Below are positions 1-64,000 of a stretch of DNA of 64,000 nucleotides, piece by piece. The position numbers and the translations under genes were made by a program. Numbering within the stretch: position 1 is the first letter of the stretch; the number at the start of each line of letters is the position of its first letter. This DNA is from Natronogracilivirga saccharolytica (GTDB taxonomy: Bacteria > Bacteroidota > Rhodothermia > Balneolales > Natronogracilivirgulaceae). The notes below the pieces were generated by a model, which saw only the letters and a program-made list of their open reading frames with translations, was not told the origin of the DNA and did not search any database. The stretch covers positions 62,001 through 126,000 of the forward strand of contig NZ_JAFIDN010000004.1 in the NCBI RefSeq assembly GCF_017921895.1, written 5' to 3'.

Positions 1-767
1 AAATGAACGACCGTAATGATATCCTCGCGGACGGACGTAAAATTTCCGGCAGTGCCCAGTTTTCTTCCAGGGGAAGAATGATCAGCCACGGCACCCTGCT
101 TTTTGATGCCCCGCTTGATCAGCTGGATGAGCTGCTGACCGTGCAAAATAAAGATGTGCATTCCCGAAGTCATAAATCTGTGCGAAGCCGGGTAGCAAAT
201 ATCAGCGGTTTTCTTGATCAGCAGATGGATATTTCTGAATTCCGTACTTATCTGACGGAAGGACTGACAGGCAGGTCCGGACTGCAAGACGCATGGACGC
301 CGGGAGAAGCGGACAACAGGGAGGTGGAATCACTTCGCAGGAACCGTTACACCAGCTGGGAGTGGAATTATGGCAGATCACCCCGATTTTACATTGACCG
401 GTCCGAAGAAATCAGCGGTTATACCGTTTCCATGCAGCTCTGTGCAGAAAAAGGCAGTATTTCAGAAACAGAATTCGCTGTTCATGACCTTAAAAAAAAC
501 CTGAATGGTGAAACTGGCCAGCCGGAAATCAGCAGAAATCAGTTGCAACGCACTCTTGCCGGTATTTCATCACTTCTCGTAAATAAACGATATGAACCGG
601 TAACTATAATGAATACCGTTCAGACATGTGTGAGTGAAACGCTTGCATCAACAGCACAAAACCCGGAGAAAGGGCGCTGCGCATCAGCTTCGCAAATTGC
701 CCGACAGATTTCCGGTCTCATTTACCGTCTTGAGACAGATTTCACCGAAACGCCACGTCAAACCTGA
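1..767 (+). CDS. lplA: Lipoate-protein ligase A, 3' part (cut by window edge)
   Basis: The gene runs in from outside the window; the ATG at position 3 is internal, because about 120 residues of the N-terminal catalytic core are missing. The visible part starts with the lipoyl-AMP-binding segment GRKISGSAQ, whose lysine is the family's key residue, followed by the HGTLLF strand and the KSVRSRVANI segment that is typical of LplA rather than LipB/LipM. The small C-terminal accessory domain follows, with the signature YTSWEWNYGRSP. LplA activates free lipoate with ATP and attaches it to E2 and H-protein lysines in the cytoplasm. The last 80 or so residues are a tail with no motif that I recognise. 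It converges with the barrel gene at 786. Confidence 0.85.
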   Translation, partial: MNDRNDILADGRKISGSAQFSSRGRMISHGTLLFDAPLDQLDELLTVQNKDVHSRSHKSVRSRVANISGFLDQQMDISEFRTYLTEGLTGRSGLQDAWTPGEADNREVESLRRNRYTSWEWNYGRSPRFYIDRSEEISGYTVSMQLCAEKGSISETEFAVHDLKKNLNGETGQPEISRNQLQRTLAGISSLLVNKRYEPVTIMNTVQTCVSETLASTAQNPEKGRCASASQIARQISGLIYRLETDFTETPRQT

Positions 768-785
768 CCAACCCGAATCAACCGG

Positions 786-1991
786 TCACTTCACATAAAT
801 CCATGAATCCGGATTGACATTGCTTCGGATTCGGTTAAGCTCTTCATTCGCGCTGCTGCGCGTGGAATGCTGACTGTAAGTAACTACATTGAAATTGTTT
901 ACCTGATCCTGAACAATCTGCGCATTTCCAAATCCCTCGGCACGCACATCTTCCAGAAGAAGCTCCGCGTTTTGCCGGCTTTCAAACACACCGGCCACAA
1001 TGAAAAATGTTGTTTCATCACCTGTATTGGCTTGCGCTTCAGGTATTTCATCTGACAAATCCTCAAGTTTTTCTTCCAGCACATTGATGCGGATTGCCAG
1101 GCTGTCGATCTGGTCGTACTGTCTCATGAACTGCTGGTTGTAAACGGTGTTCAACTGATTGGTGATGTCGTTAAGGGATGAACTCAGCGACAGCAGCCGC
1201 TCGTTTATGGTTTCCATGGCAACGTCAGCAAGCTCCTGTTCCTGCTCCAGCTGCTGAAGACGGTCATCCATGTCATAAGTCAAGTGCGTAGTCCGGTGAT
1301 CCTGTCGCTGCCATTCCGTATGCCGGACCGAGCTTCTGCCAAGTTTAAGTGAAATTCCGGCGCTTGTGTTTATATAGGAATCGCCGCCGCTCAGCAGGCC
1401 TGTAGATCCGCTGCCGGGAGCGCGCTCATACCCGTCAAGAAGGTCACTGTCGGAATGGTTAAGATCCACCTGCATAAAAACATCCACTCTGCGACTGATG
1501 CGGTATGTCAGCCCGCCTCCGAGACGGTAAAGCATGGCATTGCCTGAAAAGTTTCTGCCCGGGAAACCGGGGATGTCTGTGTCGGCCACATCGACACTGT
1601 TTCGGATCAGTCCCAATCCCGCCAGTCCGTACACACCAAACTGCTCTGTGACTCTGTTCACCCCGGTGACCATGCGCAGCAGATTGGCCCGGCCGCCCAG
1701 TCCGACGGTGTAGTAATTATTGGTGAAACCGGATTCATCCATAATTGCATCATCGGCCTTGAAACGTCCGATGCCGGCATGCCCATAGAGGGAAAACACA
1801 GGATTAACCGCATAACGGACGCCCAGTGCGCCCTGGGCAGTGACCCTGGAATCAAAGGTAAACTGACCAAATGTGGGACCTCCGGAAAGGTCGATACTCC
1901 AGTCGGTGAGGTTTTCTCCGATCTGCGCCTTACTTTGGCTGAATGGAACAAACAGTATCAAAACAATGGCAGCAGTAATCCATTTTTTCAT
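786..1991 (-). CDS. Outer-membrane beta-barrel protein with coiled coil and C-terminal SPOR domain
   Basis: The protein has a signal peptide (MKKWITAAIVLILF..., cleavage near SKAQ). A region of about 200 residues follows, made of alternating hydrophobic strands and aromatic-rich turns, like a small OmpA-type barrel. Next is a Glu/Gln-rich coiled coil (about residues 240-310). The last 75 residues form a SPOR domain (TFFIVAGVFESRQNAELLLEDVR... ending SWIYVK). SPOR domains bind septal peptidoglycan stripped of its side peptides, so the protein probably links the outer membrane to the wall. I chose the ATG at 1991 because an AGG precedes it at good spacing; an in-frame ATG five codons upstream (2006) is possible. 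It lies 12-27 bp after the S9 peptidase gene and is probably cotranscribed with it. The exact function is unknown. Confidence 0.75.
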   Translation of the reverse strand: MKKWITAAIVLILFVPFSQSKAQIGENLTDWSIDLSGGPTFGQFTFDSRVTAQGALGVRYAVNPVFSLYGHAGIGRFKADDAIMDESGFTNNYYTVGLGGRANLLRMVTGVNRVTEQFGVYGLAGLGLIRNSVDVADTDIPGFPGRNFSGNAMLYRLGGGLTYRISRRVDVFMQVDLNHSDSDLLDGYERAPGSGSTGLLSGGDSYINTSAGISLKLGRSSVRHTEWQRQDHRTTHLTYDMDDRLQQLEQEQELADVAMETINERLLSLSSSLNDITNQLNTVYNQQFMRQYDQIDSLAIRINVLEEKLEDLSDEIPEAQANTGDETTFFIVAGVFESRQNAELLLEDVRAEGFGNAQIVQDQVNNFNVVTYSQHSTRSSANEELNRIRSNVNPDSWIYVK

Positions 1992-2018
1992 ATCGAACCT
2001 GGTCATTTTTGTTACGGT

Positions 2019-4709
2019 TTACTCAAAATCGCTTTTATTTTCTTTCCACCACTCCGGTTCATCCTTGAGCCATTTGTCGAACCATGAAATAATGGCCTCT
2101 TTCCACCGGATAAACTTTTTGTAATCGAGTATGTGGTGATCCTGATCCTTGACGGCTATGAATGCAACGTCCCGATCGAGCAGCTTCAGCGCTGTGAACA
2201 TCTGAAGGCTTTCACCGGGCGGGACATTAGTGTCTGACATCCCGGTTACCAGCATCAGCGGAGTATGTATGTCATCAGCCTGGAAGACCGGACTTCGGTT
2301 GACATATATATCCTGCCGGTTCCAGGGGAAGCTGTTGGCAGTGGCTACACCACTGTATTGGTAACCCCAGAATCCTTCGCCCCAGTAGCTGGCCAGATTA
2401 CTGATTCCGGCATGCGAAACGGCCGCGGCAAAAAGGTCGGTTTGTGTCAGAAGATACATGGTCATAAAACCGCCGTAAGAAGCGCCCATGGCGCCGACAC
2501 GCTCACGGTCGGCATAGGCATGATCATCCAGGAATGCCGCAACGCCTGTGATAATCTCCTCTCCTGCAATTTCACCCCAGTCATTGACATGCCGCGCCGA
2601 AAACTCCTGGCCGAACCCGGTTGCCCCGCTGGGCTGCAGGACATACACCAGATATCCTTTGGCAGCGTAGAGCTCCTTGGGATAGCGTCCGGCAAATGCC
2701 CGGGTAACCGGCGTAGTTCCGCCATAGTAGTAAACGATGACGGGATATTCCTTGTCTTCGTCAAAATCCGGCGGATAATAAACATGCCCGTCGATTTCTT
2801 CATCCCACTTGTTGGTAAAGGTCCACTCCCGGACATCACCGAATGCCACATGCTGATAGGCCTCTGCTCCGGGATCGTACAGAACCGTGGCTGACGGACT
2901 CCGGTCTGTAAAGTCAATGGTCCATGCTTTCGGAGTGTCCGAAGCACCCGAACCGGTAAACACTCCGACAGCCTTGTTTTCGGCCAGGTCCAGAGATCCG
3001 GCCACATCCGGACCGGTATCATACAGACGGAACCGCTCGCGTCTTGTATCGTAACGATACAGATTTCTGTACGATTTTTCGGTTACCGTGAAATAGATAT
3101 ACCGACCGGTCTCATCCCAGGAAGCACCTGTGATTTCCGGATCAAAATCCCGTGTTATGGATGTAATTTCGCGACTTTCCAGATCATACAGATAGGCCTG
3201 GGTGTCATAATCGTTGGGCAGGAGGGTGTCAGGAATGTTCACACCTTCATCGCCAAAAGTGCCTGGCCCGCCGGTAATCAGGATCCGGTCACCATCCGGT
3301 GAAAACTGGCCTGATCCGGCAAATTTTACAGTGAAAAGGGAGTCGGTCTGCATCGTTTGCAGATCAAGGATGATATATTCAGTCTCACCGTAAGGACGTT
3401 CATCATACACCTCGTGATTGCGCGAAAAGAGGATTTTTTTCCCGTCAGGATGGATGCTGTTGAGGGTAGTGGAAAGAAGTCCGGCGGTGAGACGCCTTGT
3501 AGATCCCTGTTCGACATTCAGCTTGTAGAGAAAGCTGCGGTCGTGGTAGCCCGGGCGCCGGTCCTGCAACCCCCGGTAGTGAATGACGCCATCCCGTCCA
3601 GGGTCATGTTTTTCAGTGACGCTGTATATGACATAGGAAGCATCAGGAGACCAGCGGTAACCGGCAAAATCTTCAACATCTTTAAGTATGCGCTCTTTTT
3701 CACCGGTTTCAAGATCGATCACCCACAAATTGGTACCATCATTTCCTGCTTCGGTATAGCTGAACCTGAGCCCCTCCGGGAGCCATTGCATTCCCGTGAT
3801 ATCCATACCGCCGGCAAACCGGTGCCTGATGGTGCCTTCAGGAATATTCCGGATGTCGATATGCGTCTCGGGTGTGCCGTCAGGAGGGAGGTCGCGCCGG
3901 ACATGAACAGCGGCAAGGTCACCATCCGGGCTGACCGAAACTCCGGCCGGACGCGGTGCGTTCGACAGGTCCCGCTGCATTACATGGCGTTCCGGAACTA
4001 TAACGGATGCAATACGATGCTGATGCTCACCGGCATCCACTTGAACCTCAAGCGTCCAGTCCGGCAGCTCTTCTTCGGAACCGGAACTGTTTTCAGCGGC
4101 CGGATGCATGGTTTTCACCAGAAGCAGCTGAGTTCCCTGACGCAAGTTGACATTTGCGTTCACCGATCCGGCTTCGGCGCCGTCTTCTGTATCAGTATGA
4201 TTTTTTACTGCAATCTCTTCTCCGTTTAAGAAAGCACGGATCATGCCTTCACTTTTGAGCGTGATGGATGCGGGCATGAAACGGTCGTTGGACAAATACA
4301 CTGCAGACCAGCTGATGTTGTGATGCTCTTTTGTAGCACCCGGCAGAACAAGAATACTGTCTGCAAGTGTATGTGCTGTCCATTCGGGATGCTGGCCATC
4401 CGACCAGGCTACGGGCAACCCTTCCCGGGGCTGCCACTCATCGTAATCCATCAGATCGGATAACAGTATTTCAGTTGCATCCCATTTGCTTCCGTCAATG
4501 GCAGGATCATCATGGAAGACCGGGCTGAAATAATTAACCGGTCCCAGATGCAGCATCTCTTTGATGAGCGGACGCTCCTGGTCCTGTTCGCTTGTATCCG
4601 GCAAGATTGCGGACACCGCCGTCATCGGGCCGAAAGTCAAAACCGCAATCACTATTACAGAAATAACATGCAGCAAGGATGAGTAAAATGGTATGATGTT
4701 TCTGTTCAT
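2019..4709 (-). CDS. Exported S9 family (prolyl oligopeptidase/DPP-like) serine peptidase
   Basis: An 896-residue protein with an N-terminal signal segment (about 1-34), an extra beta-rich N-terminal domain, a WD40/TolB-like beta-propeller in the middle (SPDGDLAAV, SPDASYVIYS, SPDGDRILI repeats) and a C-terminal alpha/beta hydrolase. The catalytic triad is visible: Ser744 in GASYGGF, Asp826 in GMSDTNVPP and His858/859 in DQDHHILDY. Family members cut short peptides after proline or other residues in the periplasm or outside the cell. The HHILDYKK ending groups it with the large exported S9 peptidases common in Bacteroidota. It sits between the exonuclease gene and the SPOR barrel gene on the same strand. 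The substrate cannot be told from sequence. Confidence 0.9.
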   Translation of the reverse strand: MNRNIIPFYSSLLHVISVIVIAVLTFGPMTAVSAILPDTSEQDQERPLIKEMLHLGPVNYFSPVFHDDPAIDGSKWDATEILLSDLMDYDEWQPREGLPVAWSDGQHPEWTAHTLADSILVLPGATKEHHNISWSAVYLSNDRFMPASITLKSEGMIRAFLNGEEIAVKNHTDTEDGAEAGSVNANVNLRQGTQLLLVKTMHPAAENSSGSEEELPDWTLEVQVDAGEHQHRIASVIVPERHVMQRDLSNAPRPAGVSVSPDGDLAAVHVRRDLPPDGTPETHIDIRNIPEGTIRHRFAGGMDITGMQWLPEGLRFSYTEAGNDGTNLWVIDLETGEKERILKDVEDFAGYRWSPDASYVIYSVTEKHDPGRDGVIHYRGLQDRRPGYHDRSFLYKLNVEQGSTRRLTAGLLSTTLNSIHPDGKKILFSRNHEVYDERPYGETEYIILDLQTMQTDSLFTVKFAGSGQFSPDGDRILITGGPGTFGDEGVNIPDTLLPNDYDTQAYLYDLESREITSITRDFDPEITGASWDETGRYIYFTVTEKSYRNLYRYDTRRERFRLYDTGPDVAGSLDLAENKAVGVFTGSGASDTPKAWTIDFTDRSPSATVLYDPGAEAYQHVAFGDVREWTFTNKWDEEIDGHVYYPPDFDEDKEYPVIVYYYGGTTPVTRAFAGRYPKELYAAKGYLVYVLQPSGATGFGQEFSARHVNDWGEIAGEEIITGVAAFLDDHAYADRERVGAMGASYGGFMTMYLLTQTDLFAAAVSHAGISNLASYWGEGFWGYQYSGVATANSFPWNRQDIYVNRSPVFQADDIHTPLMLVTGMSDTNVPPGESLQMFTALKLLDRDVAFIAVKDQDHHILDYKKFIRWKEAIISWFDKWLKDEPEWWKENKSDFE

Positions 4710-4747
4710 AGATCTGTTTATATCATTGATAATAGTTGCAGGGTGGG

Positions 4748-5461
4748 TCAGGTTGCTTCATTCTGGATTTCTTCCAGTTTGCTCAGAGCGCGCCTTCGCA
4801 GATTCTGAAAGTCACTTTCATTGAGAGAATTGCATGTATATTGAAGATGGAGCCAAATCAGATAGGTTGCCATCACATCTTCATAACAGTAGTGTTCGAT
4901 CCGGTCAAGTTCACCATTTTGATACATTTCGAGCACCTCATCGCCTTCCCCTGTCACTTTCAGAGGTATGCCGACCAGCGCACCTATATGCTTGAGCCTG
5001 GGATAGCTGCTGGCTCCGAAGTTGCTGAACTCATCCATAAGATCCACGTTCTGCTTGCTGAACCGGTAACGGATGTCATGGGCGTTCAGCCGCGACGGTA
5101 GCTGAAGTCCGTGTTTCAGTGCCCGGTAATTGATCAGGGGCAGGTCAAATCCCTTGCCGTTGTGGTGAATCACACCAAAATCCTTGTAGGTGGTGAGCGA
5201 GTCAACAAGTGAAAGCAACCCTTCCCGCTCATTTTTCCCGCTCCATGCCACTTTTTGCTTTGGCTCACCGCCGGATGTAACCCAGAGCCCGACCCAGGAG
5301 ACCATTTGGTGATACATGGGGGGCAGAAATCCGGATTTCCCCCGGCCAAACTCTTCGCCGGCCAGTTCAAGCAGCGTTTTGTCATCCTCCGGCGGATTGT
5401 CGATCAACGATCTCAGAAGCGGTATATCCGGAATGGATTCAATATCAAAAACAAAATACAT
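4748..5461 (-). CDS. Predicted 3'-5' exonuclease, DNA polymerase B exonuclease-like
   Basis: The 237-residue protein begins directly with an ExoI motif, FDIES (Asp6, Glu8). ExoII is HNGKGFDLP around Asp106 and ExoIII is YxxxD at Tyr191-Asp195. This full DEDDy set matches the stand-alone PolB-exonuclease family (DNA_pol_B_exo2). These two-metal enzymes remove nucleotides from DNA 3' ends; a role in repair or proofreading is inferred, not shown. There is no polymerase domain. It follows the asparaginase gene by 44 bp on the same strand, which suggests cotranscription without an evident functional link. Confidence 0.85.
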   Translation of the reverse strand: MYFVFDIESIPDIPLLRSLIDNPPEDDKTLLELAGEEFGRGKSGFLPPMYHQMVSWVGLWVTSGGEPKQKVAWSGKNEREGLLSLVDSLTTYKDFGVIHHNGKGFDLPLINYRALKHGLQLPSRLNAHDIRYRFSKQNVDLMDEFSNFGASSYPRLKHIGALVGIPLKVTGEGDEVLEMYQNGELDRIEHYCYEDVMATYLIWLHLQYTCNSLNESDFQNLRRRALSKLEEIQNEAT

Positions 5462-5505
5462 GGTCGGTTGTTTGGGTCGGCGGTTGAAATTCTGATGTCA
5501 GTATG

Positions 5506-6510
5506 TCAGTGTGTGCGCTCTCCGGCAAGGTTTTCACGAAACTGCTCGCGGATCACATGAATATCATGGTAATGATCAAGAAGATACATCATTTTCGTGA
5601 CGCATGCTTCGGTTGTCATGTCACCGGCACCCAGCGCGCCTATATCACGCACCCTGCGTCCGCCCTCGTATTTGTCCAGATCCACATCATCATAAATTGA
5701 CTGGGAGGTAATGACAACTATACCACCCGCGGAAATGTAGCGGTCAATATCCTGAATAAACGTATGGTTTTTGCCGGACGGAAGATTGCCGCTGCCATAA
5801 GCCTCGATAACAAGGGCACGTGCACTATCTGAATTCTTTGGCACGACATCCCTGCTGTTCATTCCGGGATACATGGTAATCAGACGGAGGGATGGATTAA
5901 AGCCCGGACCGGCCCAGAAAGTACCCGATGCAGGGCGGTATTGTTCTGTGATGCTCAGTCTGACACCAAACTCTGCCAGGGTCGGATAGTTGGGTGTTGC
6001 AAAGGCATCGAAATCACCAATGCTCAGTTTTGTAGCACGGTTGCCGCGGTACACACGGTCATTAAAGCAGATACAGACCTCAGGCATATACAGTGTGGCC
6101 AGTTCCACGGAATTGATCAGATTTCGCCGGGCATCTGTCCGCCGGTTGCTCAACGGAACCTGACTGCCTGTAAATACGACAGGTTTTGTCAGATTGCGGA
6201 AGCAGAAAGAGAGGGCCGACGCCGTCCAGGCCATGGTGTCGGTCCCGTGAAGAACGACGAACCCGTCAAACTCATCGTACCTTTTGGCAATGGCCTGTGC
6301 CAGCTGGACCCACATCGACGGAGTCATATTTGCACTGTCTTCCAGAAACAGCGTTTGTGACTCCACATGGGCAATTTCCTGCAAACCGGGCACCTGTTCG
6401 TCAAAATAATTCAGGTTGAAGGATGACTCACCGCTTTCTCCATCTTTTTTACTTTCATGGAGTTGCATCGTTATGGTGCCGCCGGTGTGAAGAATTAGTA
6501 TCCGTTTCAT
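5506..6510 (-). CDS. ansA: Type I (cytoplasmic-type) L-asparaginase
   Basis: A 334-residue enzyme that hydrolyses asparagine to aspartate and ammonia. The first catalytic threonine is Thr12 in HTGGTI, and the second triad part is LHGTDTMAWTAS (Thr90, Asp91). A conserved lysine lies in the RGNRATKLS segment. No signal peptide is present, and the length fits the bacterial type I (AnsA) group rather than the periplasmic type II enzymes. It is the first gene of the minus-strand run that ends with the SPOR barrel, and its promoter should lie in the 173-bp divergent region shared with the EF-G2-like gene. Confidence 0.92.
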   Translation of the reverse strand: MKRILILHTGGTITMQLHESKKDGESGESSFNLNYFDEQVPGLQEIAHVESQTLFLEDSANMTPSMWVQLAQAIAKRYDEFDGFVVLHGTDTMAWTASALSFCFRNLTKPVVFTGSQVPLSNRRTDARRNLINSVELATLYMPEVCICFNDRVYRGNRATKLSIGDFDAFATPNYPTLAEFGVRLSITEQYRPASGTFWAGPGFNPSLRLITMYPGMNSRDVVPKNSDSARALVIEAYGSGNLPSGKNHTFIQDIDRYISAGGIVVITSQSIYDDVDLDKYEGGRRVRDIGALGAGDMTTEACVTKMMYLLDHYHDIHVIREQFRENLAGERTH

Positions 6511-6561
6511 TGCATTTGCTTGCTGCTTCTTATTGCCAAAAGGTTCCCAAAAAGTTACTTT

Positions 6562-6576
6562 GACATGTTACATGTC
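6562..6576. promoter_or_regulatory. Perfect dyad GACATG-TTA-CATGTC in divergent promoter region
   Basis: In the 173-bp space between the divergent ansA and EF-G2-like genes there is a perfect 6+3+6 inverted repeat. A TTGACA-like hexamer overlaps its left arm (6560-6565). A dyad of this size in a shared promoter region is a fair operator candidate, but I know of no regulator for it and no good -10 box could be fixed. Confidence 0.35.
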
Positions 6577-6683
6577 TGTGATTACTTAAAATAATTATAC
6601 CAGGCGATCAGATTAAAATGAAATTATTGACAATTCGTCTGAAATGATGAACAAGCGACGTTAACTCAAATGGAGTATAGCCC

Positions 6684-8813
6684 ATGAATGTGTATAAGCC
6701 AAACAAAATCAGAAATATCGCTCTGCTGGGGCATTCCGGTTCCGGCAAAACCACCCTCGCAGAGACCATGCTTTTTGAATCAGGTACCACGAAAAGGCGA
6801 GGGAGTGTAGAGGAAGGCAATACGGTCTCTGATTATCACCCCATCGAAAAGGAAAAACAGAAGTCGGTATTCAGCTCATTCATGCACCTCGACTGGAGAG
6901 GAACCAAAATCAATCTGATTGACACACCGGGTACCGCCGATTATGTCGGTGAAGTTGTCAATGCACTCAAAGTAGCCGACGCAGCCGTCTTCGTACTGGA
7001 TGCCGAACACGGGGTGGAAGTAGGAACCGAAGTGCTCTGGAACATCGTCGCCGATATGAACAAACCGGCGTTTTTCATAGTAAATAAAATAGACCATCCG
7101 AATTCCAACTATCAGGCTGTACTGGATCTCTGCAAGGAGCGGTTCGGAAGGGAAGTGGTACCGGTTCAGTATCCGTACGAAGAGGGCGAAAGCTTTAACA
7201 CCATCATTGATGTCCTGAAAATGCAGATGTACGAATTTGCCGAAGGCGGCGGGAAACCGGACAAGCTGCCCATCGCAGATTCACAGAAAAGCCAGGCCGA
7301 TCTTCAGCACAACGATCTTGTAGAGTCCATCGCCGAAAACGACGAATCGCTCATGGATCTCTATTTTGAAAAAGGACACCTCGATGAAGACGAAATGGTG
7401 GAAGGACTTAAAAAGTCCATCATGAACCGCCAGATATTTCCGATGTTCTGCCTGTCAGCCGAACAAAATATGGGCTCCGGCCGTGTGATGGGATTCATCG
7501 ACAATGTCCTTCCGAATCCTCTTGAAGCCAATCCCGACACCGATGACAGCGGAAATGAGCTCACCATCGATACCGAACAAAAGCCGCTGGCATTTCTTTT
7601 TAAAACCATTTCAGAGGAGCATGTCGGTGACCTGACGTTTTTCAAGGTGTATGGCGGTACGCTTAAGGCCGGCACAGACATGATCAACCACTCCAAAGGC
7701 TCGACCAACCGTCTGGGTAACCTGTTTCTGACACAGGGCGGTAAACGGGTGGACATTCAGGAAGTACAAGCCGGTGATATTGGCGCTGTTGTGAAGCTTA
7801 AAGATGGCAATGTCGGAGATACTCTGCGTGACAAAAGTCTTGATATCGGAATTTCAAAAGTCAACTATCCTGAGCCTACCGAGAGAATGGCCGTCCGTTC
7901 CAAAGAAAAAGGAGAAGAGGAGAAGATTGGATCCGCACTGAACCAGATTCAGCGCGAGGATCCTTCACTGCATGTTGAAAACAGCATGGAGCTTAATCAG
8001 ATTATTCTGAGCGGACAAGGAGAAGAGCACCTGAATGTTGTCAAGAACATGCTTGAAAACCGCTTCAAGCTGAATCCTGAATTCTATGAACCGGGGATTC
8101 CGTATCGTGAAACCATCACAAAACCGGTTAAGGCGCAATACCGCCACAAAAAACAGTCCGGTGGTGCAGGTCAGTACGGTGAAGTATATCTCTATCTGGA
8201 ACCCTACGAAGAGGGCATGCCGCCGACTCCCGATGTATCGGTCAGGGACACCCAGGAAATTGACCTCGAATGGGGCGGAAAGCTGATTTTCCAGAACTGT
8301 ATCGTCGGAGGTGTGATCGATGCCCGTTTTATGCCGGCCATCCTGAAGGGAGTTATGGAAAAAATGGAAAACGGACCGCTTTCGGGATGCCGCGCCCGTG
8401 ATGTAAGGGTTTCTGTTTATGACGGATCCATGCACACGGTAGACTCCAACGAGGCGGCATTCAAAACAGCTTCCCTGATGGCTTTCAAAAAAGGATTCCT
8501 GGAAGCGAAACCGCAGCTGCTGGAGCCGGTATATGAAGTGGAAGTGACTGTACCGGCAGAGTTTATGGGCGATGTGATGAGTGATCTTTCAACTCGCCGC
8601 GGCCAGGTCCAGGGCATGGACTCGGAAGGAACATTTCAGAAGGTGAAAGCCCTGGTACCGCTTGCGGAACTGTATCGTTACGCCACCCATCTGCGCTCCA
8701 TGACACAGGGCCGGGCGACTCATACCCGGACGTTCCATGAGTACGGACCGGTTCCGCACGAAATCCAGGAACGCATTATGAAAGAAACCGCAGAGATGGA
8801 AGAGTCGGCCTGA
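6684..8813 (+). CDS. Elongation factor G-like GTPase (EF-G2 group)
   Basis: A 709-residue protein with the five-domain plan of EF-G. The G1 loop is GHSGSGKT (residues 16-23), not the GHxDAGKT of the housekeeping factor; G3 is DTPG and G4 is NKID. The RGITI switch motif of true EF-G is replaced (SVFSSF region). Domain IV (RETITKPVKAQYRHKKQSGG...GQYGEV) and domain V (EPVYEVEVTVPAEFMGDVMSDLSTRRG) are well kept. This is the EF-G2 paralogue type, whose role in translation is poorly defined; the main fusA gene should be elsewhere. The stop codon touches the stop of the opposing OstA-like gene with no gap. Confidence 0.88.
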   Translation: MNVYKPNKIRNIALLGHSGSGKTTLAETMLFESGTTKRRGSVEEGNTVSDYHPIEKEKQKSVFSSFMHLDWRGTKINLIDTPGTADYVGEVVNALKVADAAVFVLDAEHGVEVGTEVLWNIVADMNKPAFFIVNKIDHPNSNYQAVLDLCKERFGREVVPVQYPYEEGESFNTIIDVLKMQMYEFAEGGGKPDKLPIADSQKSQADLQHNDLVESIAENDESLMDLYFEKGHLDEDEMVEGLKKSIMNRQIFPMFCLSAEQNMGSGRVMGFIDNVLPNPLEANPDTDDSGNELTIDTEQKPLAFLFKTISEEHVGDLTFFKVYGGTLKAGTDMINHSKGSTNRLGNLFLTQGGKRVDIQEVQAGDIGAVVKLKDGNVGDTLRDKSLDIGISKVNYPEPTERMAVRSKEKGEEEKIGSALNQIQREDPSLHVENSMELNQIILSGQGEEHLNVVKNMLENRFKLNPEFYEPGIPYRETITKPVKAQYRHKKQSGGAGQYGEVYLYLEPYEEGMPPTPDVSVRDTQEIDLEWGGKLIFQNCIVGGVIDARFMPAILKGVMEKMENGPLSGCRARDVRVSVYDGSMHTVDSNEAAFKTASLMAFKKGFLEAKPQLLEPVYEVEVTVPAEFMGDVMSDLSTRRGQVQGMDSEGTFQKVKALVPLAELYRYATHLRSMTQGRATHTRTFHEYGPVPHEIQERIMKETAEMEESA

Positions 8814-10286
8814 TTATCGGGACGCCGGTTCAGTTTCGCGCTCTGCAGCATTGTTTCTAACTCCATTCTCTCCGGGATAGCGGTCAGGCAGCTCAAATGG
8901 CCGCCCACCCGGGATGGGAGGGAGACGGGGCTCCATGGGTTCATCGGGACGCTGCGGACGCAGCTCCGGTTCCCACACAAAACCGTCTATCCTCTTGTTT
9001 TCCACATCGGGGTTTTCCGGATGGAATGTGCCGTCTACATTGCGCCTTGCAATAACATCGTCAAGCTCGCCGCCTCCGAAAAGCAGTTTTATAAAATCAG
9101 CCGTCATCTCGATGGCACCGTCAGGATTGCCGTCTGAGTCCTTGACAAAGTACAGGACATTTCCCTGGGGAAAGACATCCATAAACGATACCGTTCCCTC
9201 CTGAAACTCAATGTAGAGTGTATCCCCGGTAATCTGATTGAGGCGGTCAATGGCTGTATCACGCTGTACGGCAAAGGGCCGGTCGTGGCCCCTCAGATAT
9301 CGCACACTGTCATCCTCCACCTGAATCAGAATGTAAGGGCCGGACAACTGCATTTCATCGTACCAAAGCCTGGGATTGCCTGTCAGGATGAACTTTTCAG
9401 TCAGGTCATCATAATCAGCCGTGTCTGACAGGCTGCTGTATGAATCTGACCATATATGGACATTTTCATAGGCTGTGAAGGTGTTGATCGTATCTTTCTG
9501 GTGGACCTCCATCCACTCTGACCACTGGAAGGTGGTGTCGGTCTGCTCTTCATTGATCCGCCGCATCCTGCTTCCGCCCTCAACGCGGCGGTAACCGGTA
9601 GAGTCGGAAAGCACAAACTGACCCATGAGTCGTGTCCGGTGTTCCAGGTCATCCAGAAATACCCGGCCATGCAGCTCGTAATACTCGTCCGCCCGGTTGG
9701 TGAACATGCTGTCTGCTTCAATGTATTGCAGCGAATCGGCCACCTGCACGTTTCCCCTGAAAATGGCACTGTCCAGAGCATTGTAGTAGTAGCCTGAGTC
9801 GGCCACAAGTACCCCGCGTTCATCCTCCAGGCGCAGATATTCCGGGAAAAGGGCGATTTCAGTGGCGAAGCTGTAGAAAACTTCCTGACTGAACAGCAAG
9901 GCGTTTTCCGACTGCATTATGACACGGCCCTCGAAATGAGTGATTTCAGAATCCAGATCGTACGTGGCCTTGTCAGACCAGATGCGCTCACGGTCGGACT
10001 CGATTTCAATATTGCCGAAAGCGCGGAGCTCATCGAGATCCAGATACTGCATGGCACTGTCACAGACTATGGTGAAGTCGTCGGTTTGGAGCTTAACATT
10101 TCCCGTGAGTTTTCTGATCCTGCCATCTTCTGTGGTAACTCCTTCCAGCTGGTCTGATTGCAGAATACGGACCCGGTTCTGGGCTTCTGCCGTTTCGGCA
10201 TGCGGGCCGGGCAGCAAAGCGATCATCACCGCCAGCAGCAGTGCCGGTATGAGGCCGGAAATTCGATGTGCGGAAAATGTATTCAT
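8814..10286 (-). CDS. OstA-like (LptA/LptD N-terminal type) LPS transport protein
   Basis: A 490-residue exported protein with a signal peptide (cleavage near AETAEAQ). It carries repeated short beta strands of the OstA fold: LQSDQLEGVTTEDGRIRKLTGNVKL, DSAMQYLDLDELRAFGNIEI and similar units through about residue 330. In Bacteroidota this OstA-like family is taken to form the periplasmic bridge that carries lipopolysaccharide from LptC to the outer membrane. The C-terminal 100 residues are proline-rich and probably disordered. It lies 42 bp downstream of the LptC-like gene, which supports the role. There is no C-terminal barrel, so it is not LptD itself. Confidence 0.82.
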   Translation of the reverse strand: MNTFSAHRISGLIPALLLAVMIALLPGPHAETAEAQNRVRILQSDQLEGVTTEDGRIRKLTGNVKLQTDDFTIVCDSAMQYLDLDELRAFGNIEIESDRERIWSDKATYDLDSEITHFEGRVIMQSENALLFSQEVFYSFATEIALFPEYLRLEDERGVLVADSGYYYNALDSAIFRGNVQVADSLQYIEADSMFTNRADEYYELHGRVFLDDLEHRTRLMGQFVLSDSTGYRRVEGGSRMRRINEEQTDTTFQWSEWMEVHQKDTINTFTAYENVHIWSDSYSSLSDTADYDDLTEKFILTGNPRLWYDEMQLSGPYILIQVEDDSVRYLRGHDRPFAVQRDTAIDRLNQITGDTLYIEFQEGTVSFMDVFPQGNVLYFVKDSDGNPDGAIEMTADFIKLLFGGGELDDVIARRNVDGTFHPENPDVENKRIDGFVWEPELRPQRPDEPMEPRLPPIPGGRPFELPDRYPGENGVRNNAAERETEPASR

Positions 10287-10328
10287 GAATAATTGCAGAA
10301 ATTCAGTGTTAAGTAATGGCCATCATTC

Positions 10329-10961
10329 TCAGTCAGTTTCATAGGCAGATTCGGAATCGGAATCGGCATCAGAGTCAGAGGCAGAGGCAGGGCTGGATTC
10401 CAGTTCAAATTCACCGGTGACTTCTGAAAGCCGGTAATCCTGCAGGTCATCGGTGCCGTCCAGTCCGTATCCGGTTATGCTGTCTGACCGGGTCACAATG
10501 ATTACAAAATCGGGACTGTGGATCGTCTGATCGCGCTGAGACCATTCCAGGTAATCGGTGAAAAGCCGCCTCCCTTCGTCAGTTTCAACAACAACATCAT
10601 CTTTGAAATGAAATTCGGATTTTCTTCCGAGATATCGTGCCGATTTGCTGACAACGGTAGTTTTCACGCCCCCAAGTGTATCCAGGACGGTTACGTGGAC
10701 AGAATCCTGCAGTTCGGTCTCGGTTTCGCCGTCACGTGTGAATGTAAGCGCATAGGGGGAGTGTACCGATACTATCCGGTGTCCGTCTTCAATCAGATCC
10801 ATGTTGATCGTACGTGATTCGGTAACAGACAACAGCGAGTCTGAGATGGCATCTTCCATCCGTTCACGGTCATAATCGGAAAGATCGGTACACCCGGCCG
10901 CCCATCCTGCCAGCACGGAAATAAGCAGAACCGGCACAATATGTCTGTAATTGGTAGTCAC
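10329..10961 (-). CDS. lptC: LptC-like lipoprotein (LPS export, inner membrane/periplasm)
   Basis: A 210-residue protein with a lipobox ending at Cys24 (GWAAGC), so it is probably lipid-anchored rather than held by a transmembrane helix. The core carries LptC beta strands (HSPYALTFTRDGETE, TTVVSKSARYLGRKSEFHFKDDVVVETDEG, IHSPDFVIIV), which fit the LPS export complex in which LptC passes LPS to an OstA-type bridge. The next gene is the OstA-like protein, the expected partner. The tail after residue 190 is an odd run of Ser, Asp and Glu that is surely disordered. Confidence 0.8.
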   Translation of the reverse strand: MTTNYRHIVPVLLISVLAGWAAGCTDLSDYDRERMEDAISDSLLSVTESRTINMDLIEDGHRIVSVHSPYALTFTRDGETETELQDSVHVTVLDTLGGVKTTVVSKSARYLGRKSEFHFKDDVVVETDEGRRLFTDYLEWSQRDQTIHSPDFVIIVTRSDSITGYGLDGTDDLQDYRLSEVTGEFELESSPASASDSDADSDSESAYETD

Positions 10962-11011
10962 GCTGCGGGATTTAACACAAAAGTGGAGTGAACATTTACT
11001 ACCATAACGGG

Positions 11012-11644
11012 TCAGATGGTACCAAATATTCTGTCACCGGCATCCCCGAGTCCCGGAACGATAAATGCATCATCATTCAGCCGCTCATCAATGGCGGCCG
11101 TAATTATGGAAATATCGGGATGCTCATCCTGAACCCGCTTTATTCCTTCCGGGGCAGAGATGAGGCACATGAAGCGGATATTTTTGGCTCCCTTGCGCTT
11201 GAGAAAGGTGATGGAATCGGTTGCACTGCCTCCGGTTGCGAGCATCGGATCAACCAGCAGCACCTGGGCCTGTTTGATATTTTCAGGAATCTTGGAGTAG
11301 TAATCGACCGGCTGATGCGTGATTTCGTCACGATACATACCCAGATGTCCGATTTTTGCCTCAGGGATAAACTGCATGACGGCATCGACCAGGCCCAGTC
11401 CGGCCCTCAGTATCGACACCACGACAACATCAGTGTCAATTTCATATCCGTCGGTTTTCTGGATGGGCGTTTCGACTTCAACTTTTTTCAAGGGGAGCCC
11501 TTTTAAAGAGTTGTAGGCCAGTATGATGGCAATTCTGCTCAAGGCTGACCGGAAAACGGGGGGAGGGGTTTCACAGTTTCGAAGTACAGTCAGATCCCGG
11601 GCAACCACCGGATGATCAACCAGTGTTACGTTTTTGAACGTCAT
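11012..11644 (-). CDS. upp: Uracil phosphoribosyltransferase
   Basis: Converts uracil plus PRPP to UMP (pyrimidine salvage). The start at 11644 gives 210 residues, the normal family length; the reading frame stays open upstream to 11731, but that would overlap the symporter gene and add 29 residues with no homology look. The PRPP-binding loop VDPMLATGGSA is at residues 131-141, and the SILRAGLGL flexible-loop segment at 78-86. The C-terminal uracil-binding region GLGDAGDRIFGT is present. It lies between lptC and the AGCS symporter on the same strand. Confidence 0.95.
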   Translation of the reverse strand: MTFKNVTLVDHPVVARDLTVLRNCETPPPVFRSALSRIAIILAYNSLKGLPLKKVEVETPIQKTDGYEIDTDVVVVSILRAGLGLVDAVMQFIPEAKIGHLGMYRDEITHQPVDYYSKIPENIKQAQVLLVDPMLATGGSATDSITFLKRKGAKNIRFMCLISAPEGIKRVQDEHPDISIITAAIDERLNDDAFIVPGLGDAGDRIFGTI

Positions 11645-11711
11645 AAATAATTGGAATGATTTTGGTACAAAAGTGAATGAATGAGTTATTGATGGAAAAA
11701 CCGGAGGCAGG

Positions 11712-13352
11712 CTACATCTCCGGATTATCAAAATAGGTTTTTGTCGCCTTGTAGACTACCCCCGATAATGCGAAAAGTGCGATAAGGTTGGGGAATGTCA
11801 TCAGACCTAACATGATGTCTCCGAATGTCCACACCAGACCAAGGGTTACCATCGCTCCGGCAAAGTGCATTATCAGATACATCACACGATAATAAAAAAT
11901 GGAGCGGTCCCCGAAAAGATACTGAATGGAGCGGTCTCCGTAATAACTCCAGCTGATGGAAGTGGAGATGGCAAAAAGCAGGACGGCAAGCGTAACAAGA
12001 TATTGTCCGCCGGGGAAAAGCGGAGCCAGTCCGCGCTCAAACGCAGCGGCAGTCAGCGGTGCCCCATTTTCTATAACACCGCTGTGCACATGGCTTTGCG
12101 GCACGTCATCAGCATCATAGGCCACGGCTATGCCTTCCTGCACTTCAATCCGGCCGTAAAACAGGCGCGTCCGTGATTCATCGGTGAATATGGTGTCGAC
12201 AGGGAAACCGTAGTAATGCATTTCGCCATCTACCGGAAGCCCGGATTCAATGGTGATCTCCAGATATTCCGGCTCCGTATCCTGATCATCCGGGTTGATG
12301 TAGGTAATCTCCTGATGATTCAGATTGAGATGGGCCGGATGATGCGAATCCCATGAACCGGTGGTGATAATGACAAGTCCTGTCATCGTGCAAATGACCA
12401 GAGTATCAATAAATGGCTCCATCAAAGCCACAACACCGACCCGCACCGGCTGGTCTGTCTTGGACGCCGAATGGGCAATCGGAGCGGAGCCCTGACCCGC
12501 TTCGTTGGAAAACAATCCTCTCCTGATTCCCCAGACAAAAGTCATCATGAAAGCACCTGAGCCAATGCCAAAAGCGCCGGCCTCCGGAGAAAAGGCGGAT
12601 GTGAAAATGAGCACTATGGAAGGAATGAGCTGCGCATGGTGAATAATCAGAATGATGATGGCACCCATGATGTAGAGCAGGGCCATTACAGGCACAAGCC
12701 GGGCGGTGACAGTGCCAATCCGTTTGATTCCGCCGATGATGACCAGTCCTACCATCGTTGCCGTGAACAGGCCGGTAAATACCTTTGGAATTCCGAAGGC
12801 GCTGTCCATAGTGTCAGCGACGGTATTGGCCTGAACTCCATTACCGGTGAGAAAGGAGCAGATCACGGCAAAAGTGGCAAAACAGACCGCGAGCCACTTC
12901 CATTTTTTACCCAGTCCACGCTCAATATAATACATCGGCCCGCCTGAAACAGAACCGTCTGGATTGGTCCGCCTGTAAATGGTACCCAGTGTACATTCGG
13001 CATACTTGATGGCCATCCCGAAAACCGCAGTCAGCCACATCCAGAACAGCGCTCCCGGCCCTCCGAAGTGGATGGCAAGGGCAACTCCGGCGATATTGCC
13101 AATGCCAACCGTTGCTGAAAGCGCCGTACTCAGTGCCTGAAAATGATTGACATCTCCGGTGTCATTGGGATCGTGATACCGCCCGGAGAGGACCCGCAAT
13201 CCGTGGCGGAATTTCCGGACCTGTATAAAACCGAGTCTGATGGTGATGAATAATCCGAAACTGAGAAGGGCAATGACCATTACCGGCATGATTTCCGGAG
13301 TGTTCCATACCAGTTCGTCTAAGGTGTATATGATTTTTTCAAAAATCTCCAT
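11712..13352 (-). CDS. Sodium:alanine (AGCS family) symporter with extra loop domain
   Basis: A 546-residue membrane protein of the alanine/glycine:cation symporter family, with about ten or eleven transmembrane helices. Family motifs include ALSATVGIGNIAGVALAI (77-94), GGPGALFWMW, SGGPMYYIERGLG (136-148) and FSNEAGQGSAPIAHSA (281-296). It should import alanine or glycine with sodium. Unusual: between the helix ending near residue 332 and the APLTAAAF segment at 431 there are nearly 100 residues, mostly acidic and beta-rich, where usual family members have a short linker. A Bacteroidota-type promoter may lie about 95 bp upstream. Confidence 0.93.
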   Translation of the reverse strand: MEIFEKIIYTLDELVWNTPEIMPVMVIALLSFGLFITIRLGFIQVRKFRHGLRVLSGRYHDPNDTGDVNHFQALSTALSATVGIGNIAGVALAIHFGGPGALFWMWLTAVFGMAIKYAECTLGTIYRRTNPDGSVSGGPMYYIERGLGKKWKWLAVCFATFAVICSFLTGNGVQANTVADTMDSAFGIPKVFTGLFTATMVGLVIIGGIKRIGTVTARLVPVMALLYIMGAIIILIIHHAQLIPSIVLIFTSAFSPEAGAFGIGSGAFMMTFVWGIRRGLFSNEAGQGSAPIAHSASKTDQPVRVGVVALMEPFIDTLVICTMTGLVIITTGSWDSHHPAHLNLNHQEITYINPDDQDTEPEYLEITIESGLPVDGEMHYYGFPVDTIFTDESRTRLFYGRIEVQEGIAVAYDADDVPQSHVHSGVIENGAPLTAAAFERGLAPLFPGGQYLVTLAVLLFAISTSISWSYYGDRSIQYLFGDRSIFYYRVMYLIMHFAGAMVTLGLVWTFGDIMLGLMTFPNLIALFALSGVVYKATKTYFDNPEM

Positions 13353-13447
13353 AATGCCTTGTTATTTATGTGCGTGGACATGAAAGAAAAGGCCGGACCC
13401 GCACTCGTTTTTCAGAGGGACTGCAGGTTAGCATGGACGGACAATGA

Positions 13448-13481
13448 CAAAATTATAGGGCTTTTTCTTCACAGTTAAAAA
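13448..13481 (-). promoter_or_regulatory. Possible Bacteroidota-type promoter for the AGCS symporter gene
   Basis: Read on the minus strand, TAATTTTG (13455-13448) fits the -7 consensus TAnnTTTG, and a T-run (13481-13477) lies about 21 bp upstream where the -33 TTTG would be. The -33 element is imperfect, so this is a weak prediction. Confidence 0.3.
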
Positions 13482-13621
13482 GGTTGGGCCAGGGTTATCC
13501 AATTTTTTTTCAAAGATTTGTGCGGAACGGGAACCCTCATCCGCAAAATTTGTTACAATTATCGTAAGTCTTGCAACACGAGTTAATTACATTCCATATA
13601 CCCAACCAAACAGACAAAGAT

Positions 13622-13909
13622 ATGACCAAGGCAGATATCGTCGAAGTAATTTCGGCCAACACGGGAATCACTAAAATCGAGACCGAAGCGGTAGTCAACG
13701 GTTTTCTTAATACGGTAATTGAATCAATGAAACGTGGCGAGAATATCGAGCTACGCGGTTTTGGCAGCTTCAAGGTGGTTAAGCGTGCCAAACGAATTGC
13801 CAGGAATCCGAAAACCAATGAAGAGGTAACTGTTCCTGAACAGCATGTTCCTGTCCTCAAAGTCTCCAGGGATTTCAAACAGGCCGTAAACAACAGCTTG
13901 AACAAATAG
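13622..13909 (+). CDS. HU/IHF-family DNA-binding protein
   Basis: A 95-residue nucleoid protein. The start ATG at 13622 gives MTKADIVEVIS, the normal N-terminus of the family; the open frame upstream lacks a plausible start. The helix pair is followed by the signature GFGSFKVVKRAKRIARNP, the flexible arm with the proline that intercalates into DNA (RNPKTNEEV). It bends and compacts DNA as a homo- or heterodimer. Whether it acts as HU or IHF cannot be decided from this sequence. It is divergent from the AGCS symporter. Confidence 0.93.
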   Translation: MTKADIVEVISANTGITKIETEAVVNGFLNTVIESMKRGENIELRGFGSFKVVKRAKRIARNPKTNEEVTVPEQHVPVLKVSRDFKQAVNNSLNK

Positions 13910-14029
13910 CGGCATCAGGCTTACGACAGTTACGTATTTTGGACATTTTCCCTTATCTTTTGCAGATGTCCGGTTTATGCTTGCAGCAGATGGCCGGGTT
14001 TTCGGGAATAATAAATACGCAGTCTGATC

Positions 14030-14770
14030 ATGTTCAATCGCTGGTTCTTATTAAGTGTGGCCCTGGCAACTGCCGGGGGTTTGGCCTTTGTTATCTGGCT
14101 GGACTCCAGAGAGGCAGATTCCGGGTATGATGCTCCCGCCAGGGATACCGGACTTGCAGGTGCTTCCGGTTATGAAGAGGCACCGGCAAACCCCGAACTT
14201 GGCCAGGAGGATCAGGAGAGGGTAGCTTACGTTACCAGTGCACTGGACACTCTTGAATCGGAGAGAACACGGTTGCCCTATATGGGAGAGCTTATCCGAA
14301 TTTACTCTGAAGCCGGAAAATATGACCGGGCTGCGGAATGGGCTCATCAGCGGGCTTCACTCACCGGTGAGTCTGATGACTGGAAAGAAGCCGGCACGTT
14401 TTTTCTTCAAAGCTCACGGGCTGCACAGGATGACGAAAAAGTAAAGCATCTTGCATCAAATGCCCGCACAATGTACCAAAATGCCCGTGAAAATGATCCC
14501 GATAATCCCGATATTCTGACAGATTTATCTGTGGTCTATATGACCCTGCTGGAACCCGAATCATCGTATCGTCTTCTGCAGAAGGCGCTGGATGATCATC
14601 CCGATCACATTCGTGCCAATTTTAATCTCGGGGTTCTGCTTCACCAGATGGGCGAAACCGATCAAAGTGTCGGTTTTCTCAACAGGTCACATGCTCTTGC
14701 AGAAGGATCAGAGTGGGAAGGCGTGGTTCAGGGTTATCTTGACCGGTATCATGACGAACTTTTTCATTAA
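14030..14770 (+). CDS. Membrane-anchored TPR protein
   Basis: A 246-residue protein with one N-terminal transmembrane helix (FLLSVALATAGGLAFVIWL, about 6-24), a Gly/Ala/Asp-rich linker and TPR-type helical repeats from about residue 70 to the end (NPDNPDILTDLSVVYMTLLEPESSYRLLQKAL; HIRANFNLGVLLHQMGETDQSVGFL). The TPR part should face the periplasm and bind a partner protein. The partner is unknown. It is followed after 23 bp by the bS22-like ribosomal peptide gene and both may end at the same terminator. Confidence 0.8.
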   Translation: MFNRWFLLSVALATAGGLAFVIWLDSREADSGYDAPARDTGLAGASGYEEAPANPELGQEDQERVAYVTSALDTLESERTRLPYMGELIRIYSEAGKYDRAAEWAHQRASLTGESDDWKEAGTFFLQSSRAAQDDEKVKHLASNARTMYQNARENDPDNPDILTDLSVVYMTLLEPESSYRLLQKALDDHPDHIRANFNLGVLLHQMGETDQSVGFLNRSHALAEGSEWEGVVQGYLDRYHDELFH

Positions 14771-14793
14771 TCAGAAACAAAAAAGGAATACGT

Positions 14794-14883
14794 ATGCCAA
14801 GCGGAAAAAAACGAAAACGCGCTAAGATCGCAAAGCACAAAAGAAAGAAGAGACTCAGAAAAAACCGTCACAAAAAGCGGTAG
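14794..14883 (+). CDS. bS22-like (AURKAIP1/COX24-domain) 29-residue ribosomal peptide
   Basis: A 29-residue peptide starting MPSGKKRKRAKIAKHKRKK and ending RKNRHKKR, with more than half Lys or Arg. It matches the short AURKAIP1/COX24 (mS38/bS22) proteins found in Bacteroidota and in mycobacteria, which sit in the small ribosomal subunit. A good ribosome-binding site (AAAAGGAATA) lies just before the ATG. It stands between the TPR gene and a strong terminator. It is below the size cut of most gene finders and easily missed. Confidence 0.85.
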   Translation: MPSGKKRKRAKIAKHKRKKRLRKNRHKKR

Positions 14884-14910
14884 ATAATACCCGGACGTTA
14901 TTTCAATCAG

Positions 14911-14949
14911 GCAGGATTATCCGTGCAGTGAGGATAATCCTGCTTTTTT
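14911..14949 (+). terminator. Rho-independent terminator after the bS22-like gene
   Basis: A perfect 12-bp stem (GCAGGATTATCC / GGATAATCCTGC) with a 9-base loop is followed directly by six T. It closes the TPR/bS22-like transcript 28 bp after the stop codon. Confidence 0.9.
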
Positions 14950-15008
14950 AATAACTGACTCTGAGACTAAAACCGCTTGTATCTTTCAGCTTAACAAAAT
15001 TCCGGCGG

Positions 15009-15656
15009 TCAGGCGGCTTTCTCTACCGTTCTGGAAGCAATCCTGATGATTTTGCCTGTTCGCTGAAATATCAGCTGTATATTCTGCTCCAGATACGCAT
15101 GAATGTCATTCAGTGATGAAAACTGATCTAGATGGTATTGCATGTAGGATATGAGGCTCATATCGGTGACATACCTTCCGTGAATATCACCTTCTATGTC
15201 GACATGCCAGCGGGTAATCAGGTTGCCGTCATTCAGAACTATTGATAACTCCTTGTTAATAAACTCCATCCATTGACTGGCCGCTTCAATCCGACGGTTC
15301 CCGACTGCAGAGTCCAGACGGTCATACAAAACCTGCTCGTCAATGTGCCAGATAGTTTCAACATCAATATAAGGGGAAACGTTGCTTTTCGTGAATGTAT
15401 CCGTTTTCAGCAAAGGATGCTTCTCCATGCCGGGTAAGTTTTTCGCCAGATTGGCCTCGCGGAACTTGTCCCAGTCCAGATTCACAACTACACGCTTGAC
15501 TGTCCGTGAGCTGTCTGATAAATCCATTCCTATCTCAAGTCCGGTCGCATTGATTTTCTCTTCATTCCATAACCGAAACTGGTCCACATGCACAGAACGA
15601 CTGGCCAGACGGGTTTCAATCTGGTTGACAAGTGAACTGAAAATAGGATAATTCAT
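15009..15656 (-). CDS. Protein of unknown function, divergent from rqcH
   Basis: A 215-residue protein that I do not recognise. It has no signal peptide and no membrane helix, so it is probably cytoplasmic. The composition is balanced, with alternating strands and helices (RTVKRVVVNLDWDKF; YIDVETIWHIDEQVLYDRL; RWHVDIEGDIHGRYVTDMSLISYMQYHL). The last 40 residues look helical. The codon use looks like that of its neighbours, so it seems native. Only 51 bp separate its start from the start of rqcH on the other strand, so the two may share control. Confidence 0.7.
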   Translation of the reverse strand: MNYPIFSSLVNQIETRLASRSVHVDQFRLWNEEKINATGLEIGMDLSDSSRTVKRVVVNLDWDKFREANLAKNLPGMEKHPLLKTDTFTKSNVSPYIDVETIWHIDEQVLYDRLDSAVGNRRIEAASQWMEFINKELSIVLNDGNLITRWHVDIEGDIHGRYVTDMSLISYMQYHLDQFSSLNDIHAYLEQNIQLIFQRTGKIIRIASRTVEKAA

Positions 15657-15707
15657 ATTTACGCCCTCTTTTAGGTTGAAAACGCTTCTACGCCTTTATA
15701 AATAACT

Positions 15708-17315
15708 ATGAATAATTTTTATACACTTAATTCATTAGCTGCAGAACTAAGATACAAAATTTCGGACAAGGAAATTACCGAAGTTATTTCATTTCAGAAA
15801 GACCGTATCGATTTCTTTCTTTCGCCGGAAGAAACGGGCAAACTCTCTTTTGTCGCTTCTTCACCGGGTACTGCTCTTTTTCTGGATTCAAGAACCGGCA
15901 AACCCATGCGCAATGCCGCATCTTTTTTCCCGGAAATCAGCGGACTGACTGTCAAAACGATCGAAATGATGTCGGATGCCGACCGGCTGATATCTGTTTC
16001 ATTCAAATCAGGCCCGTACCATCTGATTTTCAAACCATTCAGCAGCCGCCCCAATGTTTTTCTCGTCAAGGACGATATCATCATATCCTCGTTCAAAGAT
16101 GATGCAGGCATGTCCGGAAAACCCGCACCAAAACCGCACCCTCCGGTATCTGAATCACAACCTGATGCTCTTAAACCGGCCCGGTCAGTCAAAGAAAAAA
16201 TTATTACTGTTGACAAACGGTTTCCGCGCGGAATCATCACTGATGTGAGCGATGTGTTTCGCCTGGATGAATGCAGTGATGAACAGCTGATAAATCACAT
16301 CCGGGATCTTCAGAAAAAACTTTACAGTCCCGGCCAGGTGTCCATTACCGCGGAAGGAAACATCAGCCTGCTGCCACCTTCATGCTTGTCGCATCCGCCG
16401 GAAAAAACATTTGACTCAGTCAATGATGCCGTCAGGGCACTTCATATCGCCCGAAACCGGGACTGGCGCCTGCTTCCACGGAAAAACGAGCTGGTGAAAA
16501 AACTCCGGAAACGGCTGCAAGGCCTGCAGAAACAGGAGGAACAATTCAGTAAAGAGCCGGAGCGGCGGAAAAAGGCGGATACGCTTGAGCATTACGGACA
16601 TTTGCTGATGAGCAGGCCTGATGCCGCAGTACCGGCCTCCGAAGAAAAAATCACCATTGCTGACTGGGCGGATAACGGAAATGAAATCGATGTGGCGGTG
16701 ATCCCCGGGATGACTCTGATCGATCAGGCGCAGCGGTATTATGACAAGGCTGCTTCCATCCGGAAAGAGATCGCCATGTCCGCAACAAAGAAGAAGCAGC
16801 TTGAAACACAAAAAAAAGAGATTTCCGACCGTCTCGAAGAACTTGAGCAGCTGGATCATCCGTCGGCTCTTGAAAAATGGCTCAAAAAAAACACGGACCG
16901 CCTTCAGCAGCTTGGACTCGCCGCGACTGGGAAGAAACAGGAAGCCCGGCCTTATCGCACTGTCCGGGCCGGCAATTACGAGGTTTGGATTGGCAAAAGC
17001 GCAAAAAGCAACGACGAAATGCTCAGAATGGCACACAAGGAGGACATATGGATGCATGTCCGCGGTGCGGCAGGGTCACATGTCATTGTACGCAATGGCG
17101 GGGATCAAGGCTGGCCGGATGAACGGACATTATTGCAGGCTGCCTCATTTGCAGCGGCCTACTCCCGGCAGTCCGGCTCATCCCTGGTACCCGTAATGAT
17201 GGCAAAGCGCAAGCATGTCCGCAAGCCAAAGGGTGCACAGCCCGGAGCGGCAACCGTCACCAATGAACGTGTGGAGCTGGTTACACCGTCCAAACCGGAG
17301 ATGGCCGGCTCCTGA
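15708..17315 (+). CDS. rqcH: NFACT-family protein, Rqc2/RqcH homologue
   Basis: A 535-residue protein of the NFACT (fibronectin-binding A-like) family. The NFACT-N domain carries the DR pair (Asp92-Arg93) that in RqcH is needed for adding Ala tails. A long coiled coil follows (about 255-300 and 350-390), then an NFACT-R RNA-binding domain (about 428-535: GNYEVWIGKSAKSNDEMLRMA...DIWMHVRGAAGSHVIVR). Known members bind split 50S subunits with stalled peptidyl-tRNA and add C-terminal alanine tails that mark the chain for degradation. The family length is 530-580, so the gene is complete. Confidence 0.87.
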   Translation: MNNFYTLNSLAAELRYKISDKEITEVISFQKDRIDFFLSPEETGKLSFVASSPGTALFLDSRTGKPMRNAASFFPEISGLTVKTIEMMSDADRLISVSFKSGPYHLIFKPFSSRPNVFLVKDDIIISSFKDDAGMSGKPAPKPHPPVSESQPDALKPARSVKEKIITVDKRFPRGIITDVSDVFRLDECSDEQLINHIRDLQKKLYSPGQVSITAEGNISLLPPSCLSHPPEKTFDSVNDAVRALHIARNRDWRLLPRKNELVKKLRKRLQGLQKQEEQFSKEPERRKKADTLEHYGHLLMSRPDAAVPASEEKITIADWADNGNEIDVAVIPGMTLIDQAQRYYDKAASIRKEIAMSATKKKQLETQKKEISDRLEELEQLDHPSALEKWLKKNTDRLQQLGLAATGKKQEARPYRTVRAGNYEVWIGKSAKSNDEMLRMAHKEDIWMHVRGAAGSHVIVRNGGDQGWPDERTLLQAASFAAAYSRQSGSSLVPVMMAKRKHVRKPKGAQPGAATVTNERVELVTPSKPEMAGS

Positions 17316-17436
17316 ATTTTGCGTATCTTACATTTTTATATAGTGCCCGTGACATAGCGAAAATCCGGATACACCTTTTCTTCATCTGACACGGTTTTGG
17401 TGATGATGTGATCTTAGTAATCAAATATTTTAACAC

Positions 17437-18009
17437 ATGAATTATCATCGTTTGATCGTGCTTACCGGGTTCATGGGTTCGGGAAAAAGTGCTCTTGGAA
17501 GCAAAGTTGCATCGAGGACCGGGGCGGCTTTCCGCGATCTTGATGACGAAATCGAAAAACTGGAAGGCAAAAAGATCCGTGACATCTTCCGTGAAGACGG
17601 GGAGGATTACTTCCGGCAGTTGGAAAGAACCTGCCTTAACCAGCTGCTCAGTGTCAAACCGCTTGTACTTGCACTGGGCGGCGGAGCATTCGCCCAGCCT
17701 GAAATCAGAAGCCGGATCACTGCCCATGACGGAGTAACTGTATTTCTTGATGTACCCGTGCAAACACTTTTTGAGCGGCTGAAAAGAAACACCAACAGAC
17801 CGTTGCTGCTTGATGATGATGGTCAAATGCCGGATGATGACCGCCTGATGAAACGCATACGCGAACTCTTGGCACAAAGAGAACCGGTCTACCGGAAAGC
17901 TGACATTACCGTTACGGTGAAGCCCGGATGGACCCACGAACAAACAACCGAAGAAATCCTGAAACACCTGTCAGAATATGAAAGAACTGCCCGGTCTCAG
18001 CATCAATGA
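17437..18009 (+). CDS. aroK: Shikimate kinase
   Basis: Phosphorylates shikimate to shikimate 3-phosphate in aromatic amino acid synthesis. The P-loop GFMGSGKS is at residues 11-18; DLDDEIE (Asp pair that binds shikimate and Mg) and LALGGGAF (Walker B-like, substrate-binding) follow, and the LID motif FERLKRNTNRPLL is present. At 190 residues it is slightly longer than the usual 170-175. Its 3' end overlaps aroB by 32 bp, which couples the two genes in translation. Confidence 0.94.
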   Translation: MNYHRLIVLTGFMGSGKSALGSKVASRTGAAFRDLDDEIEKLEGKKIRDIFREDGEDYFRQLERTCLNQLLSVKPLVLALGGGAFAQPEIRSRITAHDGVTVFLDVPVQTLFERLKRNTNRPLLLDDDGQMPDDDRLMKRIRELLAQREPVYRKADITVTVKPGWTHEQTTEEILKHLSEYERTARSQHQ

Positions 18010-19081
18010 CAAGCATCATTGCCGCTTTTTGCTTTTTGATAACCTCTCCGCACTTTGGGCTGAGGCAGGGGCTGAGCACGCCGCCGCAGCAGATTCACGT
18101 CCGCTCATAATTATTGACGAGAACGTGCGCAGGCTGCACGAAGACCTGATCAGCAAAACCTTTCCTGCCGGTTCGTCCCGCTGGTTCACGGTTCCATCCG
18201 GAGAATCATCGAAAAGCACCGAAAAGTGGGAAGAAATCATTGATTTCGCCTTTTCCGGACCGCTCAGGCGAAATACACCGCTTGTTGCCATCGGAGGCGG
18301 AGTGACTGGTGATCTTGCCGGATTCGCAGCCGCCTGTCTGATGAGAGGATTGCCGCTTTTTCATGTACCGACAACGCTGCTTTCCATGGTAGACAGCGCC
18401 ATCGGGGGCAAAACCGGAATCAATCACGCTTTCGGGAAAAACACTATCGGCGCCTTTTACCACCCGCAGGCCGTACTTTTTGACACCCGGTTCCTGGAAA
18501 CCCTTCCCCGGCGGGAATGGCTCTGCGGAATCAGCGAAATCCTTAAATACGGCTATATCAGCCGGCCGGAACTGCTTGGCGACGCTTCTGATCTCGCCGA
18601 TCCCGGCACCCGAAGCACTGACCTGCTGGAACGTGTTGTCGAAAACTCAGTCCGGATCAAATCCGGTATTGTAGCCGGTGATGCCAGGGAGGCAGGCAGG
18701 CGTGCCTGGCTCAACTTCGGGCATACGTTCGCCCATGCTCTGGAAACACTGGATAACTATCGCAATACCAATCACGGTGAAGCCGTATATGTCGGTATGA
18801 TTGCTGCACTTTTCGTATCCAGACTTTTCAATCCGGATAAAAAATCCGAATTATCCGATCAGCCCCTGCTGACTTTGAAAAATATTTACAATCTGGACCT
18901 GTCAGATTACACCACGGAAAGCGGCAGACTCGTTACCCTGATGAGCCACGACAAGAAAAACCGGGATCACAGCATACGACTTGTTCTTCTGGACGGATCC
19001 GGTCAGCCCGACGTGAAAGCGGTGGACGACCCCGTTATCCTGAGGGATGCCTGGCAGTATACATTTGATGTTTTAAAATAA
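17978..19081 (+). CDS. aroB: 3-Dehydroquinate synthase
   Basis: Converts DAHP to 3-dehydroquinate with NAD and a divalent metal, the second step of the shikimate pathway. It has 367 residues, normal for the family. Visible motifs are GGGVTGDLAGFAAACLMRG, HVPTTLLSMVDSAIGGKTGIN, and the metal ligands Glu in SEILKYG and His in NFGHTFAHALE and NHGEAV. The start lies inside aroK (32-bp overlap), and the next gene tamB begins 20 bp after the stop, so aroK-aroB-tamB are probably one transcript. Confidence 0.94.
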   Translation: MKELPGLSINDKHHCRFLLFDNLSALWAEAGAEHAAAADSRPLIIIDENVRRLHEDLISKTFPAGSSRWFTVPSGESSKSTEKWEEIIDFAFSGPLRRNTPLVAIGGGVTGDLAGFAAACLMRGLPLFHVPTTLLSMVDSAIGGKTGINHAFGKNTIGAFYHPQAVLFDTRFLETLPRREWLCGISEILKYGYISRPELLGDASDLADPGTRSTDLLERVVENSVRIKSGIVAGDAREAGRRAWLNFGHTFAHALETLDNYRNTNHGEAVYVGMIAALFVSRLFNPDKKSELSDQPLLTLKNIYNLDLSDYTTESGRLVTLMSHDKKNRDHSIRLVLLDGSGQPDVKAVDDPVILRDAWQYTFDVLK

Positions 19082-19100
19082 ATCCCGATAAACTGAAAGA

Positions 19101-22100
19101 TTGATCTACCGCATACTCCATATCGCCTGGAAAATTTTCTGGAGCAGTATACTGGTCCTTGCGGCTACAATTATGCTGTTCGCAGGAATGATTTTCCTGC
19201 TGCTTCAGACGGATCCGGTAAAAGGGTATCTCGCGGACCGCGTTGAAACCTGGTTTAACGATAACTACAAAGGAACCGTAACTGTCGGAGAAATTGGCGG
19301 CATTCTGCCGATACACGCCGAGCTTCACGACGTCGCACTCAAATATGATGAGGAAAAGGTCGCTTCTTTTGAACGGTTGAAAATCAGTGTCGATCTGATC
19401 GCACTGCTCAGAAACCATCTAACCGTCAATGACATCGACCTGTCACACCCCGATGTCATATTCCAAAAAGACGAAACAGGCATTTACACTCTTGCCCGTG
19501 CGCTGGAGCGCCATGCGGATGAAGATCCGGATGTCCCTGACCCCGAAACTATCCACAGACGCACCTTCCGGACCATTGATATCTACGCCCCGTTTCTGCG
19601 GGTCAGCGATGGCAGCGTAACTGTAAGAGACTGGCCCGATGAGCAGACAGCCGGATATCTCAACGAACCCTTCCACGTGCAGGACATAAGTATGGAAATG
19701 TTTCTCGAGATTTCTGAAGATCAGCGCTATCTCGACATCAGCCGTATTTCCATGCTCCTGGACGATCTGGGGCAGAAAGAGCTCACATTTTCGGGCCAGA
19801 TTTACAATGACAGCCGCTTCCTTGAGTTTAATGCGATAAATATCGGACTTGGCGAATCTTTTGTACGATGGGAAAGCGACCTGTCAGGTATCGACCTGCT
19901 CGCCGGAAATATCGCCGGGCAGTTTAAACAGGCACCAGTTTCAGGAAGAATCCACAACTCATTTTTCTCAGCAGATGAACTCGGGCTTTTCTATCAGGAT
20001 CTGCCGGAAAACTTTACCGGAGCGCGGTTTGGTGCCGGTTTTGAAGGTGACTCTGATATAATCCGGTTCGATGACGCCTTTGCGGATATCGGCACAAGCC
20101 ACCTCCGCTTCAGCGGCACGCTGGATAATGCAAGGCAGCCGGAGATTCTTGCATACAACATCGAACTGGAAGAAATGACAGTGGGTGACCAGGAGCTGTA
20201 TCTCATTTACCCGCAGGCCCGCGACTGGCCGGTTTCCGATTTGTCTGCAATTTCGGCCGGCGGAACGGTTGCCGGAACCCGGGACACGCTCGAAACCGAT
20301 ATGCAGCTACGCCTGCCGGAAGGTGAGGTGTCTCTTGCCGGCGGCATGCTGCTCAAACACCCGTATCCCATAGAGATGACAGCCTCAGGAAAGGAAATCA
20401 ACCTCGCTTCATTAAAAGGCCTGGAAAGCCACCCATCCAAGTTGAATGCGGAAATTCTCCTCGCTTCCGGCAACACACGGGACGAAAAGCCTGAGTTCCT
20501 TGTCAATCTGGATATCTTTGACTCCCGGTATGATCACATCAGTATTCCGGACTTTCATCTGGACGTTACCTATTCCGGCCGGATTGCCGCTCATGAGTTC
20601 GCCTACTATCAGGAGGATGCATTTATCAGCGGAGAGGGGCAGGCGGACTTCACCGGTGACCGTCCCCATGTCATGCTACAGGGGCGTTCTGAAGGTTTGA
20701 ATCTCCGTGATATAACCGACCGGGTAAACCTGCCGGAATCCAGCTGGAATATGTCTTATGATATCAACTGGCATGGATTGAATCCCGACAATGCCTTCGG
20801 CAGAATGGTCTTCGATATCATGCCTTCCAGCGTTAACGGCAGTGATTTGAGAGCCCACCAGCTTTATTTCGATCTAAACCACCCTGATAGTGACAAGCGC
20901 TCGCTCAGACTGACCAGCAGCGTATTGGACCTCTTGCTGGAAGGGGATCTAACCTTTTCTTCCGTCGGTAGCATAGTCAATCACTGGCACGATTATTTCG
21001 CCACCAGCATCCGCAGAGAATTTCTTTTCGAAGAGTTTGAAGAACCCGGTACCACGGAAGCAGACAAGATCTTTCCGGACGAACATCTCGAAGCTAGCGT
21101 TTTCCTGGAATTCAAGGACCTGGAGCTCCTGCAGTCCTACATCCCGGATATTCCGCTGATTTCCTCCCGCGGTTCACTTAATATGGATGTCAGCGCGGGA
21201 AGCGACAGTCTTGACCTTCAGGCGCGGTGGCAGGATGAACAGACCGACTGGAACGAACTCTCTCTCACCCGAAGTGATATCATCCTGAACGGATCATTCA
21301 GCCACAAACAACAGCTCCGGGAAAAAATGAACCTGGATGTCAACTTCCGGCTGGACCAGCTTGTCTACCAGGATCAAAAAATGGACACTCTTTACTGGGA
21401 TCTTGACTTCCGGGATGACAAGTTCACCAGCAGAACCAGAATTGAAAGCTTTTTTGATGAAGTCCGCTTTTCATCGTATGTCTCCGGTTCTATAACAGAT
21501 GACCTGGTACATCTCGGTATTGATGAATTCATCATCGGAAATGACCGGTATCTCTGGCAGGCCGAAAATCATCCGGTTATTACACTGGACAATAAGGGAA
21601 AACTGAAAGTGGACCAGTTCAGTCTGGCCAGCGGCAGTGACCGTGTCTTCATTGACGGAGTTTTCAGCAGCTCGGAGGAAGATTCCGTGATTTACCAGTT
21701 TGATGGTGTCAATCTTGACCGGATTTCCAGAATGATTGACGGCAGAATAGACTTTCAGGGTGAACTGAACGGAGACTTTGTCACCAAAGACCTGTTAAAT
21801 AATCCGATTTTTCAGGGCAGGCTAAATGCCGACAGGCTTGCCTTTGGCGGCAGAATCATTGGAGATGCCGAACTCACAAGTACCTTTAATGCCTCCGAAG
21901 ATCGGTTTGACACCAGGCTTACTGTGCTGACAGACGAGGAGAAATACAGTGATTATATTGAGCAGAATAACGGTGTGCGGCAGAATCTGACCGCAGAGGG
22001 ATGGTTCAGGGCACCGGGTGACAACCGCACCGCTGATTCACTATACTATTTTGATGTCAATGCCGAAGAGATTGATGCCTGGTTTCTGATCTATTTCATG

Positions 22101-23744
22101 GACAGCATTTTTGAATCTGTTGAAGGAAGCGGTAAAGGTACCGGATACATAACAGGTGATTTTGACCATATTGACTTCAGCGGTGATTTCGAAGTCAACG
22201 AAGTTGTGCTTAAACCCGTTTTCTTTGAAACGGAATACGTCGCCCGCGGACCTGTCAGTATGACTCGCAGCGAGGGGGTTACATTCCATGATCTCGACGT
22301 CAGAGATCGTGCCAGGGGTACCGGAGTGCTTTCAGGAAAATATGACTTCAATGATTTCGAACCTGAGAAGTTCATGGATATCACCCTGGAGATGGACAAT
22401 CTCATATTCCTGAACAATTCTGACGGTCCCGATGTGCCATTTTTCGGCAGCGTGGCGGGTACAGGAAAGGTGAACATCAGCGGCAGCAACGTGTCCCCGT
22501 ATGTCCGGACGATCGATCCCATACACACGACATCCCCGTCCCGCCTGGCCATCCCCCTGGTTGATCAGGGACTTGATGAAGATCAGGGGCGGTTCATCCG
22601 GTTTGTCAACGATTTTTCTGAATATGACCTCAGCCGCAGACTGTCTGACGACCCTGCCGTGCTTCGGCAGATTGACCGCTCCTTTATGGAAGTATTCCGG
22701 CTGGACCTGCAGTTTGTAGCCGGTGATAATTCTACCGTACAGCTTATTTTCGATCCGGTAACCGGTGAAATTGTAAATGCACAGGGCAGTGGACGAATCC
22801 GGATCAGCCTTGAAGATGAAAGCCTGGAAATCTTCGGGAATTTCAACATCGATGACGGGGATTACCTGTTTGTCGGCGGAGACATTCTGACCCGCCGGTT
22901 CACACTCCGGGAAGGAGGGACCATCCGCTGGGACGGTGATCCTTCCAATGCTCTGCTTGATATTACCGCCGTTTATCGTTCCAGGGCCAATATTGCGCCT
23001 CTGATGGGAGGAGGCCCTGAGGAAACGAACCGTATCCCCGTTGAACTGCTGCTCGAAATTACCGGTCCGATTGACAACATCGAAAACGACTTCTATTTCG
23101 ACTTCCCCAATGCCATAGATGCTACTCAAAATGCCGCCGTACTTAACGTTCTTAACAGTGAAGAGCAAAAACTGCTTCAGGCTACAAGCCTGTTGTTCAC
23201 CGGGGGGTTTATCTCCGGTGCTCTCGTCGGTGACACGCAGACACAGGAGCTCGGCACCACGCTTCAGGCACGCGCCGGCCAGGTCGGATTAAGTCAGCTG
23301 CTGTCCACCCAGATTAATACACTTCTTAGTGATAATATGCTCAATCTGGATGTGGATCTGAACCTTCTGGGCTTCGACCAGGCTGATCTCGGTATCGCCC
23401 TCAGACTGTTTGATGACCGGCTTGTACTGCGCAGGGAAGGTGAGGTTGGCGGAGAAGAAACCAATATCGGAGACCTGGGTGCAACTTACCGTATTAATCC
23501 TAATCTTTCGGTTGAAGTGTTCCACCGGAAAGACCCCATGCTGATGTCTATCCTCGGAACCCAGGCTGATGTGGAAAACGTCAACGGTGTGGGTCTGGAG
23601 GCACAATACAGCTTTAACTCATGGCGTGATTTCGGGAACAGGATATGGAGAAATGTCACAACCGTCTTTGGCTTGTTCGGCAGCAGTGATGATGAGGAGG
23701 ATGAAGAAGAACTTGAACCCGGAGTGGCTGCAACCGAGCCGTAA
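19101..23744 (+). CDS. tamB: TamB-family translocation and assembly module protein
   Basis: A very large (1547-residue) protein with one N-terminal membrane helix (about 9-32), a long periplasmic body of repeating beta strands, and a C-terminal TamB/DUF490 domain (about 1090-1530: FDPVTGEIVNAQGSGRIRISLED, GDYLFVGGDILTRRFTLREGGTIRWDG). TamB proteins form a hydrophobic beta groove that carries phospholipid between the membranes or helps barrel assembly. The start is TTG at 19101: an in-frame stop lies at 19089-19091 and the next ATG would remove most of the membrane helix. The TamA-type barrel partner is not adjacent. Confidence 0.88.
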   Translation: MIYRILHIAWKIFWSSILVLAATIMLFAGMIFLLLQTDPVKGYLADRVETWFNDNYKGTVTVGEIGGILPIHAELHDVALKYDEEKVASFERLKISVDLIALLRNHLTVNDIDLSHPDVIFQKDETGIYTLARALERHADEDPDVPDPETIHRRTFRTIDIYAPFLRVSDGSVTVRDWPDEQTAGYLNEPFHVQDISMEMFLEISEDQRYLDISRISMLLDDLGQKELTFSGQIYNDSRFLEFNAINIGLGESFVRWESDLSGIDLLAGNIAGQFKQAPVSGRIHNSFFSADELGLFYQDLPENFTGARFGAGFEGDSDIIRFDDAFADIGTSHLRFSGTLDNARQPEILAYNIELEEMTVGDQELYLIYPQARDWPVSDLSAISAGGTVAGTRDTLETDMQLRLPEGEVSLAGGMLLKHPYPIEMTASGKEINLASLKGLESHPSKLNAEILLASGNTRDEKPEFLVNLDIFDSRYDHISIPDFHLDVTYSGRIAAHEFAYYQEDAFISGEGQADFTGDRPHVMLQGRSEGLNLRDITDRVNLPESSWNMSYDINWHGLNPDNAFGRMVFDIMPSSVNGSDLRAHQLYFDLNHPDSDKRSLRLTSSVLDLLLEGDLTFSSVGSIVNHWHDYFATSIRREFLFEEFEEPGTTEADKIFPDEHLEASVFLEFKDLELLQSYIPDIPLISSRGSLNMDVSAGSDSLDLQARWQDEQTDWNELSLTRSDIILNGSFSHKQQLREKMNLDVNFRLDQLVYQDQKMDTLYWDLDFRDDKFTSRTRIESFFDEVRFSSYVSGSITDDLVHLGIDEFIIGNDRYLWQAENHPVITLDNKGKLKVDQFSLASGSDRVFIDGVFSSSEEDSVIYQFDGVNLDRISRMIDGRIDFQGELNGDFVTKDLLNNPIFQGRLNADRLAFGGRIIGDAELTSTFNASEDRFDTRLTVLTDEEKYSDYIEQNNGVRQNLTAEGWFRAPGDNRTADSLYYFDVNAEEIDAWFLIYFMDSIFESVEGSGKGTGYITGDFDHIDFSGDFEVNEVVLKPVFFETEYVARGPVSMTRSEGVTFHDLDVRDRARGTGVLSGKYDFNDFEPEKFMDITLEMDNLIFLNNSDGPDVPFFGSVAGTGKVNISGSNVSPYVRTIDPIHTTSPSRLAIPLVDQGLDEDQGRFIRFVNDFSEYDLSRRLSDDPAVLRQIDRSFMEVFRLDLQFVAGDNSTVQLIFDPVTGEIVNAQGSGRIRISLEDESLEIFGNFNIDDGDYLFVGGDILTRRFTLREGGTIRWDGDPSNALLDITAVYRSRANIAPLMGGGPEETNRIPVELLLEITGPIDNIENDFYFDFPNAIDATQNAAVLNVLNSEEQKLLQATSLLFTGGFISGALVGDTQTQELGTTLQARAGQVGLSQLLSTQINTLLSDNMLNLDVDLNLLGFDQADLGIALRLFDDRLVLRREGEVGGEETNIGDLGATYRINPNLSVEVFHRKDPMLMSILGTQADVENVNGVGLEAQYSFNSWRDFGNRIWRNVTTVFGLFGSSDDEEDEEELEPGVAATEP

Positions 23745-23804
23745 ACAAACCGGATGCCGGGCCGGATTACAAATTGAGAATGAACAAAAATTGCATTAAT
23801 ACAA

Positions 23805-26003
23805 ATGAAGAAGAAAAAAGTACGTCTTGAGGACCTAATACTTGAAATCCTTGAAAGATATCCGGAAAGCTGGGTTGAAGAAGGAACCCTTATGGGAGCG
23901 TTCAAACTGCCCCGGAAAAAAGGTTTTCAGCGGTTCCAGAATGCCCTTGAAAAGCTTGCATCTAAAAATCAGATTGTCCGTAAAAACGGCAGCGTAAAAC
24001 GCAACACCAGTGGAAAATCGCCCGGAACAGTTGAAGGCATCTACTCAGAAACCCGCCATGGCAGCGGTTACGTAAAGGTTGAAGGATTGGAGAGAGACAT
24101 ACGGATACCCTCAAAGCATACCCATACGGCCCTGGATAAAGACCGCGTCAGGGTAGCCGTACAGAACAAATCCCGTAGCGACCGGACCGAGGGCAAGGTT
24201 GTGGAGGTGCTCGAACGCGGAAAATCATTTTTTGTCGGCACGTTTCAGAAAGAAAGCAAAAATACCTACCTCATTATTCCGGATGAAAAATCGGCCAGCA
24301 CAGAGTTTTTTGTCCATCCCGACAACACAAACGGGGCTAAGCATAATGACAAGGTCACATTCCGGCTTGTGGACTGGCTGCACCCGAGGTCGCTGCCGGA
24401 AGCAGAGGTGCTCGAAGTCCTTGGGAAAAAAGGCACAAACAATGCTGCCATCCTGTCGATTCTGGCTGAAAATGAGCTGAAAGCTGCCTTTCCCCGTGCC
24501 GTTGAAGAACAGGCCGAAAGTGTGGCAACCGAAATCCCTGCGAAAGAGTACCGGCGCAGAAAGGATATTCGAGAGATGGAGGTGTTTACAATCGATCCGG
24601 CAGATGCCAAAGATTTCGACGATGCACTCAGCATTCAGATTCTGGATAACGGCAATTTTTATCTTGGTGTGCATATCGCCGATGTCAGTTACTACGTACA
24701 GCAGGGAACCGCGCTCGATGATGAAGCAAAAGACAGGGGAACAAGTGTATATCTGGTGGACCGTGTTATTCCCATGCTTCCCGAAAGCCTCAGCAACGGT
24801 GTGTGCAGCCTGCGTCCAAATGAAGATAAACTGTCTCACAGCTGCTTTATGGAAGTAGCACCGGACGGCAATGTAGTCAATTACGAAATAGAGGAAACGG
24901 TTATTAATTCCTCACAACGGTTTGTATACGAAGAGGTCCAGGAAATCATCGACGGAAAAGAACACAAGCACGCCGAGTCTGTCCGCATTCTTGCAAAAAT
25001 GACATCCATGCTTACAGACAAGCGCTTCAGGGAAGGTTCCATCGATCTGGATACCCCGGAGCCGCGCTTCCGGCTTGATGATGCAGGAAAACCTCTCGGT
25101 GTTTTTGTGAAGGACCGGCTGCAGGCCCACCGGCTTGTCGAGGAATGTATGTTATTGGCTAACAAAACCGTATCCCGCCACATCTCAAAACTTCGTGAGC
25201 AGAACAAAAGCCGGAGAAAGCAGAATGAGACCTCCGGTAAAAGTGATACTTACGGAAAGCAGAACTATCCGTTTCTGTATCGCGTCCACGACCGGCCCGA
25301 CCCGGAAAAGCTGAAGAATATAGCCGAAAACGTTCGGCCGCTTGGTATTGAGTTCCCGGTTAAGGACGGAAAAATATCGGCATCCAAAATCAACAGTCTT
25401 ATCCGCGATGCCAATGAAACAAAACTAAAATACGCCATCAATGAACTCATCCTCAGGTCAATGGCAAAAGCGGTATACAGTCCCAAGAATATCGGACACT
25501 ATGGACTCGGTTTTAAGGAGTATACGCACTTTACGAGCCCCATCCGGCGTTATCCTGATCTGATAGTCCACAGACTTTTGAAACAATACGAAGCCGGTGT
25601 TCCCGCTTACAGTTTCAACGAACTGATTGCCCTGGGCGATCACTGCAGTGAAAAAGAACGGGATGCCGTAACTGCTGAAAGAGACTCTATTAAACTCAAA
25701 CAGGTGGAGTACATGTCGGCTCACATCGGCGAGACGTTTGATGGAGTCATCAGCGGGGTCAGTGACAAGGGCCTGTTTGTGATTCTGAATGAAAGCTACT
25801 GCGAAGGAATGATTGCCATCCGCGATCTGGATGATGATTATTATGTATATGATCAGTCGCTTCACCAGCTCCGTGGCAGAAGCCGCGGCAATGTATTCCG
25901 CCTTGGAGACGACATCACTGTAACCGTTGCCCGTACAGATATCGACCAGCGCCAAATCGATTTTCTGCCTGAAAGAAAAAAAACTGATCAGAAAAAAAGT
26001 TAA
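23805..26003 (+). CDS. rnr: Ribonuclease R
   Basis: A processive 3'-5' exoribonuclease of 732 residues, which degrades structured RNA. N-terminal winged-helix and cold-shock (OB) domains are followed by the RNB domain with the metal-binding acidic cluster IDPADAKDFDDALSI (Asp264, Asp270, Asp272, Asp273). The HYGLGFKEYTHFTSPIRRYPDL segment is diagnostic of RNase II/R. An S1 domain follows (FDGVISGVSDKGLFVILNESYCEGMI, from about 645). The basic C-terminal tail is short. It is 60 bp downstream of tamB. Confidence 0.93.
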   Translation: MKKKKVRLEDLILEILERYPESWVEEGTLMGAFKLPRKKGFQRFQNALEKLASKNQIVRKNGSVKRNTSGKSPGTVEGIYSETRHGSGYVKVEGLERDIRIPSKHTHTALDKDRVRVAVQNKSRSDRTEGKVVEVLERGKSFFVGTFQKESKNTYLIIPDEKSASTEFFVHPDNTNGAKHNDKVTFRLVDWLHPRSLPEAEVLEVLGKKGTNNAAILSILAENELKAAFPRAVEEQAESVATEIPAKEYRRRKDIREMEVFTIDPADAKDFDDALSIQILDNGNFYLGVHIADVSYYVQQGTALDDEAKDRGTSVYLVDRVIPMLPESLSNGVCSLRPNEDKLSHSCFMEVAPDGNVVNYEIEETVINSSQRFVYEEVQEIIDGKEHKHAESVRILAKMTSMLTDKRFREGSIDLDTPEPRFRLDDAGKPLGVFVKDRLQAHRLVEECMLLANKTVSRHISKLREQNKSRRKQNETSGKSDTYGKQNYPFLYRVHDRPDPEKLKNIAENVRPLGIEFPVKDGKISASKINSLIRDANETKLKYAINELILRSMAKAVYSPKNIGHYGLGFKEYTHFTSPIRRYPDLIVHRLLKQYEAGVPAYSFNELIALGDHCSEKERDAVTAERDSIKLKQVEYMSAHIGETFDGVISGVSDKGLFVILNESYCEGMIAIRDLDDDYYVYDQSLHQLRGRSRGNVFRLGDDITVTVARTDIDQRQIDFLPERKKTDQKKS

Positions 26004-26123
26004 TTTTCACAGGCACATAATTCACGGGACATTCAGACGTAAATCATATACATTCAGGAACTTTTTATATGCTGATTCGGATATATAAGATTGTCCACCT
26101 AACACACGTACCTCCGGTTTATC

Positions 26124-29100
26124 ATGCTTACAAATTCTACTGCCTCCAATGAAGGTAGCTTCTTTTTCGTTGCAGCTGCCCGGTTGTCCATCATGCTTCT
26201 TGCCGGAATCCTGGCCGGATCCGCACTGATTTCCGAAACCCATGCCCAGTATTTCGGATTCGGAAAAAACCGGGTTCAATATTCCCAGTTCGACTGGCGA
26301 TTCATACAGTCAGACCATTTCGATGTCTACTATTATGACTCAAAAAACTACTACCTTGCGGAATTTACCGCAAAAAGCCTTGAAGCTGCCTACGCTCAGC
26401 TCTCCAGTGATTTCCGGCATCAGCTGAATGACCGGATTGCCGTGATTATCTATGACTCCCACACCGACTTCAGTCAGACAAACGTGGTTCCGCTCCCCGT
26501 TGACGCTCAAGGCATCGGTGGTGTTACCGACAAGATCAAAAACCGTATAACCATTCCTTTCATGGGACACTACGGGGATTACCGGCAGGTGCTGCACCAC
26601 GAGCTGGTACATGCCATGTTCAACGACAAATTTTACGGAGGCACCATCCAGTCCATCATCCAGAACAACATTCAGCTGCGGATTCCGCTCTGGTTCGAAG
26701 AGGGACTGGCCGAATATGTTTCGCTTGGCTGGGATACCGATACCGACATGTTCATAAGGGATGCCGTCATGAACAACAATATGCCCCCGATACCCATGAT
26801 GAGGGGTTTCATGGCTTACCGGGGCGGTCAGGCTTTCTGGAACTTTATCGTTGAAGAGTACGGCAGAGAAAAAATCGGTGAAATACTTCACAGGGTGCGG
26901 CAAACCCGCAGTGTTGAATCTGGGTTGCGCCAGTCGCTGGGGATCAGCATGTCGGATCTGAACGATCGTTTCCACGACTGGCTGAGGAAAATGTATTTCC
27001 CGGAAATTGCCGTGCGTGAAGATTTGCGTGATATCGGCCGGCTTATGACCGACGGCAACTTCCGACGTGCCTACAATACAAGCCCCGCTGTTTCTCCGAA
27101 CGGAGACCGCATTGCCATGATATCCAACGCCAGGGGCTATTTCGACGTTGTTGTGCTCAATGCCCGTGACGGAAGCAAGATCAAAACGCTCATAAAGGGA
27201 GAAGACAACGTAGATTTTGAAGAGTTGAATATCCTCCGGCCGAACCTCAGCTGGTCGCCTGACGGACGTAAAATAACCCTTTCTACCCGTTCAGGCGGTT
27301 CTGTGGATCTGGCCATCGTTGATTACCAGACCGGTGATGTGCAGAAAATCCTGTTTCCGCAACTGGATGATATCGGATCCGTTTCCTGGTCGCCTGACGG
27401 CAAGAAAATCGCCTTCCAGGGCAACAACGGACCGTTGACCAATATCTATGTTTACGACCTCGAAGAGGATGACTTTTTCAGTGCCACAAATGATGTCTTC
27501 AGTGACTGGGGCCCGTCCTGGTCGCCGGACTCCGAGTACCTTCTGTTCGCATCCGACCGCGGTTCTCACACGAGGGTCAATACGTTTCGTTCAAACTACA
27601 ATGTGCTGCTTAACCCAAACATCGGACAAAGTGATATTTACCGTCTGAGAATTGGTTCCAGCAGAGCTGAAAGGCTTACCAGCACGCCAAACTGGAATGA
27701 GTCCCGTCCCATAATGACCCGTGAAGGCCGGCTTCTTTACATATCCGATCAGAACGGTATTCCCAATGTGTACGAAATGGATCTGGAGACCCGCGCCAGT
27801 TATCCGCTGACTGACCTCATTACAGGAGTCATGCAGATGTCTGTCAGCGCAGACGGTCGCCTGCTGGCCATCAACTCCTACAACAGAGGCTTTGTACATA
27901 TTTTCACAATTGAGAATCCGATGGACAGAAGAAAGGATGAGCCGCTTGAAAACAACAACTGGGCAGAACGCAGACTCCAGGAGTCTAAGCAGGAGCGCGT
28001 GCCTGCTGTAGGCCTGGCATTCAATATGTTTCAGGATGACTGGGAGCGAATGAGAACCGCTGAGTTTATCGATCAGACTTCGGCTATCGTTGATCTGGTT
28101 CAGCGCAGGCAGGAAGAAGCCGTCCCGGACCAGGAGGTTTCAGGCGATCTTGCAGATATGCTGCCTCCGGATGATGCCGACGACCCCGATGCGGAACCGG
28201 CAGCACCTGATACAGAAGAGCCGGAAGAAGATGAGGATGAGGATGTTGTCGATTTCCGGAATTATGTGTTCGGCGATGATGTTGACGATTTTATCCGTAT
28301 CAGTCATGTCGAAGAAAGAGAAAGTGAGCGTCAGACCATAACCGAAGACGGCCGTTTTATCCCGCGGCGCTACCGGCTGGACTTTTCACCTGACATTTCC
28401 TACGGAGCCGGAGGAGTATCAACCTTTTACGGCACCTATGCCATGGCCGCCTTCTCATTCTCCGACCTGCTGGGTGACCATCGCATCGAACTGATTACCA
28501 ACCTGCAGTTCGACCTTCGCAACAGCGATTATCAGATCAGTTACGGTTATTTTGCCAACCGTACCAACTATATTGCGAATTATTTCCACACAGCCAGAAA
28601 TTTCCGGGTTCTTGTTCAGGATCAGCAAACCGGAGCCCTGGATACCGAACAGGTCCGGTTCCGCTATTATGGCGGCGGTATCCGTATGCAGTATCCTCTC
28701 AACAAGTTTACACGGATTGATTACGGAATCAACATGATCAACATTTCCCGCGACTTCAGCCGGATGAGTGGTGCGGTCCGCGACAGTGAGGATACCTACT
28801 TCTTTAACCCGGAAGTTACCTTTACCAGAGACCTGACCCGTCCGGGCTTTCTTTCGCCTCTGTCCGGCTATCGGTATGCTCTGAGTGTAAGCGGAAGCCC
28901 CCCGATTGCCTCCGATGTCATTGGTTTTGCTTCCGTTCTCGGTGATTTCCGCAGGTACTTCCATCTCGGTAGCGGCTATGTGTTTGCTTTCCGGGGTTCG
29001 GGTGCCGCCTCATTCGGGCCTGACTCCCAGAATTTCTACATGGGCGGCATGCAGAACTGGATCAACTTTCGCTGGGCTGAAGGCGGATTGCAGACCGATC

Positions 29101-29465
29101 GCCTGGAGGATGTTTTCTTCACACTTCCGGCCCTGCCAATGCGCGGACATTTCTTCAACTCCGCTCTTGGAAACCGGTTCGGATTGTTTAATGCCGAGTT
29201 CCGTTTTCCGCTCATAGCAGCCATGCTTCCGGGTCCCATCCCGATAATACCCCTTTATAACATTCAGGGTGCGGCATTTGTCGATGTCGGTGCGGCCTGG
29301 GACGGATCGACGCGTGATGCGGCACTTGCTGGCGCCGGATTCGGACTGCGGACCATACTTCTGGGATTGCCGTTCCGATATGACATTGCATGGCCCTATG
29401 ATATGGAGTCAGGTGACGGTTTTGGCAGGAGAGTGCATTACTTCAGTATCGGACTTGACTTCTGA
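26124..29465 (+). CDS. Gluzincin peptidase + TolB-type propeller + Omp85-like barrel fusion
   Basis: A 1113-residue exported protein with three joined modules. After a signal peptide (to about Ala41) comes a peptidase-MA-like gluzincin domain with HELVH (His159, Glu160, His163) and EEGLAEY (third ligand Glu197). From about 305 to 610 is a TolB-like beta-propeller (repeats SWSPDGRKITLSTR, SWSPDGKKIAFQ, SWSPDSEYLLFAS). After a very acidic linker (about 680-735) comes a C-terminal barrel resembling bacterial surface antigen/Omp85 barrels and ending in Phe. It could be an outer-membrane protease with its catalytic part facing the periplasm. The function is not established. It follows rnr by 120 bp. 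Confidence 0.82.
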   Translation: MLTNSTASNEGSFFFVAAARLSIMLLAGILAGSALISETHAQYFGFGKNRVQYSQFDWRFIQSDHFDVYYYDSKNYYLAEFTAKSLEAAYAQLSSDFRHQLNDRIAVIIYDSHTDFSQTNVVPLPVDAQGIGGVTDKIKNRITIPFMGHYGDYRQVLHHELVHAMFNDKFYGGTIQSIIQNNIQLRIPLWFEEGLAEYVSLGWDTDTDMFIRDAVMNNNMPPIPMMRGFMAYRGGQAFWNFIVEEYGREKIGEILHRVRQTRSVESGLRQSLGISMSDLNDRFHDWLRKMYFPEIAVREDLRDIGRLMTDGNFRRAYNTSPAVSPNGDRIAMISNARGYFDVVVLNARDGSKIKTLIKGEDNVDFEELNILRPNLSWSPDGRKITLSTRSGGSVDLAIVDYQTGDVQKILFPQLDDIGSVSWSPDGKKIAFQGNNGPLTNIYVYDLEEDDFFSATNDVFSDWGPSWSPDSEYLLFASDRGSHTRVNTFRSNYNVLLNPNIGQSDIYRLRIGSSRAERLTSTPNWNESRPIMTREGRLLYISDQNGIPNVYEMDLETRASYPLTDLITGVMQMSVSADGRLLAINSYNRGFVHIFTIENPMDRRKDEPLENNNWAERRLQESKQERVPAVGLAFNMFQDDWERMRTAEFIDQTSAIVDLVQRRQEEAVPDQEVSGDLADMLPPDDADDPDAEPAAPDTEEPEEDEDEDVVDFRNYVFGDDVDDFIRISHVEERESERQTITEDGRFIPRRYRLDFSPDISYGAGGVSTFYGTYAMAAFSFSDLLGDHRIELITNLQFDLRNSDYQISYGYFANRTNYIANYFHTARNFRVLVQDQQTGALDTEQVRFRYYGGGIRMQYPLNKFTRIDYGINMINISRDFSRMSGAVRDSEDTYFFNPEVTFTRDLTRPGFLSPLSGYRYALSVSGSPPIASDVIGFASVLGDFRRYFHLGSGYVFAFRGSGAASFGPDSQNFYMGGMQNWINFRWAEGGLQTDRLEDVFFTLPALPMRGHFFNSALGNRFGLFNAEFRFPLIAAMLPGPIPIIPLYNIQGAAFVDVGAAWDGSTRDAALAGAGFGLRTILLGLPFRYDIAWPYDMESGDGFGRRVHYFSIGLDF

Positions 29466-29550
29466 TCAATCCATGACCCGTCTTTGATCCGTTGGCTAAT
29501 TAGTCTGTGATCCACCGCTGATCGGTGATCTGACCAGATGGTTTTCCGGC

Positions 29551-30891
29551 TTACCGGCTGGCACCGGTCTGAATATTCAGCAGTCGGTCTGCCTGATAGC
29601 GCGGATCCCGGAAATAGATAAGGGATGTGTACTCCTGCTCGGTTGAGGCAAAGCTGTCATCAAGACGCAAATCATCGATGCGGCCGTCCTCAACCACCGC
29701 ATATTTGTAGTCATAACGTCCCTCTTTCATGACAGCTCTGCCAACCCATGAATCGGTTGACTCCCGGTACTCCATCCTGTTTTCTTCGTTAATCGTCCAG
29801 TTGTTGAACGGACCATATACATAAACAGGAAGGTCGGTCTTTTCTCTGTCCGGTATTTCCAGCTCAAAGCGCACATCCACATAACGGGCACGTTCATCAT
29901 CTCTTGGAAAACCATGGGGTGACGGGGTCCGGCGCGGCGGGTTCACATCCAGATTGACGACATCCCGGAACAAAACGACACGAGGGGGGACGGTTTCCGT
30001 CCGGATCTCGACTGCTTCCGGCCTGGGCGAATCGTACCTCCTCAAGTCCAGCGGCCGAAACTCATAAGTGCCGACAAAAGCCTCGCGGCGCGACAAATAA
30101 GTGCGGTATACACCCGATTCCGACATATCCTCCTGATCAGCTTCTCTCGCACGGCCCCAGAACCTGTTCTGTACAAAAAACAGGCGCAGATCCGACGTCG
30201 GAAGCTGAACGATGTCGGGGTAACGATATCTGACAAACGGCTGATGATGCACACGATAGCGGTCATCAAGTCCGAAAAGCTCTTCATAGCTGAATCTGGT
30301 GCTTCCCGCATCTTCATGGACAAAAAACGGTACAGAAAACAAAACATCAGAGCTTTCGTAATCGCGTATTTCCAGCAGATAGTTGCCGCTCATGGTGACA
30401 CGCATATTTTCATTGGGAAACCGGTACCTGTAATGCACGTAGTCCGGGTCCTGCACGCCGCTGGGGCTGCCCCTGGTAATGATATCCTCCCGGTATCCGC
30501 TCAGGTAAAAATCCCTCATTACAGCACTGGAACTCCAGTCGGCATCCCGGTGGCGCACCCGCACGCGAAACATCCGGCTGCTCTCATCAATCTCGTCAAA
30601 TCTAAGGGTAATGAACTCATCGGTTCCCAGTTCTATTGCGGGAATAGCCGTCTTACGCGACCCGCGGTACACCTGGATACTTTTGATATTGTCCGGTGGA
30701 AGCACCTGCCCCTCAACCATGGGCGAGTTTTTAATCCCGGTCGAATCAGAATCCGACGCACCCATGTCCTGAATCTGATCGAATGAGCAGGAGACCGCAA
30801 ACAGGGAGATAAAAAACAAAAAACTGAGAGATCGCAGAAACTGCAGGTTACATCTCAATTTCCCCGCTAAATACCGAAACAGCCGGACCAT
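29551..30891 (-). CDS. Type IX secretion system plug protein (DUF5103 family), lipoprotein
   Basis: A 446-residue protein with a lipobox ending in Cys35 (FAVSC). The body matches the DUF5103 family, including FRVRVRHRDADWSSSAVMRDFYLSGYREDIITRG, YRYRFPNENMRVTMSGNYLLEI, and the C-terminal part YVYGPFNNWTINEENRMEY...GRYDYKYAV that recalls an immunoglobulin-like carbohydrate-binding fold. In Flavobacterium the family's Plug protein closes the periplasmic end of the SprA translocon of the type IX secretion system. The 5' end overlaps dapF by 44 bp. Its presence implies that the organism has a type IX secretion system; no other component is in the window. Confidence 0.82.
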   Translation of the reverse strand: MVRLFRYLAGKLRCNLQFLRSLSFLFFISLFAVSCSFDQIQDMGASDSDSTGIKNSPMVEGQVLPPDNIKSIQVYRGSRKTAIPAIELGTDEFITLRFDEIDESSRMFRVRVRHRDADWSSSAVMRDFYLSGYREDIITRGSPSGVQDPDYVHYRYRFPNENMRVTMSGNYLLEIRDYESSDVLFSVPFFVHEDAGSTRFSYEELFGLDDRYRVHHQPFVRYRYPDIVQLPTSDLRLFFVQNRFWGRAREADQEDMSESGVYRTYLSRREAFVGTYEFRPLDLRRYDSPRPEAVEIRTETVPPRVVLFRDVVNLDVNPPRRTPSPHGFPRDDERARYVDVRFELEIPDREKTDLPVYVYGPFNNWTINEENRMEYRESTDSWVGRAVMKEGRYDYKYAVVEDGRIDDLRLDDSFASTEQEYTSLIYFRDPRYQADRLLNIQTGASR

Positions 30892-31711
30892 GTAATTGTA
30901 TGTTTGAATATGTACGATGTGAATCCTTTTGGTTGGCCCGGAATGTTACTTCAAGTGGTCCTCCGGGTGAATCCAGCTGGATATGATGATCGGTAATGCC
31001 GCTTTCTGGTTTCTCTCCTTCAAATGGCGGACCATCGTGGCCATGTTTCAGATAATCCCAGCTGATGGCTGTGGCAATGGCCCCCGTGCCGCAAGCCAGG
31101 GTAATATCTTCGACACCACGTTCGTAGGTAACCAGTTTCAGATGATTCTGATTGATCGGGGAAGCAAAATTGACATTGGTACCGTTGGGGAACAGGTCGT
31201 TACGATTGCGGAGTTGCCGCCCCGCAGCCCGCAGAGATTCTTCTGAACTTTGACTGAACTCCTGGTCTATGGCAACGATATGTTCGGTTCCCGGCTTAAG
31301 TTCACACCATGTTATATCATCAATTACTTTCACAGCAGGCCTGGGTGAGACAGGAAAGTGAATAGAAATATAGGCATCATGGACTTCCGCGCGGTAAGTA
31401 TTGTCACCCATCCGGAAGGTCAGCTTTTCATGGAAACCCAGTCTGCTGGCATATCGGGCCAGACAACGGGCACCGTTGCCGCACATACCCGCAAGAGATC
31501 CGTCCGCATTGTAATAATGCATGCTGAAATCCGAGTCGTCGGAATCGCCAAGCAGAAGTACACCGTCGGCCCCTATACCGGTTCTCCGGTGACACAATGC
31601 AGGTGTTTTTTTCCTGATGTCGTTCAGCGGCATTTCTGTGGTGCGGGCATCAATGACTACAAAATCATTGCCGGCACCATGCATTTTTTCAAACTTTATT
31701 GTACGTGACAT
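30848..31711 (-). CDS. dapF: Diaminopimelate epimerase
   Basis: Interconverts LL- and meso-diaminopimelate for lysine and peptidoglycan synthesis. The catalytic cysteines are both present: Cys77 in GMCGNGARC and Cys207 in LACGTGAIATA. The N-terminal KMHGAGNDFVVID motif is intact. At 287 residues it is near the usual 275. Lies between holB and the T9SS plug gene on the minus strand, with the plug gene starting inside its 3' end. Confidence 0.95.
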   Translation of the reverse strand: MSRTIKFEKMHGAGNDFVVIDARTTEMPLNDIRKKTPALCHRRTGIGADGVLLLGDSDDSDFSMHYYNADGSLAGMCGNGARCLARYASRLGFHEKLTFRMGDNTYRAEVHDAYISIHFPVSPRPAVKVIDDITWCELKPGTEHIVAIDQEFSQSSEESLRAAGRQLRNRNDLFPNGTNVNFASPINQNHLKLVTYERGVEDITLACGTGAIATAISWDYLKHGHDGPPFEGEKPESGITDHHIQLDSPGGPLEVTFRANQKDSHRTYSNIQLHGPAVSVFSGEIEM

Positions 31712-31793
31712 AAATCGTTTTTTCTGTTAAGAATATCCGGGCCGTCCGGCAAGATCAATTTGTCCTGCCATCACTGATACTGCAGGACCGGCA

Positions 31794-33005
31794 TCACGGC
31801 TCACTGACAGCAGGCATATGCTTCCAGGCCTGACCGGATGGCACCGGCGCCCCGGCACCGCGCATCCACGCCGCATATCGGTTTGCAATGACCGTAAACA
31901 GCAGCCGGGGTTGCACATTCTGATTCAGCAGGGAATGTGCTTCCTGCAAGGTTTCAATCATGTTGTCGATTTTGGCATCTGTCAGCCTGGTGCAGAAGTT
32001 GCTAATCACATCAAGTTTGTCCGAATTGGTAATCAGTGATTCATCGGCACCTGCTGAATAAAGAGCAATGTCTCTTAGAAACATTTCGATCATATTTATA
32101 ATGGCAATGTGACCCTCTTTGTTGTAATTGCTTTGCCATTGTGTGCTCAAGTCAAGTATTCCGGCAACATCAACAGTGTAGGACATGCGCAGGAAGCGGA
32201 TGATCTCCTCGCGGTTCTCCTGAAGGGTTTTTGTATCATAAAAACGGGTAAAACTGTAATTGCCTCCCGAAATGCGGGATAAAAACCGGGCATCACTTTC
32301 CGGATAGCCGTCAAACCGTCGCAGTCCTTCATAAATCTGTTCTGAATCAAGCGGCTGGCAGGGAAGATGCTGGCATCGGGATATCACAGTCGGCAGCAGG
32401 GAGTTGATATTATCCGTGGTAAGCAGAAAGGTTACATCTTTGCCAGGCTCTTCAAGCATTTTCAAAAAGGAGTTGCTTACCTCTTTGCGCATTTTCTCGA
32501 CATTGGTAATAATCACGACGTTTTTTCTGCCTTCGCTCGCACGAAGATAAGCCGCCCGCCTGACTTCGCTGTTGAAGTATTCTACCGAGTAAAACGCTCT
32601 TCTGTTTTTGGCATCTTCCTGTCCGGTCAGGGACGGTCGTACGGAAAAGTCGATGATTTCATAGGGATCCTCTGCAAGCAACTCCAGCCTGGCCCGCAAC
32701 TCATCCCTTCCCGCATTGCCGGGCATGGGTATAAAAACATGAATGTCAGGATGAAAAAACCATGAACGCCGGTGTGACTTACTGTCGGATGCCGGCATGC
32801 CAAGATTTTGTATTCCATTTATTGCTTCTGCAAATGCCAGGGCCAGGGGCTTTTTCCCGGAGCCCGGCTGACCGCTGATCAGATAGGCATGGCTGATACG
32901 GTCTTCTGCTGCAATCCGCCACATCTGCTCCCGGAGCCGTTCCTGACCAATCAGACGATTGCCGCCTATGATTTCTTTTACACCAGTTTCGTTGCCGTCA
33001 GACAT
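31794..33005 (-). CDS. holB: DNA polymerase III delta' subunit-like clamp loader protein
   Basis: A 403-residue AAA-type clamp loader subunit. It opens with GNRLIGQERLREQMWRIAAEDRISHAYLISG and a P-loop GQPGSGKK in which the usual Thr/Ser after Lys is Lys, so ATP binding is probably lost, as in known delta' subunits. The sensor region (VVIITNVEKMRKEVSNSFLKMLEEPGKDVTFLLTTDNINSLLPTVISRCQ) contains the SRC arginine-finger motif, which is retained. There is no zinc-binding cysteine cluster, so it is not the tau/gamma subunit. It loads the sliding clamp onto DNA. It is 82 bp upstream of dapF. Confidence 0.85.
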   Translation of the reverse strand: MSDGNETGVKEIIGGNRLIGQERLREQMWRIAAEDRISHAYLISGQPGSGKKPLALAFAEAINGIQNLGMPASDSKSHRRSWFFHPDIHVFIPMPGNAGRDELRARLELLAEDPYEIIDFSVRPSLTGQEDAKNRRAFYSVEYFNSEVRRAAYLRASEGRKNVVIITNVEKMRKEVSNSFLKMLEEPGKDVTFLLTTDNINSLLPTVISRCQHLPCQPLDSEQIYEGLRRFDGYPESDARFLSRISGGNYSFTRFYDTKTLQENREEIIRFLRMSYTVDVAGILDLSTQWQSNYNKEGHIAIINMIEMFLRDIALYSAGADESLITNSDKLDVISNFCTRLTDAKIDNMIETLQEAHSLLNQNVQPRLLFTVIANRYAAWMRGAGAPVPSGQAWKHMPAVSEP

Positions 33006-33057
33006 GTTTGGTTCCTTTTACTTCGGATTTAACTATTATAACGATTAATCATGCCCG

Positions 33058-33726
33058 TCAGTCTTCCCACAGATTGTCAAATAACATAAATGATGCCGTA
33101 AAAGTGACTCCTGTAAAACCGATCAGAGCTGCCAGATCATTAAGATAGGCATCATCCGGCATTCTGGTAAATACAAACTGGGTAATCCGGACCAGAATAA
33201 GCATCAATGGAATAAGAAGGGGTAATGACAGTACCGGGAAGACCGCTCCTTTTCGTGATGCCTGTGATACCAGGGCGGCAAGCATCGTAGTGACACCCGC
33301 CAGCCCGGTAGAGCCCAGCAGTATAACAACAACCAGCAGCCAGGGTCTGACCACCTCCATGCCAAGCATAATCAGAAAAAGCAGCATGGTGGTTACGGCA
33401 ATCAAAAGGGTGAAAATCACATTGTAAAGAAGTTTACCCGACAATACAGACAGCGCCGGCGCATTGAGCCGGAGCAGATCCAGCGTGCCGCGCTCGCTTT
33501 CACTCACAAAAACACGTGACAGGGTTGTTAGAGATGCAAAAAGCACAATGATCCAGATAAGTCCGCTTTGTATTTCAGCAGACAGCTGGTCGGCCCGAAG
33601 TGAAAACAGGACGATCAGCATGGTTGAAGCAATAAACGCCAGCACGGAACTTACACCGAACCGGGATCGCCACTCCAGACGAAAGTCCTTCATGAAAACG
33701 GCAACAAACTGATTTTTGAAGGGCAT
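33058..33726 (-). CDS. ccmB: Haem exporter protein B (CcmB)
   Basis: A 222-residue protein with six predicted transmembrane helices and the CcmB signature region near the N-terminus (FVAVFMKDFRLEWRSR and VFVSESERGTLDLLRLNAP). CcmB is the membrane subunit of the CcmAB transporter used in cytochrome c maturation system I. The ATPase CcmA is not next to it here: the gene starts a minus-strand run that continues with holB. The upstream space is divergent with the PtsN-like gene. System I would need CcmA, CcmC, CcmE and CcmF elsewhere. Confidence 0.88.
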   Translation of the reverse strand: MPFKNQFVAVFMKDFRLEWRSRFGVSSVLAFIASTMLIVLFSLRADQLSAEIQSGLIWIIVLFASLTTLSRVFVSESERGTLDLLRLNAPALSVLSGKLLYNVIFTLLIAVTTMLLFLIMLGMEVVRPWLLVVVILLGSTGLAGVTTMLAALVSQASRKGAVFPVLSLPLLIPLMLILVRITQFVFTRMPDDAYLNDLAALIGFTGVTFTASFMLFDNLWED

Positions 33727-33903
33727 GGGTTATCAATAAATGAATAAGCTTTTAAACTAAGATACTGAACGTTCTTATTCCACCCTTCAGAGAAGGAAAA
33801 ACCCGAACAATATTGTATATTTGCAGGTCGTGATACCTATATTGATTTCAGCAAAATACAACATACCGCAAAATATACCGGAAACAGATCATTCGCCGAT
33901 TCT

Positions 33904-33936
33904 CTTGTGAGATAAGAATTATGATCAGTATATTTG
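33904..33936 (+). promoter_or_regulatory. Candidate Bacteroidota-type promoter upstream of the PtsN-like gene
   Basis: CTTG (33904-33907) and a perfect TATATTTG (33929-33936), separated by 21 bp, agree with the Bacteroidota consensus TTTG-N19-21-TAnnTTTG. The predicted start of transcription is about 30 bp before the ATG at 33973. A second TATATTTG lies at 33816-33823 but has no clear -33 partner. Confidence 0.45.
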
Positions 33937-33972
33937 GAAAGTTTTTTTACAGGTAGTAAACAGGGCGTTTTC

Positions 33973-34443
33973 ATGAAAATCAGCGATCTTTTAGACGAGT
34001 CAAATGTTATTCCCGGTTTGTCGGCCCGGACCAAGAACGAGGCGATTGACAAACTTGTAGATACCCTTTCGGACAAGCTTGACGGGGAGACCATCAAGTC
34101 CGTGCGCAAAGCCGTTTTGGAACGAGAAAATATTATGTCAACCGGCGTAGGCAAGGGACTGGCCATTCCTCACGGAAAATCAAAGCAGCTCAGTCAGACA
34201 TACGCAGCATTCGGAAAGCTGGAAGAGCCGGTCGAGTACAATGCCATCGACGGAGAACCCGTACATATTCTCTTCCTGCTTGTCGGACCGGAATCACAAA
34301 ACAGCGTCCACATCAAAATGCTCAGCCGCATTTCCCGGTTGCTCAACAGTTCGGCTTTCAGGGAAAAACTTGTGGCCAGCAATGATGTCAATACAATCAT
34401 CGACCTGTTCAGGTCAGAAGAAGAGCACTTCGTAAGAATCTGA
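33973..34443 (+). CDS. PTS EIIA-like (PtsN-type) protein
   Basis: A 156-residue protein of the PTS EIIA type 2 fold. The phosphoacceptor is His67 in GKGLAIPHGKS. The KLEEPVEYNAIDGEPVHILFLLVGPES segment is the family core, and the end (LLNSSAFREKLVASNDVNTIIDLF) completes the domain. Start ATG at 33973 gives MKISDLLDES; an upstream in-frame ATG at 33934 would add 13 residues but overlaps the promoter candidate. EIIA proteins of this kind regulate transporters and sigma-54 or potassium functions rather than import sugar. The next two genes on the map are folD and an antiporter that itself has an EIIA-like tail. Confidence 0.85.
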   Translation: MKISDLLDESNVIPGLSARTKNEAIDKLVDTLSDKLDGETIKSVRKAVLERENIMSTGVGKGLAIPHGKSKQLSQTYAAFGKLEEPVEYNAIDGEPVHILFLLVGPESQNSVHIKMLSRISRLLNSSAFREKLVASNDVNTIIDLFRSEEEHFVRI

Positions 34444-34486
34444 CGCTGTTGTGCCTGCGCCTTAACACTTAGGTCAAACGTATTTC

Positions 34487-35383
34487 ATGGCAAAAAACAT
34501 CATCGACGGAAAAAAAGTAGCATCCATTCTCAGACAGCAAGTCCGCGAAGATGTGCAGGAATGGGTAGGAAGAGGCAACCGGTCACCGATGCTCCAGGCC
34601 ATCCTGATTGGTGACGATCCGGCCTCACGAACCTATGTGGCCGCAAAAACTCGCGCCTGCAAGGAAGTGGGAATCGAATCGGAAACATCAGTCTTTCCCG
34701 ACACGATTTCCATCAGAGAACTCAAGGAAGCCATAAGATCATATAACAAGGATGACAGTATTGACGGTATTCTGCTGCAGCTGCCGCTTCCCTCGCATTT
34801 GCATCCCTCACAAATTATTGAAACCATCGACCACAGAAAGGATGTAGACGGATTTCATCCCATGAACGTCGGCAGGCTTGCTGTCGGACAACCAACCTTC
34901 CGCTCCTGCACCCCGGCGGGTATACTTGAGCTGTTCCGGTATTACAGTGTCATGACCAAAGGAAAAAGGGCAGTGGTAGTAGGGGCCAGCAATATCGTCG
35001 GCTCCCCCATGGCAATCATGCTGTCCCGGGAGAATGATTCCGGAAAGGCAACCACAACGATTTGCCATAAATACACACGCGATCTTACCCAGCACACCAT
35101 CCAGGCCGATATCCTTGTAGTTGCCGTCGGCTCTCCGGGCATGATTACCGGACAAATGGTGAAGGAAGGTGTCGTCGTGGTTGATGTCGGAATTAACCGC
35201 GTTTCTGACTCCACAACGGAGAAGGGCTACCGCCTTGTCGGTGATTGCGATTTCGAGACCGTCTCCGAAAAAGCAAGTCTCATCACCCCTGTTCCGGGCG
35301 GTGTCGGCCCGATGACAGTGGCTATGCTGATGAAAAACACGCTGCTTGCTGCAAAGAAATCCATCTATCCGAAAGAGGACTGA
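34487..35383 (+). CDS. folD: Bifunctional methylene-THF dehydrogenase / methenyl-THF cyclohydrolase
   Basis: A 298-residue enzyme of one-carbon metabolism that makes 10-formyl-THF from 5,10-methylene-THF. Catalytic Tyr50 and Lys54 (TYVAAKTRAC) are present, as is the LLQLPLP loop and the PGGVGPMT signature near the end. In the dinucleotide site the motif is VGASNIVGSP (Ala167), where most NADP-dependent members have Arg (GRS). This may change cofactor preference. It follows the PtsN-like gene by 43 bp and converges with the antiporter gene. Confidence 0.94.
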   Translation: MAKNIIDGKKVASILRQQVREDVQEWVGRGNRSPMLQAILIGDDPASRTYVAAKTRACKEVGIESETSVFPDTISIRELKEAIRSYNKDDSIDGILLQLPLPSHLHPSQIIETIDHRKDVDGFHPMNVGRLAVGQPTFRSCTPAGILELFRYYSVMTKGKRAVVVGASNIVGSPMAIMLSRENDSGKATTTICHKYTRDLTQHTIQADILVVAVGSPGMITGQMVKEGVVVVDVGINRVSDSTTEKGYRLVGDCDFETVSEKASLITPVPGGVGPMTVAMLMKNTLLAAKKSIYPKED

Positions 35384-35477
35384 CCAGTAGTTTCAGCAGT
35401 TGTACGCCACCGGTTATCTTCCGCCTGCTGTTTTGAAAACCGTACTTAAAACCGGAACCGGGAAATAAGCCCCGGGA

Positions 35478-38039
35478 CTATTCACCGTTTTTTCCTTCCT
35501 CTTCTTCGGTAATATTTTCTCCGTTTGGCGGTAATATGGTCAGCCTGGCCGACAGCGTTTTTCTTATATCGTCGATGTTTTTAGCCTTTGCCAGCAGGTT
35601 TCTTGTCTTCTTGTCACCCACAATTCTGGCCAGCCGGTTCAAAATAAGCAGATTGCGCTGCATACTCATGTGGGTCGGGCTGAGAAGGATGAACATTACC
35701 TTCACCGGTTCGCCGTATTTTTTTACATGAAATCCTTTTTCATTAATTGCCAGCAATAGCCGGGGCCGGTCAACGAAATGAGTGCTCAAGTGCTGAAGCA
35801 TCATGCCGGGCAGATCTCCGGGCAAATTGTCAGGATCAATGCTTTTAAGCTGGTGTGCAATTTGAGATGCAACATCAGATCGGTCCGGGAATAACCCCTT
35901 TACCAGATTTTCTATGGCAGAAGCATGGTTTGAATCGGCATCAGTAGCAATGTAAATCTGATTTGAAGTCATATCCGGTGTCAAAGGTGACTCATCCAGC
36001 CGGAGTATAGCCGTCGGATTGCTGTGATCCTCCACCTCGGCAGGATAGACAATAATCAGATTCTGCGGAGTCACCTTGCGGATGATCTGCCCGGGCAGGC
36101 GCTCAAAACTGGGCTGCCAGGCAATCGTCCCCCTCCGGGAACTGAACAAAATTACAAGATCGCTGTCAGCGTCATAAATATTGCTTATATCGTTGTATAC
36201 ATTATTCCAGTTCGAAACCAGCTTGTACTCGGCCTTTAGCTCCGGCTCCTGATTTTCAATAAACGGTTTCAGAATGGACTGGTTGCTCTCCATGCTCAGG
36301 ACAACTACTTTTGTGCCAAGCTGATTTATAAGCTTTTTGACTGTCTGAAAACTGTTGCCGAATCCCGGTTCATACTGTGCCATTGGCGGTAATACAAGAA
36401 TCGTCCGCTCGCAGGTGTTGATGGGCTGTTCGATCTTTGAAACGAGAATGGTTTCATCAGACTGATCCATCAGCTGATCCAGAACCGATCCGAAAATCCT
36501 TTGCCGTGCCGTGATAACTCCGTTCCAGCCTATCACGATGTCCGAAATTCGCAACTCCTTGGTAGCTCTGACAATGCCAGAGGCAATATTATAATCGACC
36601 CTTGTTACGGGAATAACCGGCACATCGGCGGCAGCAGCATGGACGACAGCATGACTCAGCAGCTTCTCTCCGGATGCAACATCGGCCTCGACACTCCGGG
36701 TCTCTCTGGCTACGGTAAGCGGGAAAATGGGCTCTGTGCTCTTGTTTCCGCGGATCATAATGGCAATGTCCATCAGAGCTTCGGATGTATCCGGGTTGGA
36801 CAGTGGCACCAGGATACGCTCTGGTGCATCTGAAACACTAAAAGAGGCCTTTTCTTCCTGAAGAACCAGCCGGCGGCCGTACAGATCAACCAGATAAGGG
36901 CCGACAAAGCAGCTGCTCATGATCAGAAGCACAACCGCATTTACGGCCATTTCATCGAAAAGTCCCAGATCAAATCCGATAAGCGTCACAGCAAGGGTCG
37001 CAGCAGCCTGCGGACTTGTAAGTCCCATCATGATCCATCCTTCTTCACTGGAAAACCGGAAATACAGCTGAACTGCTTTCGCAGCGGCATATTTTCCGAT
37101 CATAACCAGCAGGAAGAAAAGTAACGCGATGAGCCAGACTTCGATTGATACAAGAACCCGGAAATCAACAAGCATTCCGACCGAAATCAGGAAAAACGGT
37201 ATGAACAGCGCATTCCCGACAAATTGCACGCGGCTCATCAGAGTGCTGTTTTCGGGCACCAGACGGTTCATGGTAAGTCCGGCAAGAAAGGCTCCGATAA
37301 TGGCGGCAAGTCCGACCAGCTGTGCAAAATAGGCCGTAACAAACAAAACGGTGAGCAGAAAAACATACTCAATATTTGTCTGATCGCGTACATTGCGAAA
37401 AAACCAGCGGCCCAGCCTGGGTAGGGTAAAGACCACCACAACCAGGTACAACGTAACAAACCCGAGAAAGGTCAGCCAGAACGAAGCATCAAGTTCTCCG
37501 TGCATCGTAGCAGCTACGATGGCAAGTATGGTCAGTGACAACGCATCGGTGACAATGGTCGCACCAAGGCTCATGGTTACAGCGGTGTTTTTGCCGATAC
37601 CGAGCCTGTTTGCAATAGGATAGGCAAGCAGGGTGTGGGAACCCACAATAGCACCCAGCAGCAACGCGCTTTTTGTGGAATAGTCCAGAAGAGCCGGCGC
37701 CAGCAGCATGCTGCCGGCAAGAGGCAGGCCGAAGGAGATGATACCGAATGACAGGCTTCGCTCCCGGAATTTGCTGAATTTTTCCAGGTCGATCGAAATG
37801 CCGGCAATAAACATCAGATACAAAAGCCCCACCGTGCCGAGCAGAATGATCGTATCGTCCCGCTCCAGCAGGCCGAGAGCTCCCTGACCTACAAGAGCAC
37901 CGGCAAAAATCAAACCTACAATCGCCGGGACGCGAAGCTTGTCAGCGACGATCGGTACCGTCAGAATAATCACCATTACCAGTGCAAAAATCAGAACGGG
38001 ATCACTGAAAGGCAGGTCAAGAAAATCAAGGAAACTCAT
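35478..38039 (-). CDS. CPA2-type Na+(K+)/H+ antiporter with fused USP and EIIA-like domains
   Basis: An 853-residue protein. The first 400 residues are a monovalent cation:proton antiporter-2 membrane domain with about 12 helices (PIVADKLRVPAIVGLIFAG; LLGAIVGSHTLLAYPIANRLG; GAFLAGLTMNRLVPE). Residues of about 410-700 form two universal-stress-protein-like units (RILVPLSNPDTSEALMDIAI; TILVLPPMAQYEPGF). The last 130 residues resemble a PTS EIIA type 2 domain: PGMMLQH, then YGEPVKVMFILLSPTHMS and LLILNRLARIVGDKKTRNLL. The His750 of the first piece aligns with the EIIA phosphohistidine. It probably moves K+ or Na+ against H+ and is controlled by its tail. It converges with folD. Confidence 0.85.
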   Translation of the reverse strand: MSFLDFLDLPFSDPVLIFALVMVIILTVPIVADKLRVPAIVGLIFAGALVGQGALGLLERDDTIILLGTVGLLYLMFIAGISIDLEKFSKFRERSLSFGIISFGLPLAGSMLLAPALLDYSTKSALLLGAIVGSHTLLAYPIANRLGIGKNTAVTMSLGATIVTDALSLTILAIVAATMHGELDASFWLTFLGFVTLYLVVVVFTLPRLGRWFFRNVRDQTNIEYVFLLTVLFVTAYFAQLVGLAAIIGAFLAGLTMNRLVPENSTLMSRVQFVGNALFIPFFLISVGMLVDFRVLVSIEVWLIALLFFLLVMIGKYAAAKAVQLYFRFSSEEGWIMMGLTSPQAAATLAVTLIGFDLGLFDEMAVNAVVLLIMSSCFVGPYLVDLYGRRLVLQEEKASFSVSDAPERILVPLSNPDTSEALMDIAIMIRGNKSTEPIFPLTVARETRSVEADVASGEKLLSHAVVHAAAADVPVIPVTRVDYNIASGIVRATKELRISDIVIGWNGVITARQRIFGSVLDQLMDQSDETILVSKIEQPINTCERTILVLPPMAQYEPGFGNSFQTVKKLINQLGTKVVVLSMESNQSILKPFIENQEPELKAEYKLVSNWNNVYNDISNIYDADSDLVILFSSRRGTIAWQPSFERLPGQIIRKVTPQNLIIVYPAEVEDHSNPTAILRLDESPLTPDMTSNQIYIATDADSNHASAIENLVKGLFPDRSDVASQIAHQLKSIDPDNLPGDLPGMMLQHLSTHFVDRPRLLLAINEKGFHVKKYGEPVKVMFILLSPTHMSMQRNLLILNRLARIVGDKKTRNLLAKAKNIDDIRKTLSARLTILPPNGENITEEEEGKNGE

Positions 38040-38194
38040 TGAATCGTGTATGTGTAATTGCGGAGGTCATTCCACTGTCACGATCCGTTTCGGACCGCAT
38101 CCCCGGATGCCTTAACGTGAATACTTGCGGTAAACATAACAAGAATATACATCGTTGCATATCCGCACTGTCAGAATTTTTATTTTTTTTGAAA

Positions 38195-38220
38195 GGGGTG
38201 ACAGTATGCTGTCACACCCC
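38195..38220 (+). other. Hairpin in the leader of the unknown 120-residue gene
   Basis: The arms GGGGTGACAG and CTGTCACACCCC, with a TATG loop, form a strong stem with a two-base bulge. It lies about 52 bp before the start of the small gene at 38273 and after a T-rich stretch. It may be an RNA structure in the leader. It has no T run after it, so a terminator is unlikely. Confidence 0.4.
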
Positions 38221-38272
38221 CGGGTTAGATTATTACTGAACAAACATAATCAACCCGAATACGGAGGATATC

Positions 38273-38635
38273 ATGAATACCGCTTTAAGTCATTCCATAT
38301 TGAAACCAGACAACGCAGCCTCTCAAAACGTCATTCCGGAAGGTGAAAGGATGGCTTCACTGTCAGACGGAAGAAACAGCCGGCGGCTTTCACTCATTTT
38401 TGAAAGCCACACTCAGCAGGCCGATGTCTTTGACCTGATTGGCTGGAGTGACCTTCCTGACTCTTTAAAAATGGTTGTTCGAACTGATATGGAAGCTTAC
38501 CGGGATGAACTTCTGGGTCTTTACTCCACTTGTGACCGGAATGTTCAAAGAAGAAGAAAGTCCGTATCGTACTGGGTAAAAGCATACAGAGACGGGATCT
38601 GCTCGCTGCAGACGGCTGTATCGGCACTGTCGTAA
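38273..38635 (+). CDS. Small protein of unknown function
   Basis: A 120-residue protein that I do not recognise, without signal peptide or membrane helix. A very good ribosome-binding site (CGGAGGATATC) just before the ATG supports that it is translated. The C-terminal half is richer in Arg, Tyr and Leu (DMEAYRDELLGLYSTCDRNVQRRRKSVSYWVKAYRDG) and looks helical. It is alone on the plus strand, flanked by minus-strand genes, with a hairpin in its leader. It may be a lineage-specific gene. Confidence 0.65.
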   Translation: MNTALSHSILKPDNAASQNVIPEGERMASLSDGRNSRRLSLIFESHTQQADVFDLIGWSDLPDSLKMVVRTDMEAYRDELLGLYSTCDRNVQRRRKSVSYWVKAYRDGICSLQTAVSALS

Positions 38636-38749
38636 CTGCGCCTTTGTGATACCCGCTGTGATATACCTGGTAATATTGCATTCCAGTCTTTTTTCCAGCT
38701 TCTATGGACACGCTCTATGTGACACGGTTGAATAGTGTGCGGACGCAAA

Positions 38750-39802
38750 TCAGTGTCCGGCGACCACAAGCAACCTGAAAACCAGGGTTTCAAATCGTGT
38801 GGATCTGTAGTGCCGGCCGGAAAAGAAATAGCCTGTTCTGAAAAACAGACCGGACTTTCTGAGTTTTACTGCCATATTAAGCAAGTCCTTCTTTTTGGGA
38901 TTTGAAAGGGCATTGCCATAAACCTGCTGAAAGCTGGCAGCCTGGTCCAGTATATGTTTTACACTCCAGGATCTTTTTTGCAGTGCAATTGCACGGCGGC
39001 TCATCTGCTGCAGTATTCCGGTAGTTGCAGGGCTTGAACTGCGGTCGTGCCTTCGGAAAGTTATGGATGGATGTGAGTCATAGTAAATGTCACCGAAGGC
39101 GGATGCAACAAGATAGCACCACCAGTCGTGCATGATGATATGCTCTGAAACGTTGTTTCCGTAGCGGGAAAAGGCCATGGTCATCAGCTTTCGCAGCTCC
39201 GCGTTGATTACCATGGAGCAGCCGACAACCTGATTTTGCACCAGGGCATTGCCAAAACCGGTTCGTTTTGGCAGCGGACTCAGTTCGCGCACTGACGGAT
39301 CATCGGCCAGAGTCATCCATTGCCTGCAGTGGTATAAAAATGGTCCTTCTGCATTTGTGAGATCTTCCCGGCTTGATTGATTCTTCTGAGTGGAGGCACG
39401 ATGTGTACTCAGCGCCGAGGCTGCACGCGTCAGCTTATCCGGATGCCAGACATCATCCTGGTCACAGAACGCAAATCCGTCATACCCGCTTTCTGCCGCA
39501 TCGGCAAGGGTAAAAAAGCTGGACGTTACTCCGATATTCTCTCCCTGAATGAAAAAAATCCGGTTTCTCCGGTCTGTATCTTCAAGCCTTTTTTTAAATT
39601 TTCTGATCAGGGATACGGTATTGTCATGGGACCCATCGTCTCTGACCCATAGGTCCCAGCTTTCAAACTCCTGGTGCAGCAAACTGTCAAGAAGTTCTTC
39701 GATATATTGTTCTCCGTTATATGTAGAAAGAAGAACGGCTATTTTCACATCCTTCGGACCGGTTTCAGGATGATTCTTTGATGTAGATGCGTGTGCAGGC
39801 AT
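38750..39802 (-). CDS. Glycosyltransferase family 2 (rhamnosyltransferase-like)
   Basis: A 350-residue GT-A enzyme. Visible are the nucleotide-binding start KIAVLLSTYNGEQYIEELLDSLLHQEF, the WVRDDGSHDNT strand and the metal-binding CDQDDVWHPDKL (DxD type). The C-terminal part MHDWWCYLVASAFG is typical of rhamnosyltransferase-like GT2 proteins. It probably adds a sugar to the surface glycan in the cytoplasm. It is the last gene of a five-gene operon and starts 3 bp after the stop of the double GT4 gene, so translation is coupled. Confidence 0.88.
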   Translation of the reverse strand: MPAHASTSKNHPETGPKDVKIAVLLSTYNGEQYIEELLDSLLHQEFESWDLWVRDDGSHDNTVSLIRKFKKRLEDTDRRNRIFFIQGENIGVTSSFFTLADAAESGYDGFAFCDQDDVWHPDKLTRAASALSTHRASTQKNQSSREDLTNAEGPFLYHCRQWMTLADDPSVRELSPLPKRTGFGNALVQNQVVGCSMVINAELRKLMTMAFSRYGNNVSEHIIMHDWWCYLVASAFGDIYYDSHPSITFRRHDRSSSPATTGILQQMSRRAIALQKRSWSVKHILDQAASFQQVYGNALSNPKKKDLLNMAVKLRKSGLFFRTGYFFSGRHYRSTRFETLVFRLLVVAGH

Positions 39803-39805
39803 AAT

Positions 39806-42304
39806 TCAAACGTTAACAGCTGATGTAATGACCTGCTCAATATCCCGGACATAGGCTTCAGCCGTAAATTTCTGTTGTGCATATTTTCGGGCATTGGTAA
39901 CCACGCGTTCATGATACCCGGGATCTTCTGAAAGTTTTTTGATTTGCTGCGCCAGGCTTGCCGCATCCCCGCTCCGGTAAATCAGCCCTGTTTCACCATC
40001 CGAAACCACCTCAGGCATGGCTCCGGCATCGGAGCTGACCACTGCGCAGCCTGACAGCATTGCTTCCACAGCAGAGCGGCCAAATGTCTCAATACGTGAG
40101 GTGACCAGCAGCATATCAGCCCCGGAATAAATATCATTAACGCTGGTTTTGTGTCCTGCCAGTGTTACGTACTCCTCCAGACTCATCGACCGGATATGAT
40201 TTTTCAGTTTTGCTACCGTCGCACGGTCACCGCTGCCGTAAATGGTCAGTGCAATCTGCAATCCCTGTTTGTGCAAAATAGAGACAGCTTCCAATGCCTC
40301 TGCATGATTCTTTGCTTCGTTGATCCCGCCGGCCATTACAAGTTTCCATGGGCGCTTTTGGGATTTATCCGCCGGACTTCCGGCTTCCCGGGAGCTTCCC
40401 GCTGTTCTCTGGCTGATGCAGTCAAAGTTGACTCCGGCAGCATCTTCAAACTCGCGATAATCAAAACCGTTGTATACAACATGAAGTTCTGGTCCGGAAT
40501 GCAGTTCTGGATCGGATTTGGGCGAATCATTAGTCCTGGCAGCACCAGTTGTTGATTTCAACATGGTATCAAGCTCCCCCGCAAGAAAACGGGAATTACT
40601 GATAATGTGGCCGGTCGAAGCTCTTATGTAATTCATGGCTTTTCTTGTTCCGGCATCAAACAAGCCGAATCGAAAATCGGGGTTGCCGGGCAGTTCACGG
40701 GCATGCCAGATGTGCGGGATAGTTCGTTTTTGTAATCCGGACAACTCTGCTGCCATCATTGCCCCCACAGGTGTACTCAGACTGTTGGTGTAGACAAGGT
40801 CCGGATCCCATGCTTCCGCTTCACGCACCATCTGTTTTTTTTGAATCCGGTTGTTCAGGCTTCTTGCAAAACCTGCAAGACGGACATATCTGCTGCCGAT
40901 CCAGCGGGAGTAGGGGATGACCCGGTAGCCGATGCCCCGGCTTTCCAGCTCTGCAGCCAGCCCGCTTTTCTCCGGCAGAAATACAAGCAAATCATACATT
41001 TTTCTCCGCTGAAGACCTGTAAGGAGCTCAAGAAGCGAGCGCTCAGCACCATATAATCCTCCACTGTGCGAGATGAACAGAAGGCGGGGTTTCTTTGCCG
41101 TGCCGCCAGGCTTCTTAACTGTAGCGGGGCCGGACACGCCCCGGATGACATTTCGGTAAATTTCTGCCAGCCGCTGTCCCTGAACCGAAGCATTGAATTG
41201 CGACTCGATATGCCTGCGTGATTTGCTGCCGAACTCTTTCCATTTTTCAGGATGCCTGATCAGGTATTCAAGGTGCTGCGCGAGGCTGTCAGCATCCCGT
41301 TCTTCAGAAAGCAAACCATTGGTACCATGCTTTATAACTTGTGGAATGTCACAATGATTTGAACTAACAGCGGGCATTCCGGATGCCGCCATTTCTATCA
41401 GTGAAACCGGAGCCCCGCCCTCACTGTCGCCATCGTCAGCCGTCAGACTGGGAGCAAGATAAATGTGATGATCAAGGGCAAGACGGGTAAGATCGCCGGC
41501 AGTAATGAATCCTTTCAGCGTAATTCTGTCAGCCAGTTTTGAATCAGCAGTATACTTCAGAATCTTCTTTTTCTCCTCAGCAGAAACCTCATCTCCGGTT
41601 TCATCACCAACCAGGGTAATCCTGAAATCAAACCGTCCGGCCAGCTTTTCCAGCGCTTTAAGCCCGTATTGAAATCCTTTTTTTGGCCGAAACGCAGCCG
41701 CCATGAGAATTTTAACTGGCTCATTTTCTTCAAGACTCCTCGGCTGATACGGAATCGCATCCAGATCAACACCAAGCCGGTGAACAGCAACACGGTTTTC
41801 CGGACAACCAAGGGAAACCACCTTTTCGGCCATAAACGGCCCTTCGCACAAAACAAGATCAATATGGCGGAACATATCGCGGTAACGCGATCTCCACTTC
41901 GGGTTCACCTTTGGAAGATGATCAACATCCTGCCCGTAAAATGTGACGATGTGTTTCATCTGCTTCACGTTATGTGCATTAAACAAGCGAAGCACCTTAT
42001 GGTTTTTCCATCCGACCGGACCAAAATGTGAGTGCAGAATGCCCGGACCAAGCTTGCGGCACATCCGGTATGTATAGAGATGATAATCCGCATGTCTGAA
42101 CAGCCGGGTGGTGATTTTTGAGCGTTTTGAAGCCGGCCCGGAAAGTGAATGGATATTCGGCAGGTTGAATTGATCCTCGTTCAGAGTCTCCTTGCAGATA
42201 ATGTGGCTGGTTATATCATCGGGAAGGGAACGCACCTGCTGATACAACCAGGTCTGCGTCTGGGGAAGCCATACCGGAAAACTGTGTGCTGCAGTTATTG
42301 TCAT
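39806..42304 (-). CDS. Double GT4 glycosyltransferase (two fused GT-B enzymes)
   Basis: An 832-residue protein with two GT4 glycosyltransferase units in one chain. The first (1-390) resembles WcaL/AmsK-type enzymes, with PVKILMAAAFRPKKGFQYGLKAL and the EGGAPVSLIEMAASGMPAVSS donor-site motif. The second (about 410-832) begins with PRLLFISHSGGLYGAERSLLELL and has WKLVMAGGINEAKNHAEALEAV and TFGRSAVEAMLSGCAVVSSDAGAMPEV. The units have different sequences, so this is a fusion, not a recent duplication. The operon places it between the flippase and the GT2 gene. It may add two sugars in sequence. Confidence 0.87.
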   Translation of the reverse strand: MTITAAHSFPVWLPQTQTWLYQQVRSLPDDITSHIICKETLNEDQFNLPNIHSLSGPASKRSKITTRLFRHADYHLYTYRMCRKLGPGILHSHFGPVGWKNHKVLRLFNAHNVKQMKHIVTFYGQDVDHLPKVNPKWRSRYRDMFRHIDLVLCEGPFMAEKVVSLGCPENRVAVHRLGVDLDAIPYQPRSLEENEPVKILMAAAFRPKKGFQYGLKALEKLAGRFDFRITLVGDETGDEVSAEEKKKILKYTADSKLADRITLKGFITAGDLTRLALDHHIYLAPSLTADDGDSEGGAPVSLIEMAASGMPAVSSNHCDIPQVIKHGTNGLLSEERDADSLAQHLEYLIRHPEKWKEFGSKSRRHIESQFNASVQGQRLAEIYRNVIRGVSGPATVKKPGGTAKKPRLLFISHSGGLYGAERSLLELLTGLQRRKMYDLLVFLPEKSGLAAELESRGIGYRVIPYSRWIGSRYVRLAGFARSLNNRIQKKQMVREAEAWDPDLVYTNSLSTPVGAMMAAELSGLQKRTIPHIWHARELPGNPDFRFGLFDAGTRKAMNYIRASTGHIISNSRFLAGELDTMLKSTTGAARTNDSPKSDPELHSGPELHVVYNGFDYREFEDAAGVNFDCISQRTAGSSREAGSPADKSQKRPWKLVMAGGINEAKNHAEALEAVSILHKQGLQIALTIYGSGDRATVAKLKNHIRSMSLEEYVTLAGHKTSVNDIYSGADMLLVTSRIETFGRSAVEAMLSGCAVVSSDAGAMPEVVSDGETGLIYRSGDAASLAQQIKKLSEDPGYHERVVTNARKYAQQKFTAEAYVRDIEQVITSAVNV

Positions 42305-42318
42305 ATTTTCGAATTACG

Positions 42319-43881
42319 CTAAGAGCCATGACCATCTTTCCGGACAGCCTGCCAGAACTCCCGTACTGAACCGGACTGATATCTCCAGAATAACGGAATG
42401 TAAGTGATCAGGAATACTGCGGCAATGGCCAATATCATTGCCAGATCATACATCATACTTCCATCCGCCCGGAACAGACCATATTGCCAGGCATCATAGA
42501 GCCGGGTCAGGACAGCCGAAACAGGCACATCACCCCGCATCCATCCGGTGACATCCCAGACGTTACTGATCACATTTTTTATTATAAATGTCAGCAAAAA
42601 GGGGACGATCAGCAGAGGCACAAAGAGTTTCATTTCGGAAAAAAGCCGGGAGAAGGTCAGTCCGATAATCCGGTTTACCAGAAGCCATTGCCCGATCCCG
42701 AGGTACAGCAGGTTCGCTGCAATATAAAGAGTCAGCAGCACAAATACAGAGTATTGCGCACCAATGAGATAAACTGCTGTCGTAACTACAGCGGCAGCCA
42801 GGTTCCAGTAAAAGGCCAGCTTCGCCTTGCCCTTGCTCAGCAGAATATTGCCGCTTGGATTCCCCATCATTCTGAGTACACCAACCAGCGCCATCAGAGG
42901 CATAAGCTGCGCGGTGAGCAGCCAGCCATCCCCGAAAAGAAACGGAACCAGCCAGGGAGCCGAAAGCGAAACAATGATAAAAAACGGCATCATCAGTGAC
43001 ACAATACCGCTGACGAGTTTGATATATCCGTTACGAAGCACGGAATGGTCTTCCTGACGGGCTGCAAATACCGGCAGTGCTACCCTGTTGAGCAACGGAC
43101 TCAGCCGGGATATCGGAAACAGTACCACCTGGTAGGCAATATGATAGGCACCCAGAATTTCCGGACCGAAAAACCGGCCGATAATCAGATGATCGATCCG
43201 CATCGAGTAGATGTTCAGGCCACGCTCTCCCATTTGGTAAAGCCCGAACCGGATATGTTCCCAGACCTCACCGGGTGAAAAGCAGAATGACGGTTTCCAT
43301 TTGCGCATTTCAACTGCCATATAGATCGCCGTCAGTATGCCGGCTGTGACAATATGCGACCAGATAAGCGAATACACGCCCCACCCGGCCAGTGCCAGAC
43401 CCGTGGCTGTGGCAAATCCGGCAACGGCAGCCGTGGTTTCGGCAATCGTAATCTTTTTGAAGTCAAGATTTTTGCGTATCAGCACTTCAAAAAGGGCGCC
43501 GGCGGCATAAATTGGAAGGATGATTCCGCCCAGCTGCAGCAGCTGCCGCACTTCCGGCTCACCGTAAAATGTGGCAAAGAACGGAGCTGTCAGAAGTACG
43601 ATGAGATAGAGTGCCGAACCGGCAAGAATATTGATCCAGAACAGGGTAGAAAGCTGACGAGACGACTGGTTTCGAAAGTGGATGACGGCATTGCTTGTCC
43701 CGCCATCCGCAAATATCCGGCCGATACTGATAATGACCATCGCCATGGCCAGCAGTCCGAAATCACCGGGTTCCAGAATTCTCGCCAGGGCGATATACTT
43801 CAGCAGCTCCAGCCCGTTCGATATCATCCCCGAAAGACCGCTCCATCCGGCACCCCTGTAAGCTTTTTGCTGCAGGCTCAT
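42319..43881 (-). CDS. Wzx-type polysaccharide flippase (MOP superfamily)
   Basis: A 520-residue integral membrane protein with about 12-14 helices. The start MSLQQKAYRGAGWSGLSGMISNGLELLKYIALARILEPGDFGLLAMA is typical of lipopolysaccharide/polysaccharide flippases of the WzxC type. It should flip the lipid-linked glycan unit across the inner membrane. Its start codon overlaps the stop of the acyltransferase gene by one base (TAATG), and it ends 14 bp before the double GT4 gene. Confidence 0.88.
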   Translation of the reverse strand: MSLQQKAYRGAGWSGLSGMISNGLELLKYIALARILEPGDFGLLAMAMVIISIGRIFADGGTSNAVIHFRNQSSRQLSTLFWINILAGSALYLIVLLTAPFFATFYGEPEVRQLLQLGGIILPIYAAGALFEVLIRKNLDFKKITIAETTAAVAGFATATGLALAGWGVYSLIWSHIVTAGILTAIYMAVEMRKWKPSFCFSPGEVWEHIRFGLYQMGERGLNIYSMRIDHLIIGRFFGPEILGAYHIAYQVVLFPISRLSPLLNRVALPVFAARQEDHSVLRNGYIKLVSGIVSLMMPFFIIVSLSAPWLVPFLFGDGWLLTAQLMPLMALVGVLRMMGNPSGNILLSKGKAKLAFYWNLAAAVVTTAVYLIGAQYSVFVLLTLYIAANLLYLGIGQWLLVNRIIGLTFSRLFSEMKLFVPLLIVPFLLTFIIKNVISNVWDVTGWMRGDVPVSAVLTRLYDAWQYGLFRADGSMMYDLAMILAIAAVFLITYIPLFWRYQSGSVREFWQAVRKDGHGS

Positions 43882-45122
43882 TACCCGGACCTCCGTGGTC
43901 TGAAGGTGAGTCTTCGCACGGCACGTTTCATTATTGACGCCAATCCTCCGATTGCCGGATAAGCCAGCAACCTTGTCAAACCAGAAGTTTTTTCCAGTAC
44001 AGGTGAGTCAGCGGCAACGGCACCAAAACTTTTTTTAAACTGCTCCACACCGGAAATGTTCTGACTGGGATTGAAATCAAACCACATATCACCCGTCTCG
44101 CAAGACCGTGCAATCAGCCTGGCCATCAGCAAATTCATTGCCCGCAATTTCCGCCCCTCCGGACCCGAGCAACCGTGCCAGTATGCCGTGTGCCGGTTGC
44201 CGCGCAAAACAATAACACCCGCAACAACATCACCCTCAAAATCGGCAAGCCACATTTCCGCCCCGGAATTACTTCCGGTTTTATCGCGTCGAGCATTATT
44301 TCCGGTATTTGAGAAAACGGGATCAAACGTGTCAGCGGCAGATTGTACGTTTCCATTGCCGGAAAATTGATCTGCAAGCAATATGGAAAACATTTCCCGC
44401 CCGTATACATGGGAGGGAGGGGGGTCCCAGTTCCTGATGGTTTGCAGGTATAATTGGTAATACGTATCCAGGTCTTTTTCCCCGGATGCCCGTCGGATAC
44501 TTACGCCGGCCTCCTCCGCCTTCTGTATTTTTCGCTTCATGGCACCGCGTCCATGCATCCACGACTGGCGGATGACATCAAAACCTTCTGAACAGTCAAG
44601 TACATGTGACCGGTCCGGCCGGATCTGCAGACCTGCCATTTCCTTTTCAGCCGGAAATGACGCATCAGCCGCAGCGGAACCGTAGCCCAGTTTTTTATCC
44701 GGATATTCCTTTCCGGAAAGCGACCTGATGCTCCCGTCAGAATAAAAGGGAAATAATCGCATGACCAGGGATCCGAATTGCTCGGCTGTGTTCCTGATCA
44801 GAACAGTTTCTTCACTGCGGCTCAACTCTTCTCCGTCGCCTGCAAGCCAGCTTCCGTACGTTCCGCCCGGTGCGGCATGCATGATATTGCCTGTTCCGGC
44901 GGCATACCGCTGCCTGCTGATGGGAAACAGCACACGTTTGCCGGATGGTAATTGCGCAATCCAGGGTTCAGGCTGATATGCTCCGTTGGTGTACCTGGTC
45001 CATATATCAGCCCACTGCGGAGACTGGGAAAAGGATGCCACATTTGTACTTCTGAAAAAATCATTCCATTCACGGGTATCCGATGGTGAAAAACGAACTC
45101 GGTCTGTGACGGAACGGCTCAT
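43881..45122 (-). CDS. FemAB/GNAT-like acyltransferase in glycan operon
   Basis: A 413-residue protein with the N-terminal FemAB-type pattern (FSQSPQWADIWTRY...) and a C-terminal GNAT_6/BioF2-like domain (WMHGRGAMKRKIQKAEEAGVSIRR; WLADFEGDVVAGVIVLRGNRHTAYWHGCSG; LLMARLIARSCETGDMWFDFNPSQ). It lacks a signal peptide. Such proteins transfer acyl or aminoacyl groups to amino groups. Directly after wecE it may acylate the new sugar amine, as WecD does in E. coli; the fold differs from WecD, so this is inference. It overlaps wecE by 4 bp (ATGA). Confidence 0.75.
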   Translation of the reverse strand: MSRSVTDRVRFSPSDTREWNDFFRSTNVASFSQSPQWADIWTRYTNGAYQPEPWIAQLPSGKRVLFPISRQRYAAGTGNIMHAAPGGTYGSWLAGDGEELSRSEETVLIRNTAEQFGSLVMRLFPFYSDGSIRSLSGKEYPDKKLGYGSAAADASFPAEKEMAGLQIRPDRSHVLDCSEGFDVIRQSWMHGRGAMKRKIQKAEEAGVSIRRASGEKDLDTYYQLYLQTIRNWDPPPSHVYGREMFSILLADQFSGNGNVQSAADTFDPVFSNTGNNARRDKTGSNSGAEMWLADFEGDVVAGVIVLRGNRHTAYWHGCSGPEGRKLRAMNLLMARLIARSCETGDMWFDFNPSQNISGVEQFKKSFGAVAADSPVLEKTSGLTRLLAYPAIGGLASIMKRAVRRLTFRPRRSG

Positions 45123-46300
45123 GCCTTCACGCTCTTTTTTGATTTGTAATAATCTTTTATGACATCACGCACTCTTCCTGCAATATTTTCAGCTTTAGAT
45201 GCCAGAGCGGGATAAACGGGAAGCCGGATCAGTGATGCTGCCACTCGTTCTGTGACAGGAAGGCTGGCCGACAAACCCAGTTCTTTGCGCGCATATGGGG
45301 CGTTGTGCAGCGGGATATAATGAAACGACGCTTCGATGCCTTCATCCCTTAGCTTTTTGAGCAAGGGGGACTGGTCCTCCGTTTCCGAAGTTATGAAGTG
45401 AAAAATATGATAGTTGCTTCTGGCATAGTCCGGAATCCGGGGCAGCCGGATCATCCCCTTATCCTCAATCTCCTTAAGCTCAGAAAAGTAGGCATTCCAG
45501 ACCGTACTCCGGTGTTTCCGTATGATATCCTTTTTATTCAGCTGGGCCTCAAGCAGGGCGGCAAGGAGATCGGATGGGATGTAGCTGCTTCCCGGACTCA
45601 CCCATGTATACTTGTCTGTTTCACCGCGCAGGAAAGCAGTCCGGTTTGTACCTTTTTCACGGATCCATTCCGCCTTGCGGGCCAGCTCCTCATCCTGGGT
45701 CAGAAAAGCGCCCCCTTCACCGCAGGTTATATTCTTGGTGTCATGGAAACTGTAACACCCGATATCCCCGATGGTGCCCAGCGCCTTGTCCTGCCAGTAC
45801 GCATCAACACCCTGTGCGGCATCTTCCACAATTTTTATGGTGCTTCCTGATATCAGCTCCCGCAACGCTGCAAAATCAGCTGAAACACCTGCGTAGTGAA
45901 CCGGAATAATTGCTTTGGTGGAGGAGGTGATTTTCCCGGCTGTATCCGCCGGATCCAGTGTAAGGTCCGACTCCCTGATTTCAGCAAAGACCGGAGTTCC
46001 GCCCCGCATCCGGACGGCATTTGCTGTTGATACAAAGGTGAATGACGGCATGATCACCTCATCCCCGCGTTCTATCTCCAGCGCCATCATAGCCATTTCA
46101 AGCGCATGCGTGCAGGATGTGGTCAAAAAAACGTGCTTCGATCCGGTCCAGTCTCTGAGCCGGGATTCCACACGCCGGCTCGCAGGCCCGTCGCCATGCC
46201 AGCACTCGCTGTCGAGCGCCTGCACTATGGCCTTGTACTCTTCGTTTGTTCTGTAAATCCTGTTGAAAGGAATATAATCTGAATTCCGGGAATCGGTCAT
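45119..46300 (-). CDS. wecE: dTDP-4-amino-4,6-dideoxygalactose transaminase
   Basis: A 393-residue PLP-dependent sugar aminotransferase of the DegT/DnrJ/EryC1/StrS family. The PLP lysine is Lys189 in SFHDTKNITCGEGGAF. Many segments match WecE/RffA closely: GDEVIMPSFTFVSTANA, IIPVHYAGV, VEDAAQGVDAYWQ, ALGTIGDIGCYSFH, REKGTNRTAFLRGETDKYTW. WecE converts dTDP-4-keto-6-deoxyglucose plus glutamate to dTDP-Fuc4N. It is the first gene of the glycan operon, so the glycan probably contains Fuc4N or an acylated form. Confidence 0.9.
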   Translation of the reverse strand: MTDSRNSDYIPFNRIYRTNEEYKAIVQALDSECWHGDGPASRRVESRLRDWTGSKHVFLTTSCTHALEMAMMALEIERGDEVIMPSFTFVSTANAVRMRGGTPVFAEIRESDLTLDPADTAGKITSSTKAIIPVHYAGVSADFAALRELISGSTIKIVEDAAQGVDAYWQDKALGTIGDIGCYSFHDTKNITCGEGGAFLTQDEELARKAEWIREKGTNRTAFLRGETDKYTWVSPGSSYIPSDLLAALLEAQLNKKDIIRKHRSTVWNAYFSELKEIEDKGMIRLPRIPDYARSNYHIFHFITSETEDQSPLLKKLRDEGIEASFHYIPLHNAPYARKELGLSASLPVTERVAASLIRLPVYPALASKAENIAGRVRDVIKDYYKSKKSVKA

Positions 46301-46459
46301 TCGCAGACTGATTTAATTTTTGAGCAAGTATAACATTTTTGCATCACAGATGCGGGTTTCCACCTGCACTGCATTTGCTGCGAAAAGAGAAAATGATGGT
46401 TCAATCCCTTGGTCTAATTTCGTAATTTAAGCAAACCCCAATCAAATTATTGCTATTTC

Positions 46460-47938
46460 ATGATTCCAGATAAGCCTGCAGACCGAATTACCCGTCAGGG
46501 ACTAACTTATGATGACGTTTTACTGGTACCGGCATTGTCACAGGTGCTTCCCCGTGATGTCGACACCGCCGTCGAACTGGCTCCGGGGCTGACACTGAAT
46601 ATTCCGGTGATGGCCGCCGCCATGGATACCGTATCTGAATACCAGCTTGCAATTGCTCTGGCCAGGGAAGGCGGTATTGCCATGCTTCACAAGAATATGG
46701 AGATTGATGCGCAGGCAGAGCAGGTCCGGCTTGTGAAGCGAAGTGAAAGCGGAATGATCGTTGATCCGGTTACTTTGCAGAAAAATGCAACGGTTGCCGA
46801 CGCCCGCAGTATAATGGCCAGGCTCAAAATCGGAGGCATCCCGATTGTTTCACAAAACAAAAAGCTTCAGGGCATCGTCACAAACCGGGACTTGCGGTTT
46901 GAATCCGATCCCTCAAAAAAACTCGGCGACATCATGACCAGCAGCAAACTGGTCACTGCCAAAGAGGGTACAACACTTGAGGAAGCGGAAAAGCTGCTGC
47001 AGCAGTATAAAATCGAAAAGCTGCCTATTGTCGATAAGTCGGGTGTGCTGGTCGGACTTATTACATTCAAGGATATTGAAAAGAAAAAGAACTTTCCCAA
47101 CGCGTGCAAGGATGCCATGGGAAGGCTCAGAGTCGGTGCCGCCGTCGGCATATCCCCGGAAACTGCTGAAAGAGCTGCGGCGCTGGTGGATGCCGGTGTC
47201 GATATCATCACGGTAGATACCGCACACGGACATTCGGCAGCCGTTATCGATACTGTCCGGCAACTGAGAAAGTCTTACCCGGACCTGAACCTTATTGCCG
47301 GAAATATTGCAACTGCCGATGCCGCACGCGCCCTGCACCAGGCAGGAGCGGATGTGGTCAAGGTCGGCGTGGGTCCCGGATCAATCTGCACAACCCGGAT
47401 TGTAACCGGCGTGGGCGTGCCCCAGCTCAGTGCCGTTATGGAAATAGCGGAATATGCTTCCAAATCAGGCGTGGGACTTATAGCCGATGGCGGGATCAAA
47501 CAGACCGGTGATATCCCCAAAGCCATATCCGGCGGTGCGGATGCCGTAATGATAGGCTCGCTTTTCGCCGGTGTGGAGGAGAGCCCCGGTGAAACCATCA
47601 TTTATGAATCCCGGAAGTTCAAATCCTATCGCGGAATGGGGAGTCTCAGTGCCATGCACCAGGGCAGCAAAGACCGCTACTTCCAGGATGTTGAAGATGA
47701 TTTAAAAAAACTGGTACCGGAAGGTATAGAAGGCAGGGTTCCCTACAAGGGGCATTTGTCCGAGGTTATCTATCAGATGACTGGCGGACTTCGCTCGGCA
47801 ATGGGGTATTGCGGAGCGGCGACAATAAAAGAACTGAAAAAAGCCGAATTCGTGCATGTATCTGCGGCAAGTGTCTACGAAAGCCATCCGCACTCCGTGC
47901 ATATCACCCAGGAAGCACCGAATTATTCCGGCAGATGA
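46460..47938 (+). CDS. guaB: Inosine-5'-monophosphate dehydrogenase
   Basis: Oxidises IMP to XMP with NAD, the first committed step to GTP. It has 492 residues, the usual length. Catalytic Cys310 lies in GPGSICTTR; the CBS pair occupies about 95-210 ([51 protein letters not shown]). The flap segment YRGMGS and [10 protein letters not shown] is present. Divergent from wecE, 159 bp apart. Confidence 0.96.
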
Positions 47939-47967
47939 AATAACATGACAACCCTATTTAAACCATT

Positions 47968-48834
47968 GTGATATCATTACTTAAAAAACTTATGGAGCGA
48001 AGGAGGGAAGAACTGACCCTTCTTCTGTTCGATGATGATAACCCGCATCAGCAGGACAGTTACCGGATTCATCCCGGAAAAATGTTCCTCGGACTGGTCG
48101 TAGTCAATCTTCTGATTGTATTTATTGTTATGATCATCCTTTATGCTACACCCATCGGAACTTATCTGTTCAACAAAGAAAACCGGGCCATCCGGTCATC
48201 TGTGCTTGAAGTAAGAGAACGTATCTCTGCACTTCAGGACTCCCTTGAAGTGCGCGATGAACAACTCTCGGAAATCCAGAGGGTGATCAGGGATCAGGCA
48301 GATACCTCGTTTGTTATTTCCTCAACTGACGAATGGAATGAAATGTATGGTGAACAGGAACAGCCTTCCGGGGTCATGACCTATCAGGTGAGTGAAACCG
48401 GGGGTTCATCATCCCTTAGCAGTGATCAGATTATCAATTCCGATATTTTCAAATCCGGAACAATGTTTCCGTCCGAACCTCCTGTGAGAGGCACCGTCAG
48501 CAACTCCTATCAGCCTGATAAAGGTCATTTTGGCATAGATATTGCTGCCAGAACCGGAACGGATGTACGGTCGGTGGCAGACGGAGTGGTCATCAACAGC
48601 GAATGGACGCTGAATAACGGATATGTACTTCAGATTCTGCACGGCGACGGATTCGTAACCGTTTACAAACACTTTTCCGAGGTCAACTATACAGCTGGCA
48701 ATGTTGTCAGAAAAGGTGATGTGATCGGAAAGGTAGGAGAAACCGGTCTGCTTGCTTCAGGCCCCCACATTCATTTTGAAATATGGAAAAACGGAGCTTC
48801 CCTTGACCCGGAGCAGTATCTCAATTTAAATTAA
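47968..48834 (+). CDS. M23 family peptidoglycan endopeptidase, membrane-anchored
   Basis: A 288-residue protein with a cytoplasmic N-terminus, one membrane helix (about 40-60), a coiled coil (about 75-115) and a C-terminal LytM/M23 domain. Zinc motifs are HFGIDIAA (first His and Asp) and HIHFEIW (last His pair). Start GTG at 47968. Such enzymes cut peptide cross-links in the wall. The next gene encodes bactofilin; this pairing is known for curvature and shape control (for example Csd1/CcmA in Helicobacter), which suggests a shape role here. Confidence 0.88.
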   Translation: MISLLKKLMERRREELTLLLFDDDNPHQQDSYRIHPGKMFLGLVVVNLLIVFIVMIILYATPIGTYLFNKENRAIRSSVLEVRERISALQDSLEVRDEQLSEIQRVIRDQADTSFVISSTDEWNEMYGEQEQPSGVMTYQVSETGGSSSLSSDQIINSDIFKSGTMFPSEPPVRGTVSNSYQPDKGHFGIDIAARTGTDVRSVADGVVINSEWTLNNGYVLQILHGDGFVTVYKHFSEVNYTAGNVVRKGDVIGKVGETGLLASGPHIHFEIWKNGASLDPEQYLNLN

Positions 48835-48867
48835 GCACGCACGTTTGAATTATTAAAAATTTATAAT

Positions 48868-49317
48868 ATGTTTGGAAAAAACAACACCAGAACCAACGAT
48901 ACCATGAAGAACGATACCCCAGGACAGCCAAATATCAACATGATAAGCTCCGGATCCACGCTTTCCGGTACACTGCATACCAAAAGCGATCTGCGTGTTT
49001 CAGGAACCGTTGACGGAAAAGTCAATGCGGAAGGAAAATGCATCGTTTCGGAGTCGGGACTTGTAAAAGGGGACCTTCAGGCAAAGGAAGCTGATATTGC
49101 CGGGACGGTAGAAGGCGAAGTGTCCGTAAGCAACAAATTGATTCTCCGCAAAACCGCTAAAGTAGCAGGTGACATCGCCACCAAAACATTGATGGTTGAG
49201 GAGGGTGCCCAGATCGACGGATCCTGCAAAATGGGTGACCCGTCCGCACAACCAGCGAAAAAATCTGCTTCCACCGATAATAAAGACTTCAAAAAAACAA
49301 CCGGCAGTCCCTCCTGA
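48868..49317 (+). CDS. Bactofilin (polymer-forming cytoskeletal protein)
   Basis: A 149-residue protein with the right-handed beta-helix core of bactofilins: SGTLHTKSDLRVSGTVDGKVNAEGK, VKGDLQAKEADIAGTVEGEVSV, TAKVAGDIATKTLMVEEGAQIDG. Short polar N- and C-terminal tails flank the core, as in the family. It polymerises into filaments at the membrane without nucleotide. Lies 33 bp after the M23 peptidase gene, its likely partner. Confidence 0.92.
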   Translation: MFGKNNTRTNDTMKNDTPGQPNINMISSGSTLSGTLHTKSDLRVSGTVDGKVNAEGKCIVSESGLVKGDLQAKEADIAGTVEGEVSVSNKLILRKTAKVAGDIATKTLMVEEGAQIDGSCKMGDPSAQPAKKSASTDNKDFKKTTGSPS

Positions 49318-49366
49318 TATTATTTAAGCGGCACCATCAGCCGGATTTGTCCGCACCGGTACATCC

Positions 49367-49612
49367 ATGGCTCTGAAAGAACTATCCCGCTACGGTCAGT
49401 ACATTGCTCTCGGCACCCATATTGCGGCTTCCATGATGATTCCGGTTTTAGCCGGAATTTATGCCGACAACAGATGGGGATCCTCACCCTGGGGAGTGAT
49501 AATCGGCGCTTTGGTCGGGTTCGGAGCCATGATCTCCATTGTACTCAGGCTGGCGGCACAAACAGGGAGAAATGAGTATATGGAAAAAAGAAAAAAGTCA
49601 GATCATGGGTAA
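49367..49612 (+). CDS. atpZ: AtpZ-like F1Fo assembly membrane protein
   Basis: An 81-residue protein with two membrane helices (about 12-32 and 41-63), of the AtpI/AtpZ family. The MALKELSRYGQYIALGTHIAASMMIPVLAGIYADNRWG segment matches AtpZ proteins that precede ATP synthase operons in Bacteroidota. It probably helps build the c-ring or supply Mg2+/Ca2+; the role is inferred from family and position. It overlaps the next gene by 8 bp. Confidence 0.82.
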   Translation: MALKELSRYGQYIALGTHIAASMMIPVLAGIYADNRWGSSPWGVIIGALVGFGAMISIVLRLAAQTGRNEYMEKRKKSDHG

Positions 49613-49988
49613 ATTCAGCGGACTGATTCTTCTGTTTGATATCGCCTGCTTGCTGGTCATCGGCATACCGGTATACTTGCTGGCCGGAATGCCGGTTCTG
49701 CTTCCGGGAATTATTGCATTTATTGTCACATCAGCTCTTGCCATTGCAAGCTTCTATCCGTTTACAAGAATGTCGGGCGGAAATATGAACAAATACCTCA
49801 GCGCCATGTTGATCGGAATGTTCATCCGGATGATATTCATCGGTACTTCGGTTGCCATTGTCTTTGTTTTTACAGAATTACATCAAATCAGTTTTACAGT
49901 TGCACTGTTATTTTCATATATTTGTAAATCTGTTATTGAGACCTATATACTAACCAAAAAACATAGAGGGCAACCGTCGGTATCGTGA
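49605..49988 (+). CDS. AtpI-like membrane protein of the ATP synthase operon
   Basis: A 127-residue protein with four predicted membrane helices. The ATG at 49605 is chosen because it overlaps the atpZ stop by 8 bp, with coupling, and gives a start directly before the first helix (FSGLILLFDIACLLVIGIPVYLL). The length and four-helix plan resemble ATP synthase subunit I. Sequence similarity is not strong enough to be sure. Its stop overlaps the start of atpB. Confidence 0.65.
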   Translation: MGKFSGLILLFDIACLLVIGIPVYLLAGMPVLLPGIIAFIVTSALAIASFYPFTRMSGGNMNKYLSAMLIGMFIRMIFIGTSVAIVFVFTELHQISFTVALLFSYICKSVIETYILTKKHRGQPSVS

Positions 49989-51100
49989 TGAAACATCAGC
50001 TCCGCCTACTTTTCCTGATCATAGTTTTTATAGCAGGTACCGCTGCTCAATCCAGCGCGGAGTCATCAGAAGAGAATGATATTGACCTCGTCGAAGAAGG
50101 TGCCGGGGAATCAGCAGAGAACAGAATCGATCTCATCGACAAAGTCGTGGATCACCATTATCTGGACTTCAAGCCCCTGGTCACTATTGAGCTTCCAAGG
50201 TTTTTTTATGATGACGGATCTTTTCACTTTCATCGAAGCACCACGGCATTGCTCAACAGCAAACCGGATCTGTTTACCGACGAGGATTATATCGACGCTG
50301 ATCCTGTGACAAAAAACGGAGAAATTCAGCCGGCAAGCTGGAATATCGTGCGTACCGACGGCACTCCGGTCGATTTCGATTTTTCCATAACTTCCCATCT
50401 CGTATTCTTCTGGATTGCCGCTCTTCTTACATTTGCAATCTTTATTCCGCTTTCAAAGAAATATCGTCAGGGCGTAGGCCGCTCGTCAGAACCCAAAGGA
50501 GCGTTTCAAAACATATTTGAGACACTCGTCCTTTTCATTCGTGATGACATAGCGCTGCAAAATATCGGGTCGAAAAAATACCAGTTATTTACTCCATACC
50601 TGCTGACCGTCTTCTTTTTTATTCTTTTCATGAATTTTTTCGGGCTGATGCCGTGGGGCGTTTCCTCAACAGCTGATATAACGGTTACAGCGGTACTGGC
50701 CATCTGCACCTTTTTTGCAACCCAGCTGTTTGCGTCAAAAGAGCACTGGAAGCACATATTCTGGTTTCCCGGCGTGCCTGTTCCGATCAAGTTCATTCTG
50801 CTGCCAGTGGAGCTGATCGGACTCTTTACCAAGCCGTTCGCCCTGTGCATTCGTCTTTTTGCCAACATGGCGTCAGGCAAAATTTTAATTTTTGCCTTGT
50901 TGGGAACCATCTTTTTATTTTCTGACCTCTTCGGGCCCGGAATTGCATACGGCACATCCTGGGTCTGGGTATTTCTGACGCTTTTTGTTTACCTGATCAA
51001 GGCCCTGGTCAGTTTCATACAGGCTTACGTTTTCACTATATTATCCGCACTCTTCATAGGTCTTGCTGTTGACGACCACAGTGAAGAGCATGCGCACTGA
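49988..51100 (+). CDS. atpB: ATP synthase Fo subunit a
   Basis: A 370-residue membrane subunit that forms the proton path. The essential arginine lies in KPFALCIRLFANMASG. The N-terminus carries a signal peptide (to about residue 22) and about 110 acidic residues outside the membrane, as usual in Bacteroidota, before the first membrane helix (HLVFFWIAALLTFAIFIPL). The ATG at 49988 overlaps the previous stop by one base; a GTG one codon upstream (49985) is possible. Confidence 0.93.
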   Translation: MKHQLRLLFLIIVFIAGTAAQSSAESSEENDIDLVEEGAGESAENRIDLIDKVVDHHYLDFKPLVTIELPRFFYDDGSFHFHRSTTALLNSKPDLFTDEDYIDADPVTKNGEIQPASWNIVRTDGTPVDFDFSITSHLVFFWIAALLTFAIFIPLSKKYRQGVGRSSEPKGAFQNIFETLVLFIRDDIALQNIGSKKYQLFTPYLLTVFFFILFMNFFGLMPWGVSSTADITVTAVLAICTFFATQLFASKEHWKHIFWFPGVPVPIKFILLPVELIGLFTKPFALCIRLFANMASGKILIFALLGTIFLFSDLFGPGIAYGTSWVWVFLTLFVYLIKALVSFIQAYVFTILSALFIGLAVDDHSEEHAH

Positions 51101-51146
51101 ACTGCTTTAACCAATAAAAACCCAATAATTTAAACAGAGGAATAAA

Positions 51147-51365
51147 ATGGAATTTGCATATTTGGCTGCCGGTTTCGGAGCAGGAATCACAACTATTGGT
51201 GCCGCTATAGGTATTGGTATGATTGGAAAAGGAGCGATGGAAGGATCTGCACGTCAGCCCGAAGCATCAGGCGATATCAGAACTTCTATGCTTATCTCTG
51301 CTGCCTTCATCGAAGGTGTCGCACTCTTTGGTCAGGTTGTCTGTATTATTCTGGCCCTGCAGTAA
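51147..51365 (+). CDS. atpE: ATP synthase Fo subunit c
   Basis: A 72-residue two-helix proteolipid forming the rotor ring. The ion-binding carboxylate is Glu56 in AAFIEGVALF. The helix-1 GAAIGIGMIG stretch has no Gln, and Glu56 is followed by Gly, not Ser/Thr, so it lacks the usual sodium-ring motif and is probably proton-driven. The loop RQPEA is the standard F1 contact. A strong ribosome-binding site (AGAGGAATAAA) fits the high protein copy number needed. Confidence 0.96.
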   Translation: MEFAYLAAGFGAGITTIGAAIGIGMIGKGAMEGSARQPEASGDIRTSMLISAAFIEGVALFGQVVCIILALQ

Positions 51366-51408
51366 CCAGATTGCGCTATCAACGATCCTAACCGATTGGT
51401 AAAAAACC

Positions 51409-51912
51409 ATGTATCCTGTTTTTGCTCAAGGTCTGCTTGATGTAGACTTCGGACTGTTTTTCTGGGTCCTGATCACATTTTTGCTGTTTCTGTTCCTGCT
51501 TACAAAATTTGCATGGAAACCGATTCTGAATGCACTCTCAGAACGTGAGAATGCCATTAAAGAGTCTCTGGAAGCAGCGGAAAAGGCCAAGGCCGATGCT
51601 GAGGAAATATCCAGGGAAAATGAAAAAGCCCTGAAAGAGGCCGAAGCCATCTCGCAGAAAATGAGAAAAGAAGCTCTCGAAGAAGCCGAAGCACTCAGGG
51701 CAGACCGTGTGGAAAAGGCAAAGGCCGAAGCATCAAAGCTTCTCGAACAAGCCAGGTCCACCATAGAACAGGAGAAAAAGAAAGCTCTTCTCGAGCTCCG
51801 TGAAGAGGTTTCCAGAATTGCCATTGAATCAGCTTCGCGCATTCTGGATGAAGAGCTTGACGAGAAGAAAAACAAAAAGATCGTTGAAAAGTACATAAGG
51901 GAACTCAACTAA
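51409..51912 (+). CDS. atpF: ATP synthase Fo subunit b
   Basis: A 167-residue stator stalk subunit with one N-terminal membrane helix (FGLFFWVLITFLLFLFLLTKFAW) followed by a long charged helix rich in Glu, Ala and Lys that dimerises. Normal length. It lies 43 bp after atpE and 12 bp before atpH. Confidence 0.94.
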   Translation: MYPVFAQGLLDVDFGLFFWVLITFLLFLFLLTKFAWKPILNALSERENAIKESLEAAEKAKADAEEISRENEKALKEAEAISQKMRKEALEEAEALRADRVEKAKAEASKLLEQARSTIEQEKKKALLELREEVSRIAIESASRILDEELDEKKNKKIVEKYIRELN

Positions 51913-51924
51913 CTCCGCTGTTTC

Positions 51925-52470
51925 ATGATTATCTCAAAAGTTGCAAAACGCTACGCCACAGCGCTTTTCCTGGAAGCCAAAAACAGGAAAGAGCTGGAAA
52001 ATGTGGCCGCAGACATGCAGCGGATCAACGAAACCATACTGGGTTCCAGGGAGCTGCAGATCTTCCTGAAAAGCCATATCATTTCACGTCAGAACAAAAA
52101 GAGTACACTTGATGAGCTCTTTTCCAAAGATATTTCTGAGCTAAGCCGGCAGTTCATAAGCCTGATTCTCGAGAAAAGAAGAGAGGATCAGCTGTCCGGT
52201 ATTTGCGGCTATTTCGGAGTTCTGTTCAACAAGGAACAGGGATTGCTTGAAATAGAAGTATTTGTCGTGAAAAAGCCGGATGCCGGCCTGGAAAAACAGC
52301 TCAAAAAGGCACTTGAAAGCCGTACCGGAAGCAAAGTAAACCTGTCCTACATCGAGGATCATTCACTCAAGGGCGGAATGGCCGTTCGTATCAATGATAC
52401 CGTAATTGACGGAACCATTAAACACAAACTTCAACAACTTGAACTTACATTACAGCAGGCCGGAATGTAA
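51925..52470 (+). CDS. atpH: ATP synthase F1 subunit delta
   Basis: A 181-residue stator subunit that ties subunit b to the top of alpha3beta3. The start MIISKVAKRYATALFLEAKNRKELENVA and the end KVNLSYIEDHSLKGGMAVRINDTVIDGTIKHKLQQLELTL are family signatures. It precedes atpA by 30 bp. Confidence 0.93.
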   Translation: MIISKVAKRYATALFLEAKNRKELENVAADMQRINETILGSRELQIFLKSHIISRQNKKSTLDELFSKDISELSRQFISLILEKRREDQLSGICGYFGVLFNKEQGLLEIEVFVVKKPDAGLEKQLKKALESRTGSKVNLSYIEDHSLKGGMAVRINDTVIDGTIKHKLQQLELTLQQAGM

Positions 52471-52500
52471 GTTTTTTTAAAGGATGGACATACCATTATT

Positions 52501-54126
52501 ATGAGTCACGTTAAACCAGAAGAAGTCTCTGCCATACTCAGAAAGCAATTGGCCGGATTTGATACCGAGACAGAGGTCTATGATGTCGGTACCGTACTGG
52601 AAGTAGGAGATGGTATTGCAAGGGTATACGGCCTTTCCAAAGTTCAGGCCGGTGAATTGGTTGAATTGCCCGACTCCAGGGATGAAGACGGCAAACCCAT
52701 CCGGGGGATGGTCCAGAACCTTGAAGAGGACAATGTAGGTATCGTACTTTTTGGCGGCGCCAAGTTTGTCAAGGAAGGAGACAAGGTACAGCGGACCCAG
52801 GAAATTGCATCACTTCCGGTTGGCGAGGGTGTTCTTGGCCGCGTCATTGACCCGCTTGGCAGACCCGTTGACGGAAAAGGTCCCTTGAGCGGAGAGACAT
52901 TTAATCTTCCGCTGGAACGCAAGGCGCCCGGTGTGATTTACAGAGAACCGGTATCTGAACCGGTGCAGACCGGACTCAAGGCAATTGACACCCTTATTCC
53001 GATTGGCCGCGGGCAGCGTGAGCTGATCATCGGCGACCGCCAAACCGGGAAAACTGCTATTGCTATCGATACGATAATCAATCAGAAACGTACCCAGGAA
53101 ACAGATAAGCCGGTCTACTGTGTTTACGTAGCCATCGGTCAGAAAGGATCGACTGTTGCCCAGGTAAATCAGGCACTCCAGGAAAACGGCGCTTCGGATT
53201 ATACTGTAATTGTTTCAGCACCGTCTTCCGTAGCCGCACCGCTCCAGTACATTGCACCTTTTGCCGGGGCTGCGATAGGAGAATACTTCCGTGATACCGG
53301 CCGTCATGTGCTGGTCATCTATGATGACCTTTCCAAACAGGCAGTTGCTTATCGCGAACTCTCGCTTCTGCTGCGGCGTCCGCCGGGCCGTGAGGCGTAT
53401 CCGGGCGATGTATTTTATCTTCACAGTCGTCTTCTTGAGCGTGCTGCGAAAATCAACGCCAACGATGAAGTGGCAAAAAAAATGAATGACGTTCCCGAGC
53501 CGCTTCGCGACAAACTAAAAGGCGGAGGCTCACTTACAGCTCTGCCCATTATCGAAACACAGGCAGGAGACGTATCCGCATATATCCCGACAAACGTCAT
53601 CTCCATTACTGACGGACAAATTTTCCTTCAGACCAATCTGTTTAATTCCGGTGTGCGGCCGGCCATTGATGTCGGTATATCCGTATCACGTGTCGGTGGG
53701 GCAGCTCAGGTCAAGTCCATGAAAAAACTTGCCGGGACAATGAAGCTGGACCTGGCACAGTATCGCGAACTTGAAGCATTTGCCAAGTTCGGATCTGAAC
53801 TCGATGCTTCCACGCAAAGACAGCTTAATCGCGGAGCCCGTACCGTAGAAGTGCTCAAGCAGGATCAGTATAAGCCTCTTTCAGTACAAAATCAGATTGC
53901 ACTGCTTTTGGCGAATAATAAAGGTGTTCTGGACAAACTTCCGCTTGAAGCCATCAGCGAATTTGAAGAGCAATTCTTTGAAGCCATTGAACTTAAGTTT
54001 GCCGAAGAGATGAAAGAGCTCGGCTCGTCGGGTGTATTGCAGGATGACTTCGCGGAAAAACTGGAAAAAGAGGCCTTTTCAGTCCAGAAAAAAGTGTTGA
54101 GCGAACGCGAGAACATCGAATTCTGA
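52501..54126 (+). CDS. atpA: ATP synthase F1 subunit alpha
   Basis: A 541-residue regulatory nucleotide-binding subunit of F1. The P-loop [10 protein letters not shown] is around residues 178-187, and the alpha signature [17 protein letters not shown] is in the second half. It is about 30 residues longer than the E. coli protein, with extra charged residues around EDGKPIRG and in the middle (RGQRELII region unchanged). atpG starts one base after its stop. Confidence 0.97.
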
Positions 54127-54127
54127 T

Positions 54128-55093
54128 ATGGCAAATTTACGCGACATACGGGACCGCATATCATCGGTAAAAAGCACTCAGCAGATCACCAGAGCAATGA
54201 AAATGGTTGCCGCTGCACGGCTGAGAAAGGCCCAGGACCGTATGACTGATGCCCGCCCATACACCTACAAGATCAGGGAAGTTGTCAAAAATCTCACAGA
54301 GCGCAGCAACTCTGACAATCCGCTGTTCCGGACTTCCGAAAATCCCGAGAATGTTCTGATTATCGTACTCGGTTCCGACAGGGGACTCTGCGGGGGATTC
54401 AACACCAATTTATTCCGGATTGTTGAGAACAAAATTCATGATCATTTTTCCGGGCACATGAAAAACGGTAATCTTTCAATGATTTGCTTCGGGAAAAAGG
54501 CTTATGATTATTTTCGCACCCGCAAGTATCCCGTTATCGATCACAAAATCGGTTTTTTTGATCAACTGAAGTACGAGAATGTCACAGATGTGATGAATGG
54601 TATCATCGCGGAGTTCAAAGAAGGAACCTATGATGAAGTTTATCTGGCCTACAATGAATTCAAATCGGTGATTGCCCAGAATCGGCGTTTTGAATTTATT
54701 CTGCCGATCACTTATGAAACCGACAAGGTAACCGTTCCGGAGTTTCCCTCGATTTTCGAGAAAAAGGTCAAAAACAAGGAAGTCACTGACAAACCGGAAA
54801 GTGAGTCAAAGAAAACTGGTCTGAAGCCGGATGTAGATTATCTTTATGAACCGGATCCCGATACGATTCTGGACTACATTCTTCCGTTGTACGTCAACGT
54901 CCAGCTCTGGCAGGCGTCACTGGAGTCTTATGCAGCTGAACAAGGTGCCCGGATGACAGCCATGGACAGTGCAACTGAAAATGCAGGTGATATCATCAGT
55001 GATCTGCAGCTCAAATACAACCAGGCACGTCAGGCAGCCATTACCACAGAAATTTCTGAAATAGTTTCGGGGGCGGAAGCGTTATCGGAGTGA
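54128..55093 (+). CDS. atpG: ATP synthase F1 subunit gamma
   Basis: A 321-residue central stalk subunit. Conserved ends are seen: [36 protein letters not shown] at the start and [46 protein letters not shown] at the end; [14 protein letters not shown] lies in the middle. About 30 residues more than in E. coli, mainly in an acidic linker ([18 protein letters not shown]). The genes for beta and epsilon do not follow; a tRNA gene does. Confidence 0.96.
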
Positions 55094-55118
55094 TTTTTTT
55101 TGTATATTTATTGAATAC

Positions 55119-55203
55119 GGAGAGATGGCAGAGTGGTCGAATGCGGCGGTCTTGAAAACCGTTGAGCCGAAAGGCTCCGGGGGTTCGAATCCCTCTCTCT
55201 CCG
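55119..55203 (+). tRNA. tRNA-Ser (anticodon TGA)
   Basis: Fold by eye: acceptor GGAGAGA (55119-55125) pairs with TCTCTCC (55196-55202), discriminator G at 55203. The anticodon loop CTTGAAA gives anticodon TGA. There is a long variable arm (GAGCCGAAAGGCTC), as expected for serine, and a T loop TTCGAAT. The CCA end is not encoded. A terminator follows directly. Confidence 0.95.
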
Positions 55204-55208
55204 CTCAG

Positions 55209-55236
55209 AAAGCTCCTTTCCGGGAGCTTTTTTTTT
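55209..55236 (+). terminator. Rho-independent terminator after tRNA-Ser
   Basis: AAAGCTCC pairs with GGAGCTTT across a six-base loop, followed by a run of T to 55236. It lies six bases after the tRNA. Confidence 0.88.
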
Positions 55237-55272
55237 AGCTGTAATCAGGCATTCAAGCTTATCTACCGCACC

Positions 55273-56679
55273 ATGCGTACTATCCTCATTCTGATATCGC
55301 TCTCTTCATTTTTCCTTTTCTGTCTGGCGCCCTCTCAACTTTCAGCCCGTGATACCGTGCGCGTCACCTTCGGAGAATTTTCAGAAATAGCGAAAAACTA
55401 TTCCTCCAATCTTGAAGCCCAGCAACGCAATGTTTCACTGGCTCAAAACAGAATAAAACAGGCGCAAAACACACGCTTCCTGCCCAACTTGAACCTCACA
55501 ACTGCTCATGGACTTGTTCCGGGCGTGAAATCGCAGGACCCTGATCTGTCATCAGGACAGTATTATCTGGATCCCGATCTTGAAAATGACTGGGAAGACT
55601 GGGGGATATTTACTCAGGCTGAAATCAGTGGAATTCAGCCAATATATACCTGGGGAGCGATCGGAAATGCCATTAATGCTGCTCAAAAAGGAGCTGACGC
55701 CGCTCAGTTTGAATATGAAGCGGAAAAGGAATCTTTTGAAATACAACTGTTTGAGCTCTATCAGTCAGCACTGCTTGTCAGAGAACTCGGCAGGCTGGTG
55801 GATGATGCAAAATCGCAGCTCCGCGAGGCTGAACGCGAACTGGAGCGGCTTCAGGAAGAGGGTGATGAATCCATTGAAGAAAAAGACATCTTCGAGTTTC
55901 GCATTTTCCAGGCAGAATTTCAGGCTCTTATCAGCGAATTTACGCAAACCAGAGACTTCGTACAGCGTTCCTGGGACCTGGTTCTCGCAGCCGGACCAAA
56001 TACTGTTTTTTTACCGGCAGAACGCTTTTTTGATCCGGTGCCTGTCCAGATCCAGGAGTATGATTTCTACAAGAACAGCGCTCTTCAAAACCGGGCGGAA
56101 CTGAAAGGCATAGACGCAGCACGTCAGGCGGCTCAATACGGTGTTGATGCCGCACGGGCGGAATATTATCCAAGTCTAGTACTGGGTCTGAGCGCTGGAT
56201 TCGGTTACACCCCGAACCGGCCGCGTCAGACAAATCCCTTCATCAGAAACACCACGAACTTCCTTTCTGCCAGGGTTGGTTTCGGCTTTCAGCAAAACCT
56301 CAATTTCCGGCAAGTCAGCACAAACGTTGAACGATCCGAAATTCGTAAACGCCAGGCGGACGATTTCCATGATGCTGCAAGGGACGGCATCCTTCTTGAA
56401 ATAAGCGACCGCTACAGGGAAGCAAAAATCAAGGAATCTCAGAAGGAAAGCAAAAGCAACGCGCTTCGTATCAGCAACGAATGGCTCAGAACCGAACAAA
56501 TCGACTTTGATATCGGTTTCGGTGATATTCAGAATCTTGTAGATGCTGTCAAGAAACAAATGGAGCTGGAGCTGGAAGTGGCTGAACTTACCTTCGACCT
56601 GAATATAAAAATTGCCCGCCTCCACCGCTCGGCAGGTTTGTCGCTTGATGATTTGATGCCGGATACTTCCGGCAGGTAA
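55273..56679 (+). CDS. TolC-family outer-membrane efflux protein
   Basis: A 468-residue protein with a signal peptide (MRTILILISLSSFFLFCLAPSQLSA). Two OEP repeats are visible, with long helices and the typical FLPNLNLTTAHG and YYPSLVLGLSAGFGY strand segments. Members form the trimeric channel of tripartite efflux or type I secretion. The start at 55273 is chosen because upstream in-frame codons lie inside the tRNA and its terminator. The MlaC gene follows after 82 bp; no inner-membrane or adaptor partner is adjacent. Confidence 0.85.
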   Translation: MRTILILISLSSFFLFCLAPSQLSARDTVRVTFGEFSEIAKNYSSNLEAQQRNVSLAQNRIKQAQNTRFLPNLNLTTAHGLVPGVKSQDPDLSSGQYYLDPDLENDWEDWGIFTQAEISGIQPIYTWGAIGNAINAAQKGADAAQFEYEAEKESFEIQLFELYQSALLVRELGRLVDDAKSQLREAERELERLQEEGDESIEEKDIFEFRIFQAEFQALISEFTQTRDFVQRSWDLVLAAGPNTVFLPAERFFDPVPVQIQEYDFYKNSALQNRAELKGIDAARQAAQYGVDAARAEYYPSLVLGLSAGFGYTPNRPRQTNPFIRNTTNFLSARVGFGFQQNLNFRQVSTNVERSEIRKRQADDFHDAARDGILLEISDRYREAKIKESQKESKSNALRISNEWLRTEQIDFDIGFGDIQNLVDAVKKQMELELEVAELTFDLNIKIARLHRSAGLSLDDLMPDTSGR

Positions 56680-56761
56680 CTGAGCGTTAGCTTAATCAGC
56701 TGCTCGTTGTTTTTCCGAGTCGCGAAGACATACCAACATCAATGAATCAACCCGTACTGAC

Positions 56762-57373
56762 ATGCAACGATTGACGCTCATTAAAACTTTTTTCCTTGCT
56801 ATCATATTGACAACAGCACCGGCTTTGGCAAATACCTTGTCCTCTGATGACCGGAAAATGGAGATCAGAAATATTCTCGAAGAGCGTGATGATCAGATAA
56901 AGGACCTTCTCGGCCCGGAAGGAACGGATTATACCGATGAACAAAGAGAAAAACTGCGCAGCATCGTCAATGACATGATGGATTACCGTGAAATGGCCCG
57001 TTTCGCACTGGCAGACAAGTTCGACGAGCTTGAAAGCGAAGAGCAGGAAGAATTCACGGAGCTGTTTTCAAAGATAATCCGCGATCAGTCGCTGCGTCAG
57101 CTGGATATCTATCGTGCCGAGGTGGTATACGACGACATAGAAGTTGACAACAGTTCAGCCAAGGTTACAACTACGGCTATTCTTGACGATAGCCGGATCC
57201 CGGTACTTTATCGTATGAAGATGAAAGAGGGGGAGTGGGTTATTACTGATATGTCCGTTGATAATGCCTGGACAGCAGAGTCTTACAGACGGTCATTTCA
57301 GAATATTTTGAGAAGAAGGGGCTATGACGCGCTGATTGAAAACCTGCGCAGGCGTGCCGAGCAGGCAACATGA
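56762..57373 (+). CDS. mlaC: MlaC-like periplasmic phospholipid-binding protein
   Basis: A 203-residue exported protein (signal peptide to about Ala23) of the MlaC/Ttg2D family. Family stretches: SIVNDMMDYREMARFALADKFDEL, FTELFSKIIRDQSLRQLDIY, PVLYRMKMKEGEWVITDMSVDNAW, SYRRSFQNILRRRGYDALIENL. MlaC carries phospholipid between the outer-membrane MlaA complex and the MlaFEDB transporter. None of these partners is next to it here. It converges with the GT2 gene 26 bp away. Confidence 0.88.
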   Translation: MQRLTLIKTFFLAIILTTAPALANTLSSDDRKMEIRNILEERDDQIKDLLGPEGTDYTDEQREKLRSIVNDMMDYREMARFALADKFDELESEEQEEFTELFSKIIRDQSLRQLDIYRAEVVYDDIEVDNSSAKVTTTAILDDSRIPVLYRMKMKEGEWVITDMSVDNAWTAESYRRSFQNILRRRGYDALIENLRRRAEQAT

Positions 57374-57399
57374 TCATTGCGTTATCATTGCGTTCAGAA

Positions 57400-58191
57400 T
57401 CACGGTTGGTTACTGATGGAAGCAATAACTCCCAGTTTCTGAGATTCTCTTAAATACATTTTGAAGCTCTCACGCTGCTTTTCACTTAAACGGAACCGGC
57501 GGTGCGACAACATGTTTTTGCCTCTTAACGTAATCCATACTGACTGCAAAACATCACCCGTACCACCACTGAACCGTGATAGAAACTGTTTTTTTGACGC
57601 AGGACTGCCGGCATCAAGATTTCTGATCAGCAGATGCGCATGATCTTCGCCAAGCTTTTTTCCGGCTGAATCACTCCATCGTTTCAGAAAAGCGAGATCC
57701 GGATTCTTTTTAACAGCCGGGTAGCGAGATCCGGTTCGGTTGCGGTGCATGATGCTTCCGGGATAACCATATGATGGCGAATCTGCTATCGGGTGATGCA
57801 CAAATTCAGGGAGGTCAAGATGCAGCAGCGTACTGCCAAGCAAAGAGTATTCATTTCCACCGGCGGAAATAGCACGCCATTGCTCCAGGATACGGTCCGG
57901 ATGGTGCCAGTCCTGCTCTTCCCAGTGAATTACATAATCACCATCGGCATGATCAAGTCCCATATTTTTCAGATAAGCACGTGACCTGCCATCATTCTTT
58001 TTTATGTAGCGTAATTCGTCCGGTGCGATATCTTCCAGTAATGGTCCCAGATCCGCTTCACCGTTATCTATCACAATCAGCTCTTTCTGCTCCCAGGTTT
58101 GTTGCTGATAGCACAGAATAGCACGTGCCGCTTTTTGAGGATCGGTCCCTGCCAGCATCAGACAACTTATCACAGGATTTGCTGTTTCCAT
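57400..58191 (-). CDS. Glycosyltransferase family 2-like protein
   Basis: A 263-residue GT-A protein with NPVISCLMLAGTD, AILCYQQQTWEQKELIVIDNG and the donor-site region GDYVIHWEEQDWHHPDRILEQW. In the usual GT2 position DDDxWHP the acidic triplet is changed to EEQD, still followed by W-x-HP. The start is set at 58191 because the frame opens earlier (58257), but that would overlap the next gene by 53 bp. A 13-bp gap then separates it from the GT4 gene upstream. The acceptor is unknown. Confidence 0.75.
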   Translation of the reverse strand: METANPVISCLMLAGTDPQKAARAILCYQQQTWEQKELIVIDNGEADLGPLLEDIAPDELRYIKKNDGRSRAYLKNMGLDHADGDYVIHWEEQDWHHPDRILEQWRAISAGGNEYSLLGSTLLHLDLPEFVHHPIADSPSYGYPGSIMHRNRTGSRYPAVKKNPDLAFLKRWSDSAGKKLGEDHAHLLIRNLDAGSPASKKQFLSRFSGGTGDVLQSVWITLRGKNMLSHRRFRLSEKQRESFKMYLRESQKLGVIASISNQP

Positions 58192-58204
58192 AGCAATAAT
58201 TTTT

Positions 58205-59311
58205 TTACCGTAAATGGCTTTTATGTGACATGTGCTCAGGTACCGAAGACCGGACAATTTTGATCATCTCACGTATCGCAGAAACACTGGATTCGTGATG
58301 CCACCGTTGCGTGGCATGTCTGCGTGCTGCTTGAGATAGCTTTTGCATCCGCTCCGGATTGTCAAGCAGATCGTCAATTTCCGTCAGGAAATTATCATTG
58401 CTGACTCTCAAGCCAATATGGTCCGGCAAAATATCCTCATCTACAACATCAGCAAAGGCTACAGGAGGGACACCGCATGCGGCTGCCTCTGCTATGCTCT
58501 GGGGATGAGAATTCCGGTAGCAAGAGTGGAAGAAAAGCTCGCCTTTATTCAATATTCCGGGCAAATCTTCATACGCTGTTTTCCCATACCATGTAATTTC
58601 CGGAAACTTCCTGCGGTAACGTTCAAACAGAGGCCCTCCTCCGATAAAGGCAACCTGCAGGCGTTTGGATAATTCAAACAGAGCATCATAGTCGCCTTCC
58701 GTGTCCGTATCCAGCCGTCCGGAGGCAATAACGGCAAACTCTTTCTCTGCATCAGCATCATGTGTAAAATGCCGGGTATCTACCGACTTTGGAAGATGGA
58801 TCAGCTGATCCGGATCCACAACTTTCCGCCAGAAACGCAATGAGCGCCGTGTCAGCTGCCGACGCTGCCATTCTGCCTGATAGAGCACTGCGCAGGTGTG
58901 TTTGACAATCGAATGGTAGCATTCGTTTTCAAGTATTACGGCAAACGGAATTTTCCGGGGAATGAGAACTTTTTTTGCAAGGTCAATTCCTGCACCGCCC
59001 TCCAGACCGTTTATGACAAACAGGTCAGCACCGGATTCTGCTGCCGATTTATTCATATAAGCTGATGTATGCGTATCAGGGGCACCGTTTCTCTGGTCAG
59101 CTTCGAAAACTTTTACAGGAAGAGGAGGAAGATCATCATACTGCCATTGACTCTCTTCACGAACTTTCCCAACAACCCACAGCTCACTGGGATATCCCCG
59201 CTGAACTGTCAATGCCGGCATCCATTTGTCTCGCTCTGCAAATTCCAGAAACTCCCCGTTGTCGGCAAAATATCTGTAAAGAGGCTGTGATTGTACGTAG
59301 ATAATATTCAT
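58205..59311 (-). CDS. GT4-like glycosyltransferase
   Basis: A 368-residue GT-B enzyme. The C-terminal half has AVIASGRLDTDTEGDYDALFELSKRLQVAFIGGGPLFERYRRKFPEITWYG and the donor motif SHPQSIAEAAACGVPPVAFADV. The N-terminal half is less like known families. It is followed closely by the GT2 gene, so the pair probably works on one glycan. Upstream is a good Bacteroidota-type promoter candidate. Confidence 0.82.
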   Translation of the reverse strand: MNIIYVQSQPLYRYFADNGEFLEFAERDKWMPALTVQRGYPSELWVVGKVREESQWQYDDLPPLPVKVFEADQRNGAPDTHTSAYMNKSAAESGADLFVINGLEGGAGIDLAKKVLIPRKIPFAVILENECYHSIVKHTCAVLYQAEWQRRQLTRRSLRFWRKVVDPDQLIHLPKSVDTRHFTHDADAEKEFAVIASGRLDTDTEGDYDALFELSKRLQVAFIGGGPLFERYRRKFPEITWYGKTAYEDLPGILNKGELFFHSCYRNSHPQSIAEAAACGVPPVAFADVVDEDILPDHIGLRVSNDNFLTEIDDLLDNPERMQKLSQAARRHATQRWHHESSVSAIREMIKIVRSSVPEHMSHKSHLR

Positions 59312-59358
59312 GAGTCTTGCTTTTCCGGATCTCCCGTCAGTTTAAATGCATAATAAAT

Positions 59359-59388
59359 CTAATATACAAAACTGAACTACATGACAAA
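59359..59388 (-). promoter_or_regulatory. Candidate Bacteroidota-type promoter for the GT4-GT2 pair
   Basis: Read on the minus strand: TTTG (59388-59385), 18 bp, then TATATTAG (59366-59359), which differs from TAnnTTTG in one base. The predicted transcription start is about 40 bp before the GT4 start codon. Confidence 0.4.
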
Positions 59389-59462
59389 CACACCTTTGTA
59401 CTTTTCAGGCAACTGAATCATATTTGCCGCTTACATAGACCGGCTTTTACCCGGGCAACCCC

Positions 59463-60572
59463 TCAGTGCACCATCTGGATATTATAATTCACAGGCATTT
59501 CTCCGTCAATCCTGCCTTTACCGACATATTCAATAATTTCGCCTCCAAGAAACCTTCGCACCAGTCTTTTGCGTATACCACTGAGTTCCTCCAGAAAGGA
59601 AACATGCTGAAAATGCTCCGTTCGCTCAAAGATGTGGGTATTTCCGGATTCATATTCAATTTTGAATGACTTCGGCACAGAATTTCCTCCCAGTCTGGAA
59701 GTTGATTCGATCTTCAGACTTTTTGGTTTCTCCAGGTGTACCGAAGATGCACTGTTTCGCAAAGCCAAACCAACCACACCTGCTTGTGAACGCTTTTTCG
59801 GAATCATGTAATAACCGACATCAAAGCCGTTTCCAACATGGCTGATATGACGGAAACCTTTGTCTACCATTTTGGAAGACAAATCTGTCTGATAAGTGTG
59901 GTCCATATAAGCCGTGCCCTGAACCGTCTTGCTTTTATCGTTTATAGTTACCGTACCACTGACAGAGGCCCGGGGGATATGAATGAACATTCCCATGTCA
60001 TCATCACCGATTCTGAAGATGCCGTCACCCCAGGTGTATCCCGGGTGAATGTCGTCAAAATCCAGATCTATCAGATAGGATACACCGTCCTTTTCTGTCT
60101 TGAAATAAACACGGTGGCGTTCAGGAAGTTTTCCCTCAAAATAGATGTCGCGGCCCGTATGAAGGCGGATTTTGTGTTGTTCGTCATCAATAAAAAAATA
60201 GTCAAGATCGAATTCCCTGGCTACATTGTAGTTCTCGCCGTCGAAGTTCGAAACAAAAAGCCGGCCGCCGCTTACGGCACTTTTCATTGATCCGAAATTG
60301 GCCAGGGAAAATGTGATGTGAAGGTGAAGGTCATCCTCCAGAAAGACATGATATGTCCAGAATTCATTGTAATAACTTCCCGACTTGGTATGGGGAAGCA
60401 TATCCGACCAGTCTGTTTTCCGCAACTCTCCCTCCGGATTATCCGTACTGAAATCAGCTTCAGCAGGCGTCTCCGGACGGGCCTGCCCGATAGCTGTGTC
60501 AGATATGAAGCTGATCACCAGCATCAGCAGGATATATACAACAGATGGAAAAATTAAACGTTTGATTGACAT
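59463..60572 (-). CDS. Exported CrtC/AttH-like lipocalin-fold protein
   Basis: A protein of about 369 residues with an N-terminal signal segment (SIKRLIFPSVVYILLMLVISF). The body is beta-rich, with two lipocalin-like halves. The segment ASVSGTVTINDKSKTVQGTAYMDHTYQTDL fits the DH motif of the CrtC/AttH/Svf1 lipocalin-like family (hydroxyneurosporene synthase and relatives), which bind or modify hydrophobic compounds. Whether it is an enzyme is unknown. The start could also be at 60596 (eight codons upstream); both give a signal-like N-terminus. It stands alone, without carotenoid genes nearby. Confidence 0.65.
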   Translation of the reverse strand: MSIKRLIFPSVVYILLMLVISFISDTAIGQARPETPAEADFSTDNPEGELRKTDWSDMLPHTKSGSYYNEFWTYHVFLEDDLHLHITFSLANFGSMKSAVSGGRLFVSNFDGENYNVAREFDLDYFFIDDEQHKIRLHTGRDIYFEGKLPERHRVYFKTEKDGVSYLIDLDFDDIHPGYTWGDGIFRIGDDDMGMFIHIPRASVSGTVTINDKSKTVQGTAYMDHTYQTDLSSKMVDKGFRHISHVGNGFDVGYYMIPKKRSQAGVVGLALRNSASSVHLEKPKSLKIESTSRLGGNSVPKSFKIEYESGNTHIFERTEHFQHVSFLEELSGIRKRLVRRFLGGEIIEYVGKGRIDGEMPVNYNIQMVH

Positions 60573-60596
60573 GATGGAACAGATATATCGGGCCAT

Positions 60597-60891
60597 CCTG
60601 CTTCATACCGTTTTTTGACGCATTGCAATAAAAAACGATTATACATGAAAGGATGTTAGCGCTGTTTGTAATTGAGAACGTGTTTTGGAATGGCTGCAGA
60701 ACCGTTTTTGATTTTTGATTTCTCACTTTGAAACGCAGCTTGCCGTCAGGATAGTGTAGCAAAGTTTTCAGTTACCGTTGCACCGGCTTGCTGTGAGCTA
60801 TTATCCGGGATGCAAAAAAGCCGCATCCGGTTAGGAATCATTTTTTGTATTTTACTTCCCATTTTGATGTAGACAGGAATAAATTAAATTC
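60597..60891. other. Intergenic region with no gene seen
   Basis: Nearly 300 bp between the divergent lipocalin-like and RND genes. On the minus strand a TATAAT hexamer stands near 60640 before the lipocalin-like gene. On the plus strand there is only a weak hairpin (GGATGC 60808-60813, GCATCC 60823-60828). No convincing small ORF was found in it. Confidence 0.5.
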
Positions 60892-63399
60892 ATGAGAAAG
60901 TTACTCGCCCTGCTAAAGCCCCTTATAAAACTGAACTATCGCTATCCGGCACCGGTACTGATATTCTTTATCCTTCTTGCTGTCATTTCCGGTTTTTATG
61001 CTACACGTCTCGCTATCGACACCGACCTTGCAAGCCTGCTGCCCGATCACTATGAAAGTGTGCAGGCACTGGATGAACTCCGTGAATCAGTGGGAGGGGA
61101 AACTCCGCTTGAGGTGGTTGTCAATTCACCGGATTTTGAAGCCAACAAGGCTTTTGCGGAGGATTTTATTCCCCGTGCGATGGAGCTGCACTACGACCGG
61201 TTCAACGACAACTACGTCAACCGTTACGAATACCGCAGAGATGTTGAAGTTTTAAAGGATTATGCCGTCTACCTCGCCACGGATAATGAAATAGATGAAA
61301 TTATTGAGTATCTCGAAGACGAACTGGAGCGGGCGCGGCTCGAGGCGAATCCGTTCTTTGTCGATTTTGAAGATGACTTCGATGATGACAAGGAAGATGA
61401 AGACCGGCTCAGACGATTTGATGAGCTCTACAACGAGCTTGTTCCTTCGGAATACCCGGTAAACCAGGACAGCACCAGTCTGGTTCTCAGCTTCTTCCCG
61501 ACCGGATCACAAAATGACCTGAGATATCTTGATGATATGTTCGATGCGTTCGAGGAGCTGATCGCTGAAATGAACCCTGCGGCATACCACCCGGAAATGA
61601 TCGTGCGGTCAGGCGGCAGGCTGGAACGGCATCTGATGGAACTCGATTCCATCATCAGTGATGTCATCACCAGTTTCGGATCCGGAATTACTGCTGTCAT
61701 TCTGCTGGTCAGTTTCTATTTCATGATTAAACTGATCATCAACTACCGGAGAGGACATCAGCGTCACAGGCGCCACTCACTCTGGTCCCATCTTGTGCGG
61801 TTCCCCGTTCCCATAATGGTCATTGGCATCCCGCTTCTGATAAGTTTGTGTCTGACCTTCGGAATAACCTACTTTGCCCTGGGCACACTCAATACCATGA
61901 CCTCAGTACTGTTTGTCATTCTTTTCGGTCTTGGTATCGATTACGGAATACACTTCTATGCCCGCTACCTCGAAAAGCGGTCCGCCGGCGAACCCGTCAG
62001 AAGCGCTCTGCTTAACACATACGATAGTACAGGCGCTGCAATAATGACCAGTGCCACAACGACAGCTGTGGCCTTGTTTGTGCTCATTTTTGCCGATTTC
62101 AGAGGATTTTCCGAGTTCGGTTTCATTTCCGGACTCGGTATTGTCCTGGCTTATCTCGCCATGCTCTTTATCATGCCTGCAATTATCACACTATTTGAGC
62201 GCTATAAGCTCATTCTTATTAATTCAAATGTGACCGAAACGACCGGTACAAAGAAGCAGCGAACCAAGTTTCCTTTCGCCAGGACAATATTTGTTGCCGG
62301 AACTCTTGTGGTTGCCGCAGTTCTTTTCAATACGGACAAACTCTCGTTTGAATACAACTTCAGTGTTCTTGAACCTGAGTTTCCCCGGTACGAAGAGTTC
62401 CGCGATATTCGCGGTGACATCAATCAGACGGGACGAAGGAACCCTGCTTACATTCTTGCAGATACTGACGAAGAAGTGAGAAATATCCTTCAAACCATCC
62501 GGCAGAAAAAAGAAGACAATCCGGAAACCACTATTCTGGATGTTGAAGCACTTCAGGAGCGCTTCCCGGTCAGTCCGGAGGAGGAACAGCATAAACTTGG
62601 CAAGATTGCCGAAATCCGGGAGCTGCTCGAAGACCCGTTTCTCGAAGATCAGGAAGGCGAATATATAGATATCCTCAGGAGAGCTTCCAAAGTTACCGAA
62701 CCTCTGGATATCGAAGATGTTCCGGATTTTCTCAAGAACAGATTCCTCACAAGAGATGGTGAAATCGGCAGATTTGTAATGATTTATCCGGCAGTCGGAC
62801 TTTCGGACGGAAGAAAATCCATCGCATTCAAAAATGAGATTGGGCGTATAGAAACCCCTGAAGGCAACGTTTATCACGCCGCCAGTACCTCCATTGTGGC
62901 AGCAGAGATGCTGGAACTCATGAGAGATGAGAGCCCTTATATGGTTGTGGCAACATTTGTTATGATATTTATACTGGTAAACATCGGTTTCCGCTCATTG
63001 CGATGGTCAATTATTGCGATGCTGCCGCTGCTGATAGGATTGAGCTGGACATTTGCCGCCATGATGATATTCGGACTCACCTTCAATATGTACAACCTTG
63101 TTGTTCTTCCTGCTATTCTGGGAATTGGAAACGACAATGGTGTGCACCTGGCCAACAGATACCGTGAGGAGGGGAAGAAAAAGATGTTTCCCGTTTTGAA
63201 AAGTACCGGTCAGCACATTACCATAGGATCCTTCACGACTATGCTGGGTTTTGCCGGCCTGCTGCTCACACAGCATCCCGGCCTCAACTCTATCGGTGTA
63301 CTTGCCGTAACCGGAATAGGACTGACGCTGTTCTCTGCGCTAACCTATCTCCCGTCGCTGGTGCAGGTTCTGGAAGACAGGAACTGGATCCGCTTCTGA
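60892..63399 (+). CDS. MMPL/RND-family exporter (HpnN/patched-like)
   Basis: An 835-residue membrane protein with the RND plan: helix 1, a large extracytoplasmic loop (about 40-270), helices 2-6, a short loop, helix 7, a second large loop, helices 8-12. The helix-4 motif GLGIDYGIHFYARYLEKR (about 347) holds the proton-relay Asp; the matching second-half motif is GIGNDNGVHLANRY (about 742). MMPL-type members export lipids or hopanoids. The first loop has a very acidic stretch (VDFEDDFDDDKEDEDR). It lies 10 bp before recO. The substrate is unknown. Confidence 0.87.
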   Translation: MRKLLALLKPLIKLNYRYPAPVLIFFILLAVISGFYATRLAIDTDLASLLPDHYESVQALDELRESVGGETPLEVVVNSPDFEANKAFAEDFIPRAMELHYDRFNDNYVNRYEYRRDVEVLKDYAVYLATDNEIDEIIEYLEDELERARLEANPFFVDFEDDFDDDKEDEDRLRRFDELYNELVPSEYPVNQDSTSLVLSFFPTGSQNDLRYLDDMFDAFEELIAEMNPAAYHPEMIVRSGGRLERHLMELDSIISDVITSFGSGITAVILLVSFYFMIKLIINYRRGHQRHRRHSLWSHLVRFPVPIMVIGIPLLISLCLTFGITYFALGTLNTMTSVLFVILFGLGIDYGIHFYARYLEKRSAGEPVRSALLNTYDSTGAAIMTSATTTAVALFVLIFADFRGFSEFGFISGLGIVLAYLAMLFIMPAIITLFERYKLILINSNVTETTGTKKQRTKFPFARTIFVAGTLVVAAVLFNTDKLSFEYNFSVLEPEFPRYEEFRDIRGDINQTGRRNPAYILADTDEEVRNILQTIRQKKEDNPETTILDVEALQERFPVSPEEEQHKLGKIAEIRELLEDPFLEDQEGEYIDILRRASKVTEPLDIEDVPDFLKNRFLTRDGEIGRFVMIYPAVGLSDGRKSIAFKNEIGRIETPEGNVYHAASTSIVAAEMLELMRDESPYMVVATFVMIFILVNIGFRSLRWSIIAMLPLLIGLSWTFAAMMIFGLTFNMYNLVVLPAILGIGNDNGVHLANRYREEGKKKMFPVLKSTGQHITIGSFTTMLGFAGLLLTQHPGLNSIGVLAVTGIGLTLFSALTYLPSLVQVLEDRNWIRF

Positions 63400-63409
63400 T
63401 TATTCAGCC

Positions 63410-64000
63410 ATGGTCGTCGACACACCCGTCATTATACTCAAATCGGTAAGTTACAGCGAGAGCAGTCTTATTGTGACGCTGCTGAGTCAGAAGCATGGCA
63501 AGATTGCTGTTATGGCAAGGGGGGCGCGGAGAAACAAAAACAAATTCGGGGGCTTGCTGGAGCCCGGAAGTATCCTTGAGGCATCGTATTATTACAAGCC
63601 CACCAGAGAAGTTCAGAATCTCAGTGACGTTTCCATAGGTACACCTACATGGAATATCCATAAAGACATCGGGAAGATGGCCGTCGGTCTCGGCACAATT
63701 GAATTGTGTGAACAGCTTTGCCATGCCCATGAACCCATGCCGGAGGTATTTACGTTTCTGTGTCAGTTTCTGGCCTGGTTGCACGGGACGAATGAAAATC
63801 CGAAAAACCTGTTTCCCTACATTCAGTTCCGTCTCGCTCAGCTTGTAGGAATCGGCATGGGATGGGATGAAGATTTTCCCGGCAGCGATGAACCACCTGT
63901 ACCTGAAAAATGTTACCTGAATGTAGAAAACGGGTCCGTATCCTGCACTCCGGCAGGCCAAATGCATTTTCTTTTAACAAAATCCCAGGTACACTATCTG
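63410..64000 (+). CDS. recO: DNA repair protein RecO, 5' part (cut by window edge)
   Basis: The frame opens at ATG 63410, 10 bp after the RND stop, and stays open to the window end (197 codons). The N-terminal OB fold is visible (VVDTPVIILKSVSYSESSLIVTLLSQKHGKIAVMARGARRNKNKFGG) and then the helical zinc-type domain (ELCEQLCHAHEPMPEVFTFLCQFLAWL; FRLAQLVGIG). RecO helps load RecA on SSB-coated DNA with RecR. The remaining C-terminus lies outside. Good match to the family, so the gene is likely intact. Confidence 0.9.
   Translation, partial: MVVDTPVIILKSVSYSESSLIVTLLSQKHGKIAVMARGARRNKNKFGGLLEPGSILEASYYYKPTREVQNLSDVSIGTPTWNIHKDIGKMAVGLGTIELCEQLCHAHEPMPEVFTFLCQFLAWLHGTNENPKNLFPYIQFRLAQLVGIGMGWDEDFPGSDEPPVPEKCYLNVENGSVSCTPAGQMHFLLTKSQVHYL

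Follow-up and report, generated by a model that had tools for sequence, protein, structure and literature searches.

A single ATG-started frame in the window, i.e., the 64,000-nt stretch of Natronogracilivirga saccharolytica DNA that was analysed, encodes a gluzincin peptidase, a TolB-like beta-propeller and an Omp85-type barrel in one chain (Table 1). Profile searches (Pfam, Omp85) and structure predictions confirm both the three domains and their order, as they had been given in an initial annotation. The three-domain chain is no oddity, and its peptidase domain is kept across much of the Bacteroidota. What the analysis adds is that no part of the chain is better conserved than the peptidase, whose zinc site is intact in nearly all members; that this site was probably lost at least twice with layout and loop-6 motif retained; that the gene belongs to a tamB-rnr-gene string in Balneolales and Ignavibacteria; and that the acidity of the linker is not conserved. 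We read the protein as a periplasm-facing peptidase that would be tethered to the outer membrane together with an Omp85 gate and would serve the assembly or quality control of envelope proteins; we put the probability of this reading at about 50%. No description of the three-domain chain was found in the open-licence literature when searched by Pfam accessions and domain names.

Table 1. Features of the gene and of its upstream neighbours, with positions in the window.
Feature	Position	Strand	Basis
CDS, peptidase-propeller-Omp85 protein (1113 aa)	26124..29465	+	frame and full-length relatives
Sec signal peptide (likely), residues 1-42	26124..26249	+	read from sequence; putative cleavage site
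Gluzincin peptidase domain (Peptidase_MA_2), about residues 50-300	26271..27023	+	Pfam, model, Foldseek
HELVH zinc/catalytic motif, residues 159-163	26598..26612	+	sequence, alignment
EEGLAEY motif, residues 192-198, third zinc ligand E193	26697..26717	+	sequence, alignment
TolB-like beta-propeller, about residues 311-600, six blades by strand count	27054..27923	+	profiles, model, Foldseek
Disordered linker, residues 601-750 (~150 aa)	27924..28373	+	model pLDDT, alignment
Acidic part of linker, residues 683-711	28170-28256	+	sequence
Omp85-type 16-strand beta-barrel, residues 751-1113	28374..29462	+	profile, model, Foldseek, alignment
Loop-6 motif PMRGHFF, residues 1005-1011	29136-29156	+	sequence, alignment
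RNase R gene (rnr), directly upstream, part of conserved string	23805..26003	+	Pfam, neighbourhood comparison
tamB-like gene (1547 aa), part of conserved string	19101..23744	+	Pfam, neighbourhood comparison

Domain composition and predicted structure

The likely signal peptide is of the Sec type, ends in SETHAQ/YFGFGKN and has no lipobox cysteine. In the alignment consensus, AQ(F/Y) stands at the putative cleavage site and is followed by a conserved FGKNRVQY. Scans for promoters and terminators around the gene returned no more sites than shuffled sequence.

Peptidase_MA_2 matches residues 89-288 with 45.0 bits (Pfam cut-off 32.4). The zinc site is complete, i.e., both HELVH and EEGLAEY are present as annotated and the glutamate of the first motif is indeed Glu160; an HExxH is expected by chance about 0.015 times per protein of the same composition. 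For the peptidase alone, AlphaFold yields a model with pLDDT 84.6 and pTM 0.83, whose top matches in the PDB (Foldseek) are M9 collagenase peptidase domains (best E 4.5e-5), followed by M1 aminopeptidases. The HELVH region is thus predicted to fold as a gluzincin, and the HExxH with a downstream third Glu ligand places the domain among the gluzincins (Peptidase MA).

That the nearest fold is found in secreted collagenases would fit another reading, in which the barrel is only a secretion and anchoring device and peptidase and propeller sit on the cell surface, where they digest external protein. To our knowledge, however, folded propellers and peptidases are too big to pass a 16-strand Omp85 barrel, and the protein is a near-universal single orthologue in its order, which suggests housekeeping rather than feeding. 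Surface passenger models have long been proposed for the PlpD type (PMC11116518, introduction), but the PlpD enzyme domain was shown to stay periplasmic (PMC11116518). We therefore regard surface display as improbable. By likeness to PlpD, a periplasmic position of the enzyme domain is plausible.

The propeller is detected by PD40 (63.2 bits, Pfam). Its NCBIfam TolB score of 111.4 bits is far below the equivalog cut-off of 343, by which we rejected the protein as the organism's TolB; no protein of the window genome passes this NCBIfam cut-off. A full-chain AlphaFold run with 20 sequences (pLDDT 65.7, pTM 0.39) shows an alpha/beta N-terminal domain, the propeller at residues 319-600, a region with pLDDT below 50 (disorder) at 620-772 and, between 754 and 1109, the 16 strands of the barrel. 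Since its overall confidence is low, we read from this model the folds of the single domains and not their mutual orientation, and the low confidence counts against the assembly or quality-control reading. Compared with the PDB (Foldseek), the full chain matches TolB (E 1.8e-14) and then BamA. Against barrel-only BamA entries, the BamA-like barrel of this modest-confidence model has TM-scores of at most about 0.6 when scaled to the length of the target. Neither of the outcomes that the initial annotation named as refuting it, a predicted structure lacking a barrel or a HELVH region of another fold, thus occurred. It is plausible that the barrel of the protein anchors a protease in the outer membrane.

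Within a profile search of the genome, Omp85 (PF01103) scores 42.9 bits on the last third of the protein (cut-off 24), and the family is absent from the protein's hmmscan list at E<=0.01; the loci L056 and L133 score 33.7 and 55.7 bits. The NCBIfam BamA model gives 27 bits, far below its equivalog cut-off. The PF01103 profile, the 16 strands of the model and the loop-6 (V)RG(Y/F) motif place the barrel in the Omp85 superfamily. The chain ends in a C-terminal beta-signal, HYFSIGLDF, i.e., in Phe as annotated. No POTRA was found in the Pfam or NCBIfam scans, which also counts against the assembly or quality-control reading; what precedes the barrel in the model is the peptidase, the propeller and the disordered linker, other than in Omp85 proteins of the BamA/TamA/TamL type. 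A propeller directly before an Omp85 barrel, with no POTRA, is the hallmark of WD40-Omp85.

In every member a linker joins propeller and barrel; its length ranges from about 59 to 165 aa and its sequence is not conserved. The acidic part described in the initial annotation exists in the window protein; its interpretation as a hinge does not hold as a family feature. When strongly acidic is defined as a 20-residue stretch of linker that is at least half acidic, only 6/52 relatives qualify, all from the window's own order. Given this lineage-specific acidity, the hinge idea is without support and we read the linker as a tether.

Distribution and conservation

The search for the same architecture in other genomes that had been proposed found a match in 60/60 near relatives, mostly near full-length and split over contigs in some incomplete genomes, and in 192/296 genomes sampled across the phylum Bacteroidota (match counted at E <= 1e-20). 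The named loci belong to Balneolales and Ignavibacteria and are 39-83% identical to the window protein. More distant members (21-28% identity) are 1040-1160 aa long and keep all three regions. A 3.3-kb contig labelled Caldiserica (L063) encodes a 50% identical sequence and is probably a binning error.

Among 37 orthologues, mean identity to the window protein is 55% for the peptidase, 46% for the barrel, 45% for the propeller and 24% for the linker. That the peptidase is the best-conserved region argues for a working domain. Of the roughly 90 rows in the alignment, near-duplicates included, 85 keep the zinc-site residue H159, 87 keep E160, 85 keep H163 and 88 keep E193. This retention suggests that most lineages have an active peptidase. 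The loop-6 RG is kept in 51/53 rows, including those of a clade that lacks the zinc site, which indicates that the Omp85 machinery itself is under selection and suggests a barrel that is more than an anchor.

A tree for which the zinc-motif columns were left out shows two changes of the zinc site, one in the clade L125-L130 and one in L131. This clade is well supported; its six genomes come from five further Bacteroidota families, and their homologues have none of the zinc ligands left. Members without the ligands retain chain length, layout and the loop-6 RG motif. Taking the direction of change from this tree, made with a quick method and rooted at its midpoint, the zinc site was probably lost at least twice while chain layout and loop-6 motif stayed. 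Proteolysis would then not be essential to the core role of the family, and the separate losses suggest that peptidase and barrel functions may be uncoupled. The zinc-less clade with its kept layout and barrel motif counts against a role in assembly or quality control that involves the protease. It also speaks for a reading in which the peptidase is mainly a structural module that binds zinc or a ligand, catalysis being incidental or lost, and propeller and barrel carry the conserved function. Elsewhere, however, ligands and catalytic Glu are nearly invariant and no part of the chain is better conserved than the peptidase, such that we consider this reading unlikely.

A paralogous clade (L112-L117, L137; 1029-1084 aa) has an intact zinc site and ends in PGW, not in the usual xDF. 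An apparent lack of the loop-6 RG in this clade was rejected as an alignment artefact, the motif being present there as FVRGY/VRGF. The window genome further encodes a second, distant protein with peptidase-MA and propeller (L135:1485-5201, minus strand, G000:C12; 1238 aa, HEFTH), in which no Omp85 domain was recognised, and a Tricorn-type protease with PD40, PDZ and S41 domains (L136:1329-4634, minus strand, G000:C1).

Gene neighbourhood and other Omp85 proteins

The gene follows tamB and rnr on the same strand, and aroB precedes all of them. We observe the tamB-rnr-gene string in all Balneolales loci with enough upstream sequence as well as in several Ignavibacteria, where the frames directly abut. 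Elsewhere in the phylum, the string is absent or rnr alone is adjacent (L143). Adjacency within 10 kb is expected by chance in about 1% of genomes, a hand estimate from genome size and the number of TamBs; being seen in two lineages, the string does not represent many independent events. We count it in favour of the envelope assembly or quality-control reading. Since RNase R lies between tamB and the gene, the linkage may also be that of a general gene string. On the opposite strand and convergent with the gene lies that of a plug-domain protein of type 9 secretion (PF17116; 29551-30891, minus strand), a neighbour also present at several Balneolales loci (L044, L046, L050, L053, L138, L140).

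Eight Omp85 proteins are encoded in the window genome according to the profile search. Beside the protein studied here, these are BamA, TamL, a TamA-like protein, a patatin-Omp85 (G000:C12), a further POTRA protein and two barrels without an N-terminal domain. We thus rejected the idea that the protein replaces TamA or TamL, both types being encoded elsewhere in the genome. The top Omp85 match in five genomes (G105, G158, G164, G171, G220) is as long as a BamA and is encoded about 14-18 kb away from the gene, on its strand; these genomes belong to the two families with the Ignavibacteria-type string.

The conserved gene order, abutting in Ignavibacteria, speaks for an alternative in which the protein is a second outer membrane partner of the neighbouring TamB and takes over lipid or outer membrane protein clients from this periplasm-spanning protein, peptidase and propeller forming a head for docking or regulation where other Omp85 proteins have POTRAs. 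Consistent with it, the genome has two TamBs, one beside the gene under study and the other (G000:C6:75508-82100) with the TamA-like, POTRA-bearing Omp85 as its direct neighbour in the same orientation, and in several genomes the TamL barrel profile gives a weak match to the barrel. But TamL, the TamB partner expected in the phylum, has a homologue in 17/17 genomes checked, string-bearing ones included, the gene is not near tamB outside Balneolales and Ignavibacteria, and the RNase R gene is a closer and equally conserved neighbour. Such a partnership is the least improbable of the alternatives, and we still hold it to be unlikely. With tamB as a neighbour in two lineages, and with a zinc site that was probably lost at least twice from an otherwise retained chain, it is doubtful that the machine is self-contained, as the initial annotation had it.

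Proposed mechanism

For the assembly or quality-control reading, we infer the periplasmic side, the catalytic activity, the type of client, the gate function and any link to TamB from the features above. Sec would export the protein, and the Omp85 barrel at its C-terminus would sit in the outer membrane, such that the peptidase and the six-bladed TolB/BamB-like propeller would hang in the periplasm below the barrel on a flexible tether. The propeller would most likely dock a partner or an unfolded envelope-protein client, and the zinc peptidase might clip or clear a client that stalls or needs processing. With its loop-6 lock motif, the barrel would act as a gate or insertase and not as a plain anchor. 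One chain may thus combine the barrel of BamA, the propeller of BamB and the zinc protease BepA, which are separate proteins in E. coli, and serve as an accessory factor in envelope assembly or quality control.

A bolder conjecture extends this to the whole WD40-Omp85 subfamily, which would then be an outer membrane gate that brings its own periplasmic zinc protease, a BamA/BamB/BepA-like fusion working with a dedicated TamB, in which the protease decayed to a pseudo-protease scaffold in some Bacteroidota; we think this improbable. If the proposed mechanism is true, a large bacterial group would have an outer membrane machine with its own protease. The relatives with and without zinc ligands form a natural series in which one may ask whether the core function lies in proteolysis or in gating by the barrel.

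Comparison with known systems

PF00149 is a family of metallophosphatases, as we take it, and not of peptidases. A separate 'Metallo' group of Omp85 proteins was defined on this family by Heinz and Lithgow (2014; PMC4104836). They also defined the WD40-Omp85 subfamily with its TolB-like propeller and suggested a BamA-BamB-like fusion, so that the propeller-barrel part of the initial annotation was already known. The window protein shares with this subfamily the TolB-like propeller before an Omp85 barrel and the lack of POTRAs; as difference to the main-text description, in which no peptidase is mentioned for the group (PMC4104836), a gluzincin peptidase precedes the propeller here. Later, Hanson et al. 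(2024; PMC11116518) called the WD40-like and metalloprotease Omp85 subfamilies not well characterised. For WD40-Omp85, named since 2014, the conserved zinc site before the propeller offers a testable enzyme activity.

Omp85 assembly factors usually handle their clients with POTRAs. With BamA, TamA and TamL, the window protein shares the 16-strand Omp85 barrel and the loop-6 RG, whereas no POTRA was found in it. TolB shares sequence and fold of the propeller; the window protein has no recognisable TolB N-terminal domain and is fused to a barrel instead. PlpD and the patatin-Omp85 proteins also carry an N-terminal enzyme domain on an Omp85 barrel, but PlpD combines a lipase with one POTRA where the window protein has a zinc peptidase and a propeller and no POTRA.

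BepA of E. coli (M48) is likewise an HExxH metallopeptidase, of a fold family that differs from that of the window peptidase. It is described as a periplasmic Zn-metallopeptidase at the BAM machine that promotes or degrades LptD (PMC8423444). By this likeness, the window protein is expected to be a protease in the periplasm at an Omp85 machine as well. BepA, however, is soluble, carries a TPR domain and is a protein of its own, whereas the peptidase studied here is fused to the barrel.
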